64,000 nt of DNA from NCBI GenBank assembly GCA_944326115.1, contig CALVCQ010000005.1, forward strand, positions 1-64,000, given 5' to 3'. Both the position numbers and the translations under genes were made by a program. The notes under the pieces were generated by a model. It saw nothing but the letters and a program-made list of their open reading frames with translations. It was not told where the DNA came from and did no database searches. Positions 1 to 64,000 of this stretch are shown piece after piece; the stretch's first letter is position 1; the number at the start of each line of letters is the position of its first letter. This stretch comes from Candidatus Gastranaerophilales bacterium (GTDB lineage: Bacteria > Cyanobacteriota > Vampirovibrionia > Gastranaerophilales > Gastranaerophilaceae).

Positions 1-195
1 GTTGCAGCCGCTGACTACGCTCCGCTGCCGTCAGCTTTGCACCTCGCTCCCCGGGTTTCACCCGTCCGGAATTCCGCCTCTTGAAATCAGACGCTGCGGA
101 AAACTCATCGTTTTCCTTCGCTCTGGCACTGGGTGCTGTGCACACGGCGTGCCAGTCTGATTCCGCTGACAGCAGGCGGCACCTGCTCACCTTTG
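1..195. other. GC-rich block at window edge
   Basis: Bases 1-195 are visibly richer in G+C than the surrounding AT-rich DNA and carry many CG, CCGG and GCCG steps not used by the neighbouring genes. No tRNA cloverleaf or rRNA signature is visible. The boundary to AT-rich sequence is abrupt at about 195-200. It may be the end of a repeat or a transferred piece extending left of the window, but no second copy is present here, so its nature is unresolved. Confidence 0.4.
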
Positions 196-377
196 ACTCC
201 TTTTGTCTTTATTATTTCAATTAATTTTGGAGTTGTTTCATTATATAAGGCTTTCAGTAATTTTATCGTATCTTTATCCAAAATAATACTTCCGGATTTG
301 CGAATGCATCTTCTAATCAATTCATCGTCAATCATTTTCCTAATTTGGTCATCTTGACTTACTATATACAAGAACAA
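105..377 (-). CDS. Uncertain small ORF, 90 aa, possibly chimeric
   Basis: This open frame begins with TTG and lies about 50 bases downstream of cca on the same strand. The first 65 residues are Lys/Ile/Asp-rich like other proteins here. The last 25 residues run into the GC-rich block at 1-195 and change character abruptly (Arg, Pro, Gln, Ser). An alternative ATG start lies at residue 15. No family is recognised. It may be a small gene whose 3' end was replaced by the GC-rich block, or a chance frame. Confidence 0.25.
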   Translation of the reverse strand: MFLYIVSQDDQIRKMIDDELIRRCIRKSGSIILDKDTIKLLKALYNETTPKLIEIIKTKGVKGEQVPPAVSGIRLARRVHSTQCQSEGKR

Positions 378-426
378 ATTTTTTTTGTCATATTGTAAAA
401 ATTAGTTTTATATTTGTTAAAAATAA

Positions 427-1656
427 TTACAAATGCTTACTTTTTATCTGTTGCTTTACAAACCTTTCCTCATCTGCTTTTGTTATGATTTTGCCGGACA
501 GTTTTTTCTTCAGTATTTCATCCAGCATTGCACCGATTTTCTTGCCTTCCAGTATGCCCATGTTTTTCAAATCATGACCGGTTAATTCTACTCTTATATC
601 TTTGAGCCTTTCAAGATAAATAAGCGCCTCTTTTCTTTTTGTAAGCAAATAATAAATTAAAACAGCTTCCATTGAACATTTTTCAAAACATTTATATATT
701 TCATAATTTGTACTGTGCAGGTTTAAATTGTTGTTTAACAATATTTTTTTATCCGTAAAAATCTTTTTTTCTGCTCTTGTAAAACAAAATGCATCTATGA
801 TTTTGGGATTATCAAGAACTGTACCCAGATATACAAGCCATGGATAATCAGGAGAATATTTATCCACAAGTGTTTTGATTTCCAATCCTTTAATATCCGG
901 TTTTTCTCCGTAAACAAGTTTATAGGTGTCATTCACGAGAAACATATCATAGGCTCTCGGGATATTTAGAGAAAATGTCTGTTTCAATTCTGATTTTATG
1001 CGTGTCCATGAGATATTGTTGTGTATCTGGGTAGTCAAATACTTTTGCTGTTGCTCTTTTGTGTACTCATCTCTGTGAAAATTCAATCGTGCAGCAAATT
1101 TTAACGCACGGATTATTCTTGATGGATCTTCATTAAAACTGTTGTCATGCAGCACCCTTAGAGTTTTATTTTCTATATCTTTTACCCCGCCTGTATAGTC
1201 TATTACATCACCGTAATTCTTTTCATTTAAGGACATTGCCAGCGCATTAACGGTAAAATCACGTCTGTACACATCTTCTTGAAGCGAACAGCCTATTCTG
1301 ACAACTACAGGAAGATGCCCCCGTCTTGGGTAAAACTCCTGTCTTGTTGATGCAAAATCTATAATAACATTATTTTTAAAACAAGCTTTCGCTGTTTTAA
1401 GGTCATTTTGCACCTGCAGAATTTTGCAGTGTTTTTTGTCGGCAAGTATGTGGCAGAATTTTATAGCATCACCTTCTACAGTAACATCTATATCTTTAAT
1501 TTTTTTGTTTAAAATTAAATCTCTAACAACACCGCCTATAAGAAAAATTTTGTATTCAGCTTCAAAAGCCGTTTTTGAGCATAATAAAAGTGCGTTTATA
1601 ACGCTTTTTGAAAGCTGTGTCTCCAGTTGATTGACAAGGTTTAGTGTAGAATCCAT
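427..1656 (-). CDS. cca: CCA tRNA nucleotidyltransferase / poly(A) polymerase family
   Basis: Cytoplasmic nucleotidyltransferase that adds or repairs the CCA end of tRNA, or a close poly(A) polymerase relative. The class II signature is plain: GGVVRD at residues 41-46, the catalytic DID at 55-57, RRDFTVNALA at 131-140 and the helical motif DPSRIIRALKFAARL at 177-191. The 409-aa length is normal for the family; no C-terminal HD domain is evident. The start is ATG at 1654-1656, six bases after the stop of the upstream 242-aa gene, so the two are probably co-transcribed. CCA-adding and A-adding activities cannot be separated by eye. Confidence 0.92.
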   Translation of the reverse strand: MDSTLNLVNQLETQLSKSVINALLLCSKTAFEAEYKIFLIGGVVRDLILNKKIKDIDVTVEGDAIKFCHILADKKHCKILQVQNDLKTAKACFKNNVIIDFASTRQEFYPRRGHLPVVVRIGCSLQEDVYRRDFTVNALAMSLNEKNYGDVIDYTGGVKDIENKTLRVLHDNSFNEDPSRIIRALKFAARLNFHRDEYTKEQQQKYLTTQIHNNISWTRIKSELKQTFSLNIPRAYDMFLVNDTYKLVYGEKPDIKGLEIKTLVDKYSPDYPWLVYLGTVLDNPKIIDAFCFTRAEKKIFTDKKILLNNNLNLHSTNYEIYKCFEKCSMEAVLIYYLLTKRKEALIYLERLKDIRVELTGHDLKNMGILEGKKIGAMLDEILKKKLSGKIITKADEERFVKQQIKSKHL

Positions 1657-1662
1657 TTTAAT

Positions 1663-2391
1663 TTACCGGTTTTTTACATATATATTACCGAATAATTTTA
1701 TAAAAGAACGATTTTCTTTTTCAAGTTCTTCTATCCTTTGAATAAGAATTTTGTTGTCCGAGATAACCTCTTCTATTTTGTCCAGCAAAACCTTATTGTC
1801 TTTTTTATATTCCCCAAGCTGTATTGCATCTTCTATAAAGTCTGTTTTCTTTATAAAATCAGCCACATCATAAGTAATTTTCCGGGCAATTGATTCTGCC
1901 AGAACTGCAAGTGTCTGGTTTGAAATATCTAAAGTAACATTTTTGAGTTCATTTTCTACTTCTTTATTTACTTCATCCAGAATAGCAACCGGCAGTTCAT
2001 GAACTTCATTATTTTCCGGAGTTTCACAAACAGAAGTTTGCTCCTCGTCTTTTTTCTCAATATTTTCTTGTGTATTGCAAGATAATTCTTCTTGAGGAGT
2101 TATTTCACCGTTTTCATTTTCTGCCGGTATATGTTCACCGGAAATTTCTACAGATATTTCAACGGGTTTTATGTCATCTTTATCCATGATATTTATTTCA
2201 CACCGGGGTTGTTTTTGCTTAACAGCGTTGCGAATTTTTTCAACAGCCATTTCATCAAAAAATTCAACACCCTGTGCGTCTTCGTATATAGACTCAATTT
2301 TCCAGTTTTTTATAAAAGCATCCAGAATAAATCTATCTATATAACAATCTTCGGTATTTAAAATTTCTATAATTTGTTCTTTACTGTACAT
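1663..2391 (-). CDS. Hypothetical protein with C-terminal coiled coil, upstream of cca
   Basis: A 242-aa cytoplasmic protein of no family I recognise. Three zones are visible: a compact N-terminal region (about 1-60, alternating hydrophobic and charged, resembling a small helix-turn-helix-like fold), a long acidic low-complexity linker rich in Glu, Asn and Thr (about 75-135), and a helical C-terminus whose last 60 residues form a heptad-like coiled coil. No signal peptide or membrane segment. It ends six bases before cca, suggesting one transcript. Regulatory or scaffolding roles are possible but unsupported. Confidence 0.75.
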   Translation of the reverse strand: MYSKEQIIEILNTEDCYIDRFILDAFIKNWKIESIYEDAQGVEFFDEMAVEKIRNAVKQKQPRCEINIMDKDDIKPVEISVEISGEHIPAENENGEITPQEELSCNTQENIEKKDEEQTSVCETPENNEVHELPVAILDEVNKEVENELKNVTLDISNQTLAVLAESIARKITYDVADFIKKTDFIEDAIQLGEYKKDNKVLLDKIEEVISDNKILIQRIEELEKENRSFIKLFGNIYVKNR

Positions 2392-2461
2392 TAAAACCTC
2401 AGCCCGTAATACATGTACTTAAATATAATAATATATTTGAGCCAAAAAAGAAACAAATTGT

Positions 2462-2484
2462 AAAGTTTACGGAAACTTTTTTTG
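2462..2484 (+). promoter_or_regulatory. Short hairpin plus T-run upstream of sigma gene
   Basis: AAAGTTT at 2462-2468 and AAACTTT at 2473-2479 form a seven-pair stem with a four-base loop, followed by further T residues to 2483. It lies about 110 bases before the sigma factor start on the same strand and could act as a weak attenuator. The stem has one G-C pair, so this is only a suggestion. Confidence 0.25.
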
Positions 2485-2593
2485 TGCACCCCCGTCATAA
2501 AAATAAAGAGAGATTTAACTTGCTGTAGACAGAAAAACTGCAGATCTGCTCATTAATCAATTTAATCAGCCAAACGGAATGAGGAATCAGAGG

Positions 2594-3574
2594 ATGAATA
2601 ATTTGACACATGATATTGTGCTCGAAAATATTGATGTAAAAGAAAAAATACTTAATGAAGAAGTTGAGGAAAATTTGTTTGAAGAATCTGCGAAAGAGGC
2701 GAGCATTGAGACTATCGAAACTTTCAGCACTATTGTTCAAAAAAATGATATCTTACAAAATTATTTAAAAGACATAGGAAGGATAAAGCTTTTAAAAACC
2801 TCCGAAGAAAAAGAACTGGGCAAAACAATTAAAGAAGGTAAATCAAAAGAAGCCCAAACAGCAAAGAAAAAACTTGTACAGGCAAATTTGCGGCTGGTTG
2901 TAAGTATTGCAAAAAAATATGTCGGTCAGGGTGTTTTATTTATGGATCTTGTGCAGGAAGGATCTGTGGGGTTAATTAAAGCAGCAGAAAAATTTGACTA
3001 TACAAAAGGCTTCAAATTCAGTACTTATGCCACATGGTGGATAAAACAGTCTATAGTACGTGCAATTTCAAATCATTCCCGTACAATCAGAATACCCGTA
3101 CACATGACCGATAAAATACGACTTTATAAAAAGATTTCCGCAAATCTTACAGCAAAACTCGGGCGTGAGCCAAATGATGAAGAAATGAGTCAAAAACTCG
3201 GAATTTCAGTAAAAAAACTTACTAATATTAAGAACGCTATTTTTAAAGATCCTGTGAGTCTTGATACCCCTATAGCAGAAGATCTGGTGCTTGAGGATTA
3301 TATAGCTGACAATACGTATTGCTCGCCTGATGCAATTACACAAAATGACTTTTTAAACAAAGATGTGATGTCTATGCTGGATTTTTTAAACAGAAGAGAA
3401 AAAACGATTTTAATTAACAGATTCGGTCTAAACGGCACCAATAAAAAAACTCTGGAAGAAATCGGCAAAAATCTGGGCTTTTCTAAAGAAAGAATAAGGC
3501 AGATAGAAAATATTGCCCTTCGAAAATTAAAAGAAAAAAATGAAATAATTCATCTGAAAGAATATTTAAATTAG
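2594..3574 (+). CDS. RNA polymerase sigma factor, RpoD/SigA family (group 1 or 2)
   Basis: Promoter-recognition subunit of RNA polymerase. Region 1.2 ([11 protein letters not shown]), region 2 ([18 protein letters not shown], then [17 protein letters not shown]), region 3 and region 4 ([20 protein letters not shown]) follow in canonical order. There is no long acidic region 1.1, and at about 326 aa it is shorter than most housekeeping sigmas, so it may be a group 2 paralogue. I prefer ATG 2594 over ATG 2579 because GAGGAA at 2581-2586 is well spaced for the former. A strong terminator follows at 3660. Divergent from the cca operon. Confidence 0.9.
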
Positions 3575-3659
3575 ATAAAAATTTCTGAAGCTTAGAAGGC
3601 ATACGACTTGAGCGCAGGTCTTCTTTGGACATCTTAAACTCCTTAGTGACGCTATTTTC

Positions 3660-3694
3660 AGCAAAATCCTGAAAAGGATTTTGCTTTTCTTTTT
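3660..3694 (+). terminator. Rho-independent terminator of the sigma gene
   Basis: AGCAAAATCCT (3660-3670), GAAA loop, AGGATTTTGCT (3675-3685), then a T-rich run. Eleven perfect pairs with a GNRA loop. Confidence 0.9.
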
Positions 3695-3763
3695 GTTGTG
3701 ATGAAAAAAGTTCAGTGTTTTTCTTAGATTCTTACTTGAGATAAGAACACTGTTTTGAGTTGG

Positions 3764-3846
3764 CTAAATGTTATATTTTATGAGATGAGCTAATTTAGAA
3801 ATGAAATTTCTGCGTGCCAAAGAAAGATTAAATCATGCCGTACAAA
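3764..3846. repeat. Dispersed intergenic repeat, block B, copy 1
   Basis: From CTAAATGTT to GCCGTACA this block matches 55224-55304 over about 80 bases with scattered substitutions. It contains the hairpin AGAAAT-gaa-ATTTCT (3797-3811), which reads AGAAAC-gca-GTTTCT in the other copy, a compensatory change. It lies between the convergent sigma and pseudopilin genes. Confidence 0.75.
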
Positions 3847-3878
3847 CCGGTGTTCTGCGTGCAAGCGAGGCTGTCTTA

Positions 3879-3962
3879 GACTGTCCGAGAAAAATTCGTG
3901 ATAAAACTCTGTCGAACAAAACAATCCGGTGAATTGTTTTGTGATAGGGAAATAACATGAAC
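3879..3962. repeat. Dispersed intergenic repeat, block C with CTCTG-hairpin, copy 1
   Basis: This block matches 25948-26030 over about 80 bases (TCCGAGAAAAATT, then GTGATAA, then CTCTG). The core hairpin is ACAAAACAAT (3916-3925) paired with ATTGTTTTGT (3933-3942), ten perfect pairs. It is flanked by CTCTGTCGA on the left and TGATAGG on the right. Confidence 0.75.
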
Positions 3963-3983
3963 GAAGATTGGATATTATTTGTA

Positions 3984-4643
3984 TTAATATGTGATTTTAC
4001 CTTCTTTAATTACTCTTGCCGTACAATCTTTTCCTTCACCTGTTGATGTACAGTTAACAAAATTATTGTCAGATCCACCGGGTAAAACACCTCTTGTCGG
4101 GTCAATTACAAAAGAAAAGACATCCGAGCCTATCTGGTTAGGTTTTTTCTTTCCGTTAATATCTGCCCATACAATGATACTGCCTTCCGGTGCATTGTCC
4201 ACACCTACTGTAGCGGGGTCGCCTCCTGATATTGTCCAGAACATACCGTCTGCGGTAGCAAAAGAAACAGAATTTGATTCTATGCCATACTCATTTCCGG
4301 CATTTTGTCCGTTTAATGCAGTCGATTGTTCCCAGCAGCCAGTTGTATTGGCAGGGCAGGATTTTATAACATTCATAACTTCACTGTAATAATCATAAAT
4401 TTTTTGCAAACTTTCAGGATTTTCGCTAACCTTTCCCCATCTTTTTACATCTCCATGGTTGGTTTCAATTAATCTGGTTGCATTGGAGATGGTAGAGTAT
4501 GCTTTTTTGCAGCCTACTGCATATTCCTCCATATCAGAGTTCCTCTTAAGCCCCGGAACTGTCATTGCTGCAATAACTCCTATAATGATAAGGGTTACAA
4601 GTACTTCTGCCAGCGAAAAAGCTGATTTTTTATTTTTTAACAT
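3984..4643 (-). CDS. Type IV pilin-like / pseudopilin protein
   Basis: Exported fibre subunit of the type IV pilus or type II secretion superfamily. The short basic leader ends in KSA and is followed by FSLAEVLVTLIIIGVIAAMTV, the N-methylated hydrophobic helix with the expected Glu at mature position 5. The -1 residue is Ala rather than Gly, which prepilin peptidases sometimes accept. The remaining 180 residues are a soluble head with four Cys. The start is supported by AAGGAGAATT before ATG and by a TATAAT promoter at 4678-4683. No assembly genes are adjacent, so the machinery it serves cannot be named. Confidence 0.82.
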   Translation of the reverse strand: MLKNKKSAFSLAEVLVTLIIIGVIAAMTVPGLKRNSDMEEYAVGCKKAYSTISNATRLIETNHGDVKRWGKVSENPESLQKIYDYYSEVMNVIKSCPANTTGCWEQSTALNGQNAGNEYGIESNSVSFATADGMFWTISGGDPATVGVDNAPEGSIIVWADINGKKKPNQIGSDVFSFVIDPTRGVLPGGSDNNFVNCTSTGEGKDCTARVIKEGKITY

Positions 4644-4677
4644 ATAATTCTCCTTATTAAAAAGTAATTTTTAGATT

Positions 4678-4706
4678 ATTATATCTTTTTTTACGGGTAT
4701 TGTCAT
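4678..4706 (-). promoter_or_regulatory. Sigma-70-type promoter of the pseudopilin gene
   Basis: On the minus strand ATGACA (4706-4701), a 17-base spacer and TATAAT (4683-4678) precede the AAGGAG ribosome site of the pseudopilin gene. Confidence 0.65.
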
Positions 4707-4835
4707 TAAAAATCAAGCTTAAAAAATACATTATTTGATGGATATTCCCTGTATAAAAAATGTGAAATGATATTACTGTCATGTATTTTGTATGACTGAT
4801 AAACTGTTGGGATGTTAATAATTGAGAGGCAGGTT

Positions 4836-5636
4836 TTGAATTTTTCGGCAATAATAGCTATTTTTGCAGCAGTATTTTTAATACTCGCATCACACAAAGC
4901 TGACGGAGCGTCTATGGTATCACTATTACAGCCTTCGGCGGTTATGATAGTACTGGGCGGAACATTTTGTGCTGCAATAGTTAATTTTAAGCCTTCCACA
5001 TTAATGAATGCGCTAAAATCTTCTGTTGATGTATTTTTGGATAAACAGCCTTCTCACATGAAGGTTATTGATGAAATCATTTATCTTTCGCATCAGGCAA
5101 GGTCTAAGGGTTTATTTGCTTTAAACTCTCTTTTAGATAATATTCAGGATCCTTTTTTAAAAAGAGGAATCCAGCTTTCCATAGATTTCAACAACCCGCA
5201 GATGATATATGACATATTAAAAGCGGAAATTTCTTATGATGAAGAAGAAGAACTGATAAATTCCCGTGTATTTGAAGCACTGGGCGGATATGCACCAACA
5301 TTTGGAATTGTAGGCGCCGTATTCGGACTGATACAGATTATGGGCTACATTCAGCAGCCTGATATACTTGCACAGGGCATTGCCGTTGCGTTTGTATCAA
5401 CATTATACGGTGTAGGGTTTGCTAATCTTCTGTTTCTTCCTGTTGCAGGAAAACTGAAAATGAACACAAGAGAAAAAATTCTTCTAAAAGAAGTTGTTTT
5501 GCAGGGTATTGTATCCATACAAATGGAAGAATCACCCATGGTTATTGAAGAAAAACTGCTTGCGTATTTAAAATATCACAACAGAAATCACTCTATCGAA
5601 AACAGGAAAACAGCCGGAGCATACGGACCAAGATAA
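4836..5636 (+). CDS. motA: Flagellar motor stator protein MotA
   Basis: Inner-membrane proton-channel subunit of the flagellar stator, partner of MotB. Four membrane segments are visible (about residues 3-18, 33-52, 145-165 and 178-197), with the large cytoplasmic loop between the second and third. The segment GGYAPTFGIVGAVFGLI is typical of TM3. I place the start at TTG 4836, preceded by GAGAGG at good spacing, giving 266 aa; a start at 4812 lacks a ribosome site. First gene of motA-motB-fliL-fliM-fliN; its TAA is followed directly by the motB ATG. Confidence 0.93.
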   Translation: MNFSAIIAIFAAVFLILASHKADGASMVSLLQPSAVMIVLGGTFCAAIVNFKPSTLMNALKSSVDVFLDKQPSHMKVIDEIIYLSHQARSKGLFALNSLLDNIQDPFLKRGIQLSIDFNNPQMIYDILKAEISYDEEEELINSRVFEALGGYAPTFGIVGAVFGLIQIMGYIQQPDILAQGIAVAFVSTLYGVGFANLLFLPVAGKLKMNTREKILLKEVVLQGIVSIQMEESPMVIEEKLLAYLKYHNRNHSIENRKTAGAYGPR

Positions 5637-6383
5637 ATGAGAAACGATTATTATTCAAATTCCAATGATTATATAAACCGCTGGGTAATTTCTTATGCGG
5701 ACTTTGTAACAATGCTGCTTGCCCTTTTTATGGTAATGTTTGCAACAAGTTCCATGGGGGATTTAAAAGTTAAAGATGTTAAAAATTCAATACAAAAAGT
5801 TTTTGCATCATCTTCTGTTGAAACAAATGTTAAAGAAACTGAAAATGTTAAGAATATTGAAATACAAAAAACTCCCGAAAGTCAGTTTGATAACACAGGA
5901 AAAACCATTTTAGACGGCGGCGACGGTATACTGGATGCTCAAAAAATCGTAGAACAAATACAAAAAGATATAGACGTAAATACATCTGTCAAAGTAATAA
6001 AAACAGACAGAGGGGTTGTAATCAGACTTAATGATACTATGCTTTTTGACCCCGGTTCTGCTATAATAAAACCACAGGCAAAAGCTACACTGGATAAAAT
6101 TTCGCTGTCACTGGAGAAATTCCAAAATCCTGTTTTGATAGAAGGACATACGGATTCTATGCCTATAAGAAGCGAAAAATATCCTTCAAACTGGGAATTA
6201 TCTACGGCAAGAGCAACAAATATTATTAAATATTTGACTGATATTCGTAAATTCCCTCCGGGCAGACTTTCTGCGGTTGGTTATGGAGAATACATGCCTG
6301 TTGAAGAAAATACTACACCTCAAGGACGTGCAAAAAACAGAAGAGTGGATATAATAGTATTAAGCTCAGAAAAAAATAACTAA
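5637..6383 (+). CDS. motB: Flagellar motor stator protein MotB
   Basis: Peptidoglycan-anchored stator subunit. One membrane helix (about 17-37) contains the proton-accepting Asp at residue 22 (SYADFVTMLLALFMVMFA). A linker leads to an OmpA-like peptidoglycan-binding domain with LFDPGSA (136-142), GHTDS (170-174), NWELSTARA (185-193) and NRRVDI (234-239). Length 248 aa is normal. The ATG abuts the motA stop with no gap, implying translational coupling and balanced A:B stoichiometry. Confidence 0.95.
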   Translation: MRNDYYSNSNDYINRWVISYADFVTMLLALFMVMFATSSMGDLKVKDVKNSIQKVFASSSVETNVKETENVKNIEIQKTPESQFDNTGKTILDGGDGILDAQKIVEQIQKDIDVNTSVKVIKTDRGVVIRLNDTMLFDPGSAIIKPQAKATLDKISLSLEKFQNPVLIEGHTDSMPIRSEKYPSNWELSTARATNIIKYLTDIRKFPPGRLSAVGYGEYMPVEENTTPQGRAKNRRVDIIVLSSEKNN

Positions 6384-6400
6384 AGCTTTGGAGATATAAA

Positions 6401-7006
6401 ATGGCAAAACCGACACAGGTAAAAGAACCGGAAATAAAAGATAAAGAACAAAAATCCGGCGGCGGAAACTCGATACTGATTAATATAATTACAACAACAA
6501 TAGTTTGTATAATTTTTATCGGGGTAAACTATTTTCTGCAGTCAAATCTATTGACAACACAGCTGCAGTCTGTTACTACGGAACAAAATGAGACTGAAGA
6601 AGAACTTGATAAACCTGAAAAAGGTATTGTTCTTGATCTGGGAGATTTTACTATGAACCTTAGTGATATTGATCCCAGACGATATTTGAAAGCTAATGTG
6701 GCTGTAGAAATAACTAACCCTGAACCGGAAGCCGCCGCAGAAGAACCTAAAAAATCAGGCGGTCATGGCGGTCACGGGGAAGCAGCTCCTGATCCTAAAG
6801 CCGCAATTGTAGCGGAAATGGAACAGTACAAACCTGCGATAAGAGATGCTGTTATAACAGTTTTAACAAGTAAAACTTCAGATGAGTTGTCGACAACAGC
6901 AGGAAAAGAACTTGCAAAGCAGCAGATAGCGGAAGCTGTTAACGGGATATTTGACGGTGAAAGAGAAGTTATAAGAGTAAGCTTCGGTCAGTTTATCATG
7001 CAATAA
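6401..7006 (+). CDS. fliL: Flagellar basal body-associated protein FliL
   Basis: Single-pass inner-membrane protein that surrounds and supports the MotAB stator. The cytoplasmic N-terminus is charged (1-23), the membrane helix lies at about 24-46, and the periplasmic domain ends in VIRVSFGQFIMQ, matching the usual FliL ending. A short Gly/His patch (SGGHGGHGEA) interrupts the periplasmic domain near residue 125 and is not part of the core fold. GGAGAT at the ribosome site precedes ATG 6401. Its place between motB and fliM is standard. Confidence 0.9.
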   Translation: MAKPTQVKEPEIKDKEQKSGGGNSILINIITTTIVCIIFIGVNYFLQSNLLTTQLQSVTTEQNETEEELDKPEKGIVLDLGDFTMNLSDIDPRRYLKANVAVEITNPEPEAAAEEPKKSGGHGGHGEAAPDPKAAIVAEMEQYKPAIRDAVITVLTSKTSDELSTTAGKELAKQQIAEAVNGIFDGEREVIRVSFGQFIMQ

Positions 7007-7023
7007 AAACAAGGGGAAACAAA

Positions 7024-8046
7024 ATGTCTGCTCCGGAAGGACATTCTAAAACAGAAAAAAATAATGATACTTTTCCTCAGCAATATGAGGAAAAAAGTAT
7101 TTTTGTCAATTCTCTGGACGAAGGCGACGAACACAAAAAAGGCTATAAACTTTACAATTTCAGACGTCCGGATAAATTTTCCAAAGACCACCTGAGAGGA
7201 TTACAGGATATTCACAGAGAATTTTCAAGGCAGCTTGCACTTGTTCTTACCGCTTATTTACGTATGCATCTGGAAGTTGATGTAGTTTCCGTTGACCAGC
7301 TGACTTATGACGAATTTATGCGTTCCGTTCCGAATCCTATATCAATTGCAATTTTTGAACTGAACCCTCTGCCGGGGCAGATACTTCTTGGTATAAGTTT
7401 TGAAGTTTTATCAAGCATTGTTGACAGAATGCTCGGGGGAGTAGGTACAGTCGAATTTAAACCCAGAGAACTCACGGATGTAGAAGAATCGCTTGTAAAA
7501 AAAATGATAGAACGAACCATACAAACTCTTGCCGATGCCTGGTCTCATATCATACCGGTTGAATCCAATTTAATCGGACTTGATAACAACTATTCAGGAA
7601 TTCAAGTGGCAACACCTGGTGAAATCGTTGCTCTCATTACTCTGGAAGTGCATATTTCCGGCAAACATTACGGTCTTATAAGTTTATGTTTTCCTTATCC
7701 TGTTCTGGAAAATATTTTGTCGCAATTGACAACCCAGCATATTTTTCAGACAAAAGGTATCATTGCGACAAGTGAAGAACGCCAGAAAATGATAGAAAAA
7801 CTTGATACTTCTCTAGTTGATATCAATGTATTGTTTGGACAGACAGATATAACCATGCAGGAATTTCTTGATTTAAAAGAAGGAGATGTATTAAAATTAG
7901 ATAATGCCGCCACTGAAGATTTGATAGTAAAAGTAAACGGCGAAAGAAAATTTTATGCACGTGCAGGACGAATAAAAGACAAAATTTGTGTCAAAATTAC
8001 GGACAGATATGATTATTATGTAGATGCTCTCAAACGTTATTTTTAG
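7024..8046 (+). CDS. fliM: Flagellar motor switch protein FliM
   Basis: C-ring component linking FliG to FliN and setting rotation direction. The CheC-like middle domain (about 45-240) includes LGGVGT at 137-142, the counterpart of the FliG-binding GGxG loop. The C-terminal SpoA domain occupies about 260-335. The canonical N-terminal CheY-P docking peptide (LSQxEIDALL) is absent: the first 35 residues are polar and unrelated. So direction control by CheY through the usual FliM site looks doubtful. AAGGGG precedes the ATG. Fourth gene of the stator/switch operon. Confidence 0.93.
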   Translation: MSAPEGHSKTEKNNDTFPQQYEEKSIFVNSLDEGDEHKKGYKLYNFRRPDKFSKDHLRGLQDIHREFSRQLALVLTAYLRMHLEVDVVSVDQLTYDEFMRSVPNPISIAIFELNPLPGQILLGISFEVLSSIVDRMLGGVGTVEFKPRELTDVEESLVKKMIERTIQTLADAWSHIIPVESNLIGLDNNYSGIQVATPGEIVALITLEVHISGKHYGLISLCFPYPVLENILSQLTTQHIFQTKGIIATSEERQKMIEKLDTSLVDINVLFGQTDITMQEFLDLKEGDVLKLDNAATEDLIVKVNGERKFYARAGRIKDKICVKITDRYDYYVDALKRYF

Positions 8047-8058
8047 AAAGGATTTTCC

Positions 8059-8631
8059 ATGTCAGAAGATAATATACAGAATAATGATTTTAATCCTGAG
8101 GGAATTCCGCCTCAAGATAACGATAACAGCGATATAAATCCTGATATCCAGGGTGGAAATACAGGCATTTCGGCTGCAGATAATCTTCAAAATCATGAAA
8201 CTGTTGACAATGCTGCTGATAATGCTGTTAATTATAATTTTAACGAAATGCAGGGTAACAGCATTAATGAAGAGATTCATTTAGACAACCCTGAGCCTGA
8301 TAACGGACCTGTTACCGTCAGACCGGTAGAATTTACGCCGTTTGACAGTTATACTCCGACAAATACTGACACCAACAAAAACCTTGAACTTTTGATGGAT
8401 ATCAAATTGGAGTTAACTGTTGAACTCGGACGCTGCCAGCTTCCTGTAAAAAAAGTACTTGAACTTACAAGAGGTTCTATTATTGAGCTTGATAAAGTTG
8501 CGGGTGAGTCAGTAGAGCTTTATGCAAACGGCAAACACGTAGCAAACGGAGAAGTTGTTGTAATAGAAGACAACTTTGGTCTTCGTATCACAAGCATTAC
8601 AGACCCCGAAGAAAGAATTAAAAGTTTATAA
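8059..8631 (+). CDS. fliN: Flagellar motor switch protein FliN with long N-terminal extension
   Basis: The C-ring SpoA domain is at about residues 112-190 (LMDIKLELTVELGRCQLPVKKVL, ending NFGLRITSI). A typical FliN is about 100-140 aa; here about 105 residues of Asn/Asp-rich, probably disordered sequence precede the domain. No CheC-like fold of the FliY type is visible in that extension. AAAGGA precedes ATG 8059, 12 bases after the fliM stop. The operon ends at the terminator at 8656. Confidence 0.93.
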   Translation: MSEDNIQNNDFNPEGIPPQDNDNSDINPDIQGGNTGISAADNLQNHETVDNAADNAVNYNFNEMQGNSINEEIHLDNPEPDNGPVTVRPVEFTPFDSYTPTNTDTNKNLELLMDIKLELTVELGRCQLPVKKVLELTRGSIIELDKVAGESVELYANGKHVANGEVVVIEDNFGLRITSITDPEERIKSL

Positions 8632-8655
8632 TTAAACTAAACTTATTCAACAAAT

Positions 8656-8685
8656 AAAAGCTCCTTAATTATTTAAGGAGCTTTT
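8656..8685. terminator. Bidirectional terminator between fliN and HEAT gene
   Basis: AAAAGCTCCTTAA (8656-8668), loop TTAT, TTAAGGAGCTTTT (8673-8685). Thirteen perfect pairs with A/T runs on both sides serve the convergent genes. Confidence 0.92.
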
Positions 8686-8710
8686 AATCTTTAATAGGGT
8701 GGTTGTCAGT

Positions 8711-9565
8711 TTATACGTTTGCTGTTTTCTTTTGAGGAGCAGCACCCGGTATAGCCTGCCAGTTTGCAGCCATGATTTTTTTGAATGATTTTAAAGCTGT
8801 ATCTTCAAGTTCACCGAGTTCATCAGCTGCCATGATAAGTTCTCTTAACGGCATTAACGCTCTTTGGTCTCTCAAAACACCAAGAGCAGCTGCCGCACCG
8901 GCTCTTACAAGATCATTTTCTTTTTTGTCCTGCATTACTTCAATCAATGCTGGAACAGCTTTTGTATCATTCAATTTGCCGAGTGAAGTAACTGCGTAAA
9001 TTCTGACATTTACCCATTCATCTTTCAGCATAGTGATAATTTTATCAACTGCCTTCGGGTTTCCGATTTCACCCAGTGCTCTTGTTGCATCGCATCTTAC
9101 ATTAACTTTTTCGTGATCAAGAGATTCCATAAGTGCGTCTGTAGCAACATCGCCTATTTCGATTAAAGCATCGGTAGCAGTGATACAAACCTGAGGGTTT
9201 TCATCGTTGAGCGCTTCAACCAGCGGTTCAACAACTTCTTTGCCGCCCAAACGACCTAAAGCACGGGCAGCACGAACTCTTACATCAACGTTTCTGTCTT
9301 CCCTTAAAGATTCAATAAGAGGAGTGGTTGCAGAAACATCACCCAATTCGCCCAGTGCTCTTGCGGCATATAAGCGAACAGAACCGTTTTTATCATTTTT
9401 CAACACGTCAATAAGCGGTTCTACAGCCTGGGAATCACCGATTTCACCAAGAACACGAGCCGCATTGTATCTGACTTTTTCTGAATTACTTGTTCTTAAA
9501 TCATTAAGCAATTCTTCAAATGATTTTTTAGCCTGTTTTTTTCTTGAGTTCACACTAATTGTCAT
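8711..9565 (-). CDS. HEAT-repeat (PBS lyase-like) protein
   Basis: A 284-aa soluble solenoid made of about eight 31-residue HEAT-like repeats with the recurring pattern VRxxAARALGExGDxxAVxPLI. Cyanobacterial relatives include phycobilin lyases, but this short-repeat fold is also a generic protein-binding scaffold in many bacteria and no bilin-related genes are present. No signal peptide; the C-terminal 20 residues are Ala/Lys-rich. It is monocistronic, ended by the shared terminator at 8656 and preceded by 360 bases of gene-free AT-rich DNA. GGAAAG precedes the ATG. Confidence 0.85.
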   Translation of the reverse strand: MTISVNSRKKQAKKSFEELLNDLRTSNSEKVRYNAARVLGEIGDSQAVEPLIDVLKNDKNGSVRLYAARALGELGDVSATTPLIESLREDRNVDVRVRAARALGRLGGKEVVEPLVEALNDENPQVCITATDALIEIGDVATDALMESLDHEKVNVRCDATRALGEIGNPKAVDKIITMLKDEWVNVRIYAVTSLGKLNDTKAVPALIEVMQDKKENDLVRAGAAAALGVLRDQRALMPLRELIMAADELGELEDTALKSFKKIMAANWQAIPGAAPQKKTANV

Positions 9566-9928
9566 GTCTTTCCTCCGACATTACCTACTTCAAAATAATT
9601 CCTACTAATATATTTAAAACAATTTATTTTATTTAATTGACTTATTCACGATACTTGTAAAGAAAATCTTTACATAATTTAATAAGGGTAAACAGAACAC
9701 TTATTCTTCTCTGTTTTTCTATTATAACATTTTTTTTATGCTATGGAATACTTCTAAAGTTTAATTAGTATAAAAATATGAAATTGTTTTTTTAAAATTG
9801 AAGTTGTTATTGCAAGATTAACAAATAAATTTCAGATTCAAATTGTAACAATTTTTTAACAAAATTGAAATGTTTTATTTTTGTGCAGATATCAAATAAA
9901 ATTTTGCTTATACACTTCAAAAACTTCT
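9566..9928. other. AT-rich gap upstream of the HEAT gene
   Basis: About 360 bases with no credible frame on either strand. It should carry the HEAT-gene promoter near its left end. The only structure seen is the inverted repeat GTAAAGA-AAA-TCTTTAC at about 9657-9673. No copy of the intergenic repeat family occurs here. Confidence 0.5.
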
Positions 9929-10390
9929 CTACCAGCCTCTTTTACCTTCCAGCCAATCAAGTATTTTTATAAGCGTCATACCAAGAAATGCCCCGAGAAA
10001 TAAGCCGCTTATCAGCATTATGAAATCATTTGTTACAAATAAATTAAAATACTCTGCAGCAATCTCTCCTATTGCAAGTGCACCTATTATGATGTAAACG
10101 ACTTTATTCATTTTGAATTTGTGAATGTAAAGATAGAGCGTTATTGCAGCAGTAATATATGCACCCATGCATCTTGCGCATATTGCAATCGGGTGAGACA
10201 AAATTAAAAATCTGTCTGATCCGTGAACTTTGCACAGATGATGTAAAAATTCATACAAAAAATTTGACGCAGCATTAAAGCCTCCTGACAAAGCCGGTGC
10301 AAGAAATGCACTTATAATAACCGCTACGCAAAACATTGCAGCAAATGCAATAATTGCTTTTTTTAAGCTCCATTTTAACACATTACTCAT
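9929..10390 (-). CDS. DUF2085 membrane protein
   Basis: A 153-aa inner-membrane protein with four hydrophobic segments (about 10-33, 77-90, 93-112 and 120-143). The first loop contains HHLC and then PIAICARCMGAY, the Cys/His pattern I associate with DUF2085. Function of that family is unknown; the paired Cys suggest metal or redox chemistry at the membrane face. It sits 97 bases downstream of recJ on the same strand, perhaps as an independent unit. Confidence 0.7.
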   Translation of the reverse strand: MSNVLKWSLKKAIIAFAAMFCVAVIISAFLAPALSGGFNAASNFLYEFLHHLCKVHGSDRFLILSHPIAICARCMGAYITAAITLYLYIHKFKMNKVVYIIIGALAIGEIAAEYFNLFVTNDFIMLISGLFLGAFLGMTLIKILDWLEGKRGW

Positions 10391-10487
10391 TTTCTAAACT
10401 CCATAATGCAAATATTAAATATTCTTACAAAGACAATTATACATGTTCAAAATTATAATTTATATATACAGTACAAATTAAAATATT

Positions 10488-12866
10488 TTATTTTAAAATA
10501 ATATTTTCCAGCGGCAAGGTGCAGAGTTTTTGGCGGTATTCATATATTTTTAAAAGTTCTGTTTCCAGTTCTTCATACATTTCCGACTCTTTCACTCCGG
10601 AAAATTCAACCGCATGCAGAAATTTTATCTTACAGATATTTGCATTTTTTTCTAAAGTTTCAAACATTCCGAGATTTTCCAGCATGTCAAAACAAAGCTC
10701 CGTAACCTCATCCGATACGGCGAGAAAATCCGAAATATCGCACAGATTCACTTCTCCGTTTTTGCCGCTCTGCGGATTGCACACATATTTAAGCATGCCG
10801 GAAATATTTTTTATAAGCTCCTGCGCATCAATTTTTTTGTTGTTATAGTTCATAAAATGAAAAACTTTTGCCCCTGATTTTTTAAGGAGGGTATGCATGA
10901 TATTTTCGCTTGCCGGATAATCAAAAAACATTATCTGCGAGCATTTTGTGAGATTTTTTCTGTTTCTCAATTTTGGAGAAATTTCATTATACTGTTTGAG
11001 ATTGTCACAGATATTTTTGTTCTGTGCAAAAATTTCCGTGGGTATTTTTGTAGTCAAAAGATAATCGCAAATTTGTCTGAAAATATTCGTTTTTTTTCTG
11101 TGGTCATAAAGCTTAAACTCTGTTTTTTCTTCTTTTATTTCAAATTCGGATTTAATATCCTGAATATCCAGCTGTATTGTGGTTACACCGTTAAAGGTAT
11201 TGAGTTTCGGATAAAACATTACATCAAACTCTTTGCCCTGAGGAATATTCAATGAATTATGGTTCCAGTATACACATTCAAACGGCTTGCCGTCTTTGGA
11301 CTCGCAAAAGATTTTCAGATGATTGTTCTTTTGACCTACTGTTTTAAAAGAATTCAAAACCAGATTTTCTGCCATAAATAAAGGTGTTTTGTTCCCTTCT
11401 GCAAAGGGTTCAAGTTTATTTAAATCGTTTATAAAATCAACTGTTATATCAGATGCGTCTAACAGCACATCAGCAAAAATCGTGGGAACAACATTTTTTC
11501 CGTCCAGTTGATTTTTTACGGATTCATTCAATGCGGTTTTTACCTTTTCAAATGTTGTTTTTTTAGGGTCAAAAACAAGCCCTGCTGCCTGGGAATGCCC
11601 GCCGAAATACTCGAATAATTCTTCATTTTCCGCTATAACATTTCTTATGTGAACCTCGGGAATGCTTCTCGATGAACAGCGGACAAGACCGGTATTTTCA
11701 TCCTGTGTCATTAAAAATACGGGTTTGTAGAATTTTTCCACAAGCTTTGATGCAACAATACCGATTATGCCTATATGCCAGCCCTGTTTAAAGAGTATTA
11801 TGCTCTCCTGAGGCGGTTCATTTTGAAGCATTTCAACTGCTTCATTAAAAATATTTTCGCAAATATCCTGTCTTATACTGTTAAAGTTGTTTAGCTCTTC
11901 GATACAAACATTGATTTCTGTCTTATTGTCAGATATGAGCAGTTTAATAGCGCTTTCTGTCGTATCCAGTCTGCCTGCTGCATTGATTCTCGGTGCAACG
12001 CCAAAAGCAATGTTTTCGGAGGTTATGCCGTTTGCCGTATCATATCCGCAGGATTCAAGAAGTTTCGCCAGTCCGTAATGTTTTCCTGCTTCGATTAGTT
12101 TTAAACCGGCTTTGACAAAAGAACGGTTTTCAAACAACACAGGCACAACATCGGCTATGGTGCCGACTGCAACAAACGGGAGAAGTTCGTCCGCAAAATC
12201 GTAGTCTTTTTTTTGTTCAAGCAAAGCACATGCAAGTTTAAAAGCCACGCCGACTCCGGCAAGTTCGTTCAGTGCTTCGATTTGTTCCAAAGGCAAATCT
12301 TTTTGAAGTGCATTCATTGCTTTAGGGTTTATTATTGCATAAGCTTTGGGTAATTCTTCCGGTGCTTCATGGTGGTCTGTAATAATTACATCTATCTTAA
12401 ATCCGTTAGCAAAATTTACCTGCTCAACATCACTAACACCGCAATCCACTGTAATAATAAGTTTTGTTTTGTGTTTTGCGATAAGCTGTACAAGCGCTTT
12501 TGTATTAAGCCCGTGGTTTTCTTTTTCTCTGTTCGGGATATAGTACTCTGTATTTGCACCCAGATGTTTTAAGGTTTTATACAAAAGAGCTGTTGAAGTA
12601 ACTCCGTCACAGTCAAAGTCACCGTATATGACAATTTTTTCCTGAGTTTCTATTGCTCTAAAAATTCTTTCAACGGTTTTTTGCATGTCAGAAAAAACAA
12701 AAGGAGAGGATATCTTCATGTTTTCTGGATGCAAAAAATCCTGAATTTTTTGCACTGTGTCTATGCCCCGCTGCACAAGAAGCTGTGCTGCGAGTTTGCT
12801 GCCGGCAGCCTGTATAAGTTCCTGCGAGATTTCTTTATGCTCTTTAATTTTCCATAATTTATGCAT
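10488..12866 (-). CDS. recJ: Single-stranded-DNA-specific exonuclease RecJ
   Basis: 5'-3' ssDNA exonuclease of recombinational and mismatch repair. DHH-family motifs are GDFDCDG (82-88), DCGVS (141-145) and TDHHE (163-167). The DHHA1 glycine motif FGGHSQAAG is near residue 418 and an OB-like region follows. At 792 aa it is longer than the classic ~570-aa enzyme: the last ~200 residues form an extra domain like the C-terminal extension of Firmicutes RecJ. It begins 20 bases after the 128-aa gene, indicating a common transcript with fixC-fixX. Confidence 0.94.
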   Translation of the reverse strand: MHKLWKIKEHKEISQELIQAAGSKLAAQLLVQRGIDTVQKIQDFLHPENMKISSPFVFSDMQKTVERIFRAIETQEKIVIYGDFDCDGVTSTALLYKTLKHLGANTEYYIPNREKENHGLNTKALVQLIAKHKTKLIITVDCGVSDVEQVNFANGFKIDVIITDHHEAPEELPKAYAIINPKAMNALQKDLPLEQIEALNELAGVGVAFKLACALLEQKKDYDFADELLPFVAVGTIADVVPVLFENRSFVKAGLKLIEAGKHYGLAKLLESCGYDTANGITSENIAFGVAPRINAAGRLDTTESAIKLLISDNKTEINVCIEELNNFNSIRQDICENIFNEAVEMLQNEPPQESIILFKQGWHIGIIGIVASKLVEKFYKPVFLMTQDENTGLVRCSSRSIPEVHIRNVIAENEELFEYFGGHSQAAGLVFDPKKTTFEKVKTALNESVKNQLDGKNVVPTIFADVLLDASDITVDFINDLNKLEPFAEGNKTPLFMAENLVLNSFKTVGQKNNHLKIFCESKDGKPFECVYWNHNSLNIPQGKEFDVMFYPKLNTFNGVTTIQLDIQDIKSEFEIKEEKTEFKLYDHRKKTNIFRQICDYLLTTKIPTEIFAQNKNICDNLKQYNEISPKLRNRKNLTKCSQIMFFDYPASENIMHTLLKKSGAKVFHFMNYNNKKIDAQELIKNISGMLKYVCNPQSGKNGEVNLCDISDFLAVSDEVTELCFDMLENLGMFETLEKNANICKIKFLHAVEFSGVKESEMYEELETELLKIYEYRQKLCTLPLENIILK

Positions 12867-12886
12867 AGTAGCGGCTGAGTGTTGTC

Positions 12887-13273
12887 TTATACTTCGTTTT
12901 CTTCGTCGTCTTCTTCATCTTTGTCTTCTTTAATTTTGTCGACAACCATTTTTGCCATTTCTTTTGCAACGGCTTTTTGCACCGGAACTGGGCTGTTTTC
13001 AAGCATGTTAATAGCTGTTCTTACCGTTGTATCAAGATCATACCATCTGCTTTTGCCTTTTTCCACAAGACCTTCTTCAACTGATTCCATCATATCTTCA
13101 ACACTTGTAAAAGTGTGTTCGGAGATATTGTGCTCAATAATGATTTTTATCAGGTTCAGGGCAACTTTAATCTGGGTTTCGTCATCGGATTTTTCAAGTG
13201 TGCTCATTGATTTTGATAAAATAGGGTCTTTGTCATACCATCTGCGGTAATTGTGGCTGTATTCTTCTTTCAT
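12887..13273 (-). CDS. Hypothetical 128-aa protein with internal duplication
   Basis: Unrecognised soluble protein made of two related halves. RWYD at residues 11-14 and again at 76-79 each opens a ~40-residue segment with a shared pattern (acidic residue, hydrophobic pairs, LE, then VA/AL and KxxxxxI). The tail is a run of Asp/Glu. It is GAGAGG-led, 31 bases after fixX and 20 bases before recJ, so it is inside their operon. The duplicated Arg-Trp-Tyr-Asp unit may bind a partner or nucleic acid; nothing proves it. Confidence 0.75.
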   Translation of the reverse strand: MKEEYSHNYRRWYDKDPILSKSMSTLEKSDDETQIKVALNLIKIIIEHNISEHTFTSVEDMMESVEEGLVEKGKSRWYDLDTTVRTAINMLENSPVPVQKAVAKEMAKMVVDKIKEDKDEEDDEENEV

Positions 13274-13304
13274 ACCTCTCTCCTTTTGTTCTTATAAATG
13301 CAGT

Positions 13305-13580
13305 TTAACTTTTTTTAAATATTACTCCTTTGCCGCTGTGCGGATATTCCCAGTTAATATATTTACAGGCAATTCTGCATGCGCCGCATTCAAGGCACTT
13401 TTCGTAGCTTACGGTGAGCTTTTTATCAGTTTCATTGTAACTGTATACATTCGCCGGACATACAATTGTACAGGTTTTTTCAAGACATTGCAAGCATTTT
13501 GCTTCATCAGGATGCAAGTGGCATTTTGAATCCGTTTTGTATTTTAATGTAAAAAGTTTATCTTCGATTTTTTTATCCAT
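13305..13580 (-). CDS. fixX: FixX-type ferredoxin
   Basis: A 91-aa ferredoxin-like protein that pairs with FixC to pass electrons from electron-transfer flavoprotein to quinone. Two Cys clusters are seen: CLQC with CTIVCPA in the N-terminal half and CLECGACRIAC in the C-terminal half, then the family ending WEYPHSGKGVIFK. The spacing permits one complete [4Fe-4S] site and perhaps a degenerate second. It starts one base after the fixC stop. No fixA/fixB (etf) genes lie in this window. Confidence 0.88.
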   Translation of the reverse strand: MDKKIEDKLFTLKYKTDSKCHLHPDEAKCLQCLEKTCTIVCPANVYSYNETDKKLTVSYEKCLECGACRIACKYINWEYPHSGKGVIFKKS

Positions 13581-13581
13581 T

Positions 13582-14889
13582 TTATTTTAAAATCCCGAAT
13601 ATTATTTTTATACCTGCAATTGCGTCTTTAAATAACTCTGAAAGACTTCTTTTGACAAAAAAGTCTTTTGTAAATTTTTGAAATTTTTGTTTTTTGGGTT
13701 CTCCGTCCGCGCAGGTGAATATATTGAAGAACTTATTTATATTGTCAGGATAGTAATTCAAAAAAGATGAACAACGTCCTGACAGCAGGTGAACAACATC
13801 TTTATACGTTTTCATATCTTTTAATACAAAACTGTTTTCAAGCTTTTTGGCATACAAACACAGCATATTTGAAGAAAAATCATTGTGTTCAAATGCGGCA
13901 AGTGCTGTTTCTCCGGCAAGCTTGCCGCTCATCATAGCAAGATTTGTTCCTTCAAAATGAACATTGTTCACAAGCCCCGCCGCATCGCCGGTTATCATGG
14001 CTCCATCCGTATAAAGCTCCGGTATTGCATTGTATCCGCCTTCCGGTATAAGGTGTGCGGAATATTCAACAAGCTCTCCGCCTTCAATTAAATCAGCAAC
14101 AAAAGGATGTTCTTTTAATTTGTCTAAAAGTTCATAAGGCTTCATTTTTTGTTTTTTTAAATCTTCAAGTGAAACACCTATTCCGAGTGCAACAGAATCT
14201 TTGTTTGTATAAACTATACCCATTGCAAGCATGTTCTTTAAAGGTTCGCCCGCAATCTCCATTGCACAGCCTTTATCATCTTCCAGTGCAAATCTTTTGT
14301 TGATAGCCTCCTTCGAAAGCTTTATAACTTCTTTTACTCCCAGTGCAACATTTTTGGGCTTTATGTTTTTTCTAAGCCCGATTTGTTTTGCCAGAAGAGA
14401 ATTTACACCGTCTGCAACTATCACAATATCTGCATAATATTCTTCAATATCCGTTTTTATACCGCAGACTTTTCCTTCTTTTACAATAAGCTCTCTGACA
14501 AGAGTATTGGGAGCAAAATAAACGCCCTCTTTCATTGCCTGCTCAACACACCATTTGTCCCATTTTGCACGGATTGCAACAAACGCTTTTTTTTCATGTT
14601 CAGGATTTTTATAAGAAATCTGTGTTGAGTCTTTTTCAGACAAAAGCACATAGCTGTGCTTTGCAATATATCTTTCTATTGGTGCTTCTTCAAAATTCGG
14701 GAAAATTTCTTTTGCCGCATGGGTATAGATAACTCCGCCGTACATGTTTTTTGCACCGGCAAAAGGCGCCCGTTCAACAAGTATAACATTTTTTCCGCCT
14801 CTTGCAACGGTAATTGCGGCACTAACGCCCGCAGGGCCTGCTCCGACTACTATTACATCAGTTTTGTTTTGCAAATTTTCTTCTGTCAT
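13582..14889 (-). CDS. fixC: FixC-like electron transfer flavoprotein-quinone oxidoreductase
   Basis: FAD enzyme expected to take electrons from an ETF and reduce quinone, with FixX as iron-sulfur partner. The dinucleotide-binding site VVGAGPAGVSAA spans about 14-25 (GAGPAG 16-21), and the second FAD motif GDAAGLVNN is near residue 302. The C-terminal ~25 residues are hydrophobic and basic, suggesting peripheral membrane attachment. 435 aa is normal. It has its own promoter at 14911-14940 and an AAAGGGAG ribosome site. Geranylgeranyl-reductase-type enzymes look similar, but the adjacent fixX favours FixC. Confidence 0.88.
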   Translation of the reverse strand: MTEENLQNKTDVIVVGAGPAGVSAAITVARGGKNVILVERAPFAGAKNMYGGVIYTHAAKEIFPNFEEAPIERYIAKHSYVLLSEKDSTQISYKNPEHEKKAFVAIRAKWDKWCVEQAMKEGVYFAPNTLVRELIVKEGKVCGIKTDIEEYYADIVIVADGVNSLLAKQIGLRKNIKPKNVALGVKEVIKLSKEAINKRFALEDDKGCAMEIAGEPLKNMLAMGIVYTNKDSVALGIGVSLEDLKKQKMKPYELLDKLKEHPFVADLIEGGELVEYSAHLIPEGGYNAIPELYTDGAMITGDAAGLVNNVHFEGTNLAMMSGKLAGETALAAFEHNDFSSNMLCLYAKKLENSFVLKDMKTYKDVVHLLSGRCSSFLNYYPDNINKFFNIFTCADGEPKKQKFQKFTKDFFVKRSLSELFKDAIAGIKIIFGILK

Positions 14890-14910
14890 AAAACTCCCTT
14901 TGCAAAAACA

Positions 14911-14940
14911 ATTATACTATTAAATTGCAGTCTCCCGCAA
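14911..14940 (-). promoter_or_regulatory. Promoter of fixC-fixX-128aa-recJ
   Basis: Minus-strand TTGCGG (14940-14935), 18-base spacer, TATAAT (14916-14911), followed by an AAAGGGAG ribosome site before fixC. It lies in the 90-base gap after proS and suggests the fix/recJ set can be expressed independently of proS. Confidence 0.55.
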
Positions 14941-14979
14941 TAAACCGTTTGTCCTAAAACAGTTTATAATTAAACCGCA

Positions 14980-16743
14980 TCAAATATAAGGCTTAACAAG
15001 TTCTATAATTTTTTGAGCAGCTTCCTGCGGCTTAACCTTGAACACCTCATCTGTTTCTCTTACCTTAAATTCAACAAGCCCTTCTGTTATAGTTTTTCCG
15101 ACAGTGATTCTGAAAGGGAAACCTATTAAGTCAGCGTCTTTAAATTTTACGCCTGCTCTTTCATCTCTGTCATCAAAGACAACCTCAACTCCTGCAGAGG
15201 AAAGTGTTTCGTATAGTTCTTGCGCAACTTTCATCTGTAATTCATCTTGAATATTTACAGGCACAATGTCAACGTGATATGGCGCAATTGCAATCGGCCA
15301 TTTGATTCCGTGTTCATCGTGATGACGTTCTACCGCAGCTGCAGCGGTTCTTGAAATACCTATGCCGTAGCAGCCCATAATAAACGGCTGTGTTTTCCCG
15401 TTTTCGTCAAGATAAACAGCATTCATTGCTTTGGAATATTTTGTTCCGAGTTGGAAAATGTTTCCGACTTCAATGCCTTTTGTCACAAACAAAGGCTCAC
15501 CGCAGTCAGGACATTTTTCACCTTTTTCAACAAGTCTTATGTCAGCAAATATCGGTTCTTCAAAATCAGAAAGATTTACACCGACAAAGTGTTTGTCTGT
15601 TTCGTTTGCACCGATGACAAAGTTTTTCATTTCTTTTACAGTTAAATCAGCTACTACAGTGATTTTTTCGCCTTCGTATTCTTCCGGGATTTTTACTTTT
15701 TCAATGTCCTTCGGTCCGACAAATCCTTTGCTTGCGCCAAAAATTGCCTCGAGTTCAGATGGAGCGGCACTTCTTATTTCGTTGGCTTTAACTGCATTCA
15801 TAACTTTTGTTTCTTCAAAAGTCTTGTCAGCCCTGATTAATGCCATAACGATTCTGTTATCTGCAACATAAATCATTGATTTTAGAATAATTGTTTGCGG
15901 GATTTTTAAAAATTCCGCAAGCTCTTCAATAGTTGTTGTGTTTGGCGTATCAACTTTTTTGAATCCGCTGAAATATTTTGCCCCGTCAACTTCGACCGGC
16001 TCGAGCACGGAAACAGCATGGTTTGCGTTTGCTGCGTAGCCGCAGTTTTTGTTTTTACAGAAGAATACATCGTTTTCTCCTGCATTGTTTTCTGTATCAT
16101 CGATTAAAACCATGTATTCGTGTGATACTGCACCGCCTATTGCTCCTGAATCTGACTGAACGGCTTTTGTTTCCAGTCCGCAGCGTTCAAAGATTTTGTA
16201 ATAAGCTTTTGCCATATCAGCATAAGATTTTTCCAGCCCTTCTTGAGAAGAATCAAAGCTGTAAGCGTCTTTCATAATGAATTCACGTCCTCTTAAAAGT
16301 CCGTATCTGGGGCGGACTTCGTCACGAAATTTTGACTGTATCTGGTATAAGTTCACCGGCAGCTGTTTGTAAGACTTTATACCTTCTCTTGCAACAGCTG
16401 TTATAACTTCTTCGTGAGTGGGCCCGAGGCACATACCGCGTCCGTGGCGGTCTTTAAGACGCATAAGCTCTTTTCCGTATACATTCCATCTGCCGGATTC
16501 CTGCCAGAGTTCTTCAGGCTGTACAAAAGGCATAAGCATTTCCTGTGCGCCTGCTGCGTCCATTTCTTCTCTTACAATGTTTTCAACCTTTTTTAAAACT
16601 CTCCACATCAAAGGCATATAGTTGTAAACGCCCTGTGCGAGTTTTCTTATATATCCTGCTCTGACAAGAAGTTTGTGGCTGATAACTTCTGCGTCGGAAG
16701 GGAATTCTCTCAGTGTTTGTACAAAAAGACGTGACATTTTCAT
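14980..16743 (-). CDS. proS: Prolyl-tRNA synthetase, bacterial type with editing domain
   Basis: Class II aminoacyl-tRNA synthetase charging tRNA-Pro. The N-terminal catalytic core includes GPTHEEVIT and FRDEVRPRYGLLRGREFIMKD. An insertion of ~180 residues in the middle carries the YbaK-like editing domain (GASKGFVGP). Class II motif 3 (GCYGIGISRTAAA) and the anticodon-binding domain follow. Length 587 aa matches the bacterial long form. Divergent from rpmE; 90 bases separate its stop from fixC. Confidence 0.96.
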   Translation of the reverse strand: MKMSRLFVQTLREFPSDAEVISHKLLVRAGYIRKLAQGVYNYMPLMWRVLKKVENIVREEMDAAGAQEMLMPFVQPEELWQESGRWNVYGKELMRLKDRHGRGMCLGPTHEEVITAVAREGIKSYKQLPVNLYQIQSKFRDEVRPRYGLLRGREFIMKDAYSFDSSQEGLEKSYADMAKAYYKIFERCGLETKAVQSDSGAIGGAVSHEYMVLIDDTENNAGENDVFFCKNKNCGYAANANHAVSVLEPVEVDGAKYFSGFKKVDTPNTTTIEELAEFLKIPQTIILKSMIYVADNRIVMALIRADKTFEETKVMNAVKANEIRSAAPSELEAIFGASKGFVGPKDIEKVKIPEEYEGEKITVVADLTVKEMKNFVIGANETDKHFVGVNLSDFEEPIFADIRLVEKGEKCPDCGEPLFVTKGIEVGNIFQLGTKYSKAMNAVYLDENGKTQPFIMGCYGIGISRTAAAAVERHHDEHGIKWPIAIAPYHVDIVPVNIQDELQMKVAQELYETLSSAGVEVVFDDRDERAGVKFKDADLIGFPFRITVGKTITEGLVEFKVRETDEVFKVKPQEAAQKIIELVKPYI

Positions 16744-16862
16744 AGTTTTGGTACCTTTTACTTAATTTTTCTTTAATATTATCACAAAAAAACTTGATAA
16801 TAATTTTTCAGCAGTCTAAAATTTAACTACTAAGCTAATTTTTAATGAAGGGAATGAAAAAA

Positions 16863-17063
16863 ATGAAACAAGGTATTCATCCGGAATATAAAAAAATGAA
16901 AATCAAATGTGTTTGCGGAAATGAAATTGAAACAGGTTCAATTGAAGAAAATATCACTGTTGAAATCTGCAACAAATGCCATCCGTTCTACACAGGTAAC
17001 CAGAAAATTATGGATACTGAAGGTAGAGTTGAAAGATTCAAAAAAAGATACGAACAAAAATAG
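16863..17063 (+). CDS. rpmE: Ribosomal protein bL31, zinc-binding form
   Basis: Large-subunit ribosomal protein. Starting at ATG 16863 gives 66 aa beginning MKQGIHPEY, the family's usual start; GAAGGGA at 16846-16852 is suitably spaced, while earlier ATGs at 16845 and 16854 overlap that ribosome site. The Cys pattern CVC then CNKC marks the zinc-ribbon (C+) type, consistent with zinc-replete growth. It is monocistronic with a terminator at 17107-17135. Confidence 0.94.
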
Positions 17064-17106
17064 TATTGTAACTTTTTGTTTTAACTTTAGCAATTTAAAA
17101 ATTCAC

Positions 17107-17135
17107 AAAAATACCCTGATATTCAGGGTATTTTT
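17107..17135 (+). terminator. Terminator of rpmE
   Basis: AAAAATACCCTGA (17107-17119), TAT loop, TCAGGGTATTTTT (17123-17135), thirteen perfect pairs. Confidence 0.93.
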
Positions 17136-17153
17136 GTATAAAAAATGTAAAAT

Positions 17154-17180
17154 AAAAAGCCGTTTAAAAAACGGCTTTTT
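17154..17180 (-). terminator. Terminator of rplJ-rplL
   Basis: AAAAAGCCGTTT (17154-17165), AAA loop, AAACGGCTTTTT (17169-17180). Symmetrical A/T runs let it act on either strand; it lies 21 bases past the rplL stop. Confidence 0.92.
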
Positions 17181-17201
17181 ATTTCTTTGTAAACAGTGAA
17201 A

Positions 17202-17579
17202 CTATTTCAATTCAACAGTAGCACCAGCTGCTTCGAGTTGTTTTTTAATAGCTTCAGCATCTTCTTTTTTAACGCCTTCTTTAATAGCTTTAGGTGCGGC
17301 ATCAACTAAGTCTTTAGCTTCTTTCAAACCAAGACCTGTGATAGCTCTTACTTCTTTCAATACAGCGATTTTGTTAGCGCCTGCTGAAGTTAAAACTACG
17401 TTTACTTCAGAAGCTTCTTCAGCACCGCCTTCAGCAGCACCTGCAGCAGCCGGAGCAGCAGCTACAGCTACGGGAGCAGCAGCAGATACACCGAATTTTT
17501 CTTCCATAGCTTTTACTAATTCAGCTGCTTCTAACAAAGTTAATTTTTCAATTGATTCTAAAATAGATTCTACACTCAT
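17202..17579 (-). CDS. rplL: Ribosomal protein bL12 (L7/L12)
   Basis: Stalk protein that recruits translation factors. The N-terminal dimerisation helices (1-35), an Ala-rich hinge (about 36-52, [19 protein letters not shown]) and the C-terminal factor-binding domain ([18 protein letters not shown]) are all present. Length 125 aa is typical. GGAGAAAATC precedes ATG. It follows rplJ after a 183-base spacer with several small hairpins. Confidence 0.97.
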
Positions 17580-17762
17580 GATTTTCTCCTTTTTATATTG
17601 TTGAGTATTTTGTACTTAGGTTTTTAAGAGCCTATGGCTCCTGTTAAATTTCTTTCAGAAATTTGTTCGATTCGAGAACTTCGTTCTCTTCACAATGTCG
17701 CTGATATAATGTTACAGTGTTGTGTCGGTCATCTGCGTGACCTCCGTCACACCTTCACACCG
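17580..17762 (-). promoter_or_regulatory. Structured rplJ-rplL spacer
   Basis: The 183-base gap is unusually long for this pair and holds several inverted repeats: GAGCC-tat-GGCTC near 17630, GAGAAC-ttc-GTTCTC near 17675-17690 and GTGAC-ctcc-GTCAC near 17740. Such stems could stabilise the rplL mRNA or tune the needed excess of L12 over L10. This is inference. Confidence 0.4.
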
Positions 17763-18284
17763 CTACGCACTTTTCTGTTTTGCTACAGCATCGATAGCTC
17801 TTACAAGGCTGCTCATTACAGCATTGATAGAACCGGCGATACCTGTTGCAGGTGAATTTATGCAGCCAAGCATTTTTGCGTAAAGTTCTTCTTTAGACGG
17901 TGTTTTAGCAAGTGCTTCAACTTGTTTAGCATCAAGCAGCTGTCCGTCTAATGCGCCGCAGATAATTTCTGTTTTTTTAGTATCTTTGATGAATTTTGCA
18001 AGTACTTTTGCTGCAGAAACTTCATCATCAAAACCAAAAGCAATAGCTGTTGATTCTTTCATTGAATCAGCAAGAACTGCAAAATCTGTGTCTTTCATTG
18101 CAATTTTAGCTAATGTATTTTTTGTAACAGTGTAGTCTGCGCCTTCTTTTTGAAGAGCTCTTCTTAAATTTGTGATTTCTTCAACGCTCAAACCTTTGTA
18201 ATTAGTTACAATTGCTACTTTAGCCTTTTGTGCATAATCTTTAATATGTGCGATTTTTTGTTCTTTAAAGGCTTTTGTTGCCAT
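17763..18284 (-). CDS. rplJ: Ribosomal protein uL10
   Basis: Base of the ribosomal stalk, binding 23S rRNA and L12 dimers. The N-terminal domain (VEEITNLRRALQKEGADYTVTKNTLAKIA) is diagnostic; the C-terminal helix for L12 binding follows. Length 173 aa is normal. AAAGGAGC precedes ATG. The gene pair is not preceded by rplK-rplA nor followed by rpoB here, an unusual detachment from the standard cluster. An L10 leader lies upstream. Confidence 0.96.
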   Translation of the reverse strand: MATKAFKEQKIAHIKDYAQKAKVAIVTNYKGLSVEEITNLRRALQKEGADYTVTKNTLAKIAMKDTDFAVLADSMKESTAIAFGFDDEVSAAKVLAKFIKDTKKTEIICGALDGQLLDAKQVEALAKTPSKEELYAKMLGCINSPATGIAGSINAVMSSLVRAIDAVAKQKSA

Positions 18285-18471
18285 GATTTGCTCCTTTTAT
18301 GTTATTTTATATCGACCTTTCGAATTTTGACGGGCTTTGCCGGAGAATCTGAAACAAGTTCAGAACGATATTAAAATCATTTCATAACAAAAAATGATTT
18401 CACGTAAAACCGCAAAATCATCAGACAAACATTTTTGTTTTATTGACACAAGTCTAACCATTGTGTCTTTT

Positions 18472-18610
18472 CTGATCCTCGACAGGCTTGTATTTTAAGA
18501 GAGTCAGCGTATTTGACATATCGACAAGCTATTGTTGTTCTGATAGTGTCCGTTTTGACAAGCACCTGTCATATACAGACTTTACGCTATTCCCCCGCCT
18601 GTTGTCTGCG
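18472..18610 (-). ncRNA. L10 leader, autoregulatory 5' UTR of rplJ-rplL
   Basis: The minus-strand transcript contains CAGACAACAGGCGGGGG (18608-18592) and, about 95 bases later, CTTAAAATACAAGCCTGTCGAGG (18499-18477). These resemble the two conserved halves of the L10-binding leader (AGACAGCAGGYG and CTTAA...CCTGCCGAGG). Known role: excess L10-L12 complex binds and represses its own operon. A hairpin GACACAA...TTGTGTC (18445-18467) follows and could be the switching element. Recognised by eye; a covariance search would settle it. Confidence 0.75.
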
Positions 18611-18620
18611 GTTCGTATAA

Positions 18621-18626
18621 ATTATA
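18621..18626 (-). promoter_or_regulatory. -10 element upstream of the L10 leader
   Basis: Minus-strand TATAAT places transcription start at about 18614, just before the L10 leader motif. An A/T run of thirteen bases lies immediately upstream and may act as an UP-like element; the -35 is not clear. Confidence 0.5.
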
Positions 18627-18751
18627 ATAAAAAAAAAAAAATTTAAAATCAACTATGGATAAAAATCCGGTAACAATTTTTAATATGTATAACGGGTTTT
18701 TAGGGATTTATATAGCATTTTTTATATAAGGACGGACTTTTAATATATTAC

Positions 18752-18781
18752 TTGACATATTGCGGAATGAAGATGTAGACT
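18752..18781 (+). promoter_or_regulatory. hisF promoter, leaderless arrangement
   Basis: TTGACA (18752-18757), 18-base spacer, TAGACT (18776-18781), then exactly six bases to ATG 18788. No Shine-Dalgarno sequence is present, so the mRNA probably starts at or next to the AUG. Confidence 0.65.
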
Positions 18782-18787
18782 TGTAAA

Positions 18788-19546
18788 ATGCTTGCAAAAA
18801 GAATAATTCCCTGCCTTGATGTAAAAAACGGACAGACCGTCAAAGGCATTAATTTTGAAAATTTAAAATATGCCGGTGATCCTGTCTCGCTTGCTAAAAA
18901 ATACAGCGATGAAGGAGCCGATGAGTTGGTATTTTTAGATATAACGGCAACAAATGAAGGCAGAAAAACCACACTTGATATGGTCGAACGTGTTGCAAAA
19001 CAGGTTTTTATTCCTTTCACAGTTGGCGGAGGAATAAAAACAATCGAAGATATGCGTTCTATACTGCTTGCGGGTGCGGACAAAATTGCCGTTAATTCTC
19101 AGGCTGTTAAAAATCCGCAAATTATAAAAGATGCTTCGTCTTATTTTGGCTCGCAGTGTATAGTTGTTGCAATAGATGCAAAACGTACGGACAATGATTT
19201 TTATGTTTTTATAAACGCAGGTAAAAAAAATACGGGTATAAAACTTTTGGACTGGGTAAAAGAAGTACAAAAGCTTGGGGCGGGAGAGATTTTGCTGACA
19301 TCAATGGATGCTGACGGCACTCAAAAAGGTTTTGATATAGAGATGACAAAGCTTGCCGCAGACAATTCAAATATTCCGGTCATTGCATCAGGAGGAGCCG
19401 GTGCTGATGCAGCACATTTTGTTGACGTATTTAAAAAAGCAAATGCAGATGCTGCTCTGGCTGCATCAATATTTCATTTTGGAACACTTCCGGTACCTGA
19501 ATTAAAACAAAAATTAAATCAAAATGATATTGTTGTAAGATTTTAG
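18788..19546 (+). CDS. hisF: Imidazole glycerol phosphate synthase cyclase subunit HisF
   Basis: Catalyses ring closure of PRFAR to IGP and AICAR in histidine synthesis, using ammonia from HisH. The two catalytic Asp are at residues 11 (PCLDVKNG) and 130 (VVAIDAK); phosphate-binding loops GGGI (80-83) and ASGGAG are intact. 252 aa is standard. No other his gene is in the window, so the pathway is dispersed or partial. Expression appears leaderless (see promoter). Confidence 0.96.
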
Positions 19547-19700
19547 ATAAATACCTTTTATACAGCAATAGTATGATTTCAGTAAATTTGAATTTTTATA
19601 ATATATATACAAATAATATGTCAAAATCAGATGACAAAATACTTTAGTAAAAACAAAACAATCTCTCATAAACCGGTAATTCTGAAAAAGAATCTGTTGT

Positions 19701-20372
19701 ATGAAAAAATTAGTTTTAATAATAATTATTATCTTTACAATAATTCCAATTATATATTCTCCTGCACTGGCAGACAGTGATTCTTTTTTCTGCAGCCGTT
19801 TATTATCTGTCGGCAATGAAGAGGTAACTTACAATATTTCCGGACAAATAGATACTATCGGACAAAAAAAAGTTGAATATGGTATTGACGGTAAAATCAA
19901 ATCTATCGGTCGTAAACCCGTAAGATACAATTCTTCAGGACAAATCACCTCAATCGGAGAAAAAAGAGTTCATTTTTACAACAACGGCGCAATTTCATCG
20001 ATAGGAAACAAATCCGTAGAATATTTACAAGAAAGAATAACTTCTGTAGGAAATAAACCTGTTTCATACAATCTTAACGGTTCTATGGGACACATCGGAA
20101 ATGAATCCGTAATGTATCTGAATGATAGAATAGTATCAATCGGAAACAAACAGGTAAGCTACAACCAAAACGGAAAAATTAAATCTGTAGGCATTGAAGA
20201 AGTTTTGTACAACAGCGACGGAAAAATTCAGTCAATAGGTAATGACATTGTTATTTATCCTGTTGAAAGGCAGATAAATTATTATCAGCCTAATACTCCT
20301 ATATACGGCAATTTAAATAATATTTTAAACAGTAGTATAAATAACATAATTCAAATTCTTATAAATATTTAG
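19701..20372 (+). CDS. Secreted repeat protein (SIG-x-K-x-V-x-Y repeats)
   Basis: A 223-aa exported protein. A signal peptide is clear (MKKLV, long Ile run, ALA cleavage near residue 24). The body is a tandem array of about nine 17-20-residue units of the form SIGNKxVxYNxxGKI, predicting a repetitive beta structure. The last 45 residues are Asn/Ile-rich without repeats. The pattern loosely recalls YD/RHS-like and MORN-like arrays but I recognise no named family. A surface or periplasmic binding role is plausible. No good ribosome site is visible before ATG 19701. Confidence 0.75.
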   Translation: MKKLVLIIIIIFTIIPIIYSPALADSDSFFCSRLLSVGNEEVTYNISGQIDTIGQKKVEYGIDGKIKSIGRKPVRYNSSGQITSIGEKRVHFYNNGAISSIGNKSVEYLQERITSVGNKPVSYNLNGSMGHIGNESVMYLNDRIVSIGNKQVSYNQNGKIKSVGIEEVLYNSDGKIQSIGNDIVIYPVERQINYYQPNTPIYGNLNNILNSSINNIIQILINI

Positions 20373-20393
20373 CAAAATTGAAAGGAAAAAATA

Positions 20394-21062
20394 ATGTCTG
20401 CTCCAAGAAGGGAAATTAAATCACGTGATACAAAATGGGCACAAGCTCTTGCAAAATTTGTTGCACAAAAGACAAACATTACACCAAATGCAATTTCTGT
20501 CATGAGTGTATTTTTTGGCGTTATTGCTTTATGCGCATATTGTCTTTATCTTACACCGGTTGCTTCAGACCGTCTGCGATTTTTTATACCGATTTTAATT
20601 ATATTCGGTATTCAAATGAGATTAATATGCAATCTTATAGACGGGATGGTTGCAATTGAAGGCGGAAAACATTCAGTAATCGGCGGAATATATAATGAAT
20701 TTCCGGACAGAATTTCGGATACTTTAATTCTAATCGGCGCAGGTATTGCCGGAATGAGCATGTATTCTCTTATGCTGGGCATCATTGCTGCATTACTTGC
20801 TGTATTGACTGCATATACAAGGCTGCTGGGCGGAACACTTGGAGCAAATCAGTATTTTATAGGTCCTATGGCAAAACAGCACAGGATGGCATTATTGACT
20901 GCTGCCGCACTTATCAGCCTCTTTCAGCCTTTATTACCGTCTTTAAATGAAATATTATACCCTTCTGTACTTCTTGTTGTTTCTTTGGGCTGTATAATTA
21001 CTGTTTGGAGAAGATTAAATTATATTAAAAAAGAACTTTTGCAAACAGATTCAAATCAATAA
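20394..21062 (+). CDS. CDP-alcohol phosphatidyltransferase family protein (YnjF-like)
   Basis: Integral membrane enzyme family that transfers a phosphatidyl group from CDP-diacylglycerol to an alcohol. The motif region reads NLIDGMVAIEGGK, then NEFPDRISD: the DG and the two downstream Asp are kept, while the usual AR is replaced, as in the YnjF branch as I recall it. About five to six membrane helices follow. 222 aa. AAAGGAAAA precedes ATG; it is 21 bases after the repeat protein. The alcohol substrate is unknown. Confidence 0.82.
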   Translation: MSAPRREIKSRDTKWAQALAKFVAQKTNITPNAISVMSVFFGVIALCAYCLYLTPVASDRLRFFIPILIIFGIQMRLICNLIDGMVAIEGGKHSVIGGIYNEFPDRISDTLILIGAGIAGMSMYSLMLGIIAALLAVLTAYTRLLGGTLGANQYFIGPMAKQHRMALLTAAALISLFQPLLPSLNEILYPSVLLVVSLGCIITVWRRLNYIKKELLQTDSNQ

Positions 21063-21198
21063 CAAGTTTATAAATTGTCCGGTACAAATTAGTAGAAATT
21101 CTACACGGTTAAATGATATAAAAAACAATAAGATGTAAGATTTACAAGAATTATATGAAGAAAATGCGTAGAATTTTACTCTTCTTTAGATTAACGTA

Positions 21199-23265
21199 TT
21201 ACATTCCCGGAGGTCTTATCATAGAAGGAGTAAGCATTGTTCCTCCCGGCATCATGTTAAAGCCGGGCATGTAATCTTGATAATCCTTAACCGAACGATT
21301 CATCGGATCAGACTCTTTTTGTTTTTTCTTTACTTCTGCAGCTTTTCTGCTCTGTGCTGCTTCACGGCGTCTTTCTTCTTTATCATGTCTGCCTATAGCC
21401 TGCGGGTCATTTAGTATCAAACGATTAAATTCTACATCAGCATTTTCCGCACCGACATTCATACTTACACCAAGAGCAGCATTTTGACGGTAAATATCAT
21501 AACCTATCAAAAATTTCAAATCATCCGGTCCTATCGCAAAATAAACCCTGTTTTCCTGCAGCATATTACCGTCAGGTGTATCATTTGAAAGAACTAGTGT
21601 ACCGGCATACATAAGTGTCAAATATTTGCTGAGTCTCAAAGATTCACCCAGCATTATATTAGACTTTCCGTAAAAGTTCTGGTCAAAGTAGAAGGGAGTA
21701 TTTCCTGCCTGACCGCCCTGATAGTATGCAATATACTGCTGCCATGCTTTATATTGTGTCCTGAGATACGGACCTGCTCTTAAAAGTCCCATTGTATCTC
21801 CGTTGCCGTATACAGCTGCATGAGTCTGTACACTCAATCCGAAATCCATTGCAAATTTAGATTCGTTATTTACATATTTAAACAATGATTTTGTTGTTGC
21901 AGTTTGCCAAGCAAATTTCGTTGTTGAAAAAGATCTGTCTCCCCAGTCTCTGTACAAACCGCCTACAAATCTGTTCTGGAAATTAACGCCGAGATCATCT
22001 ATATCATAAGATTTGTGATGAATAAGCTGTACCCCGTATTTAGGCATTCTGCCTCCGAGGAAAAAGTTATTCATATAACTGTTTATGCCGTATTCCAAAT
22101 GCAAATCATCGGTAATTTCCTGTTCGCCTCGAACTACAAACTTATCTTTTGAACTTGACCAGCCAAAGTCAGTCCTGTTTTTGTCAGTCAAAAACCGACC
22201 CAGTGCACCAACCCCGAAATCACTTTTATATGTAACAGCGGGTCCTATTTTTAAAGTTGATGCGTTAGGAGTTTGCAAGACAATACCAGGAGAAATAAAA
22301 GCACCAAAGTTTCTTAAAGATCCGAGTTCAAGCATATTTGTTTCTATATAACCCTGATCTTTATCCGTATACAGCTTTATTTTTCCGGCTGATGCAAGTT
22401 TTGTATTTTTCAGATACATATCAGCATTTTTTAAAGTAGCTATATCTCTGTCTTTATAGCTGTCAATAACTATTGTTTTGGCTTTAAGGCTCCATTTGTT
22501 GTCATATTTTTCTTTAAAATAGAAATTTTTAGGTATTGCTTCATCCATCATAGGGTTATCAAATCCCATAACAGGTCTTGAAGTGAATTTATAAGTAACT
22601 TTGTCATTAAAGGTGACAATACCATCCATTGCTTCTGTTTTTACATCACTGACCTCAACATTTTTGGCTCTGATTTTAATTGCCATGTGATTAAGCACGG
22701 GGTGTGTCATCATTGCATTATTTTCGTTTAAATCAACCTGAATATAGTCACCGTTGACTTTCTGTCCTTCTTTTATAAGAACAACATTTCCGTATCCTTT
22801 TATAAAATTTGTATCATGGTTAAATATAATTCTGTCAGCGAGCAATGTAGAATCTTCTTGGGGGAAAGTAACCTTTGCATTCCCTACAGCCTCAAATTCA
22901 TGGCGTTCCGGAAAATACTCTATAGTCTCACTGTCTACAAAGACTTCCGTTGCGGGCTCCTGCTGTGTGTTTTCTTCCTGTTTGGGAGATTTCTTTTCTT
23001 TCTCTGCTCTTGAGAAGAATTTTTTAGTCTTTTCCTTTTTCTCTTCTGTTTTTTTATCCGGAGAATTTTCTGTCAAAGATACGTCGTCTTTTTCATTTTT
23101 AATTTCTTGTTTTTCAGCAGCTCTATCTTCTTCCGGCGGTTCTTTTACAGCAGATTCTTCTATACCTGTATTTTGAGGAATATCAAGAGTCTCTGCCGCA
23201 TAAACCTGCATGCCGGTCATCAGAGATATTATGCATATTAAAACTGTTATAAATTGTTTTTTCAC
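21199..23265 (-). CDS. LptD/OstA-like outer-membrane LPS assembly protein
   Basis: A 688-aa exported protein. The signal peptide (1-23) is followed by an acidic, Lys/Glu-rich linker (about 25-105) and an OstA/LptA-type jellyroll (about 108-215: FEAVGNAKVTF, LLADRIIFNHDT, GYGNVVL). A long beta-rich region like an LptD barrel follows (about 330-620). The C-terminus is a charged stretch then a Met/Pro/Gly-rich tail. Lipopolysaccharide insertion at the outer membrane is the expected role. It starts 20 bases after the M23 peptidase gene. Divergence from proteobacterial LptD keeps the exact name open. Confidence 0.78.
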   Translation of the reverse strand: MKKQFITVLICIISLMTGMQVYAAETLDIPQNTGIEESAVKEPPEEDRAAEKQEIKNEKDDVSLTENSPDKKTEEKKEKTKKFFSRAEKEKKSPKQEENTQQEPATEVFVDSETIEYFPERHEFEAVGNAKVTFPQEDSTLLADRIIFNHDTNFIKGYGNVVLIKEGQKVNGDYIQVDLNENNAMMTHPVLNHMAIKIRAKNVEVSDVKTEAMDGIVTFNDKVTYKFTSRPVMGFDNPMMDEAIPKNFYFKEKYDNKWSLKAKTIVIDSYKDRDIATLKNADMYLKNTKLASAGKIKLYTDKDQGYIETNMLELGSLRNFGAFISPGIVLQTPNASTLKIGPAVTYKSDFGVGALGRFLTDKNRTDFGWSSSKDKFVVRGEQEITDDLHLEYGINSYMNNFFLGGRMPKYGVQLIHHKSYDIDDLGVNFQNRFVGGLYRDWGDRSFSTTKFAWQTATTKSLFKYVNNESKFAMDFGLSVQTHAAVYGNGDTMGLLRAGPYLRTQYKAWQQYIAYYQGGQAGNTPFYFDQNFYGKSNIMLGESLRLSKYLTLMYAGTLVLSNDTPDGNMLQENRVYFAIGPDDLKFLIGYDIYRQNAALGVSMNVGAENADVEFNRLILNDPQAIGRHDKEERRREAAQSRKAAEVKKKQKESDPMNRSVKDYQDYMPGFNMMPGGTMLTPSMIRPPGM

Positions 23266-23285
23266 AAAAACACCTTTTGCTTATT

Positions 23286-24425
23286 TTATATGTAATTCAA
23301 CGGATTTTGAGGTTTGCCGTTCACCCTTACCTCAAAGTGGCAATGCGGTCCGGTACTGTATCCGGTAGAACCTTCATAACCTACTACCTGACCTTTTAGA
23401 ACATTCTGTCCCGGACTCACTATATAACCCGACATATGTGCATAAAGTGTAGTAATAGGCTTGCCATTTATTATACCATGATCTATAATCACAACTTTTC
23501 CGTATCCGCCGTACCACCCCGCATAAATTACTTTTCCGGAGTTTGAGGCTCTGATTTTTCCGCCGTTTATACCGCCAATGTCTATACCGGAATGAAAAAT
23601 AGTTCTTTTAAATATAGGATGGGTCCTGTAACCGAACGGGGATGTAATGGGTCCTGCTATCGGTTTCATAAAACCGGAAACGACTTTTACCGTCGTGCCT
23701 TTTGTATTCTTGCTTATCATTCTGCTTAACGCTTCTGATTGTTTTGCCAGTTCTCTTTCTGCTTTTTCATAGTATGCACGATCTGTTCTGTATTTTTGTA
23801 TAGATATTTCATTTTTATTTATTGCACCTTGAATATACTGCTGCTGTGCATTTATATTTTTTATAGAATAAGCAATTATTGTCTTTTGCTGTTCAATCTG
23901 GCTTCTCAGCAAAGCAATTCTGCGTGATTTTTCTTTAAGATAAGCCATTTTCTTTTTATCTTTTTTAGTCAGAATATTCTGATAGTAAATTCTGTCCAGA
24001 AAAGTATTGATGTCGGTAGTTGCAAGAAGCAGCTGAAACATTCCTTTTCTCTGCTTTTTAAAAATTTGTCTTATACGGTTTTGGGCTTGCTGTTCCGTTG
24101 AAGAATATTCCTGCATTGTTTGATTAAGATTTTTTTCGGCTTCAGCAAGCTGTGTCTCTGCCGATTTATATTGTTTTTTAGATGTATTTAAATTTTTAGT
24201 TGCTGTTTCAAGCCGCTGTTGATTTTTGTATAATTTGTTTGTTTCAATAGATTCAAGCCTTTTTAGCCTTAACACTTTAGCATGTGTTTCTTTTCTCTTT
24301 TTTTCAATATGATTTTGTGTACAAAATGCATTTTGCGAAAAAGAAAATATTAAAATGAATATAAATAAAGCTTTTATAATATGGCTAAAGCTTTTATATG
24401 TAAAAATGCTTGTTTTATGAGGCAT
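23286..24425 (-). CDS. M23 family metallopeptidase with coiled coil (EnvC/NlpD-like)
   Basis: Exported cell-wall protein of 379 aa. Signal/anchor at about 13-36, then a long coiled coil (about 40-250), then the LytM/M23 domain. Zinc ligands are visible: HSGIDIGG (His and Asp), and HCHFE near the C-terminus; YAHM gives the catalytic His. Intact residues argue for an active endopeptidase, although the EnvC architecture can also be an amidase activator. Co-oriented with the LptD-like gene 20 bases downstream, linking peptidoglycan remodelling and outer-membrane assembly. Confidence 0.88.
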   Translation of the reverse strand: MPHKTSIFTYKSFSHIIKALFIFILIFSFSQNAFCTQNHIEKKRKETHAKVLRLKRLESIETNKLYKNQQRLETATKNLNTSKKQYKSAETQLAEAEKNLNQTMQEYSSTEQQAQNRIRQIFKKQRKGMFQLLLATTDINTFLDRIYYQNILTKKDKKKMAYLKEKSRRIALLRSQIEQQKTIIAYSIKNINAQQQYIQGAINKNEISIQKYRTDRAYYEKAERELAKQSEALSRMISKNTKGTTVKVVSGFMKPIAGPITSPFGYRTHPIFKRTIFHSGIDIGGINGGKIRASNSGKVIYAGWYGGYGKVVIIDHGIINGKPITTLYAHMSGYIVSPGQNVLKGQVVGYEGSTGYSTGPHCHFEVRVNGKPQNPLNYI

Positions 24426-24491
24426 TTAATTTTATCCCGATTCTTACCCGTTTTTTAAGGGTAAACAACTATCCTTAAATCAATTCCGTAT

Positions 24492-24596
24492 TTATTTTGC
24501 TATAAATGCAATTAATATCGGCGCAAACATAAACAACAAGAACGATACGGCAATTAAGCCAACTATAATTTTTTGATTTTTTCTAAAAAATTCCAT
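24492..24596 (-). CDS. Candidate 34-aa single-helix membrane peptide
   Basis: This short frame starts MEFFRKNQKI and continues with a hydrophobic helix of about 20 residues ending IAFIAK. A basic N-terminus with one membrane span is typical of real bacterial small proteins. It sits 66 bases upstream of the M23 peptidase gene on the same strand. The ribosome site is weak (GTGGAT). Its family is unknown; it may be a regulator of envelope proteins or a chance frame. Confidence 0.4.
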   Translation of the reverse strand: MEFFRKNQKIIVGLIAVSFLLFMFAPILIAFIAK

Positions 24597-24680
24597 TATT
24601 ATTATTAATCCACAAGTCTTAACTGTTTAATATTTTACATGCAAAAAATTTCTTTTACAAGAATTTCACCAACCAAAAAG

Positions 24681-25130
24681 CTATATCTTTACCTTTACAA
24701 CTGCTTTTTTTACATAAGACGATTCTTGTACCGAGATACAGGGCATGTGTGCTTCCTGAGGCATAAATATTATAAAATCTCCGCTATTTGCCTGTATAAA
24801 CTCTCCCGATCCCTCTAAAAACATAATATCATTTGTTTCATCATAAAATGTTACCGGCTTAAAATCTTTCATAAGCCCGTAACCCATCTTTTCCGAACCT
24901 TTTACAATATACTGAATATCCGCATATTTTTTGTGAGCTTCAAATCTTCCATCTTCTAAAGATTTAGTTTGATAATCCTGTATATTTACAAAAACATCGG
25001 TACCGTCTATTTCGTACCTGCCGTTTTTAAGCTCCAAAATATCTGTACGTTGAAGGTATTCAAAACCTTTTTCAAACCTTTCTCCTAGATAATAATAACT
25101 GCTTGCATTTTTAATATTATCTTGAATCAT
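24681..25130 (-). CDS. YhcH/YjgK/YiaL (DUF386) family protein
   Basis: A 149-aa beta-sandwich protein of the family linked to sialic acid and other sugar catabolism (E. coli YhcH, NanQ-like, EbgC). The features FEAHKKYADIQYIVKG and a later PQEAHMP carry the conserved His/Asp/Glu metal ligands. Probable sugar anomerase; the substrate is not deducible because no nan or other sugar catabolic genes are adjacent. Monocistronic, GGGAGTATGGC before ATG. Confidence 0.85.
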   Translation of the reverse strand: MIQDNIKNASSYYYLGERFEKGFEYLQRTDILELKNGRYEIDGTDVFVNIQDYQTKSLEDGRFEAHKKYADIQYIVKGSEKMGYGLMKDFKPVTFYDETNDIMFLEGSGEFIQANSGDFIIFMPQEAHMPCISVQESSYVKKAVVKVKI

Positions 25131-25216
25131 GCCATACTCCCTTAATTTTTATTTACAAAGATTATAGCAAATTTTTTACTTCTGTGCTTTTATTATTTCT
25201 AGAGATTGGAAATGCT

Positions 25217-25930
25217 ATGCCGTTATCTGTTAATAATAAAATAAACACCTCAAATACAAATGTTTTTAGTGCTTTTCAGGCTACTGCACATACAAAAAAT
25301 GTCTATTCTACTTTGCGTTACAAAAGAAATCACAGGGTGGAAGAAGCTGATACAAAAACCAAAATAAAAATAGCATCAGGATCCGTGATTGCGACTCTTT
25401 TGCCTATGATTTATTTTGCAAAAAAACAACACGGGCTAAAAAATCTTCTTGATTTATTTAAAGTGAAGTATGAATTAAAAGAAGTTCTTGCTCTCAGCAC
25501 GGCAAGCATATTCGGCGGCGTTGCCTCCGGTATTATCGCAGATAAAAAAACAAATAAAAAGCATAAAATCCATGAAGGGGTTTTTCAGTTTATGAATGCG
25601 ACTATACCTACTCTGCTTGTGGGCGGGGCAATGAAACTTATAGAAGATAATGTAAAATACAAAGAATCAAAACCTGTAAAAGTTGCGGCAATAGTTACAT
25701 CTTTGATAGCAGGCATGCCTCTTGCCGCTTTTATCTCAAACATTATCAATGATCCTAAAGACAAGGAACCGGACAGAAAGCTTACTCTTAAAGATTCTAT
25801 AGTTAATATGGATGATGCTTTAGGTGCTCTTGTTGTGGCAAAAATACCTTTTGTTCAAAGTATGCATCTTGAAAAATTAATGCCTGTTATTTTTGCATGG
25901 TGCGGATATCGTGCAGGTCAAAGCAACTAA
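25217..25930 (+). CDS. Hypothetical membrane protein, 237 aa
   Basis: No family recognised. ATG 25217 is preferred (GGAA shortly upstream) over an upstream non-ATG frame extension. After a polar N-terminal 50 residues there are about four hydrophobic stretches (near residues 56-72, 90-108, 125-140 and 155-175). These alternate with Lys-rich loops, then a C-terminal segment ending FAWCGYRAGQSN. Ala/Gly-rich helices suggest an integral membrane protein. It is followed by a repeat-rich gap. Confidence 0.65.
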   Translation: MPLSVNNKINTSNTNVFSAFQATAHTKNVYSTLRYKRNHRVEEADTKTKIKIASGSVIATLLPMIYFAKKQHGLKNLLDLFKVKYELKEVLALSTASIFGGVASGIIADKKTNKKHKIHEGVFQFMNATIPTLLVGGAMKLIEDNVKYKESKPVKVAAIVTSLIAGMPLAAFISNIINDPKDKEPDRKLTLKDSIVNMDDALGALVVAKIPFVQSMHLEKLMPVIFAWCGYRAGQSN

Positions 25931-25947
25931 TTCTGCCCGATTAAAAT

Positions 25948-26030
25948 TCGTCCGAGAAAAATTTGTGATAAGATTCTGCCGAACAAAAGAATTCTGTGAA
26001 TTATTTTGTGAGAGGGAATGAAGTGAACAA
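25948..26030. repeat. Dispersed intergenic repeat, block C with CTCTG-hairpin, copy 2
   Basis: Matches 3879-3962. The hairpin arms are ACAAAAGAAT (25983-25992) and ATTATTTTGT (26000-26009) with one mismatch; flanks are TTCTGCCGA and TGAGAGG. Located between convergent genes. Confidence 0.75.
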
Positions 26031-26292
26031 ATTTTTTGACAAAGCGAACATGTTCAACGAAGTAAGCAGTAGTGAGCATTCTGCAAAACTTAACGAAGTT
26101 AAGTGCAGGTGAGTGTCATTTGTTCGCTGTTCGTGAAGACATTTTGCGCTGAATAAAAACCCGTTCACAAAACTCGACATTTAGTCAACTTTTGTTTGTC
26201 ATCAAAGGTGCGCAGGTGCCGCACTGGATTGGAATTGTCAGCAAAAAGAGAATTGCGAAGCGAACTACAGAGATATTGATAAAAAGTAAAAT
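26031..26292. other. Remainder of the repeat-rich gap
   Basis: Non-coding. It contains the hairpin ACTTAAC-gaa-GTTAAGT (26088-26104) and short direct motifs such as GAACAAA and GAAGT. The string GGTGCGCAGGTGCCGC near 26210 resembles GGTGAGCAGGTGCCGC on the minus strand of the GC-rich block near position 180-195, so a shared module is possible. Confidence 0.4.
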
Positions 26293-26490
26293 TTAGATTC
26301 GGTCCAGAGCTTCCTGATTATCTTTTGCGGTATTGTTTCTTGTATCAATAACTCTGTTAATACTTTTTTCCGTTTTGATAGCAGAAGTACCGTCCTTGAC
26401 AGCTTTATCAACGTTTAGAGGAGTTCCCCAGTTTGTGTATGCTACCCAGATTAATGCTGCTGCTATTACTAAAAATATAAATTTTAACAT
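26293..26490 (-). CDS. Small single-span membrane protein, 65 aa
   Basis: ATG is preceded by CAAGGAGTTTTAAT, a strong ribosome site. The N-terminal helix (about 3-20, FIFLVIAAALIWVAYTNWG) is a membrane anchor or uncleaved signal; the remaining 45 residues are polar and Lys/Asp-rich. No family recognised. It stands alone between the repeat gap and lysS (divergent). Confidence 0.65.
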   Translation of the reverse strand: MLKFIFLVIAAALIWVAYTNWGTPLNVDKAVKDGTSAIKTEKSINRVIDTRNNTAKDNQEALDRI

Positions 26491-26652
26491 ATTAAAACTC
26501 CTTGTTTAATAAGCATATTATAACCTTTTTTACCCGAAATACAATACATTTTTTAGTGTATACTGCGATATAAATTCCAACAGTGCATTATTTTATAAAA
26601 ATTTTTTTGATGATAAAATAATCTTAAAGAATAATTAAAAAAGGAATTGAGA

Positions 26653-28161
26653 ATGTCAGAAAATAATCATACACCTGCGGCAAATGCACCTACATTAAAT
26701 GCAATCAGAAATACAAGAATTCAAAAATTAACCGAACTTGCAGACAGAGGCGTAAATCCATATCCGTACTCTTATGACAAAAATGCTTCGGCAAAATCTT
26801 TGCAGGAAAAATATAAAGATCTGCCTGCAGGAGAAGAAACTGAGGATGAATATAAAGTTGCCGGAAGGGTTATGGCAATGCGTAATACCGGCATGTTTAT
26901 CGATTTGCAGGATGCCTCCGGAAAAATTCAAATATTTTCACACAAAGAAAATATGGATATTGAAAAAATAAAAGCAATGAAACTTATTGATATAGGTGAT
27001 ATAGTCGGATTTCAAGGAACAATCAGAAGAACTCCCAGAGGCGAACTCTCCATAAAAGCTACTGATTACAAACTTTTATCAAAGGCTCTTTTGCCGCTGC
27101 CGGAGAAATTCCACGGTTTGACGGATGTTGATACACGTTACAGACAGCGTTACGTTGACCTAATTATGAATGAAGATGTCAGAAATACTTTCAGAAAAAG
27201 GAGTCTTATTATACAAAAAATAAGAGAGTATCTTGCCAAAGCAGGTTTTTTGGAAGTGGAAACACCTATTCTTCAAACTACGGCATCGGGTGCAAACGCC
27301 AGACCTTTTACAACCCATCATAATGCGCTTGATATGGATTTGACTTTGAGAATTGCGCTTGAATTGTATTTGAAAAGACTTATTGTGGGCGGTGTGTCCG
27401 AAAGGGTTTACGAAATAGGAAGATGTTTCCGAAACGAAGGCATTGATACCCGTCACAATCCGGAATTTACAATGATAGAGCTGTATCAGGCTTATGCTGA
27501 TTACAATGATATGATGACGCTAACTGAAAACATGGTCGCTTATGTAGCACAGGAAGTTCTGGGAACTACAAAGATTACTTACGGAGAACACGAAATAGAC
27601 CTTACTCCTCCATGGGACAGAAAAACTATGCTTGGTTCTATCAAAGAAGCAACCGGTATTGATTTTATGGAAATTTATGATGCAAAACTGGCAATAGAGG
27701 CTGCTAAAAAACTAAATGTTCAGGTAGAAGATGACATGAACTGGGGGCAGGTGGTAGAAGCTGTTTTTGAAGATAAGATTGAGCCTTCTTTGATTCAGCC
27801 TTGCCATATTATTGATTACCCGAGAGAGATTTCTCCCCTGGCAAAGGTTCACAGAGATGATTCCAGATTAACAGAACGTTTCGAAACCAGAATCAACGGA
27901 TGGGAGCTTGCAAACGCATTTTCAGAGCTTACTGATCCTATTGATCAAAGAAGCAGATTCGAAGCACAGGCTCTCGCTAAAGCTAACGGTGATGAAGAAG
28001 CAATGGAGCTGGACGAAGACTTTATTACTTCACTCGAATACGGTATGCCTCCGACAGGCGGTATGGGAATGGGCATTGACAGGCTTGTTATGCTTTTGAC
28101 AAATTCTCAAACTATCAGAGATGTAATTGCATTTCCTACGATGAGACCGCTTGAAAAATAA
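26653..28161 (+). CDS. lysS: Lysyl-tRNA synthetase, class II
   Basis: Charges tRNA-Lys. An N-terminal OB anticodon-binding domain (about 60-145) precedes the class II core: motif 2 at about 258-275 (RCFRNEGIDTRHNPEF) and motif 3 near the C-terminus (GMGIDRLVMLL). Starting at ATG 26653 (AAGGAA at 26641-26646) gives 502 aa, normal for the family. 26 bases separate it from the HAD phosphatase, probably one transcript. Confidence 0.96.
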   Translation: MSENNHTPAANAPTLNAIRNTRIQKLTELADRGVNPYPYSYDKNASAKSLQEKYKDLPAGEETEDEYKVAGRVMAMRNTGMFIDLQDASGKIQIFSHKENMDIEKIKAMKLIDIGDIVGFQGTIRRTPRGELSIKATDYKLLSKALLPLPEKFHGLTDVDTRYRQRYVDLIMNEDVRNTFRKRSLIIQKIREYLAKAGFLEVETPILQTTASGANARPFTTHHNALDMDLTLRIALELYLKRLIVGGVSERVYEIGRCFRNEGIDTRHNPEFTMIELYQAYADYNDMMTLTENMVAYVAQEVLGTTKITYGEHEIDLTPPWDRKTMLGSIKEATGIDFMEIYDAKLAIEAAKKLNVQVEDDMNWGQVVEAVFEDKIEPSLIQPCHIIDYPREISPLAKVHRDDSRLTERFETRINGWELANAFSELTDPIDQRSRFEAQALAKANGDEEAMELDEDFITSLEYGMPPTGGMGMGIDRLVMLLTNSQTIRDVIAFPTMRPLEK

Positions 28162-28187
28162 GGTATATTAAAAACGGCAGATGTTTA

Positions 28188-28871
28188 ATGATAGATACTG
28201 TAATATTTGATCTGGACGGAACACTTTTGTACACACTGGAAAATTTGTATAAGAGTACAAATTATGCATTAAAAAAGTGCGGCTTACAGGAAAAAACAAT
28301 TAATGAAGTAAGAAATTTTGTCGGCAACGGAGTAAAAAAGCTTATCGAAAGGTGTGTCCCCGAAGGCGAAAAAAATCCGTTGTTTGAGAAATGTTTGTCT
28401 CTATTTAAAGAGCACTACAGTGCTACTATGTGTAATGATGCTCATCCTTATGACGGGATAGTTGAACTGTTAGACAGGTTAAATGCAGAAGGTATAAAAT
28501 GTGCTGTTGTATCAAATAAATACGATTCAGCTGTAAAAGAACTCTGTAAAAAATATTTTGGCAGCAGAATAACGATAGCTGTCGGCGAAAGCGATTCTGT
28601 CAGGAAAAAACCTGCACCTGACAGTGTTTTGATGGTGATGAAAAAGCTAAATACAAAAAATGTTGTGTACGTTGGAGATTCCGAAGTTGATATACAAACC
28701 GCACAAAATGCAAAAATCCCCTGCATAAGTGTTACGTGGGGATACAAGGATATTGATTTTCTGATTAAAAATAATGCAAGGGTTATTGTTGAAAATACTG
28801 CAGCTTTATATCACGAAATTAAACAAATCAGCTCTCAGGCTCCTGATACCACAAAAACACATCAGGAATAA
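28188..28871 (+). CDS. HAD-family hydrolase, phosphoglycolate phosphatase-like
   Basis: Soluble phosphatase of 227 aa. HAD motifs: DLDGTLL (nucleophile Asp at residue 8), VVSNK in motif II, Lys in KKPAPDS (motif III) and GDSEVDIQTA (motif IV). The alpha-helical cap between motifs I and II is of the Gph/PGMB type. Substrate could be phosphoglycolate, a sugar phosphate or pyrophosphate. Its last 44 bases overlap the convergent 110-aa gene. Confidence 0.85.
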   Translation: MIDTVIFDLDGTLLYTLENLYKSTNYALKKCGLQEKTINEVRNFVGNGVKKLIERCVPEGEKNPLFEKCLSLFKEHYSATMCNDAHPYDGIVELLDRLNAEGIKCAVVSNKYDSAVKELCKKYFGSRITIAVGESDSVRKKPAPDSVLMVMKKLNTKNVVYVGDSEVDIQTAQNAKIPCISVTWGYKDIDFLIKNNARVIVENTAALYHEIKQISSQAPDTTKTHQE

Positions 28872-29160
28872 TGCAGTTAGCTTTTCCGTTAGGGAAAAAT
28901 ATTTCTTCAAGTTCCCGTTTTTCTTTTTGTTCAAGCGCATTAAAATACTGATTTTGCCGGATTAAAACAGCAATTTCTTTATCGACTTCAACAGAATTTG
29001 ATATTTGTTTTTCCAGATATTCTATGCGTTCAAGAATTTTTCTTTTACAAGATTTAATAGCAAACAGAATGTCATCTATATCTCTTATTATTTGAGATTC
29101 CTCTGTGTTAATAAGTTCAAATTTGAAAAATTCAGGTTGTTCGGAAAAATAAGACCCCAT
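28828..29160 (-). CDS. Hypothetical protein, 110 aa
   Basis: No family recognised. Mostly helical, Glu/Lys/Ile-rich with a coiled-coil-like centre (about 18-90); no signal or membrane segment. AAAGG lies about 12 bases before ATG. The 3' end overlaps that of the HAD gene tail-to-tail by 44 bases, so the two transcripts would be antisense there. Base composition fits a real gene. Confidence 0.55.
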   Translation of the reverse strand: MGSYFSEQPEFFKFELINTEESQIIRDIDDILFAIKSCKRKILERIEYLEKQISNSVEVDKEIAVLIRQNQYFNALEQKEKRELEEIFFPNGKANCIIPDVFLWYQEPES

Positions 29161-29337
29161 GACTTACAATTACCTTTTTACTGCACCACTACATGTATAT
29201 AAAAAATTTACAAAAAAAGAAATTTCACCAATTCTATATAATGTTACAAAAGTTAATACGAATTATAAAAAAGAGTGCGTATTTACTTGATTATTAATTT
29301 TCCTTGTGCTTTGATATAAGCAAGAAGGGCATTTGCC

Positions 29338-29400
29338 GGCGCGATTTAATCCTCTGAAATTTGTCTTACGGCTGAAGACACGCGCTATAACAGGATTAAA
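29338..29400 (+). promoter_or_regulatory. Candidate pseudoknot leader of rpsP
   Basis: Three pairings are visible: S2 = TTTAATCCT (29345-29353) with AGGATTAAA (29392-29400), nine pairs; an embedded hairpin TGTCTT (29362-29367) with AAGACA (29375-29380); and S1 = GGCGCG (29338-29343) with CGCGCT (29381-29386). S1 and S2 interleave as an H-type pseudoknot. S2 ends about ten bases before the AGGAG ribosome site. It could be an autogenous bS16 site or a riboswitch; it matches no class I can name with confidence. Confidence 0.5.
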
Positions 29401-29425
29401 ATTAAATACAGGAGAATTGAACCGT

Positions 29426-29830
29426 ATGGTTAAAATCAGATTAAAAAGACTGGGCTATAAAAAGAACCCGACATATAGAATTGTTGTTATCAATGATTTA
29501 CAAAAAAGAGAGGGTAAACCTATATGCGAATTAGGTCATTATAACCCTAAAACAAAAGAAATGAAGCTCGATAAAGCTACAGCTCTGGAATGGATTTCCA
29601 AAGGTGCTAAACCTTCAGAAACAGTTCAATACCTCATTAACAACTGTGATGACGAAGGTAAACTGATTTATAAACAAAAAACAGAGAAAAAACTTTCCAA
29701 AAAAGCTCTGGCAAAACTCGAAGCTGAAAAAGAAGCTAAAGCTCAGGCAGAAGCAGAAGCTGCACAGGCTGCTGAAGAAGCGGCGGCTGCACCGGCAGAA
29801 GAAGCTCCTGCTGAGGAAGCACAGGCTTAA
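29426..29830 (+). CDS. rpsP: Ribosomal protein bS16 with Ala/Glu-rich tail
   Basis: Small-subunit assembly protein. The start MVKIRLKRLGYKKNPTYRIVV is standard; AGGAG at 29410-29414 precedes ATG 29426, so the in-frame codons upstream are leader. The core ends near residue 80. About 50 further residues of Lys/Glu/Ala, ending in EEAPAEEAQA, extend it to 134 aa versus the usual 80-90. Such tails are known in some lineages and may be disordered. Ends at the terminator at 29904. Confidence 0.94.
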   Translation: MVKIRLKRLGYKKNPTYRIVVINDLQKREGKPICELGHYNPKTKEMKLDKATALEWISKGAKPSETVQYLINNCDDEGKLIYKQKTEKKLSKKALAKLEAEKEAKAQAEAEAAQAAEEAAAAPAEEAPAEEAQA

Positions 29831-29903
29831 TTTATTCTTTCTTTCCCTGTAAGAAAGAATAAAAAATATAAAAGTTTTTAAACAGGGGAAAAGAACACTT
29901 ATT

Positions 29904-29935
29904 AACCGCTTTGAAATACCAAAGCGGTTCTTTTT
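29904..29935 (+). terminator. Terminator downstream of rpsP
   Basis: AACCGCTTTG (29904-29913), loop, CAAAGCGGTT (29920-29929), then CTTTTT. A second stem, TTATTCTTTCTT with AAGAAAGAATAA (29832-29862), lies directly after the stop codon without a T-run. Confidence 0.88.
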
Positions 29936-29976
29936 ATTCTCAATATGTGTCATTATAATCAAACACTGCTGCAATC

Positions 29977-30005
29977 TGGATTAAAAAGTATAATCACGAT
30001 AAAAT
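29977..30005 (+). promoter_or_regulatory. Promoter of CgeB-like gene, leaderless arrangement
   Basis: TGGATT (29977-29982), 17 bases, TAAAAT (30000-30005), six bases to ATG 30012; no Shine-Dalgarno. A second TATAAT at 29989-29994 would give a leader of about ten bases. Confidence 0.45.
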
Positions 30006-30011
30006 AGAAAT

Positions 30012-30992
30012 ATGAAAAAAGTTTTAATTACATTACCTAATAGCATTGCAGGTACGCTTATTTTAAACGGATATAAACAGGGGTTTAAATCGAACGGATG
30101 TTTTGTCTTTTCAAAAGATTTAAGAGAATTGGAAATTGATGATATAAAACGTTTCAAACCGGATATAATCTTTGGTTATGATTACGGTTTTTTGTTCGGG
30201 GATAATAAAAACCTGACGGATTATATCCTTTCTGATAATTCTCGTTACAAGCTGGTACATTATTTTGCCGATGAGCCGAAAGGCAAATATGCTGTAGTAA
30301 ACAAGCCTTATTTATATGAAGAGTTTAAAAAAATCAACGCAATTTCTTATATGTGGGACAGGGATTTTGTTTCTGATTTACAAAACTGCAGATATCTTCC
30401 GCTTGCCGTAAATTATAAGGCATATCGCCCGCAGGAGGGCAAAATCTATGATATTTCTTTTGCCGGCAGACCTCTGACAGAAAGAAGACAGACACTGCTT
30501 GCTGCTCTTGTAAAGAAATTCGGCAAAAAGTTAAATATATTTTGTTATGAAAAACATTTTCTTCAAAGTCTTGATGATATGAAAGACAAACAATTTTTGA
30601 CAGACAGAGAGCTTGATATATACAAAAGTGCATATCGGGGCTTTTTAAAAACTGAACAGGAAATAGCCAGAGTATATTTTAACTCAAAAGTCAATATAAA
30701 TATTACATTACAGGGCAAATCCGGTATGAATTATCGTGTTTTTGAGGTGCTTGCCTCACAGGGTTTTTTGTTAACCGACGATATGGAGGATATATCACGC
30801 AATTTCGATGTATCAAAAGAGCTTGAAGTATACAAAAATACGGATGATTTGCTTGACAAAACCGAATTTTATTTAAAACATCCGGATATAGGGCAGAAAA
30901 TTGCACTTCTCGGTTATGCAAATATTGTGAAAAAACATAGCTATACAGCCAGAGCAAGAAGCATTCTTGAAGATTTAAAAAAAATAATGTAA
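30012..30992 (+). CDS. CgeB-like glycosyltransferase family 1 protein
   Basis: Soluble GT-B-type protein of 326 aa. The C-terminal half matches the CgeB/Glyco_trans_1_2 pattern: VYFNSKVNINIT, GMNYRVFEVLASQGFLLTDD, and the closing HSYTARARSIL. Predicted to add a sugar to a surface glycan or protein (for example flagellin). It starts a small glycan group with the GT2 and GT-C-like genes downstream. Donor and acceptor are unknown. Confidence 0.8.
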   Translation: MKKVLITLPNSIAGTLILNGYKQGFKSNGCFVFSKDLRELEIDDIKRFKPDIIFGYDYGFLFGDNKNLTDYILSDNSRYKLVHYFADEPKGKYAVVNKPYLYEEFKKINAISYMWDRDFVSDLQNCRYLPLAVNYKAYRPQEGKIYDISFAGRPLTERRQTLLAALVKKFGKKLNIFCYEKHFLQSLDDMKDKQFLTDRELDIYKSAYRGFLKTEQEIARVYFNSKVNINITLQGKSGMNYRVFEVLASQGFLLTDDMEDISRNFDVSKELEVYKNTDDLLDKTEFYLKHPDIGQKIALLGYANIVKKHSYTARARSILEDLKKIM

Positions 30993-31019
30993 TTTTTCTG
31001 TATCAGATATATTAATCTA

Positions 31020-31805
31020 TTAGTTTATATATGGTAATTCTTCGTTTTTATCAAGAGTTTTTGCATTCTTTTTAAATATTTTTGATTTGTATATACCGGA
31101 CTTGGCAAGAGCATACAGAACACTCGTTTTTAGTACTCCAAAGCCGTATTTACAGCTTCTCATAAAGTTTATAGAGGATGCATCCGGAAAATATTTTGTA
31201 GGACAGCTTATTTGTCCTATTGTGTAACCTTTGTAAAAAATAAGAGCGAGCATTTCATTGTCAAATACAAAATCGTCATCACAATCTTTTAACGGGCATT
31301 TTTCCAGTACTTCTTTTGTAAAGGCACGGAATCCTGTGTGGTATTCAGTCAAACGTTCTCCCATTGTGATATTTTGAAAGTATGTAAGAAATTTATTTGC
31401 AATAAATTTGTACAGGGGCATTCCGCCTTCCAGTGCACCTTTACCGATAAATCTGGAGGCAATACAGGCATCATATTCGTCAAAAGCAAGCATTGCAGCC
31501 ATTGCCGGTACAAGTTTCGGTGTGTACTGGTAATCCGGATGAACCATAATGACTATATCCGCATCTGTTTTCAGAGCTGCTGTATAACAGGTTTTTTGGT
31601 TGCCTCCGTATCCTTTATTTTTGTCATGCACGATAGTTGTTATGCCCAGTTTTTTTGCAACTTCTTTTGTTTTATCGGAAGAGTTGTCATCTACAAGAAT
31701 TATCTCATCCACTATATCTTTATAAAGTTCATTGTAAGTCTGTTCAAGCGTCTTTTCTGCATTGTAAGCAGGCATGATAACTACAATTTTTTTATTATTA
31801 AGCAT
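31020..31805 (-). CDS. Glycosyltransferase family 2, DPM1-like
   Basis: GT-A enzyme of 261 aa. Motifs: IMPAYNAEKTLEQ (about 9-21), LVDDNSSDKT (about 37-46), a HPDYQY metal-site region near residue 97 and TGFRAFTKEVL. Family members move hexoses from nucleotide sugars to polyprenyl phosphate; the C-terminus has no membrane helices. It could supply lipid-linked sugar to the adjacent GT-C-like protein. AGAGGATAGAG precedes ATG. Confidence 0.88.
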   Translation of the reverse strand: MLNNKKIVVIMPAYNAEKTLEQTYNELYKDIVDEIILVDDNSSDKTKEVAKKLGITTIVHDKNKGYGGNQKTCYTAALKTDADIVIMVHPDYQYTPKLVPAMAAMLAFDEYDACIASRFIGKGALEGGMPLYKFIANKFLTYFQNITMGERLTEYHTGFRAFTKEVLEKCPLKDCDDDFVFDNEMLALIFYKGYTIGQISCPTKYFPDASSINFMRSCKYGFGVLKTSVLYALAKSGIYKSKIFKKNAKTLDKNEELPYIN

Positions 31806-31857
31806 AATCTCTATCCTCTGTATTTGTCCTGACCGTAATAAGTTTTTAACACGGCTG

Positions 31858-31886
31858 TTGACAATATGAAATACTGTTCATAGTAT
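31858..31886 (+). promoter_or_regulatory. Promoter of the GT-C-like gene
   Basis: TTGACA (31858-31863), 17 bases, TAGTAT (31881-31886). GAGGGGGA follows as ribosome site before ATG 31916. The string GTTGACAATATGAAA here is identical to the right end of the long repeats at 34.4 and 56.3 kb. Confidence 0.55.
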
Positions 31887-31915
31887 AATCAAAATAGAGG
31901 GGGAACACAATTTTT

Positions 31916-33691
31916 ATGGAAAAGTTGATAAATTTTGCAAAAAAATATTGTATTGCGGAACTATTTTTGATTTTTGCGGTTTCTGCATTTCTGTTTTTTC
32001 TTTTTTACGGAAAGCAGGATGTCTATCTGGTAGATGTCAGCAGAGAAGCTTACCTTCCCTGGCAGGTGTTAAAAGGTCAGGTGTTATACAAAGATATTTT
32101 TAATGTATACGGACCTCTTGGTTATCAGATTAACGCAATGTTGTATTTTTTGTTCGGTGTAAATCTTAACACACTATATTTTGCGGGTTTTATAAATTCT
32201 CTTATTATATTATTTACGATTTTTTATACGGTAAAGCTTTTTGCAGACAAAAAGACTGCTTTTTCGGTTTGCGGGGTTGTAATGTTTGTCTGCGTATATG
32301 CAAGAAACTTTTTTAATTTTATATTTTCGTACTCTTACAATGCGCTTTATTCCTTATCGGGATTTTTGCTGTCTTTATATTTTGCACTTTTATATATAAA
32401 AGAAAACAAGACAAAAAACCTTATCCTTGCATTTTTATTTGCCGGATTTTCTTTTGCAAACAAAATAGAAGATTTGCCTTATTTTGTTTTGTTATTTTTA
32501 TTGCTGCCTTTCCTGCTTAAGAAATATTGGAAAAAATATTTGTATTCTATCGGGGCTTTTTTGTTTTTTCCTGTTTTGTCATTCGGAATTTTGTTGTTGC
32601 AGGGTGCCGGTTTTAACGATTTTTTTAATGCGGCTGTATTAATAAAAAAACTTATAAATGCACCGGCAACTCAATATTTTTATTATGCATACGGGCTTTA
32701 TTTCAATCCCGAGGCTGTAAAAATGGTTTTGTTAATGCTTCTAAAAGCAATAAAAATACTTTGGCTGCCGTTTATTATTTTATTTGCTTTCAGCTACCTG
32801 AATTTTAGATATGTCAACAGGAGAATTTTAAAATATGCGGTTAATTTTCTTTTGCTGTGTATATCTTTTTATGTGGTTATAAAGACTTTTCCTGTTACCG
32901 AAAAATATTATCACAGTATTTTTTGCTGGATAGGCATTGCGTGTCTTGCAATATTCGGTATATTGTTTGTTTATTATGCATACAGAATTTTTAAACAAAA
33001 AATAAAGTTTGAACAAATCCCTGCTTTTGACAAAATGTATATGTTTTTGCTTTTATCGGCGCTGTGCGTTTCTTTAAAAGGTTTGTTTGATGTTGTAATA
33101 ACGTGTTACGGAACATTTACTCTTACTGCATTGTTAATGCCTTTTATTATATTTCTTGTTGTTTATTTCCCTGCCAAAATGTCTGAAAAAACAAAACAGG
33201 CATGGCGTTCAACCGTATTTTATTTTTGCATTATGGCAATGGCGGCGAGCCTGTTTTACAATGTCTACAGAGTCGTTACAACAGGCAATTATACTCTCAA
33301 TACGCCTCAGGGGAGTATTACGATAAGAGATATATATACTTATCAGAATGAGCTTATAAAATATATAAGAGAAAATACACCGGAAAATGCAAAAATTTTG
33401 ACAATGCCGGAAGGTGCAATGATAAATTTTCTTTCTCAACGAGATTCAGATAACAGATATTATTACCTTATACCGGTTAATGTAGAGATTTTTGGTCTTG
33501 ATAATATTTTAAAAGACCTTGTTAAAAACCCTCCGGATTATATTTTATTAAATGATATGATCTACGGGGTTTATGCAAACGGAAACTTTTGTAATTATGC
33601 TGACAAAATTTGTGATTTTGTTACAAATGAATATATTCCGCAAATTTCCGCAAAAGGACCTGTTAATATGGTCCTGTATAAGAAAAAATAA
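31916..33691 (+). CDS. GT-C-like multispan membrane protein
   Basis: A 591-aa protein with about eleven to twelve membrane segments and a ~110-residue C-terminal extracytoplasmic domain. After TM1, the loop DVSREAYLPWQVLKGQVLYK followed by NVYGPLGY resembles the first loop of PMT/ArnT-like transferases that use lipid-linked sugars; the Asp/Glu there would be catalytic. Predicted to glycosylate envelope glycans or proteins. It diverges from the GT2 gene and shares its intergenic region. No named family is certain. Confidence 0.75.
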   Translation: MEKLINFAKKYCIAELFLIFAVSAFLFFLFYGKQDVYLVDVSREAYLPWQVLKGQVLYKDIFNVYGPLGYQINAMLYFLFGVNLNTLYFAGFINSLIILFTIFYTVKLFADKKTAFSVCGVVMFVCVYARNFFNFIFSYSYNALYSLSGFLLSLYFALLYIKENKTKNLILAFLFAGFSFANKIEDLPYFVLLFLLLPFLLKKYWKKYLYSIGAFLFFPVLSFGILLLQGAGFNDFFNAAVLIKKLINAPATQYFYYAYGLYFNPEAVKMVLLMLLKAIKILWLPFIILFAFSYLNFRYVNRRILKYAVNFLLLCISFYVVIKTFPVTEKYYHSIFCWIGIACLAIFGILFVYYAYRIFKQKIKFEQIPAFDKMYMFLLLSALCVSLKGLFDVVITCYGTFTLTALLMPFIIFLVVYFPAKMSEKTKQAWRSTVFYFCIMAMAASLFYNVYRVVTTGNYTLNTPQGSITIRDIYTYQNELIKYIRENTPENAKILTMPEGAMINFLSQRDSDNRYYYLIPVNVEIFGLDNILKDLVKNPPDYILLNDMIYGVYANGNFCNYADKICDFVTNEYIPQISAKGPVNMVLYKKK

Positions 33692-33746
33692 CGGTTTCAT
33701 AATGATACTATAATAGTATATAGCTGAATTTATGCAGGTTTAGTAT

Positions 33747-34106
33747 ATGAAAAAAATAATAAAACATAACCCGGAAGCTGTAAATGAAGTTTTAAAATTG
33801 CTTTCAAATAAATGGAAAATTTTTATAATAAGAGATTTGCTTGACGGAAAAAGAAGATTCGGCGAATTAAAAAGAAGCACGGGCTCTTCTCAAAAATCTC
33901 TGACCTCTGCATTGAGAGAACTTGAGGATGATGATATAGTTGTAAGAAAATCATATCCTGAAATACCGCCCAGAGTTGAGTATTCGCTTACTGACATAGG
34001 TTATTCTCTGGCTCCGGTTATTGATACCATGGCTGATTGGGGAACAGACTTTATCAAATATAAACAGCTAAAAGAAAAAATTAACCGTAAAAACAAAGCT
34101 GTGTGA
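33747..34106 (+). CDS. HxlR-family winged-helix regulator
   Basis: A 119-aa DNA-binding protein. The family core is seen: LSNKWKIFIIRDLLDGKRRFGELKR, then SQKSLTSALRELEDDDIVVRKSYPEIPPRVEYSLTDIG. The N-terminal Cys that senses redox or aldehydes in HxlR/HypR is replaced (HNPEAVNE), so thiol sensing at that site is unlikely. Target unknown; no adjacent partner gene is co-oriented closely. The weak ribosome site is GCAGG. Confidence 0.85.
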   Translation: MKKIIKHNPEAVNEVLKLLSNKWKIFIIRDLLDGKRRFGELKRSTGSSQKSLTSALRELEDDDIVVRKSYPEIPPRVEYSLTDIGYSLAPVIDTMADWGTDFIKYKQLKEKINRKNKAV

Positions 34107-34235
34107 AATAAAGCTTTATGTAACATCGTCCGGGCGATACTTCGCTTGCACCTGAGATATCCTGATAACATGTGCTCGTATTAATTATTATACTGTAATT
34201 AAACAGTTTTGTTCCCCGGAGTCTTATTACGAATT

Positions 34236-34449
34236 TGTCTGAGTGGGACCTCGCTTGTAGGAGTGGTACACGGAGTGCGAGTGGCGCCGAGTCTAGCATT
34301 TTACGACTCTGCCGAAGAAACAATTAAGTATTGTTTCTGAGAGGTAGACCCCATGCGCTTGTTGACTGTGCCGGACTTATTGTTAAATATTGAACTTGCT
34401 TATTGCACAGGTTCAACAAGTAGTCGGAGTCAGTTGACAATATGAAAAT
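34236..34449. repeat. Long intergenic repeat A with internal hairpin module, copy 1
   Basis: Nearly identical to 56160-56338. The left 70 bases (from TTGTCTGAGTGGGACC) and the right ~98 bases (from GACCCCATGCG to GTTGACAATATGAAAAT) are shared. In the middle this copy has 41 bases, including CTCTGCCGAAGAAACAAT...ATTGTTTCTGAGAGG (34307-34344), where copy 2 has 5. The right half folds: TTGACT, CCG and ACTT pair with AAGT, CGG and AGTCA around TTGAAC...GGTTCAA. It lies between the HxlR gene and atpD. Confidence 0.85.
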
Positions 34450-34615
34450 ATGAAAAACCTTAAAACAGTTGTTAATATTCTTTGTCCGATAACTAATTTA
34501 TTCTCATAATAAATTCTTGGATTTGAAGATTTCTTTATACAGCATAACTCTGCTGCAAAAATAAAGGTATATATAAATATTTTTCCTCTTTTTGAATCAT
34601 TGCAATTTTTCATAT

Positions 34616-34644
34616 TTGTATAATGATGATTAAAAATGTATAAT
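34616..34644 (+). promoter_or_regulatory. Promoter of atpD
   Basis: TTGTAT (34616-34621), 17-base spacer, TATAAT (34639-34644). AAAGGTGG follows as ribosome site before ATG 34678. Confidence 0.6.
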
Positions 34645-34665
34645 AGATACATATTCAATTAATAA

Positions 34666-36090
<1,425 letters not shown>

Positions 36091-36253
36091 GCCGGAGTAA
36101 AAGTGTGATAAAGGTCACAAAGTTGACCGGCGTAACACCAAAACTAAACAATGGCGGCGTTACAGAGAAAACGAGATTTCCGAAGTGAGAAAATCTTTAA
36201 TTTTACAGGAGCAAAAAGCGTAAGCTCGGGTATTCAATGACAAGGTAAAAAAT
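36091..36253 (+). promoter_or_regulatory. Structured atpD-atpC spacer
   Basis: This 163-base gap is long for the pair. Potential stems include GTAAC (about 36133) with GTTAC (about 36160) and several short repeats of AAGCG/GAGC type. No promoter or terminator is convincing; a processing or translational-balance role is possible. Confidence 0.3.
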
Positions 36254-36658
36254 ATGTCAAAAAAAATAAACTTGAAAATTATTACACATGAAAAAGAGCT
36301 CTATAATGACAAGGTAGATGCAATTTACTCAAAAAGCGTAGAAGGTGAATTCGGTATTCTGCCTGACCACCAGCCTTTTATGGCTGCACTGGATATCGGT
36401 GTTACAAGAGCGGAAAATGAAGGCAAAATGCAGTCTTTCACTACCATGGGCGGAATCTTCCAATTCAAAGACAATGAGGCTCTCATACTGACAGATTTGG
36501 CTGAAAGCGGGTCTGATATAGATGTTACACGTGCAAAATCAGCTAAGGATAGAGCAGAAGCAAGACTTGGCTCTCACGAAGTTGAAGTGGATACAGCACG
36601 TGCTCAAATTGCTCTTGCAAAAGCGATGGCAAGACTAAAAGCAGCCGGTCAAAAATAA
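36254..36658 (+). CDS. atpC: ATP synthase F1 subunit epsilon
   Basis: Central-stalk subunit coupling rotation and inhibiting ATP hydrolysis. The N-terminal beta-sandwich (VDAIYSKSVEGEFGILPDHQPFMAALDIGV) is diagnostic; the C-terminal helical hairpin follows (ARAQIALAKAMARLKAAGQ). 134 aa is standard. Downstream terminator at 36689. Confidence 0.95.
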   Translation: MSKKINLKIITHEKELYNDKVDAIYSKSVEGEFGILPDHQPFMAALDIGVTRAENEGKMQSFTTMGGIFQFKDNEALILTDLAESGSDIDVTRAKSAKDRAEARLGSHEVEVDTARAQIALAKAMARLKAAGQK

Positions 36659-36688
36659 AAATCTGTGTTGATTTACATTTTCATAGAT

Positions 36689-36728
36689 AAAAAGAAATTT
36701 ATTGCAACTAAGCAATAAATTTCTTTTT
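36689..36728 (+). terminator. Terminator of atpD-atpC
   Basis: AAAAAGAAATTTATTGC stem (36689-36705), loop AACTAA, GCAATAAATTTC (36712-36723), then TTTTTT. Confidence 0.92.
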
Positions 36729-36798
36729 TGCGCAATTTTTTTCTTCACTTGTTTTATACATACATCCAGCAAAAAATCTACAGAGAAAGGACTTTAAA

Positions 36799-37614
36799 AT
36801 GTCAATTTTTGAAAAAATCGGAAAAACAATTGCAGCAAAACCGGTAAATCGTTTATTTACAGGTATAGACAAAATGGGTGTTATAACAAGAAAGCCCGAT
36901 ACAAGAACTGTCGAAGAAATTCAACAAACAATAGATTATTATGCACAGAAAATTCCTGAAATTCAACAGTTTGCAAAGGATATTAAAAAATTAGACAAGA
37001 AACACATGGGGACTATTGCTGATACGTTGGAACTGTCTGCTCATCATGAAATGCTGCCTAATTTCGTTAATCTTGCTGCAAAAAACCAAAACGGTATAAG
37101 TTACAGAGAGGCAATCGTTAAAGATATGATAGAAGCTTCCGAAACAAACCCCGAAGCAATGGAACTTGCCGATGCAATAATTAACAATACTGACTCAACA
37201 ACAGCAAAATATGCACTCGGTATGATGTCCGGAATTTTAAAAGACAGAGAGCTTGCCAAACAAATGAAGGCTACTGCGGAAATCGTTCCTGATATTGCAA
37301 GAGAAACTCTCAGCGGCGGGTATACAATGGATTATTCAAAGCAAGAAAATTTTATGAATATGATAAAAACTTTTGTAAACCGGAATGCAAAACCTGACAA
37401 AATAGTATCTCTGTTTAAAGATTTGACAAAAACTGTAGACAGTATGTCTCACAATTTTATTATTCAAGTTAACGAATATGTTAACTCTTCTACTCCGATA
37501 CAGCAGGTCAAAGACAACATAAAGATATTACCTGATGTTGTTAAAATGCTTGGTGAAAAAATTAAAGATTTTGATGTTGTCGAATTTGTAACCAGAAATA
37601 CAAATTTTTACTGA
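36799..37614 (+). CDS. Hypothetical protein, 271 aa
   Basis: Soluble, mainly helical protein of no recognised family. AGAAAGGAC lies before ATG. No signal peptide or membrane helix; charged residues are evenly distributed, with HEAT-like short helices in the middle (about 85-190). It is monocistronic with its own terminator at 37691. The N-terminal motif FEKIGKTIAAKPVNRLF could be a partner-binding segment. Confidence 0.7.
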   Translation: MSIFEKIGKTIAAKPVNRLFTGIDKMGVITRKPDTRTVEEIQQTIDYYAQKIPEIQQFAKDIKKLDKKHMGTIADTLELSAHHEMLPNFVNLAAKNQNGISYREAIVKDMIEASETNPEAMELADAIINNTDSTTAKYALGMMSGILKDRELAKQMKATAEIVPDIARETLSGGYTMDYSKQENFMNMIKTFVNRNAKPDKIVSLFKDLTKTVDSMSHNFIIQVNEYVNSSTPIQQVKDNIKILPDVVKMLGEKIKDFDVVEFVTRNTNFY

Positions 37615-37690
37615 TAAATTTTTGAAATTTTTCCCTGTAAAAGATATATCACTTACTCCGCAGTTGAAAATGTAATTACAGGTATATAAA

Positions 37691-37720
37691 AAAAGAATTG
37701 GTTAAAAACCAATTCTTTTT
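37691..37720. terminator. Bidirectional terminator
   Basis: AAAAGAATTGGTT (37691-37703), AAA loop, AACCAATTCTTTT (37707-37719), ending both the 271-aa gene and the convergent DUF1858 gene. Confidence 0.92.
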
Positions 37721-37723
37721 GTT

Positions 37724-37933
37724 TTATGCGTTAGCTTCTATTAAAGCGTTAATTTCATCCACCATAACATCAGGATCTACTCCGTGGACTTTTGCGCCCG
37801 CTTCAAGATTTTCAAATCTTGCTGCTGCACATCCTATACAACCAAGCCCGTATTTTGCAAAAACTTCTAATGCTTCCGGATGATTTTGAACTATCTCAAT
37901 TAGTCCCATGTCTTTTGTAACTTTACCTGCCAT
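37724..37933 (-). CDS. DUF1858 domain protein
   Basis: A 69-aa single-domain protein. The family signature is present: IVQNHPEALEVFAKYGLGC followed by IGC, giving the CxxC (GCIGCA). DUF1858 domains are often associated with hybrid-cluster or redox proteins and may sense or carry metal. The start ATG 37933 is chosen because AAAGGA precedes it; the frame is open further upstream but lacks a ribosome site and family similarity. Confidence 0.88.
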   Translation of the reverse strand: MAGKVTKDMGLIEIVQNHPEALEVFAKYGLGCIGCAAARFENLEAGAKVHGVDPDVMVDEINALIEANA

Positions 37934-38024
37934 ACTATTTATATCCTTTCTTAATCCGAAATTGACTCTTGTATAAATTTCATTAATAAGATTATACATT
38001 AAAAATTTGCGTATGGAGTGTATC

Positions 38025-38216
38025 GTGTTATTTTTAAAAAAATTTTTCAATAAACTTAAAGAATTATTTTGTATTCCGCAGGCGCCTGTCGGGCTCAGAG
38101 CCATGGGAATAAAGTCAAAATATCTTGATAAAGTAAACAGTTTTAATTACAGTACAAATCGTTTTTATACCGATTTGCTTAATCCGGTCGGTGAGCCGTA
38201 TTTCTTAAAATTTTAA
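38025..38216 (+). CDS. Hypothetical small protein, 63 aa
   Basis: A GTG start at 38025 is supported by GGAG at 38015-38018. The product is basic, with a hydrophobic/Lys N-terminus (LFLKKFFNKLKELF), which may be an amphipathic helix. The polar C-terminus ends in EPYFLKF. No family recognised. It diverges from the DUF1858 gene. Confidence 0.5.
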   Translation: MLFLKKFFNKLKELFCIPQAPVGLRAMGIKSKYLDKVNSFNYSTNRFYTDLLNPVGEPYFLKF

Positions 38217-38279
38217 ACTGTCCGATTGCCGGAAAATGCTTAGATGTTTTGTACGGTAAGTTACAATTTATTAAGCAGA

Positions 38280-38750
38280 CTAAAAATTTAAAAACCTGAA
38301 AAGTTTTTTTATTATTCCGTTTATTCCGTTTTCATAGGATACGGGGTCATCTTGATAATACGGCTTGTATGCGTCTATTATATTTTGCGCAAGAGGATTT
38401 CCGTCTTTAAAAGTAAAAGCAATTAATTCCAACAATTCTACCTGCTGGTTATTAAATTCGATATCTTGTACTTTTATATCTTCATCAGCTTCATAATGAC
38501 ACAAAGCATGCCACGCAGCATGTATTGAAGGATCGGTAAAACCTTTTGGAAAAAGCAGCAGAGCTTTTCTTACGGGCATTCTTTCCGTTAACACTGCGAT
38601 AATAATATTCCCCACAAGCTGTCTTTGTTTTTCTGTCTCAACCTTTTGGAGTTCTAAACTGGCAGCAGAGGATTTTTGTATTTTTTCTTTAAAAGCGGAT
38701 TTTATCTTTTCTAATTTTTTAATTATTATACTAATTCCGGAGTTTTGCAT
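38280..38750 (-). CDS. Hypothetical protein coupled to BlaI-type repressor, 156 aa
   Basis: No family recognised. Helical protein: a Lys-rich N-terminus (about 1-30) then a compact region with WHALCHYEADEDIKVQD near residue 79. It overlaps the repressor gene by 25 bases on the same strand, so the two are translationally coupled. This is where BlaR/MecR or a copper ATPase would sit in classical BlaI/CopY loci, but it resembles neither. Confidence 0.7.
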   Translation of the reverse strand: MQNSGISIIIKKLEKIKSAFKEKIQKSSAASLELQKVETEKQRQLVGNIIIAVLTERMPVRKALLLFPKGFTDPSIHAAWHALCHYEADEDIKVQDIEFNNQQVELLELIAFTFKDGNPLAQNIIDAYKPYYQDDPVSYENGINGIIKKLFRFLNF

Positions 38751-39094
38751 TCTTTTTGAATTGTACTCATGCTTTTAACCGCATCAGCAAGCGAATTCAT
38801 ATCGTTATTAAAATACTGGTTGGCAAGTTTTTTAATTGCCTGCTGAGCCATTTCATCACGTGATGAAACTGTTTTGTAGAAAAATTTCTTACCCTGTTTG
38901 TATCTTACTAACATATTTTTTTCAACAAGTCTGTCCATGACAGTTTTAACGGTTGTATAAGCTCTTTTGGAAGAAGAATTTCTGTTTATTATTTCCTGTA
39001 CTTCATTTACGGAAACATCAGCTTCTTCGATTTCTTCTAACATCCATATTGTTTTTAAAATTTCATTTTCTAAACTGCCGTGTGTATAATTCAT
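38726..39094 (-). CDS. BlaI/MecI/CopY-family transcriptional repressor
   Basis: A 122-aa winged-helix repressor. The family helix-turn-helix is seen (VQEIINR, then SSKRAYTTVKTVMDRLVEKNML) and the dimerisation helix follows. Classical members are inactivated by BlaR1/MecR1 proteolysis or copper; neither partner is present. AAAGGAATAAAA precedes ATG. First gene of a two-gene operon with the 156-aa protein. Confidence 0.87.
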   Translation of the reverse strand: MNYTHGSLENEILKTIWMLEEIEEADVSVNEVQEIINRNSSSKRAYTTVKTVMDRLVEKNMLVRYKQGKKFFYKTVSSRDEMAQQAIKKLANQYFNNDMNSLADAVKSMSTIQKECKTPELV

Positions 39095-39244
39095 TTTTAT
39101 TCCTTTATTTAATTATTTACAGAATTACGTCTATAGTAATACAAAAGAAAATAAATTAAAACATTTTAGACATAATTTTGCTGAAAAATTTTGTAAGCAG
39201 AATTATTAAAATTGTTTATATAAAATATCTTAAATTATATTTTC

Positions 39245-39514
39245 TTAATCAAAAAGCGGTCCCATTTCGATTTTTTCGTAACCGTCACCGAGGTGAATAA
39301 CTGTACCGGTACTTTTTGCCGTAGGAGCGCTTATTTGTTCGATACGGGCTTTTGAGGACGCAACCTTTTGTTCTAAACCGCCCGTAAAATCACTGCTGTG
39401 TATAATGATACCGCTGTTTGTATTTACAACGGGCGCAGATTTTTTATGGCACCCTGTTGTTATTAATGTCAGGATGCATATACCGAAAATAAAACTGTAT
39501 TTTATCAATTTCAT
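39245..39514 (-). CDS. Small lipoprotein, 89 aa
   Basis: The signal peptide (MKLIKYSFIFGICILTLI) ends in a lipobox TTGC, with the acylated Cys at residue 22. The mature part is 68 residues, polar, with two similar strands GIIIHSSDF and GTVIHLGDG about 36 residues apart. The ribosome site is weak (AGGTAACG). Function unknown; membrane-anchored in the periplasm or at the outer membrane. Confidence 0.75.
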   Translation of the reverse strand: MKLIKYSFIFGICILTLITTGCHKKSAPVVNTNSGIIIHSSDFTGGLEQKVASSKARIEQISAPTAKSTGTVIHLGDGYEKIEMGPLFD

Positions 39515-39694
39515 TTCGTTACCTGTTTCGTCGTAAACACACTTAAGTAAAATTATTTTGCAGTAATTCTACTACTATTATAGCATACAAGTTTTAAAAA
39601 GCACTATTTTTATAAAAAAATCATATATATTGTGTATACATTTCTTAATCATGTTGAGTATAGTATAATAAATTTAAAAAATAAAGGTAATATT

Positions 39695-41431
39695 GTGGGT
39701 ATTTTTGATATAGAAAATTTAAATGAAACAGAAAAAATAATAAAAGCAGCAAAAGGCGAGATAGATGCAGATTTAGTTTTAAAAAATGCAAAAGTCATAA
39801 ATGTTCTCTCCGAAGAGATTTACGAAGCTGATGTTGCAATTGTAAGCGGAGTAATTGCCGGTGTTGCAGTCGGATATAAAGGCAAAACCGAAATTGACCT
39901 TAATGGTTCTTATGTTTCTCCATCTTTCATAGACGGGCATGTACATCTTGAAAGTTCAATGTTGATGCCTTCCGAATTTGCAAAACTTGTTGTTCCGTCA
40001 GGTACAACAACTGTTATTGCTGATCCTCATGAAATTTCAAACGTAATGGGGCTGCAGGGTATAAGCTTTATGAGAGAAGCTACAAAAAATCTTCCTCTGG
40101 ATGTTTATATGATGCTGCCGTCATGCGTTCCTGCCACATCTCTTGAGACTTCCGGTGTTGATTTGAACAGTTATGATCTTGCATTGCTTATAGATGCACC
40201 GTGGGTTCTCGGTATAGCGGAGATGATGAATTTTCCCGGTGTAATAAATTGTGATGAGAGTGTTTTAAGCAAAATTAAACTTGGTTTATCAAAAAATAAA
40301 CGTGTAGACGGGCATGCTCCTCATCTCGGTGGAAAAGATTTAAATGCTTATGCCGCAGCAGGTATAAAGTCTGATCATGAGTGCACAACAATCGAAGAGG
40401 CAATTGAAAAACTCCGGCTGGGTATGTATATAATGGTTAGAGAGGCAACAGGCGCAAGAGATTTGAAGCCGCTTTTGCCGGTGTTAAAATCGCATAATAC
40501 AAGAAAATGTTTGTTTGTTACTGATGACAGACATCCGAAACATCTTGCAAAACATATTTCGAGAATGGTCAAAAAAGCTGTTCAATACGGAGTAGATCCT
40601 ATAAAAGCAATACAGATGGCAAGCTTAAATACGGCTGAATATTTTAATCTGCCGAATCTCGGTGCAATTGCTCCCGGATATATGGCTGATATAGCGGTGT
40701 TTAAAGATTTAGAAAGTTTCGAACCGCTAATGGTTTTTAAAAATGGAGAAATGGTTGCAAAAGACGGAAAAATGCTTATTGATACCGATTCTTTTAAAGC
40801 TCCTGTTTTAAGAGGTTCGGTAAATATTAAATATTTATACAGAGAAGATTTAAAAATAAAAGTTGTTTCTGATACGGCAAAAGTAATAAATGTTTTTAAA
40901 AACAGTCTTATTACAGAGGAGACTGTTGAAAAAATAAAATCAGAAAGCGGATTTGCCGTTTCTGATACGGAAAATGATATCTTAAAAATTGCAGTAATCG
41001 AACGTCATAAGGCAACAGGCAATATAGGCCTCGGATTTGTAAAAGGTTTTGGGCTAAAATCCGGTGCTATTGCTTCGACTGTTGCACATGATTCACATAA
41101 TATGGTTATCATCGGAACAAATGATGAAGATATGTACTATGCAGCAGTCGAGCTTGTAAAATCGCAGGGCGGAAAAATTGTTGTGGAAAACGGAAAGACT
41201 CTTGCCCACCTGAAACTGCCGATAGCAGGGCTTATGTCAGACAGACCGGCGCAAGAGGTGCAGGATAAAATCAAAGAACTTGATACTGCCGCAAAAAAAG
41301 TAGGCTGTAAAATTGATGAACCTTTTATGAGTATGGCATTTTTGTCTTTGTCTGTTATTCCGGAGTTAAAAATTACGGATAAAGGATTGATTGATGTAAA
41401 CAAATTTGAGGTTACAAATTTGTTTGTGTAA
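39695..41431 (+). CDS. ade: Adenine deaminase
   Basis: Converts adenine to hypoxanthine for purine salvage. Amidohydrolase motifs: SFIDGHVHLESSML (HxH metal ligands), VIADPHEISNVMG, VDGHAPHLGG and KSDHECTT. The C-terminal domain with VAHDSHNMVIIGTND is typical of Ade. GTG 39695 is chosen as start (AAAGG about ten bases upstream), giving 578 aa, the family length; the open frame upstream lacks similarity. Confidence 0.94.
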   Translation: MGIFDIENLNETEKIIKAAKGEIDADLVLKNAKVINVLSEEIYEADVAIVSGVIAGVAVGYKGKTEIDLNGSYVSPSFIDGHVHLESSMLMPSEFAKLVVPSGTTTVIADPHEISNVMGLQGISFMREATKNLPLDVYMMLPSCVPATSLETSGVDLNSYDLALLIDAPWVLGIAEMMNFPGVINCDESVLSKIKLGLSKNKRVDGHAPHLGGKDLNAYAAAGIKSDHECTTIEEAIEKLRLGMYIMVREATGARDLKPLLPVLKSHNTRKCLFVTDDRHPKHLAKHISRMVKKAVQYGVDPIKAIQMASLNTAEYFNLPNLGAIAPGYMADIAVFKDLESFEPLMVFKNGEMVAKDGKMLIDTDSFKAPVLRGSVNIKYLYREDLKIKVVSDTAKVINVFKNSLITEETVEKIKSESGFAVSDTENDILKIAVIERHKATGNIGLGFVKGFGLKSGAIASTVAHDSHNMVIIGTNDEDMYYAAVELVKSQGGKIVVENGKTLAHLKLPIAGLMSDRPAQEVQDKIKELDTAAKKVGCKIDEPFMSMAFLSLSVIPELKITDKGLIDVNKFEVTNLFV

Positions 41432-41452
41432 GGAAAATGAACTTAAAATTGC

Positions 41453-41481
41453 TTGAAAAATATTAATTTTAAGAATATAAA
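41453..41481 (+). promoter_or_regulatory. Promoter of SH3-like gene, leaderless arrangement
   Basis: TTGAAA (41453-41458), 17 bases, TATAAA (41476-41481), then six bases to ATG 41488; no Shine-Dalgarno sequence. Confidence 0.6.
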
Positions 41482-41487
41482 CTTGTT

Positions 41488-42144
41488 ATGAAAAAGATTT
41501 GTTTTTTATGTTTAATATTATTTTTATTTGCGGCATGTATGCCTGTTTTTGCAGATGTAATGCCCAGATATACAGGTTCAGTAAGTAAAGAAACCATAGG
41601 CTTTCTGCAAATGCCGGAAAGTTTTAATCTTTATCTATATCCGAGATTTGATTCACATATTGTAGATTCTGTTAAATGGACAACTACCGAGGTTCATTAT
41701 AAAAATAGTTCTGCTGAGCCTTCAAATCTTTTTGTTGCCGAAGTTACAGATAAAAAGCTTGCATTTTGTTCGGTTATAGACGTGCAGGATGACTGGTACA
41801 AGATTATTTATGACAGAGTAAACAATAAATCTGCCTGGATAAAATCTGATTCTGAAGGAGCATTCTGGGGGTTAAAAGACTTTTATTCTTATTACGGAAG
41901 AAAATACGGTCTTTATTATATGAAGGATATAGACTACAGGCAAAGAGGTATATATAGCGGAGCTTATGAAGAATCGCAAAAATTAGGCGGCTTTACTCTG
42001 ATTAAATCCATAAGACTGAATAAACTCAGCGGCAACTGGGTGTTGGTAACGGTTATTGACCTTGATAAACTTCCGAAAATCGGATATATTCAGTGGCGAG
42101 AGTCTGACGGGAGAATTATACTCTTTCCGAAATTGGATAACTAA
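41488..42144 (+). CDS. Exported protein with possible SH3-like domain
   Basis: 218 aa. A signal peptide is visible (MKKICFLCLILFLFAACMPVFA) with cleavage after VFA near residue 22. The middle region (LFVAEVTDKKLAFCSVIDVQDDWYKIIY ... SAWIKS) resembles a bacterial SH3 domain that binds cell-wall peptides; the rest has no clear family. Apparently leaderless. It ends at a strong terminator at 42181. Confidence 0.7.
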   Translation: MKKICFLCLILFLFAACMPVFADVMPRYTGSVSKETIGFLQMPESFNLYLYPRFDSHIVDSVKWTTTEVHYKNSSAEPSNLFVAEVTDKKLAFCSVIDVQDDWYKIIYDRVNNKSAWIKSDSEGAFWGLKDFYSYYGRKYGLYYMKDIDYRQRGIYSGAYEESQKLGGFTLIKSIRLNKLSGNWVLVTVIDLDKLPKIGYIQWRESDGRIILFPKLDN

Positions 42145-42180
42145 AAATTAGCATATTAAACGATACAAAGTCTATTGGAT

Positions 42181-42216
42181 AAATAACCTTCCGCTATTAT
42201 TACCGGAAGGTTATTT
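42181..42216 (+). terminator. Terminator of the SH3-like gene
   Basis: AAATAACCTTCCG (42181-42193), loop, CGGAAGGTTATTT (42204-42216), thirteen perfect pairs. Confidence 0.92.
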
Positions 42217-42300
42217 ATTCTGCATTTTGATAATTTTGATTCCCTGCTATTCGTATAAAAACAGCAATATATAAAATGTTGTATATATTTTGGAATTAAT

Positions 42301-42330
42301 AAAAAAAAGGGAGCTTTTTTCAAACCTCCC
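42301..42330 (-). terminator. Terminator of cobO
   Basis: On the minus strand GGGAG (42330-42326) pairs with CTCCC (42313-42309), followed by eight T residues (42308-42301). Confidence 0.85.
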
Positions 42331-42389
42331 ATATTTCCCCATTTCTCCGTATATTTACGCTTTCATTTTAATTTATAAATACCCAAGCG

Positions 42390-42923
42390 TCAATATTCAA
42401 TACCTTGTCTTGCCATAACACCCATATCAAAGTAGTGCTTAATAGGCTTCATTTCCGTAACCAGATGAGCAAGTGCAACAAGCTCAGGATGTGCATATCT
42501 GCCTGTAAGAACAATTTCCAGATTTTCCGGTTTGTTCAACAATACATCCTTTACCTCTGACACTTTAATCATATTCATTGCTACGCAAATATTTAATTCA
42601 TCAAGTATGATAAGCTGATACTCGCCGCTTTGAATAGCTTTTTTGGCAAGTTCCCAGCCTTTTTTAGCTTCTTTGTAATCTTCCATGCATACATTGTGTT
42701 TATAAACAACTCTATCCATCCCGAACTGATGAACTTCCAGATTCGGTAAAAACTGACCGGCAGAAGCTATTTCTCCGTAAGTTGTTCCGGAGTCGCCTTT
42801 TGTAAACTGTATAACGAGTACTTTCCAGCCATGACCGAGAGCACGTAATGCCAGTCCCAATGATGCTGTTGTTTTTCCTTTTCCGTCGCCAGTGTAAATT
42901 TGAATGTAACCGTGCTCTAACAA
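42390..42923 (-). CDS. cobO: Corrinoid adenosyltransferase, CobA/CobO/BtuR type
   Basis: Transfers the adenosyl group of ATP to cob(I)alamin, making coenzyme B12. The P-loop GDGKGKTT is at residues 12-19; IQFTKGD and LIILDELN follow, as in CobA/CobO. 177 aa is normal. The start is TTG 42923, justified by GGAGG eleven bases upstream. Isolated from other cobalamin genes, so it may serve salvage. No cobalamin riboswitch was seen upstream; an inverted repeat sits beside the ribosome site. Confidence 0.92.
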   Translation of the reverse strand: MLEHGYIQIYTGDGKGKTTASLGLALRALGHGWKVLVIQFTKGDSGTTYGEIASAGQFLPNLEVHQFGMDRVVYKHNVCMEDYKEAKKGWELAKKAIQSGEYQLIILDELNICVAMNMIKVSEVKDVLLNKPENLEIVLTGRYAHPELVALAHLVTEMKPIKHYFDMGVMARQGIEY

Positions 42924-42940
42924 AGCTTATCCTCCGTTTG

Positions 42941-42967
42941 ATAAAATGAGATTCTTATCTCATTTAT
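42941..42967 (-). promoter_or_regulatory. Inverted repeat in the cobO leader
   Basis: ATAAAATGAGAT (42941-42952), TCTT loop, ATCTCATTTAT (42957-42967), eleven pairs with one bulge, just upstream of the GGAGG ribosome site. It could control translation or bind a regulator. A perfect 14-base palindrome GAGTATTAATACTC follows at 43008-43021. Confidence 0.45.
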
Positions 42968-43445
42968 CATTATAAATACTTTTCTACTGTTTTTCGTCGA
43001 TTAAATGGAGTATTAATACTCACTTTTTTATTAGCTAGTGCGGAACTTTAAAATAACCCAACAAAAATATGCCGAATCTGCATAATTCAACATAATATCG
43101 ATTATCCCCTAAATCTTTATTTTATATGAAATAAAATTTTGATTAATTTTCCGAACTTGTATACATTATATTAAAACAAATTTTCCAAAAGGTGGCAATT
43201 TTTATTTCTGCCATGCTATTTATTTTACAATTTTACTTTTGTAATAGCAGGTAAAACCCTATATATACAACGATTTCAAGTGGGTATTCAAAACTTTTAC
43301 ATAATTTTTTTTATATTTCTTAAAAATAACTTGAAACCATGATTGCAAGTATATTAGCTCCTTTTTTAAAAAAATAATTTTAGTTAAAATTTTGTAATTA
43401 TATTTTTGTTATTCATAAATATAAGTACTGTAAAAACAAAAAAAT

Positions 43446-43520
43446 GTCTGAGTGAGACCCCTCTTGTCCCCGAGGGCATCCTGATGCATACGGCGCACTT
43501 ATGGTTTGCCTGCTCTTTTA
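43446..43520. repeat. Diverged fragment related to long repeat A
   Basis: Shares the left ~15 bases of repeat A (TGTCTGAGTGrGACC), then GC-rich sequence with the complementary CCTCTTGTCC/GAGGGC parts. Too short to be sure it is homologous. Confidence 0.35.
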
Positions 43521-43792
43521 AGAATCTTATGTACATACTGACCTGTTTAAAATAATTTACCGGTATAAAAAATTGCAAACAAGTCTGATAAGATGTTGAA
43601 TACAAACGATTGAAAACAAAATTCCAATTCAGGCTTCAGGATGACACATTGTTTTTTATATAATGACGGATTTTTAGTAGTATCTGCGGGATTTGCTATA
43701 TATGTTCCAAAGTTTTAATATTTAATTCAACTGTATTTTTGTATATTATATTTTTAAAATCGAGATTCAAATAGTTTGAAAGACATTTACAG

Positions 43793-46222
43793 TTGATTAA
43801 AATAAACCCGTTAATAGTATTTTCATCTTTTTATATACTCGGTATTGTATCATTTTTTACCCATACCGTTATTGTTCTGGCGTTATTCTTGCTTATTTTA
43901 ACAATATGGGCGCTTTACAGCAGCAAAATTTCCAATAAACATGCGGTTGTTTATTATCTTGCATTTTCTCTTGCTCTGGTCAATTGCAAACTCCAGATAA
44001 AGAATTTTGATAACCTTTCACAATTTATTCCGTCAAATGCAATAATCACCGGTACTGTAGAAACAATACCATCCGGCGCAAATCCTTATAAAACAAAATT
44101 TTATCTAAAAGCAGACTCAGGTATTTTTGACGGAACAAAAGCGGAAAATCTGAACGCAAGAACAATAGTAACGTTGTATGACAAACCGGAAAATATTTCC
44201 AGGATAAAAATTGCTGATAAAATAACACTGCAAGGAAAGCTCTACAGTCCAATGAAGGCAAAAAATCCTTCGCAATTTGACTATGCAGCTTATTTAAAAA
44301 ATAACAAAACTTTTTCGACCTTTTATGTAAAAAATTCGAAATGGAAGATAACTGACAGACCTGCTAACCATTGGGGAATTTTTTTACAGAAACTTAACGA
44401 TACAAGAACTAGAATTATCAACCTTCAAAAAAGATATATGAAACCTGATAATCTGGAAGTTTTAGGAGGAATGGTTTTTGGCGATGATGCAATAAATCCG
44501 CCTGAACACATAAAAAATTCTTTTATAAACTCGGGTCTTTTGCATATACTTGCCGCATCGGGGATGAATGTTTCAATTATTTTCGGAATATGGTTTTTTA
44601 TAGGAACAAGACTCCGTATTAATTATCGTATTAATATAATTACAGGCGCACTGCTTGTAGCTTTTTATACGCTTATGACAGGTATGGGACCTTCTGTCTT
44701 GAGAGCAGCTTTGATGATTGAATTTGTTCTTCTCGGCAAACTTATAAACAGGAACACTGACAGCATTGCACTGGTATTTTTTGTTGCGTTTTTAATGCTT
44801 CTATATAATCCTGCGATGATTAATGATGTCGGCTTCCAGCTTTCTTTTGTTGTTACTTTTGCCTTAATGTTTTACTGTCCTCCGGTTCTTGAGGGTATAA
44901 AAAACAAATTTCTGGAATTTGTTGCCGGTGCCGTGTTTATACCTTTTGTTGCACAACTGTGGGCAAGTCCTATCCAGATGTTTTATTTTAACACTTATGC
45001 ACTTTATTCGGTTTTTGCAAATTTTGCTATTACGTTTTTTGTTATGGTGATAAGCTTTCTCGGGTTTTTATGTTCAATTTTTGCAATGGTTCCTGTTGAA
45101 GCTTTTGCCGATAAAGTATGTATGATTTTTTCATATATTTTGAATCCTGTTGTATCCATTGTTATCAATATATCAAACTTTTTTTCCGGTCTGCCGAATT
45201 CACTTGTTACGACAATTCATCCGCATGCACTGCAGATGATACTTTATTACAGCACACTGCTGTTTTTTGGTTTTGCTTTAAGAGAAAAATTTCAGAATAA
45301 AAAACTTTTATTAACAACAGGTGTATTTTGTATTTTATTGGCGTTATCTTTTATAAAAGTAACACCTGAAAATTGTGAGATAATAATCTTTGATGTCGGC
45401 AATGCGGACAGCTTTCTCATAAGAACACCGCAGAAAAAATACATAATGATTGACACAGCTCACGGCTTATACGAAGGTTCTAAATCCTCATATTCTCAGG
45501 CAAATGCCATAATGAACAAATATTTTAAGGATAACGGAATAAAAACTCTGGATTTGCTTATACTGACACATTTTGATTCAGATCATTCAGGCGGTGCCGT
45601 TGACGTCATGAAAACAGTTAACGTAAAAAAAGTTATATTAAATAAAGACAAAGATGATTCAAAAACAACAAAAGCAGTATTGAATTATATAAAAACACGA
45701 AATATCCCGTCAGAAGACTCACAAAATAACACGGTTGTATACGCAAAAGACGATTTTACATTAAAAACCTTCAATGCAAACTTTACTGAAAATAAAAATG
45801 ATAACGATAATTCGACTGCAGCACTGCTGTCATACCGAAATTTCGATATGTTGTTTATGGCTGACGGAGGAACACGCACTTTCAATAAAATAAAAAAAGA
45901 TTTAAATAACAATTATATAGAAATATTAAAATCCGGTCATCATGGTGCAAAAAATACAGTGACAGCAAACATGCTGAAAACGATTAATTCTGACGCAGCT
46001 ATAATATCCACCGGTCAAAACAACTACGGACATCCGTCAAAAGAAACACTGAAAACTTTAACAAAAAACAGCGTGAAAATTTACAGAACAGATGTAAATA
46101 ATGCAATCAAAATAGATTCTGACGGAAATAATTACACAATTTACAGATACAGCCCCGCTCAAAAAAGATTTATAAAAGACTACAAAAATATCTGTAAACA
46201 GAACGGCAATTTAAAAAATTAA
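43793..46222 (+). CDS. comEC: ComEC/Rec2 family DNA-uptake channel
   Basis: Inner-membrane channel for transforming DNA, 809 aa. N-terminal helices and the OB-like DUF4131 domain come first. The Competence domain follows (GGMVFGDDA, then SGLLHILAASGMNVSII) with many membrane helices, then a C-terminal metallo-beta-lactamase-like domain with HFDSDHSGG near residue 592 and HHGAKN. All three parts are present, implying a functional protein. The start is TTG 43793; no ribosome site is obvious. The pseudopilin in this window would fit a competence pilus, but linkage is not shown. Confidence 0.92.
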   Translation: MIKINPLIVFSSFYILGIVSFFTHTVIVLALFLLILTIWALYSSKISNKHAVVYYLAFSLALVNCKLQIKNFDNLSQFIPSNAIITGTVETIPSGANPYKTKFYLKADSGIFDGTKAENLNARTIVTLYDKPENISRIKIADKITLQGKLYSPMKAKNPSQFDYAAYLKNNKTFSTFYVKNSKWKITDRPANHWGIFLQKLNDTRTRIINLQKRYMKPDNLEVLGGMVFGDDAINPPEHIKNSFINSGLLHILAASGMNVSIIFGIWFFIGTRLRINYRINIITGALLVAFYTLMTGMGPSVLRAALMIEFVLLGKLINRNTDSIALVFFVAFLMLLYNPAMINDVGFQLSFVVTFALMFYCPPVLEGIKNKFLEFVAGAVFIPFVAQLWASPIQMFYFNTYALYSVFANFAITFFVMVISFLGFLCSIFAMVPVEAFADKVCMIFSYILNPVVSIVINISNFFSGLPNSLVTTIHPHALQMILYYSTLLFFGFALREKFQNKKLLLTTGVFCILLALSFIKVTPENCEIIIFDVGNADSFLIRTPQKKYIMIDTAHGLYEGSKSSYSQANAIMNKYFKDNGIKTLDLLILTHFDSDHSGGAVDVMKTVNVKKVILNKDKDDSKTTKAVLNYIKTRNIPSEDSQNNTVVYAKDDFTLKTFNANFTENKNDNDNSTAALLSYRNFDMLFMADGGTRTFNKIKKDLNNNYIEILKSGHHGAKNTVTANMLKTINSDAAIISTGQNNYGHPSKETLKTLTKNSVKIYRTDVNNAIKIDSDGNNYTIYRYSPAQKRFIKDYKNICKQNGNLKN

Positions 46223-46235
46223 TCTAATTTAAAAG

Positions 46236-46745
46236 TTATTGATCCGATTCTTTGTCGTGTTTAATCAGTTTTTCAAAATCAGACGGTTTTATAGACTGTA
46301 TAAATTCTCTGAATTCTTGAGCTTCTTCTTCGTCTTTTGCTGTATCGCACGATACAGAGCCGTTTGCAAGAACATTGGCTGTAACAAAAATCGGTGCATC
46401 AACTCTTATCGCTACAGCAATGGCATCAGACGGACGTGCATCGATTTCTATCTGTTTGCCCTCTTTGTCAGTAATATAAATAATTGCGTAATAAGTCTCT
46501 TTTTCGACATCATTGATTTCAATACGGTCTATAGTTCCGCCTGTTTTTTCAACAATTTCAACAATCAAATCATGTGTCATCGGACGGCTTACAGATATAT
46601 TTTCTATTTTACGGATTATTGCACTTGCCTCTGCCGAGCCTATCCAGATTGGCAGAGCTTTTCTGTTATTTATATCATGCAGCACAACAATGGGCGAACC
46701 CGTTCTTGTATCCAGTGCTATTCCCATTACTTTCATTTCTATCAT
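46236..46745 (-). CDS. Bifunctional nuclease family (DUF151) protein
   Basis: A 169-aa protein of the BFN/DUF151 family. MKVMGIALDTRTGSPIVVLHD, LPIWIGSAEASAI and ARPSDAIAVAIRVDAPIFV are the conserved segments. Plant and Mycobacterium relatives have DNase/RNase or adaptor roles; the bacterial function is uncertain. ATG 46745 is the start: TATAAT lies exactly six bases before it and there is no ribosome site. A short acidic tail ends the protein. Confidence 0.88.
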   Translation of the reverse strand: MIEMKVMGIALDTRTGSPIVVLHDINNRKALPIWIGSAEASAIIRKIENISVSRPMTHDLIVEIVEKTGGTIDRIEINDVEKETYYAIIYITDKEGKQIEIDARPSDAIAVAIRVDAPIFVTANVLANGSVSCDTAKDEEEAQEFREFIQSIKPSDFEKLIKHDKESDQ

Positions 46746-46751
46746 AATGAT

Positions 46752-46779
46752 ATTATAATGCAAAATTAAAATTAGACAA
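46752..46779 (-). promoter_or_regulatory. Promoter of the DUF151 gene, leaderless arrangement
   Basis: Minus-strand TTGTCT (46779-46774), 16 bases, TATAAT (46757-46752), six bases to ATG 46745. Confidence 0.6.
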
Positions 46780-46827
46780 AGATATAAACTTGTAGACTAA
46801 AAGAAAATTCTCGTGTAAATTAAGTAT

Positions 46828-47265
46828 ATGAAAATCTTGATTATAAACGGACCAAATATAAATCTTCTGGGCACAAGAGAACCTGAAATATACGGAACTT
46901 TGACACTGGAGGAGATTAATGAAAAACTTCGTTCTTATGCAAACGATAAAGGTATTGAACTTGAAACATTTCAAAGCAATATTGAAGGCGAAATTGTAGA
47001 CAAAATCCAGCAGGCAAAAAACAATTGTGACGGAATCGTTATAAATCCCGCCGCATATACTCATACAAGTGTTGCTATAAGAGATGCAATATCAGCGGTT
47101 GGTTTGCCATGTGTGGAAATTCATATTTCAAATATTCACAGACGTGAAGAATTTCGCAGACATTCGTTTATTGCACCTGTGTGCATAGGGCAGATTGCAG
47201 GATTCGGCTTGGATAGCTATAGACTCGGTATCCAGGCTGTTATTAACTATATCGAATCTAATTAA
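46828..47265 (+). CDS. aroQ: 3-dehydroquinate dehydratase, type II
   Basis: Shikimate-pathway enzyme dehydrating 3-dehydroquinate. The type II motifs are complete: [17 protein letters not shown] (with the catalytic Tyr), [15 protein letters not shown] and [18 protein letters not shown] (catalytic His). 145 aa is standard. Divergent from the DUF151 gene with about 80 bases between. No ribosome site is evident; TAAATT lies six bases before ATG, so it may also be leaderless, though no good -35 is seen. Confidence 0.95.
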
Positions 47266-47304
47266 AATTGATATTGAATACTCACAAAGCCTGCGCAGAT
47301 ATAA

Positions 47305-48141
47305 TTAAACACCGGAAGAAGGCTGTACATCGATTTTTTTCAAACGTTTTTCGAGCTTTTTATACCATTTAAGCTTTTGCTTGTACAAATATTCATACTC
47401 TTCAATATGACCGTGTCTGATTTCATTAAACTGCCGATCGCATAAAACTTCAAACTCATGTTCAAGTCTGTGGGTAAGTTCTTTTCTGTCAAAATTCGGA
47501 TCCGTAATAATCACGGGTTCACCTACCTCGCAGAGCACTTCCGGTTTATCTTCACGCAAAAACGGATAATTAACAGCAACCGGAATAAGGTTTATACCGC
47601 CTGCTTTTTTAACAACATTTTTTGCAATATACGCCATTCCTGTTTGAAATTCAATCGGTCTGTACATCGGCGGTCTTATAATTCCCTGAGGGAAAAGCCA
47701 CAGAGATATATCTTTATCACACAATTGCTCAACAGAATACTGTAAAGCTTTCATAGATGCCTGTGCAGATTTTTTATTAACGGGAAAAGCACCTGCTTTA
47801 CCGAGAATAGGAAATCTATTCATCTCCTCTATCATCATCCTGATATCGGTTTTGAAAATTCTGCGGCAAAGATTGTATCCGACTATACCGTCCCACCAGT
47901 TGTTGTGCGGTGCATAAATTATATTTGCAAAATCTGTATTACGCTTATTGTAATTTTCTTCATTTTTTATTTTTAAAGAGAAAAATCTGTGTTCCAGCAT
48001 TTTATAAAAAAATTGGTCTGCAACCCATCGCCAGAAACGTGTGGGTTTAGCCGCCCTGAATTTTTCGTCTTTATTTCTAAGTTTTGTAGGCGGTACATCC
48101 GAATATAATTGCTGATTGTCTTTATGTAGTAAAGTTCCCAA
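47305..48141 (-). CDS. PlsC-like glycerol acyltransferase family protein
   Basis: Membrane-associated acyltransferase fold, 278 aa. The HX4D motif reads HNNWWD, and the second block FPQGIIRPP replaces the usual FPEG. AFPVNKKSAQAS gives the third block. This variant resembles PlsC-like proteins that acylate lipids or carotenoids rather than the core lysophosphatidate enzyme. TTG 48141 is the start, with AAGGAG nine bases upstream. Last gene of a minus-strand series from oppB. Confidence 0.8.
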   Translation of the reverse strand: MGTLLHKDNQQLYSDVPPTKLRNKDEKFRAAKPTRFWRWVADQFFYKMLEHRFFSLKIKNEENYNKRNTDFANIIYAPHNNWWDGIVGYNLCRRIFKTDIRMMIEEMNRFPILGKAGAFPVNKKSAQASMKALQYSVEQLCDKDISLWLFPQGIIRPPMYRPIEFQTGMAYIAKNVVKKAGGINLIPVAVNYPFLREDKPEVLCEVGEPVIITDPNFDRKELTHRLEHEFEVLCDRQFNEIRHGHIEEYEYLYKQKLKWYKKLEKRLKKIDVQPSSGV

Positions 48142-48209
48142 CTTTTACAACTCCTTAATTGTAATTCTACATTGTAAACACAAAATTTTGAAGTATTTTA
48201 ATATTTTTT

Positions 48210-49487
48210 TTACAATTCCTGACGGAGTTTCATAGAAAATACGGGTATTTTTCTCATATTATCTTTCTTGCCTGCGTAATAGTCAAGCCAGAGACTTTTT
48301 GCCGCATAGACTTCATCTTTGTCAGTGTAAGAATAAGTTATTTCATATATATCAGATGTTTTTCTTGATTTTAGAGGATGTTTTTTAGAAAACAGTTTTT
48401 CGTCAAATAATGTTGTTGTTTTATCGTCATATCTAAGCTTAACTATAAGAAACAGTGTATTAAAGTCATATTTTGAAGTATTTTCGATTCTGAACTTTAC
48501 CCTTATTTTATGTTTTGTTTTAAATAAATTACTTGTGATTTTTATTTTATCTATTTTTACGGTAACATCTTTATCCGTAATTACATATCTTTTTTCAAAA
48601 TTCTTAATTGATTTGAGTTTATGTTTGTAGAGTTCTGTTTTTAAATCATCACCATTCTGATAATAATATTTTATAAGATTAATCAATAATTCTTCATACA
48701 AATCATAATTTATAAGACCGGGATCTTCTTTATAAGTTTGTTCAATATATTTATTAGCCATGACCGGATCAAAATTTTTGTATAAAATCGCCAGCTTGTA
48801 CAAAATTACCGGAGTTTCTTTATACAAAAGCGCTGTTTCCAGATTTTCTATAGCTTTATCTATCCTGTGCCGTTTAAAATTTTTATCGGCAATTTTATTG
48901 TAACAGTCCAGAATACCCGTTATTGCCATATCTTTCTTCTGGGAATCCACTTTTTTATAATAGAAAAATGCTATTTTATACTGTTTTACAGCCGACTCAT
49001 ATTTATTTTTCTGCCACAATGCATCACCCAGATTCATATAGAAATCACCTTTTGCAATAAGCAATGGCTTGTGATCGGTGTTTTTAAGCTGTTTTACAAT
49101 ATTTAGCGCTTTTGCATATTTACCCTGTTTTATATACAGATTTGCCAGTCCGAGATAAGAACTGTAAACCCCGTACGGAGATTTATTTATAGCTTTTACA
49201 TACTGTTCTTCTGCCTGTTTATAGCTGAACATAAGTTCATATAAATTGCCGAGTTTTACGTTTATGGAATAATCTCCGGGATTTTCTTTTGCTTTTTGCA
49301 GATAAACCGTAATTAAGTATCCTATAATTTCATTATCTTTTGCCGTATTAGAAATTTTGGCAAGCATTCTTGCATGATGCTCCGCAACAATATTTGAACA
49401 ACCCGTTGCTACTGCCGCCAAAAATAATGCCACCAGCAATGCTATAAAGATTGTTCGTAAATATTCAAGAATTTCTACCTTATTCAT
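48210..49487 (-). CDS. TPR-repeat membrane-anchored protein
   Basis: 425 aa. An N-terminal hydrophobic segment (about 10-29) ends AVATGC; Cys30 may be lipidated, although the -3 position is Ala, not Leu. Four to six TPR-like helix pairs follow (YKQAEEQYVKAINKSP, YESAVKQYKIAFFYYKK, IDKAIENLETALLY). The C-terminal ~120 residues are a beta-rich domain. Likely periplasmic scaffold. Its start overlaps the mgtC stop by eight bases (translational coupling). Confidence 0.8.
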   Translation of the reverse strand: MNKVEILEYLRTIFIALLVALFLAAVATGCSNIVAEHHARMLAKISNTAKDNEIIGYLITVYLQKAKENPGDYSINVKLGNLYELMFSYKQAEEQYVKAINKSPYGVYSSYLGLANLYIKQGKYAKALNIVKQLKNTDHKPLLIAKGDFYMNLGDALWQKNKYESAVKQYKIAFFYYKKVDSQKKDMAITGILDCYNKIADKNFKRHRIDKAIENLETALLYKETPVILYKLAILYKNFDPVMANKYIEQTYKEDPGLINYDLYEELLINLIKYYYQNGDDLKTELYKHKLKSIKNFEKRYVITDKDVTVKIDKIKITSNLFKTKHKIRVKFRIENTSKYDFNTLFLIVKLRYDDKTTTLFDEKLFSKKHPLKSRKTSDIYEITYSYTDKDEVYAAKSLWLDYYAGKKDNMRKIPVFSMKLRQEL

Positions 49488-50190
49488 ATAACTCTTGTAT
49501 TGCTACAGATTCGATTCCTTCGATTGTATTTAACTCATTATGCAGTGTCTGTACCGGATTTTTTTCCGCTATATCCAGTTTAAAACTTATTTTCATAAGA
49601 TTTTCATCTGAAGAAGATACGGTCTTGCTTATTTCAAATATAGAAGCAAATCTTTCAACTATTTTTGTATAAACACTCTCTGCAATACCAGCCGGAGAAT
49701 AAAAACTTACTTTAAACTTTCTTAAAATTTTTCTGCCTTTATGTATATACTGTTTTTCAAAAATCCTTATTAAGACAAGTGTACCGACTGCAAGAACCGT
49801 ACAAACTATTGCAAGAGAAGTAAATCCGCAGCCGCATGCCATACCGATACTTGCAGTAATCCACAAAGTCGCTGCGGTAGTGAGTCCGTATATGGAATAA
49901 CCGTGCCTTAAGACAGTACCCCCGCCGATAAAACCTATACCTGTCAATATCTGTGCCGCAATTCTTGCCGGATCTGCCTGCGGGCTGTGTGCATAAACGG
50001 GAAAAGCATGTATTGAAAGCAGTGTAAAAATACAAGAACCGAGACACACAAGCATGTGAGTCCGCAGTCCTGCCCATTTATTTGTAATTTCACGTTCAAA
50101 TCCGATTGCAAACCCCAGAACTATTGCAAGCAGTATGTCCAAAAGCATGCTTTTTTCTATTACCAGATTATTAAAAATTATATTTTCCAT
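49480..50190 (-). CDS. MgtC/SapB family membrane protein
   Basis: 236 aa with five N-terminal membrane segments. The conserved stretch GFAIGFEREITNKWAGLRTHMLV and GIGFIGGGTV are the family signature; a soluble ACT-like C-terminal domain (about 155-236) follows, as in MgtC. Roles include magnesium or phosphate stress and modulation of ATP synthase in pathogens. AAAGGATAG and a TATAAT lie upstream, so it may have its own promoter within the opp series. Confidence 0.88.
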   Translation of the reverse strand: MENIIFNNLVIEKSMLLDILLAIVLGFAIGFEREITNKWAGLRTHMLVCLGSCIFTLLSIHAFPVYAHSPQADPARIAAQILTGIGFIGGGTVLRHGYSIYGLTTAATLWITASIGMACGCGFTSLAIVCTVLAVGTLVLIRIFEKQYIHKGRKILRKFKVSFYSPAGIAESVYTKIVERFASIFEISKTVSSSDENLMKISFKLDIAEKNPVQTLHNELNTIEGIESVAIQELYE

Positions 50191-50228
50191 ACAACTGTGT
50201 ACTATCCTTTATTATATTTACGGTTATT

Positions 50229-51299
50229 TTATCTTACATTGCTTTTAGGATCCAATATGTCTCTTATTGTATCACCTATGAGGTTAAAAGATAATACCGC
50301 AATAAAAATTAAGAATCCAGGAGTCAAAAGCCACGGACGATAAATTATATTTACATACTCCTGAGCCTCTTTCAGCATATTGCCCCAGCTTGCATCCGGC
50401 TGTTGTATCCCCAGTCCCAGAAAACTCAATCCTGATTCCGCAAGAATATATGAAGGTACGGAAAGTGTCATAGCAACTATTACATAACTCAAAGTTTGCG
50501 GAAGAAGATGTTTTATAATAATACGCAGCTTTGATGCTCCTATTGACTCTGCAGCCTGCACAAACTCCTGATTTTTTATTGATAGAACCATACCTCTTAC
50601 AACACGGGAAAATCCTGCCCAGCCGATTAAAGCAAGAATTACTGTAATTAGTGTAAAACGCTGAATACTTGTCATATTTGTTGGTAGTATAGCAGCAAGT
50701 ATAATCAACAGATAAAAACTCGGTATAGACATTATTGCCTCGGAAAGTCTCATCATGAGATTATCGGTTATTCCTCCGAAATAACCGGAGATGCCTCCGT
50801 ATAACATCCCGAGAGGAAAAGAAATAAACAGGGCAAGAAAACCTATTGTTAATGAGATTCTTCCTCCAAACAGTATTCGTGAAAATATATCTCTGCCGTT
50901 TATATCTGTTCCGAGCAAAAATAATCGTCCGCCTTTATCTACTGTGACAAGATGTCTTTCCATAGGGATAAGACCCAGAAATTTATATCTTTCACCTTTT
51001 GCAAAAAATTTCAGATAATATTTTTTACTTCGGTCTAATTTATAAGTTATTTTTAATTCTTCGGGGTTAAAATATCTTTTGTAATTGTAAGTATACGGTC
51101 TGGAAAACTTACCGTTTTCGTCAATGGTAAAGACTTTTGAAGGCGGAACATAAGCTCTGTGGCGGTCGGAAAACTCCTTTGAATACGGAGCCAGAAAATC
51201 CGCAAACAATATCATAAGATACAATATCAATAAAACAACAAATGCCGTTGCTGCATATTTATCCTTAAAAATTTGAGTAAGAATCGAATTTTTGTTCAT
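50229..51299 (-). CDS. oppC: Oligopeptide/dipeptide ABC transporter permease, OppC type
   Basis: Inner-membrane permease, 356 aa. It has an N-terminal membrane helix, then a ~100-residue extracytoplasmic insert (about 45-125) longer than usual. The five-helix core contains the EAA loop (AAESIGASKLRIIIKHLLPQ) that docks the ATPase. Its ATG overlaps the oppB stop (TGATG). No ATPase or binding-protein gene is present here, so partners must be encoded elsewhere. Nickel transport permeases are similar in sequence. Confidence 0.88.
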   Translation of the reverse strand: MNKNSILTQIFKDKYAATAFVVLLILYLMILFADFLAPYSKEFSDRHRAYVPPSKVFTIDENGKFSRPYTYNYKRYFNPEELKITYKLDRSKKYYLKFFAKGERYKFLGLIPMERHLVTVDKGGRLFLLGTDINGRDIFSRILFGGRISLTIGFLALFISFPLGMLYGGISGYFGGITDNLMMRLSEAIMSIPSFYLLIILAAILPTNMTSIQRFTLITVILALIGWAGFSRVVRGMVLSIKNQEFVQAAESIGASKLRIIIKHLLPQTLSYVIVAMTLSVPSYILAESGLSFLGLGIQQPDASWGNMLKEAQEYVNIIYRPWLLTPGFLIFIAVLSFNLIGDTIRDILDPKSNVR

Positions 51300-52267
51300 C
51301 AGTTTACACTCACTCTCGGATCAACAAACTTTAACAGTATATCAGCAAGCAAATTACCGAGTATAAGCATCAAAGTCCCCATCATCAGTGAAGCCATGAC
51401 AAGGTTTATATCGGATTTCATAACAGCTTCAAGAATCAAGCGTCCGAGTCCGGGATACTGAAAAACATACTCCGTTAAAGCAGCACCGCTTAAAAGTGAA
51501 GCAAACTCAAACCCGAGAAGCGTAACCATAGGATTTATCGCATTTCTGAGCGCATGTTTATAAACCACTTTGTTTTCACTCAAGCCTTTTGCTCTTGCAA
51601 ATTTTACATAATCGGAACCTAAAACATCCAGTAAATTGCCTCTCATCTGTCTTTGAAGCCCTGATAGAGAAATAGTAAAAAGAACAATAACAGGCAGTAC
51701 AAGATGATGAATTATATCAAGAATTTTACTGCCGGCAGAAAGACCGGAAAAATCAAAAGATGTCAGCCCGCCGGTCGGAAACCATCCTGTTTTTACAGCA
51801 AAAATAAGCAGCAGCAGAGCAAAAAAGAAAGACGGAATAGCCATACCGATACTGGTTATTACAGTCAAAATTCTATCTACAGGCTTTTTCCAATTCAATG
51901 CGGCATAAATCCCGAGAGGTATCCCGACCATCCATGTTAGAAAAATAACAACCACAGTCAAAAGAAGCGTGTTTGGAATTCTTTCCATCAGCTTTGTGCT
52001 GACTTTTTCTCCTGTTACAGTAACACCCAGATCTCCCTTTAAAAAACTTTTAAGCCACAAACCGTATTGAACAATCTTTGGTTTATCCAGCCCGAGTCTT
52101 TGCTGTTCGGCTTTCAGGGTTTCTTGAGAAATAGAAGGATTAAGCCTTAATTCTCCAAGAGGATCAACAGGACTCAAACGTATTATAAAAAAACTTATAA
52201 CAGACACCAGAAACAATAAAGGGATTGCCTGCAATAATCTTTTAACAATATAAACAAATATTTGCAT
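51299..52267 (-). CDS. oppB: Oligopeptide/dipeptide ABC transporter permease, OppB type
   Basis: Inner-membrane permease, 322 aa. Starts IVKRLLQAIPLLFLVSVISFF; the DUF-like TM1-loop region ends in QRLGLDKP. The EAA loop is VKFARAKGLSENKVVYKHALRNA. Six membrane helices. Promoter appears to make a leaderless message: TAAAAT is exactly six bases before ATG. Divergent from the PLD gene, with both promoters in a 97-base gap. Confidence 0.9.
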   Translation of the reverse strand: MQIFVYIVKRLLQAIPLLFLVSVISFFIIRLSPVDPLGELRLNPSISQETLKAEQQRLGLDKPKIVQYGLWLKSFLKGDLGVTVTGEKVSTKLMERIPNTLLLTVVVIFLTWMVGIPLGIYAALNWKKPVDRILTVITSIGMAIPSFFFALLLLIFAVKTGWFPTGGLTSFDFSGLSAGSKILDIIHHLVLPVIVLFTISLSGLQRQMRGNLLDVLGSDYVKFARAKGLSENKVVYKHALRNAINPMVTLLGFEFASLLSGAALTEYVFQYPGLGRLILEAVMKSDINLVMASLMMGTLMLILGNLLADILLKFVDPRVSVN

Positions 52268-52273
52268 ACAACT

Positions 52274-52301
52274 ATTTTACAAAACTAAGCCTGTTTTGCA
52301 A
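52274..52301 (-). promoter_or_regulatory. Promoter of oppB, leaderless arrangement
   Basis: Minus-strand TTGCAA (52301-52296), 16 bases, TAAAAT (52279-52274), six bases to ATG 52267. Confidence 0.55.
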
Positions 52302-52328
52302 TTAGTTTATTGTATAGTATTTTTTTGT

Positions 52329-52357
52329 TTTACATCTATGTAATATAAACTTATAAT
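52329..52357 (+). promoter_or_regulatory. Promoter of the PLD-domain gene, leaderless arrangement
   Basis: TTTACA (52329-52334), 17 bases, TATAAT (52352-52357), six bases to ATG 52364; no Shine-Dalgarno. Confidence 0.65.
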
Positions 52358-52363
52358 GCTGTT

Positions 52364-54382
52364 ATGAAACATCTTACGGCATTTTCCTTAATAATTATAT
52401 TTCTGTTAATATGTATTTGTTTTTTACACAAAAATAAGTTTCATAAAGTTTTAAAAGTAGTTTCTGCAAATGAATTTTATATAGATTTTAATGACAATAA
52501 AACAGCAGATGATGATGAACTTGTGGTGCTTGATAATATTGATACAGAACCGCTTTTGTTAAATAAAATTGAAACAGTAAGACTAAATTATCTTGCCAAA
52601 AAATATGCAGAAAAAATATTGTTAAACCAAAATGTTATCTTCATATCATCAACTGACTCTGACTATGCTGCCGGATTATTGACATTCACAAGGTTAAGAA
52701 CTTCATTTCAAATTTTTATTCAAAAATTTTTTCATTTTGTTTATCGCCTTTACACGGGGCATTCATTAGCGCCCAGCCCCGCACAAAAAACGCTCCCGGA
52801 TTTGCTTACCGCCCGATACGGTCATTCTATTTGCTCTCGCCGTTTTTCGAAAAACGATGCTCAATCGATTTATTCGGCTGAGTGTGTAAAACTTTTGCAA
52901 ACAAGCTCCCTCTCTAACAAACTTATTTTGGAGGATAACTCCGACTACAAAACGCTTGTTGAAAAAAACGGATATATTTTAACAAAAACTAATATAAAGC
53001 AGGTCAAAGAAAATATTGCCAAATCCAAAAAACTGAATCTTGTTGTTTATAACAAAAATACAAATAAATACCATAAGCTTGATTGTAAATATGCCTTAGA
53101 ATCGCCCGTTATAGAAATTGTAGAATTCTCAAATCTCGACAAAAAAGCTGTTCCGTGCAAATTGTGTATTTTAAATAAATCTAAAGAAATTAATAATAAA
53201 ACACCAAACAAATTTCCAAAAGATGTATATGAAAAATACTCTCCTGTATATAAAGACGGGTCTTTGGAGTTTTATATCACCGATTATACAAAATATTATT
53301 ATCCGTCGCAAAAATGCCTGACAACGGCTTGTATGTCACTTGTAAAAGAGATTAATAATGCAAAAAACACAATAGATTTTGCAATTTACGGAATAGATAA
53401 ACAGCCTGTTGTAGTAAATGCATTACTAACGGCACAAAAACGTGGTGTGAAAATCCGCTGGGTATATGATACGGACAAGAGAGGAACCACAATATACAGC
53501 GATTCTTTAAAATTGAAAAAATATCTTACAAATACGGTAACTGATTCTTCTGCTGCCGGCACAATTCTCTCCGACGGACGGAAAATGCGTGATTCAATTA
53601 TGCATAATAAATTTTTTATTTTTGATAAACAAAAGGTATGGACGGGCTCTGCAAATATTTCTCATACTGATTTGTCCGGCTTCAATGCTAACTCCGCTTT
53701 GCTTATAAATTCTAAAGCAATTGCCTCATTATACGAACAAGAATTCGAACAAATGTATTCCGGCAAATTTCACCTGATGAAAACAGCTACACCTAAAAAT
53801 TTAAACACTGTCTCAAATTCCTTAATTTCCGTATATTTTTCTCCGCAGGATGATATTATAAACAGACATATTCTTCCGCTGATTGATAATGCAAAAAAAT
53901 ATATCTATGTTCCTGTCTTTGTTGTGACACACAAGGATTTTTATAATGCATTGGTTGACGCAAAAAATAGAGGAGTGGATGTAAGACTGATTGTAGATGC
54001 GACTTCCGCTGCATCAAGATATTCCTCTGTCAGATTTTTAAGACAAAACGGTGTAAAGGTAAAAACAGAAAATCGTGCAGGTAAAATGCACATGAAATCA
54101 ATAATAATTGATGATGAGTATATTGTTACCGGTTCAATGAATTTTACAAAAAGCGGTGAAAGATATAATGATGAAAACGTATTGATTATAAAAAACCCTA
54201 AACTTGCAGCAAAATTTAAAAATAAATTTTTATATTTTTATAATGATATACCCCAAAAATGGTTGTATAAAAACCCCGGAGCAGAATCGATTAATTCTAT
54301 AAACTCTTGCTATGACGGAATAGATAACGATTTTGACGGAAATATAGATAAATTTGATTCCGGCTGTATTAAAAAATATTAA
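52364..54382 (+). CDS. Exported phospholipase D-family nuclease with SNase-like and Ca-binding parts
   Basis: 672 aa. N-terminal signal/anchor (1-20), a thermonuclease-like segment (about 27-90 and 170-215), and a Cys motif region (C near 240, CKLC near 264-267) that could bind zinc. Two PLD catalytic motifs follow (HNKFFIFD near 412, HMKSIIID near 574, each with downstream GS/N). The C-terminus (DNDFDGNIDKFDSG) resembles a calcium-binding Asp loop. Cleavage of extracellular DNA or phospholipid is plausible. Residues about 128-174 are encoded by a foreign-looking GC-rich insert. Confidence 0.82.
   Translation: MKHLTAFSLIIIFLLICICFLHKNKFHKVLKVVSANEFYIDFNDNKTADDDELVVLDNIDTEPLLLNKIETVRLNYLAKKYAEKILLNQNVIFISSTDSDYAAGLLTFTRLRTSFQIFIQKFFHFVYRLYTGHSLAPSPAQKTLPDLLTARYGHSICSRRFSKNDAQSIYSAECVKLLQTSSLSNKLILEDNSDYKTLVEKNGYILTKTNIKQVKENIAKSKKLNLVVYNKNTNKYHKLDCKYALESPVIEIVEFSNLDKKAVPCKLCILNKSKEINNKTPNKFPKDVYEKYSPVYKDGSLEFYITDYTKYYYPSQKCLTTACMSLVKEINNAKNTIDFAIYGIDKQPVVVNALLTAQKRGVKIRWVYDTDKRGTTIYSDSLKLKKYLTNTVTDSSAAGTILSDGRKMRDSIMHNKFFIFDKQKVWTGSANISHTDLSGFNANSALLINSKAIASLYEQEFEQMYSGKFHLMKTATPKNLNTVSNSLISVYFSPQDDIINRHILPLIDNAKKYIYVPVFVVTHKDFYNALVDAKNRGVDVRLIVDATSAASRYSSVRFLRQNGVKVKTENRAGKMHMKSIIIDDEYIVTGSMNFTKSGERYNDENVLIIKNPKLAAKFKNKFLYFYNDIPQKWLYKNPGAESINSINSCYDGIDNDFDGNIDKFDSGCIKKY
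52745..52885. other. GC-rich, palindrome-bearing in-frame insert within the PLD gene
   Basis: These ~140 bases differ in composition from the rest of the gene (GGGGC, GCGCCC, CCCGG, CGCCG). They contain a perfect 16-base palindrome CGTTTTTCGAAAAACG at 52841-52856. The reading frame is kept. The encoded segment (Arg, Ser, Pro, His-rich) breaks the SNase-like domain. This resembles palindromic elements known to insert in frame in Rickettsia genes, though no sequence relation is claimed. Confidence 0.45.
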
Positions 54383-54549
54383 GCAATTCTTATCTGTTAA
54401 CAATATGTTACAATCGCTAAATGTTATATTATATCTGACATTTAGCGATTCAATGATTGCTTGCCATTTTTTTAATATTAAAGTTTGGAAGAATACAAAC
54501 CGATAACAAAACAGTGTAGTGTAACAATAAAAAAGAATAGGAGAATTTT

Positions 54550-55068
54550 ATGGCAGAATTCAACGTAAACGTAGGCAGAGCAGAAAGCAGACCGATTAAT
54601 ACGGACGGGCAGGGTAACAGTCCGGTACAATTCACGTCTGATAATAAAGACACATCAATTTACGGTAATAAAATTATTGATGATGATCCGACAGCAATTC
54701 ATCATGATTCAGAAGAACGTTCTGCTGCCGAGACAAAAAAAGACATAGATAATCGTTTACAAGCTCAAGGAGAAGAAAAAAATCCTAAGGAAATTAATAA
54801 AGAAGTTGACAAAACAGATAAATTAAAAACAGCCGGCGATACTATTGTTAAAACAGTAATGCCCGGAGTTGCCAAGGTTGTACCTGATGAAGTTAAAACC
54901 GGTATTGGCGCAGCTACACTGGGATTAGGGCAACAAGTTGCTGATGGTGTCAAAGCTGCTGCTGAATTTTATGATGAAAATGTTCCTGATGCAGTAAAAT
55001 GGTCTTTGAATCCGGGGTTAGAGCTCGGTAAAACAATACATAAAGCATTAACGGATGAAGAAAAATAA
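54550..55068 (+). CDS. Hypothetical protein, 172 aa
   Basis: No family recognised. AGGAGAATTTT precedes ATG. The N-terminal ~95 residues are polar and likely disordered (Asn/Asp/Glu/Lys). The C-terminal ~75 contain amphipathic helices (AGDTIVKTVMPGVAKVVPDEV, then TLGLGQQVADGVKAAAEF) and end TDEEK. No signal peptide. Monocistronic, with a terminator at 55086. Confidence 0.7.
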   Translation: MAEFNVNVGRAESRPINTDGQGNSPVQFTSDNKDTSIYGNKIIDDDPTAIHHDSEERSAAETKKDIDNRLQAQGEEKNPKEINKEVDKTDKLKTAGDTIVKTVMPGVAKVVPDEVKTGIGAATLGLGQQVADGVKAAAEFYDENVPDAVKWSLNPGLELGKTIHKALTDEEK

Positions 55069-55085
55069 CTTTTAATTCTTCACTA

Positions 55086-55118
55086 AAAAACCTCTGTTTT
55101 ATATAAACAGAGGTTTTT
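55086..55118. terminator. Terminator of the 172-aa gene
   Basis: AAAAACCTCTGTTT (55086-55099), five-base loop, AAACAGAGGTTTTT (55105-55118). Confidence 0.92.
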
Positions 55119-55201
55119 ATTTGCTTATTATTTTGTACCGGAAATATTCGCAGTAAAAAGGCTCTCTGTCGGGAATTGACTAAATGTCAATTTAAGATAG
55201 T

Positions 55202-55304
55202 GACTCTGCCGAATAAAAGAAAACTAAATGTTGCTTTTATGAGAGGAGCTAAGTCAGAAACGCAGTTTCTGTGTGCAGCATAATGATTAATATGTGCCGT
55301 ACAT
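55202..55304. repeat. Dispersed intergenic repeat: CTCTG-hairpin plus block B, copy 2
   Basis: Begins GACTCTGCCGAA; hairpin ATAAAAG (55213-55219) with CTTTTAT (55234-55240), then GAGAGG. From 55224 it matches 3764-3846 and includes AGAAAC-gca-GTTTCT (55257-55271). Located between the convergent 172-aa and Bax-inhibitor genes. Confidence 0.75.
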
Positions 55305-55353
55305 ATCGGATATACGCCAGGGTACAGGCATGGTTATGCTCAGATAAATTACA

Positions 55354-56094
55354 TCAGTTGTCTCTAAGTTTTGCAAGCAGATTAAGAATTTCTATATATA
55401 ACCATACGAGTGTGACTAACAGCCCGAAAGAGGCATACCATTCAAAATCTTTAGGCAAAAGATTTTTTGCGCCCTGTTCTATAAAATCAAAATCAAGTAT
55501 TAAACTCAAAGACGCAATAACAACAACAATACAGCTTGCAACAATACTTACCGGTCCTGAACCGTTTAAAAACGGTATATTAAAATTGAAAAATGAGCCT
55601 ATCATTTCTGCTAAGTATAAAATTAAAATTGTAAGTAAAGCTGACATTATTGTTGCTCTAAATTTTTCGGTAGCACGAATTGCTCCGGCTCTGTATAAAA
55701 ACAAAACAACAAAAAAAGCAATAAATGTACCCGATACAGCCTGTAATGCAATCCCGGGGAATTGTGTTTCCGCAAACAAAGAAATTGCAGCAAGCAATGC
55801 TCCTTCTGCAAATGCATATACAGGAGAAAGAAATTTTGCCAGTTTCGGGACAAATGATGTGACAAGACCTGTTATCAGACCGACAACCAGAGCAATGCTC
55901 ATAATCATCATAACTTTATCTGCATAGCCCATCATTGCTTCATATATCACTGCTGCACCGGAAATTGATGCAATCAAAAGCAGAACAAAAACTTTGCTTA
56001 TAGTACCTGATACAGTCATTGGATTGGAATCAAGCACTACTTCATTATTTGTATTATCCATTCTCGTCAAGATAGGATTTGAACTTTTAAACAT
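55354..56094 (-). CDS. Bax inhibitor-1 / YccA-like family membrane protein
   Basis: 246 aa with about seven hydrophobic helices starting near residue 28 after a polar N-terminus. The C-terminal EWYASFGLLVTLVWLYIEILNLL with acidic residues is typical of the BI-1/YccA (TMBIM) family, which form pH-sensitive calcium leak channels or modulate FtsH. CAGGAGG precedes ATG. Monocistronic; flanked on both sides by repeats. Confidence 0.85.
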   Translation of the reverse strand: MFKSSNPILTRMDNTNNEVVLDSNPMTVSGTISKVFVLLLIASISGAAVIYEAMMGYADKVMMIMSIALVVGLITGLVTSFVPKLAKFLSPVYAFAEGALLAAISLFAETQFPGIALQAVSGTFIAFFVVLFLYRAGAIRATEKFRATIMSALLTILILYLAEMIGSFFNFNIPFLNGSGPVSIVASCIVVVIASLSLILDFDFIEQGAKNLLPKDFEWYASFGLLVTLVWLYIEILNLLAKLRDN

Positions 56095-56159
56095 ATTTTC
56101 CTCCTGTTATTTTCTAAATATTAAATAGCATATTTTTCTCATTTTTTCAATTGCAGTAA

Positions 56160-56338
56160 TTGTCTGAGTGGGACCTCGCTTGTAGGAGTGGTACACGGAG
56201 TGCGAGTGGCGCCGAGTCTAGCATTTTACGGAAGTGACCCCATGCGCTTGTTGACTGTGCCGGACTTATTGTTAAATATTGAACTTGCTTATTGCACAGG
56301 TTCAACAAGTAGTCGGAGTCAGTTGACAATATGAAAAT
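56160..56338. repeat. Long intergenic repeat A, copy 2
   Basis: Nearly identical to 34236-34449 on the same strand, except that the 41-base hairpin module is replaced by GAAGT. Both outer parts match almost base for base. The segment from TTGACT to AGTCA can fold as an interrupted stem around TTGAAC...GGTTCAA. Confidence 0.85.
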
Positions 56339-56358
56339 TTTTAGAAAATGTAATTTAT

Positions 56359-56379
56359 CTCTGCCGAACAAAACAATCC
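56359..56379. repeat. Left half of the CTCTG-hairpin module
   Basis: CTCTGCCGAACAAAACAATCC matches the left arm of the hairpin copies, but no complementary right arm or GAGAGG follows. It lies 20 bases beyond repeat A copy 2, as if the module had been displaced. Confidence 0.6.
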
Positions 56380-56396
56380 TGCGACACCGGATTAGA

Positions 56397-56975
56397 TTAT
56401 TCAAAAATAAAATTAAGCGGTTTGCCAAAAGTATGTTCAAACAAATCTTTTTTCTTTTCAGCCATTTTTAAATTAGGTTTAAAGCCGACTGTTTTTATAT
56501 ACAGGTTAAAACATTCCGGAGTTTCCTGAACCCGCATTCTCAATACAAGATTCTTATGAGGTTTATCTAATCCATCAGCAATTCTTAAAAATGATGAAAG
56601 TTGTTTTACGAGTTGTTTATTATCATTTGACAGTTTTTTATACATATCATGCCTTGTTTCATCAGGCGTGCTGCCTCTGTGGTATCTTGCAATATTCGCA
56701 ATGATAAGATTCTCCTCATCGTTGAAACCGTCTATTCCTTCATCAATTATTATTTTCATTGCGTGTTTATGATGAGATTTTTTTTCTATTGTATATCCTA
56801 TATCGTGCAATTTTGCTGCGTGCGAAAGATAACCCCGTGCTTGCGGTTCAAAATTCAAAATACTGTTGTTAAAAGCATCAAAAATCATTAATGCATACTT
56901 TTCCACTTCATAAGCATGATCTTTGTCTTTACAGTATTTATCAAAAATTTTTGAATTATTATTTGATTTAATCAT
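56397..56975 (-). CDS. HD-domain protein (Ppx/GppA C-terminal-like) downstream of cheA
   Basis: 192 aa, soluble. HD metal residues are visible: HAAKLHDIGY (H and HD near 52-57) and HHKHAMKI, then ARYHRGSTPD. This arrangement resembles the HD domain that follows the phosphatase domain in Ppx/GppA, here standing alone. The ATG overlaps the cheA stop (TATGATTAA), so it is co-translated with cheA. A role in nucleotide or polyphosphate signalling is possible but not shown. Confidence 0.75.
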   Translation of the reverse strand: MIKSNNNSKIFDKYCKDKDHAYEVEKYALMIFDAFNNSILNFEPQARGYLSHAAKLHDIGYTIEKKSHHKHAMKIIIDEGIDGFNDEENLIIANIARYHRGSTPDETRHDMYKKLSNDNKQLVKQLSSFLRIADGLDKPHKNLVLRMRVQETPECFNLYIKTVGFKPNLKMAEKKKDLFEHTFGKPLNFIFE

Positions 56976-59900
56976 ATTTTAAAAGTTTTTCTATTGTATC
57001 AAGCAGGTAATCCTGATTGAAATTGGATTTTTTAATAAATGCATCCACATCCGGCATAGACTCTGTGAGGTTGTCAGTATCATAAGAAGAAATTATTATA
57101 ACCGGGATATCTTTAAATTTTTGATGATTTTTTAATTCTTTTACAAACATTGCTCCGTCCATCTCCGGCATTTCCATATCGGAGAGAATCAGATCAAAAT
57201 CACTTTTGTAAAGAACGTCAAATGCTTCTTTAGGATTTTTAACTATTTCAAAACTGTATCCCCAGTGTACAAGAATATTTTTTAGAAGCTCTCTTGTAGT
57301 AATAGAGTCGTCTACTATCAATATTTTAAAATCTTTGTTTGTTTTTGTGTTAATTTTATGTTTGTGTACCGGCATTAACGGTTTTTCGACAGGAGTATAT
57401 GTGGATTTATACAATTCTGTCAGATTTAATATAAGACAGACTTCTCCGTTTGCAAGAGTTGTTATGCCTGCAATGTTTTTAAGTTTTATAATAGGGGGTT
57501 CGAGTTTTTTTTGAAGAATGTTCTGGTCTCCGAGAATTTTATCTACAATAATCCCCATAAGACTGTTCTCTACTTCAATAAGAATAACTGTTTTCTTTTC
57601 TTCTTTTTGAACATTTTCTTCAACAGGAAGATTCATAAGTTCGCTCAGATAAAACAGATTAACGGTTTTGTTATTGAGAATAATAGATTTTGTATTATTT
57701 CTCAAATATATTTCCGGCTCCTGTATCCACATTACATTTTTTATAGCAGTCATAGGCATTGCAAAGTATTGATGCGATGCTTCCACTATAAAAGCCTTGA
57801 GTGTGGACATTGATATCGGCAGCTCAATAGAAATTTTTGTACCCTGGTTTGGAACTGAAAACACTTTTACTGTTCCGTTGAGCTGGGTGATTTTTGTCTG
57901 AACAATATCAAGCCCCACACCTCTTCCGGAAATTTCTGTTACTACCCGTTCAGTAGAAAAACCGGGCCAGAAAATAATATTCATAATTTGTTCGGCAGAG
58001 AGATATTCAGCTTCTTTTTGAGTAATCATGCCTTTTTCAAGTGCTCTGTTAACAATTTTTTTGAGATCTATACCCCTTCCGTCATCATGAACTTCTATAA
58101 CAATTTTATTTTGGAGACTGCGGGCAATAAGATATATTTTCCCTTTTGGTGATTTCCCGGCAGCTATACGCTCCTGCGGTGTTTCTATACCATGGTCAAT
58201 AGAATTTCTTATTATATGCATCAAAGGTGCTTTTATCTCTTCTATAACTTTTTTATCCGCACTTGTTTCGCTGCCGGAAATCAATAGTTCTATTTCTTTT
58301 CCCGTATCTTTTGATATATCTCTTATCATCCTCGGAAACATGTGAAATATTGTGGCAAGAGGCAGTACACGGATGTTTTTTATCATTTCTTCAAGCTGGT
58401 TAGTCGTCAAATTCATCTTTGTATCTTCTTCATCTACTGATTTTTGAAGATTTAATATTTTATTGTTCAATTTGATTATTTTAGAAGAATTTTCCTGAAA
58501 AATTGAAAAAACCTGTTTAATAAAAACAGATAGAGATGAATAATCTATTTTTGAGTCAGCGTTTAGATACTTTCTGTCATAATATTTTATAAAACTCTGT
58601 GATTTATGGTTAAAATTTCTCCATTCCGCAAGGTCAGAAAGAATTGATTCGAGTTCCGATATATTTTTTTTATGTTTGATTCTGCCAATAATAAGCTCGC
58701 CCATTTGATTTACAAGCTGATCAAGCTTTTTTGAATCAACTCTTAAAGTTTTTATTGATGTTGTTTCAAAAGAATTAAAAAAGTCCTGAGCTTTTCTGAC
58801 AGGCAAAGAAGATTCATCTAACGTTGCCGTAATATTGGAAAGGGGATTGACTGTCCTGTTTATATCAAGCATTTGTTTTATAATATCAAGACGTTGTAAA
58901 ATCAGCGAAACATCTTCGCTTTCATCTTTTGTATTAAGAGTCATTTGCTCAACTGACGACAAACTCTGTTTTAAAATGGAAATAACTTCTTTTTCCGGAA
59001 GAGTGTTGCTGTTTTTAACAAGTTCCAGAACTTCTTCTATTTTGTGAGAAATGTCAGAAACTTCTTTTCTCTTGCTAAATTCAATAATGATATCGAGCGC
59101 ATCATGCAGCGCCGGAATTTGTGAGAGATTACTCTCCAGCTTACCAAGCCCGTCTTTTACAAATTCTATTTTATCAACGAAATTTTTAATAACCGAAGTA
59201 TTTTCATCAGGAACTTCTTCGCTGTTTTTTTCTTGTACAGTTTTTTCAGAATCAACTTTTTGGGCTATTTTTTCTTTTAAATCAAATTTTTTCAGTCCTG
59301 CTTCTTCGTACAGTTTGTTTAGAGAATGGACAATATTTAAAAGCTTATTATCAATGTCTTCGATTTCTTCATCGGTCATTATGTTTGAACTTACAATTAC
59401 AAAAGAAACTTTTTCATCAATGTTTTTAAGCTCATTTTTTATATCATAATACGTAGTTGATTCAAATTTTTCATTTAACTGTTTTATAATATCTTCAAAT
59501 GTTTCAAGATAAGTTGAGCCGTCTTCTCCTTTTATATTTTTTAAAAGAAGATATGCCTCTGACAGCATTCCATTTATGGTAACGGATAATTTTTCAAGCT
59601 CCTCGTCTTTTTTCTTTTTATCAGTTTGTTTCGGCAAAGAAGCGGTTTTATCTGATTCTTCATTATCTTTTTCATTTTTTTTCTGGTATTTTGTAATTAG
59701 CTCGTCAATACTGTCAATTTGTTTTTGAATATTATCCGTATAATACTCACGTTTTAATTTTACTGATTCCTGTATTAAATCGGAAAGCAAATCAGTTGCC
59801 TGATACAATGCATCTGAAATTTCTCTGTTAATTTCAATTTTATTTTCTTTTGCAAGACCCAGTACGTCTTCTGTCTTGTGGGCAAGACGCTGTATATTAT

Positions 59901-60087
59901 TAAAGCCTATCATTCTTGCCGCACCTTTTAGAGAATGAGCATCTCTAAAAAGATATACAAGCAAATCTTTGTTGTTAGGATTATTTTCAAGCTGCAGAAG
60001 ATTGTTATTCATTTTCTGGATGATTTCTTCTGTTTCACCCCTGAATATATTTAAAATTTCTTCAAACTCTTCCGGCAGAAAATCCAT
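56968..60087 (-). CDS. cheA: Hybrid chemotaxis histidine kinase CheA with C-terminal receiver
   Basis: 1039 aa. The HPt domain carries phospho-His at residue 51 (DAHSLKGAARMIGF). A long middle region (about 130-430) holds the linker and coiled-coil parts. The dimerisation helix, N box (IIRNSIDHGIE near 624), G boxes (DDGRGID near 667, SGRGVGLDIV near 722), CheW-like domain (about 752-895) and receiver (KILIVDDSITTREL from about 917, phospho-Asp near 968) follow. The hybrid layout is typical of cyanobacterial Pix/Tax and of FrzE-type systems. In an operon with the MCP and HD genes. Confidence 0.93.
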   Translation of the reverse strand: MDFLPEEFEEILNIFRGETEEIIQKMNNNLLQLENNPNNKDLLVYLFRDAHSLKGAARMIGFNNIQRLAHKTEDVLGLAKENKIEINREISDALYQATDLLSDLIQESVKLKREYYTDNIQKQIDSIDELITKYQKKNEKDNEESDKTASLPKQTDKKKKDEELEKLSVTINGMLSEAYLLLKNIKGEDGSTYLETFEDIIKQLNEKFESTTYYDIKNELKNIDEKVSFVIVSSNIMTDEEIEDIDNKLLNIVHSLNKLYEEAGLKKFDLKEKIAQKVDSEKTVQEKNSEEVPDENTSVIKNFVDKIEFVKDGLGKLESNLSQIPALHDALDIIIEFSKRKEVSDISHKIEEVLELVKNSNTLPEKEVISILKQSLSSVEQMTLNTKDESEDVSLILQRLDIIKQMLDINRTVNPLSNITATLDESSLPVRKAQDFFNSFETTSIKTLRVDSKKLDQLVNQMGELIIGRIKHKKNISELESILSDLAEWRNFNHKSQSFIKYYDRKYLNADSKIDYSSLSVFIKQVFSIFQENSSKIIKLNNKILNLQKSVDEEDTKMNLTTNQLEEMIKNIRVLPLATIFHMFPRMIRDISKDTGKEIELLISGSETSADKKVIEEIKAPLMHIIRNSIDHGIETPQERIAAGKSPKGKIYLIARSLQNKIVIEVHDDGRGIDLKKIVNRALEKGMITQKEAEYLSAEQIMNIIFWPGFSTERVVTEISGRGVGLDIVQTKITQLNGTVKVFSVPNQGTKISIELPISMSTLKAFIVEASHQYFAMPMTAIKNVMWIQEPEIYLRNNTKSIILNNKTVNLFYLSELMNLPVEENVQKEEKKTVILIEVENSLMGIIVDKILGDQNILQKKLEPPIIKLKNIAGITTLANGEVCLILNLTELYKSTYTPVEKPLMPVHKHKINTKTNKDFKILIVDDSITTRELLKNILVHWGYSFEIVKNPKEAFDVLYKSDFDLILSDMEMPEMDGAMFVKELKNHQKFKDIPVIIISSYDTDNLTESMPDVDAFIKKSNFNQDYLLDTIEKLLKYD

Positions 60088-60150
60088 TTATTCTTGCACC
60101 AATTAATTTATACCTTTTTAAACCTTGTTTATATCGATTTATTCTGTTAT

Positions 60151-61167
60151 TTAAGAATTTTTTTCAGACAAATTTTTGATATTATCAATATTGGAATTGA
60201 CTGTATTTAATAATTCATCCATATCAGCAGCGCTTTCTTTTACTGTTTTTATAATTTCAGAGGAAATCTTTTCCTGATTTTCGGAATTAAAAGAAACACT
60301 TTCTATAAATTTCATAAGACTGCTAAGTGCATCATTTAATGCTTTGAAATTTTCATCAATATTTCCTGCGAGTTTTACACCTGATTCAATCTCTTTGCTT
60401 CCTTCTTCCGTTGCCATAACCGTAGAATTTGTTGTATGCTGAATATCATTAATCAAAGAAGAAATTTTTGTTGTTGCCTGCTTAGATTCATCCGCAAGCT
60501 TTCTGATTTCTCCGGCAACAACCGCAAAGCCCTTGCCGTGCTCCCCTGCTCTTGCCGCCTCTACAGCTGCATTTAGCGCAAGCATGTTTGTTTGTTCAGC
60601 AATATCTTCCACAAGACCGATAATTGATCCGATTTGCTGAATATATTCGCTCAATTCGAGAATAAGTTCAGCAATAATCTGTATACGCTGTTTAAGGACA
60701 ATCATCTTGTCTATATTCGCCTGTACCGGCTTTTGTTCTATATCTGTTTCTTTTAATGATTGAGAAACTTTATACAAAACTTCTTTTGAATTTTGTTTTA
60801 TAGAAAAAGCAAGGGACTTTAATTTTTCAAGTTCGTTTGCTGTTTCATTAAAACTGTTTTCGTATTTAACAAGTAAATTTTTTTGATTTAAAGCGGAATC
60901 CAAAATTTTTGCTGCGGAATCAACGGTGTTTTGCTGTTTTTCGTTTACTTCTTTTCTTAGTTCTTTTAATAGCCATTCTCTGGTCATTATGTACTGACCG
61001 ATATAAGCAAGAAAAAATACTGCAACGGTTGCTATTACCATAGGATACCAAGCATTTTCAAGAGAAATAACAATGATTAATATCAAAAGAATAACCAGAA
61101 AAATAATATCAAGTACAAATTTGATATCTGACTTTTTTTTATAATTTAATTCCTGAACACCGCTCAT
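60151..61167 (-). CDS. Methyl-accepting chemotaxis protein without periplasmic sensor domain
   Basis: 338 aa. Two adjacent membrane helices (about 17-36 and 41-60) with almost no extracytoplasmic loop, then a coiled-coil signalling domain whose tip is [32 protein letters not shown] (about 190-222). No HAMP or ligand domain, so the signal may come from the membrane or cytoplasm. First gene of MCP-cheA-HD; 63 bases before cheA. Conserved methylation sites cannot be judged by eye. Confidence 0.93.
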
Positions 61168-61284
61168 ACTAATAAAACCCTCTTTATCAAAATTCTTGTT
61201 ATTTTTTATAAAAATGCAATATAATTATTTTATTACAAATTTATATTTGCGACAAATGTTAAGCATAAAACAGAGGATTTAACC

Positions 61285-62328
61285 GTGGAATTCAGGCAGC
61301 CTGTTATTAAAATAGAAGACCCGGACAATTTGCATTTGTGTTTCGAACTGGAAAATAACATATATGCAATTAATGCAAAAAATGTACTGGAAGTAACAAC
61401 CTTGCCGATGTTAAATCAGCCGCAAAAGCTTCCAAAGTCAATCATAGGCATTTTGAATTATAATGACTTGTTTATAAATGTAATTGATATAAGACAGGTA
61501 TTTGATTTACCGGAAAAAAAATTTAAACTTTCAGATAAAGTTATCATTATAAAAGGCGAAGAATCTCTGTTCGCAATAATAGTGGACAAAGTAACAAACT
61601 TTTTTACGGCAATGCCTGCCAATATACAGCGTGTTATGGGTGACAATTCATCCAGCATCATAAAAAGTTTTTATAAGATAGATGACAATATTGTTAATAT
61701 TATAGATCTGCATAATCTGGAAAATACGGTTAAACAGGTTTATACTGAAGATACAACTGTTAATTATTCCGCTCTTTTCCCCGATGATGAAGAATCCGTA
61801 TGTATTCTTGAAAAGAGAAAAAATGAAATTGCAAAAATACCCGTAATGAATCTGGATACAGCAGTTTACGGAAAAGACCAGTATATTGTTTTTCTTCTCG
61901 GTCAGCACACATACTGTATTTATTCATTTTTTGTGAAAGAGCTTATAAATTTAAAAAATTATTCCATTACAAAAATCCCCTATACACCTGATTTTATAAT
62001 AGGAATTATAAATCTTAAGGGTAATTTTTATTCGGTTCTTGATTTGAAAAAATTTATAGGAATAGAAGATAATACGGAAAAAAATAAACATAAAAAAAGC
62101 TCTAAAGTAATAGTTATAGAATCTACGGAGTTAAAATTGGCGCTTCTGGTTGATGATATTGTAAATATAATTAACATTTCGCCCGGGAGTCTTGAAATAA
62201 AAAATGATAAACGCATAGACAATCTTTTTATAAAAGCCGAGGCATTTATTGAAAATGAAGTTTACAATATCTTGAATCTGGATAAGCTAATTAATGATGA
62301 AAGACTTTATATAGATAATACAAATTAA
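61285..62328 (+). CDS. Tandem CheW-domain coupling protein
   Basis: 347 aa, soluble. Two CheW-like domains: about 14-150 (CFELENNIYAINAKNVLEV, IIGILNYNDLFINVIDIR, IIIVDKV) and about 195-340 (IVFLLGQHTYCIYSFFVKEL, IIGIINLKGNFYSVLDL, LALLVDDI). It has no receiver domain, so it is not CheV. Starts at GTG 61285 with AGAGGA upstream. Divergent from the MCP. Two domains may bridge two receptors or kinases. Its last four bases overlap the ATP-grasp gene. Confidence 0.88.
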   Translation: MEFRQPVIKIEDPDNLHLCFELENNIYAINAKNVLEVTTLPMLNQPQKLPKSIIGILNYNDLFINVIDIRQVFDLPEKKFKLSDKVIIIKGEESLFAIIVDKVTNFFTAMPANIQRVMGDNSSSIIKSFYKIDDNIVNIIDLHNLENTVKQVYTEDTTVNYSALFPDDEESVCILEKRKNEIAKIPVMNLDTAVYGKDQYIVFLLGQHTYCIYSFFVKELINLKNYSITKIPYTPDFIIGIINLKGNFYSVLDLKKFIGIEDNTEKNKHKKSSKVIVIESTELKLALLVDDIVNIINISPGSLEIKNDKRIDNLFIKAEAFIENEVYNILNLDKLINDERLYIDNTN

Positions 62329-63902
62329 ATTAAATCAGGTGTCATATTTGCCGGTGCCTTAAAATCAGATGTCAGGAAAAAATGTTCGGTTCTGAAACCG
62401 TGAAACACGGGTACAAATTTTACCCCCGCAATATCACATGCTTTTTTATCGGATTCTGTATCACCGGTATAAGAAAAAACTCCGTGTTCTTTAAGAATAT
62501 TTGCCTTTCTTTCAAATGTTTTTGAATCTGATTTTACTATGTATATATTTGAAAAATATTCTGTCAGACCGAGATTTTTTAATTGTTTGAGACAATTTTC
62601 CCGATTGTTTCTTGCGGTTATTAAAATTAATTCATTGCCTTTTGAAAGCTCTGCCAATTTTCTTTTTGCATCTTTATAAACAAAATCCGTTTTTAAATAT
62701 TTTTCATCTTCTATATGACTGCACCAGTATTCATTAATTTCATTTGCTGATTTTTCGCAAATATTTTTAGATATCAAATAACCGTAAGTACTGTTTCCGC
62801 CTCTTTTATATTCTATAAAATCTGATAAATCAAGAGTAATGTTATGCTTCTTTAGTGCATCGGATAATACATCCGTGTGTCTGTCAAAACTGTTTAGTAT
62901 AGTACCGTCCAAATCAAATCCTAAAATTTTATTTGCTTTTCTGGTAACTATATCTGTATATGCCCTGACTACATACTGGACAGGGGAATTTAATTTGAGT
63001 GATTCGAATATTTTTTCTTCACTGTTGCCGAGAATCAAATTAGCTATTGCAGAAACCTCATCCCAGCCGGCTGCATAAGTAAGCCCCATACCTGCCGCCA
63101 GTCTAAAATTCACATCAGTTATAACAAATTCATCATTTTTATTTTTCATAAACTGCAGATTAAAAAAATAAGGACAATTTATTTTTTTTAAAAGCTTCTT
63201 TGCTATACTTTCAAGCTCCGGAAAACTAAATACTTTAGCTTTTGTACAGACACCGGACTTTGTTTCAATTCTCTGTCTTGCGGCAGCAGCCAGCTTCCCT
63301 TTATATTGAAAACATTCCAGTGTAATTTCAGGCTGTGTACAAACTTCCTGTATAAGATAATTCTCTATATTTGTTATGTTTTTTATCTCTTTAGTTTCTG
63401 CTTTTATTGCATTTTTGGATCCGCTGCCGTTAATTGGTTTTATAAAATATGTACCTGTTTCTATCAACTCATCTGCGGCATACATCTTTGGAACGGGAAA
63501 TTCCAGTTCTTCTAATTTTTTGAACATTAGATATTTGTTTTTATAAAAATCAAACGTACATTCGGGTGTAGACAAAGAAATTATTCCCAAATTTTTTAAA
63601 TCTTTGTTTTCCGGAGAAAAAAGCATTTGATCAATTTCAAAAGACGGAAGGATGCAATTTACCCCTTCTTTCCGGCAAATTTCCAGTATTGCATTATAAT
63701 AATTGTCTTCACATGAATACGGCACCTGATAAAAAACATCAAGATGAGCTCTGTTTGAAATTAAAAATTCTTTATTAATATCCGTTCCGATAATTTTAAA
63801 TTTATTTTCAAATTTTTCTTTTAATATTCTTGAAACATGATAACCGGCGTTCAAACCGCAAGATAATATTAAAATATTTATTTTGTTAGTATTTTTTGCC
63901 AT
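62325..63902 (-). CDS. ATP-grasp / HAD hydrolase fusion protein
   Basis: 525 aa, soluble. The N-terminal part (about 1-325) is a carbamoyl-phosphate-synthase-like ATP-grasp: a nucleotide-fold start ILILSCGLNAGYHVSRIL, then TYFIKPINGSGSKNAI, and FVITDVNFRLAAGMGL. The C-terminal part (from about 325) is a HAD phosphatase: GFDLDGTILNSFD, LITARN, and TGDTESDKKA. The pairing suggests ligation followed by phosphate removal, possibly on a sugar or amino-acid building block for cell-surface modification. No substrate can be named. Promoter at 63947-63975. Confidence 0.85.
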   Translation of the reverse strand: MAKNTNKINILILSCGLNAGYHVSRILKEKFENKFKIIGTDINKEFLISNRAHLDVFYQVPYSCEDNYYNAILEICRKEGVNCILPSFEIDQMLFSPENKDLKNLGIISLSTPECTFDFYKNKYLMFKKLEELEFPVPKMYAADELIETGTYFIKPINGSGSKNAIKAETKEIKNITNIENYLIQEVCTQPEITLECFQYKGKLAAAARQRIETKSGVCTKAKVFSFPELESIAKKLLKKINCPYFFNLQFMKNKNDEFVITDVNFRLAAGMGLTYAAGWDEVSAIANLILGNSEEKIFESLKLNSPVQYVVRAYTDIVTRKANKILGFDLDGTILNSFDRHTDVLSDALKKHNITLDLSDFIEYKRGGNSTYGYLISKNICEKSANEINEYWCSHIEDEKYLKTDFVYKDAKRKLAELSKGNELILITARNNRENCLKQLKNLGLTEYFSNIYIVKSDSKTFERKANILKEHGVFSYTGDTESDKKACDIAGVKFVPVFHGFRTEHFFLTSDFKAPANMTPDLI

Positions 63903-63946
63903 GTATTTTTATAAATTCAGCGTTAACCATCAACAACTTAGGTATT

Positions 63947-63975
63947 ATTTTAACTATATAATATAGGAATGTCAA
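63947..63975 (-). promoter_or_regulatory. Promoter of the ATP-grasp/HAD gene
   Basis: Minus-strand TTGACA (63975-63970), 17 bases, TAAAAT (63952-63947). A leader of about 38 bases precedes ATG 63902; no strong ribosome site is seen. Confidence 0.7.
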
Positions 63976-64000
63976 ATTAAGATTTAAAATATTAATTTAC

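Follow-up and report, generated by a model that had tools for sequence, protein, structure and literature searches.

What maintains and spreads a small hairpin that recurs, with conserved flanks and changing arms, at four loci of a single 64-kb stretch of Candidatus Gastranaerophilales DNA (64,000 nt, hereafter the window)? The preliminary description placed these hairpins at 3907-3949, 25975-26015, 34307-34344 and 55204-55246, with a variable pair N/N' of C/G, C/G, G/C and T/A, respectively; all four were found where claimed and the pairs read exactly so. The left flank CTCTGyCGAA was described as common to all, but site 2 began with TTCTG, and the arms differed yet remained complementary except at site 4, where the inner stem carried mismatches and a one-base slip. 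Two of the four copies (3907 and 55204), rather than the three first reported, lay between convergent genes, 25975 and 34307 having co-directional neighbours; a genome sample of hairpins comprised 15 in co-directional, 3 in convergent and 2 in divergent contexts. A covariance model (R1), built partly from the four window copies themselves, recovered the four sites with E values of 5e-11 to 5e-9, plus one weak extra. The hairpins of the window and their host repeats were distributed as follows.

3883..3966, plus strand: element B, host repeat of copy 1, with closing arms GTCCGAGAAAAATTCGTGATAA ... ATGAACGAA (repeat family D5; an empty site of element B occurs in L080).
3906..3949, plus strand: hairpin copy 1 (A-CTCTGTCGAACAAAACAATCCGGTGAATTGTTTTGTGATAGG-G), N/N' = C/G (pattern, model R1, folding).
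25950..26040, plus strand: element B, host of copy 2, sharing 87% identity with copy 1 across 69 nt (repeat family D5).
25973..26016, plus strand: hairpin copy 2, starting with TTCTG, N/N' = C/G (model R1).
26160..26202, minus strand: degenerate, weak hairpin-like match (model R1, E 0.0026).
34235..34449, plus strand: element A, hairpin-filled (repeat families D1, D3).
34306..34346, plus strand: hairpin copy 3 with junction bases (A-HP-TA), N/N' = G/C, replacing GAAGT of element A.
55203..55247, plus strand: hairpin copy 4, N/N' = T/A (model R1).
56160..56337, plus strand: element A, empty, 178 bp, with the GAAGT pentamer at 56231-56235 as the empty site.
56359..56384, plus strand: left half of a hairpin copy, truncated (repeat family D6).

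Sites 1, 2 and 3 were demonstrably nested in longer repeats, and the flanks of site 4 were those of other multi-hairpin copies. Because the sites sit inside longer repeats, the module is the hairpin of 40-48 nt (HP) and not the whole repeat. At the window hairpins no Rfam family reached its curated threshold, and nothing credible appeared around copy 3. A match to the Rfam L10_leader (ribosomal protein L10 leader) was obtained at window 18380-18629 (minus strand, E 4e-5). A second hairpin family, also with a G.G mismatch, was seen directly left of HP (e.g., ACTCCGTGCGAAAGGTGCCTGTGGCACGTTTCGAATGGAGA; L080, L024, L029 and window about 55171-55202).

Further copies were abundant in the genome, a 2.15-Mb assembly of 92 contigs. 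The exact pattern CTCTGYCGAANAAA-N(8-26)-TTTNTGAKAGG gave 44 matches and its reversed form none, and a covariance model made from 30 variants, the window copies among them, found 105 places at E <= 1, with E below 1e-4 for about 70. A single variant accounted for 23 of the 44 exact copies; it largely rides in element A, since all 13 copies with flanks read do so. Among the genomes of the class, most of them MAGs or unnamed assemblies, 193 of 382 contained the exact pattern, all belonging to the family of the window or to f6 (plus f7 in one survey). The pattern was absent from the other orders sampled, so that the hairpin appeared limited to a few families of one order. Many matches in public genomes were labelled Candidatus Gastranaerophilales, and others came from uncultured-bacterium MAGs. 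IMG/VR yielded no viral carrier of the hairpin (0 matches), and element A was not found in phages.

The family shared one frame, a left-neighbouring A followed by CTCTGYCGAA-N-AAA, a loop, and TTT-N'-TGAGAGG. The pair N/N' was Watson-Crick in 79 of 80 distinct variants (CG 40, TA 17, AT 16, GC 6), against a mean of 28 and a maximum of 44 in shuffles, and the inner stem positions of these 80 variants covaried in the same way. In a 30-sequence alignment, 37 cells were changed on both sides, while shuffles averaged 10.5 and slid registers gave at most 5; as the variants are related by descent, these figures are not probabilities of independent events. Compensatory change in a dispersed structured family, as first proposed, thus stood far above shuffles. 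The predicted pairing of CTCT with AGAG around an asymmetric GCCGA/G internal loop was likewise borne out, being invariant in the 30 aligned variants except at the Y position.

The composition of the stems was unlike that of tRNAs and terminator-like hairpins from the same loci. With the same counting, G-T pairs made up 0.36% of hairpin stem pairs, 9.9% in 118 tRNAs and 6.8% in 237 terminator-like hairpins; the tolerance of G-U pairs that goes with RNA-type selection on covarying stems was therefore not observed. Single interior mismatches flanked by pairs were G.G in 20 of 29 cases, and the pair inside the conserved G.G took all four forms (C-G, T-A, G-C, A-T). Most copies folded stably with DNA as well as with RNA energies, and folding by itself therefore cannot tell the two apart. 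As G-T pairs were nearly absent and the G.G mismatch was kept beside a changing pair, the constraint looks DNA-level, and its action on folded DNA, either a single strand or a cruciform, is the favoured reading of these sequences. Of the two options left by the preliminary description, an RNA or a protein-recognised cruciform, the DNA option was strengthened and the RNA option weakened, both by the scarcity of G-U pairs and by units lying antisense beyond the 3' ends of tRNA genes.

A functional RNA element, such as a leader or trailer hairpin acting in tRNA processing, termination or antitermination and kept by selection on RNA structure, would account for the covariation and for the many copies in tRNA leaders adjoining TTGAAAATTAAATA-type sequence, which we take to resemble boxA. 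It is nevertheless very improbable, as the stems have nearly no G-U pairs, the 3'-end units are found past the gene and on the other strand, copies occur in both orientations at many unrelated sites, and no Rfam family matched at the window hairpins. As a general account, the boxA reading of the AT-rich TTTGAAAATTAAATA motif was abandoned, a similar motif being found antisense at tmRNA 3' ends.

Comparison of filled and empty sites displayed how the hairpin is placed in its hosts. In element A, TTACG-GAAGT-GACCC (empty, window 56231) corresponded to TTACG-A-HP-TA-GACCC (filled, 34306); the target was lost and nothing was duplicated. Element A is non-coding. Without the hairpin it was present in the genome in at least 40 copies, and 37 of these were full-length and 100% identical. 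Inspection of 31 flank pairs showed no obvious target-site duplication of element A itself; its left flank nearly always ended in T. Similar pentamer swaps were found at a second site of element A (GGAGT), in element B (GAGCA), in the CCCTCCCTTGAGG repeat (GGAGG) and in the TTTTTCC[AAAAT] repeat. Insertion thus usually replaced about 5 nt, often GNANY-like, the motif being loose, with exceptions that include GAGCA and AAAAT. The left neighbour of the hairpin was A in 111 of 112 cases, and no constant tetranucleotide occurred on either side. The empty sites come from paralogous repeats, the intact tRNA genes and one genus-level locus; that they are deletions of ancestral hairpins is implausible for the intact tRNAs and possible for elements A and B.

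These sites matched what is seen in SDR-like mobile repeats, with filled and empty versions and precise insertion, while the combination expected of a MITE, terminal inverted repeats plus a target-site duplication made by a cognate transposase, was not found for the hairpin. SDR5 elements of cyanobacteria are reportedly mobile repeats of very small size (Elhai et al. 2008). The hosts of the hairpin differ from theirs in being diverse sequences and tRNA arms in which about 5 nt are replaced. SDR5 is described as inserting precisely within HIP1 (PMC4390886), whereas HIP1 (GCGATCGC) is not the target of the hairpin.

Very small mobile palindromic repeats are already known from REPs (PMC3733652, PMC3116915), and REP/REPIN sequences with their RAYTs (PMC3733652, PMC3116915, PMC2817692) resemble the hairpin as short palindromic intergenic repeats thought to be mobile as DNA. 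A REP/REPIN of the ordinary kind, mobilised by a RAYT (Y1) transposase, would fit the short, dispersed palindromes, their foot sequence and the mismatch inside them, as well as the presence of Y1 genes in 29 of 79 relatives. However, Y1 was missing from several of the most hairpin-rich genomes: the Y1 transposase model (PF01797) had no match in the assemblies, themselves incomplete, of G000, G007, G008, G014 and G017. The hairpin also has no constant 5' GTAG or CGTC tag, is inserted in tRNA arms, and combines variable stems with constant flanks. REP elements are known for the reverse. This explanation is accordingly given next to no weight.

The hairpin, whose foremost hosts appear to be partial copies of tRNA gene ends, is tied to tRNA and tmRNA genes; this tie was overlooked, along with the filled and empty sites of an insertion module, in the first interpretation, which as a whole was only partly supported. 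Many hairpins in relatives sat in partial copies of a tRNA or tmRNA end beside the intact gene. Where both flanks of a tRNA/tmRNA junction were matched, the lost stretch lay in the D-arm (following nucleotide 11 or 12), in the antisense-read T-arm, in the tRNA-Ile anticodon arm or at position 8 of the initiator tRNA; it started with G and was 4-9 nt long, mostly 5-7 (GCAGT(T), GGAAT(C), GGATTC, GGAGTC, GGAGC, GCACC, GTAGC), these junctions being not all independent because tRNA arms resemble each other. In the genome of the window, 10 hairpins lay within 300 bp of the 41 tRNA/tmRNA genes (1.2 expected) and 9 of them pointed at the gene, an orientation shared by nearly all of the 39 tRNA-linked hairpins of a wider set of loci. 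Units at tRNA 3' ends were antisense and beyond the gene. The tmRNA 3' end differed between members of the genus, being filled in G000, G001, G005, G006, G012 (two hairpins) and G019 (three), empty in G002, and remnant-like in G014 and G004.

In a search made irrespective of the hairpin, extra copies of their own end, with HP or other hairpins, accompanied 16 of 29 tRNA genes in the genome of the window, and end copies were found for 4 of 9, 4 of 8 and 2 of 6 in three other hairpin-carrying genomes; these samples are limited to the tRNAs with the best scores in each genome. The first 12 nt of the gene were searched upstream, or its last 12 nt downstream, within 300 bp and with other tRNAs masked. 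None of 40 genes had such copies in the hairpin-free or outgroup genomes G027, G070, G083 and G088 (0/12, 0/10, 0/9 and 0/9), and G059 carried 9 hairpins, yet had end copies at 0 of 9 sampled tRNA genes. The control with reversed ends gave 0 everywhere except for two in G055. Since several arrays sit at contig ends, array counts are lower bounds. Hairpin arrays were often at such ends (L053, L061, L067, L075, L079, L091, L103, L105, L136), where assemblies of Gastranaerophilales seem to break.

Reading of 93 distinct tRNA-side units (ARAGORN) showed 43 with HP and the others with different hairpin modules, and no genes were found in the units read (62-210 bp). Units with one other module, a hairpin followed by roughly GATTAAG, took the place of a longer stretch of the D- or T-arm and had the same architecture as HP units (tRNA-end array units of L206, L215, L203, L202, L216, L229, L205 and L223). 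A third, larger module, GTCTTG..CGTTTAACGGCAATTCC..CAGCCTCAGCTC..GTTCTCAT, was common to the 3' arrays of tRNA-Lys, -Leu and -Met (L033, L136, L250). Antisense tRNA segments lay directly upstream of the intact tRNA at L215, L206 and L225; possibly these could pair with the tRNA in the precursor transcript, as a regulatory side effect.

The arrays could also have arisen without a dedicated enzyme, if replication stalled at hairpin-forming sequence (tRNA arms, repeats) and nascent strands switched template to existing hairpins. Fold-back and re-copying of upstream sequence would follow, and this single error-prone process would produce the tandem end copies, the antisense pieces of tRNA and the replacement of sequence by hairpins. 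Several features of the outermost units agree with it: a short sense and then antisense tRNA copy often came just after the hairpin, as in GCAGTTTGG-T-CCAAAC at tRNA-Pro, with an antisense piece of at least 9 nt in 26 of 73; the flank was tandemly duplicated (score of at least 8) in 31 of 73, over half having no clear duplicated flank; and the arms were perfect, with no G-T pairs. However, the G.G mismatch and the asymmetric GCCGA/G loop were both kept, although fold-back copying would erase them, one flanking frame recurred at unrelated sites, and tRNA-end copies were absent from the samples tested of HP-free relatives. A purely mechanical fold-back is disfavoured because the kept G.G mismatch would be corrected away, and template switching appears unlikely.

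A site-specific recombinase site, integron attC-like or used by a tRNA-targeting integrase, would let small circles with the hairpin enter the tRNA arm by integration and restore the end of the gene. Integron attC sites recombine as a folded strand, with structure conserved over sequence, an unpaired spacer and mispaired bases. The GCCGA/G loop and the G.G mismatch may be the counterparts of these, and the hairpin, too, kept structure more than sequence. The tandem arrays would also fit, their units being external to the gene, oriented towards it and the source of its end copy. In contrast with attC, the hairpin has neither gene cassettes nor an AAC/GTT core, and it is dispersed and nested in tRNA arms. 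The integron integrase model (TIGR02249) exceeded its curated cut-off in 0 of 59 relatives, with only generic tyrosine recombinases below it, the units were gene-free with no recurrent integrase ORF by the hairpins, and the pentamer of element A was replaced without any duplication. We regard such a site as quite improbable, and membership of the hairpin in either the REP/RAYT or the integron attC class is not supported.

The weights given to these readings of the mechanism are a matter of judgement. On balance, HP is probably a very small non-autonomous mobile DNA module, its placement and variation in these genomes suggesting that about 5 nt of the host are replaced, that tRNA and tmRNA genes have their end duplicated, and that the constraint acts on folded DNA. 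Several hairpin modules would be active in Gastranaerophilales genomes, HP among them, and insertion of HP would swap about 5 nt of host sequence, often hairpin-forming, for the module. In tRNA and tmRNA hosts, the D-, anticodon- or T-arm would receive the insertion, and the event would accompany partial duplication of the gene end with its adjoining flank; the intact gene would survive, and hairpin-bearing end copies would pile up outside. Longer repeats (elements A, B and others) carry the copies of the window and would also multiply them. We infer that a dedicated enzyme moves the module, that the folded strand is what it acts on, and in which order insertion and duplication occurred. Tentatively, and as a possibility at best, a recombinase or integrase would act on folded single-stranded hairpin cassettes (HP and others), writing them into tRNA/tmRNA arms and duplicating the gene end, to leave ordered gene-free arrays beside a large share of tRNA genes. 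No recurrent mobile-element, transposase or integrase ORF was found beside the hairpins. A reverse transcriptase as driver was rejected, since none was found in G000 or in most of the HP-rich relatives.

Casposons target tRNA 3' ends, and CRISPR/casposon integration produces a direct-repeat duplication per inserted unit and polar arrays; here, in contrast, hairpin modules recur as the inserted units, and tRNA pieces follow them. We know of no description of tRNA-end arrays as a feature of mitochondrial hairpin elements. These repetitive or double hairpin elements, such as the RHE of sponges (PMC2800124), are like HP small hairpins apparently invading non-coding DNA, but in a different genome type. 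In the openly licensed literature, no description was found of a pentamer-swapping module in tRNA arms or of hairpin-bearing tRNA-end arrays, and we could not match the tRNA-gene hairpin pattern to any described mobile element.

If the proposed mechanism is true, the finding would point to a process acting on folded DNA. It would offer a natural test of whether covariation in hairpin stems can stem from DNA-level recognition instead of RNA function, and would call for caution in covariation-based RNA discovery. Gastranaerophilales would then carry a mobile DNA unit about 40 nt long that, among genes, prefers the tRNA arm as its target, exchanging a pentamer there for a hairpin and duplicating the end of the gene anew; this may also account for the breaks of some of their MAGs at tRNA genes.
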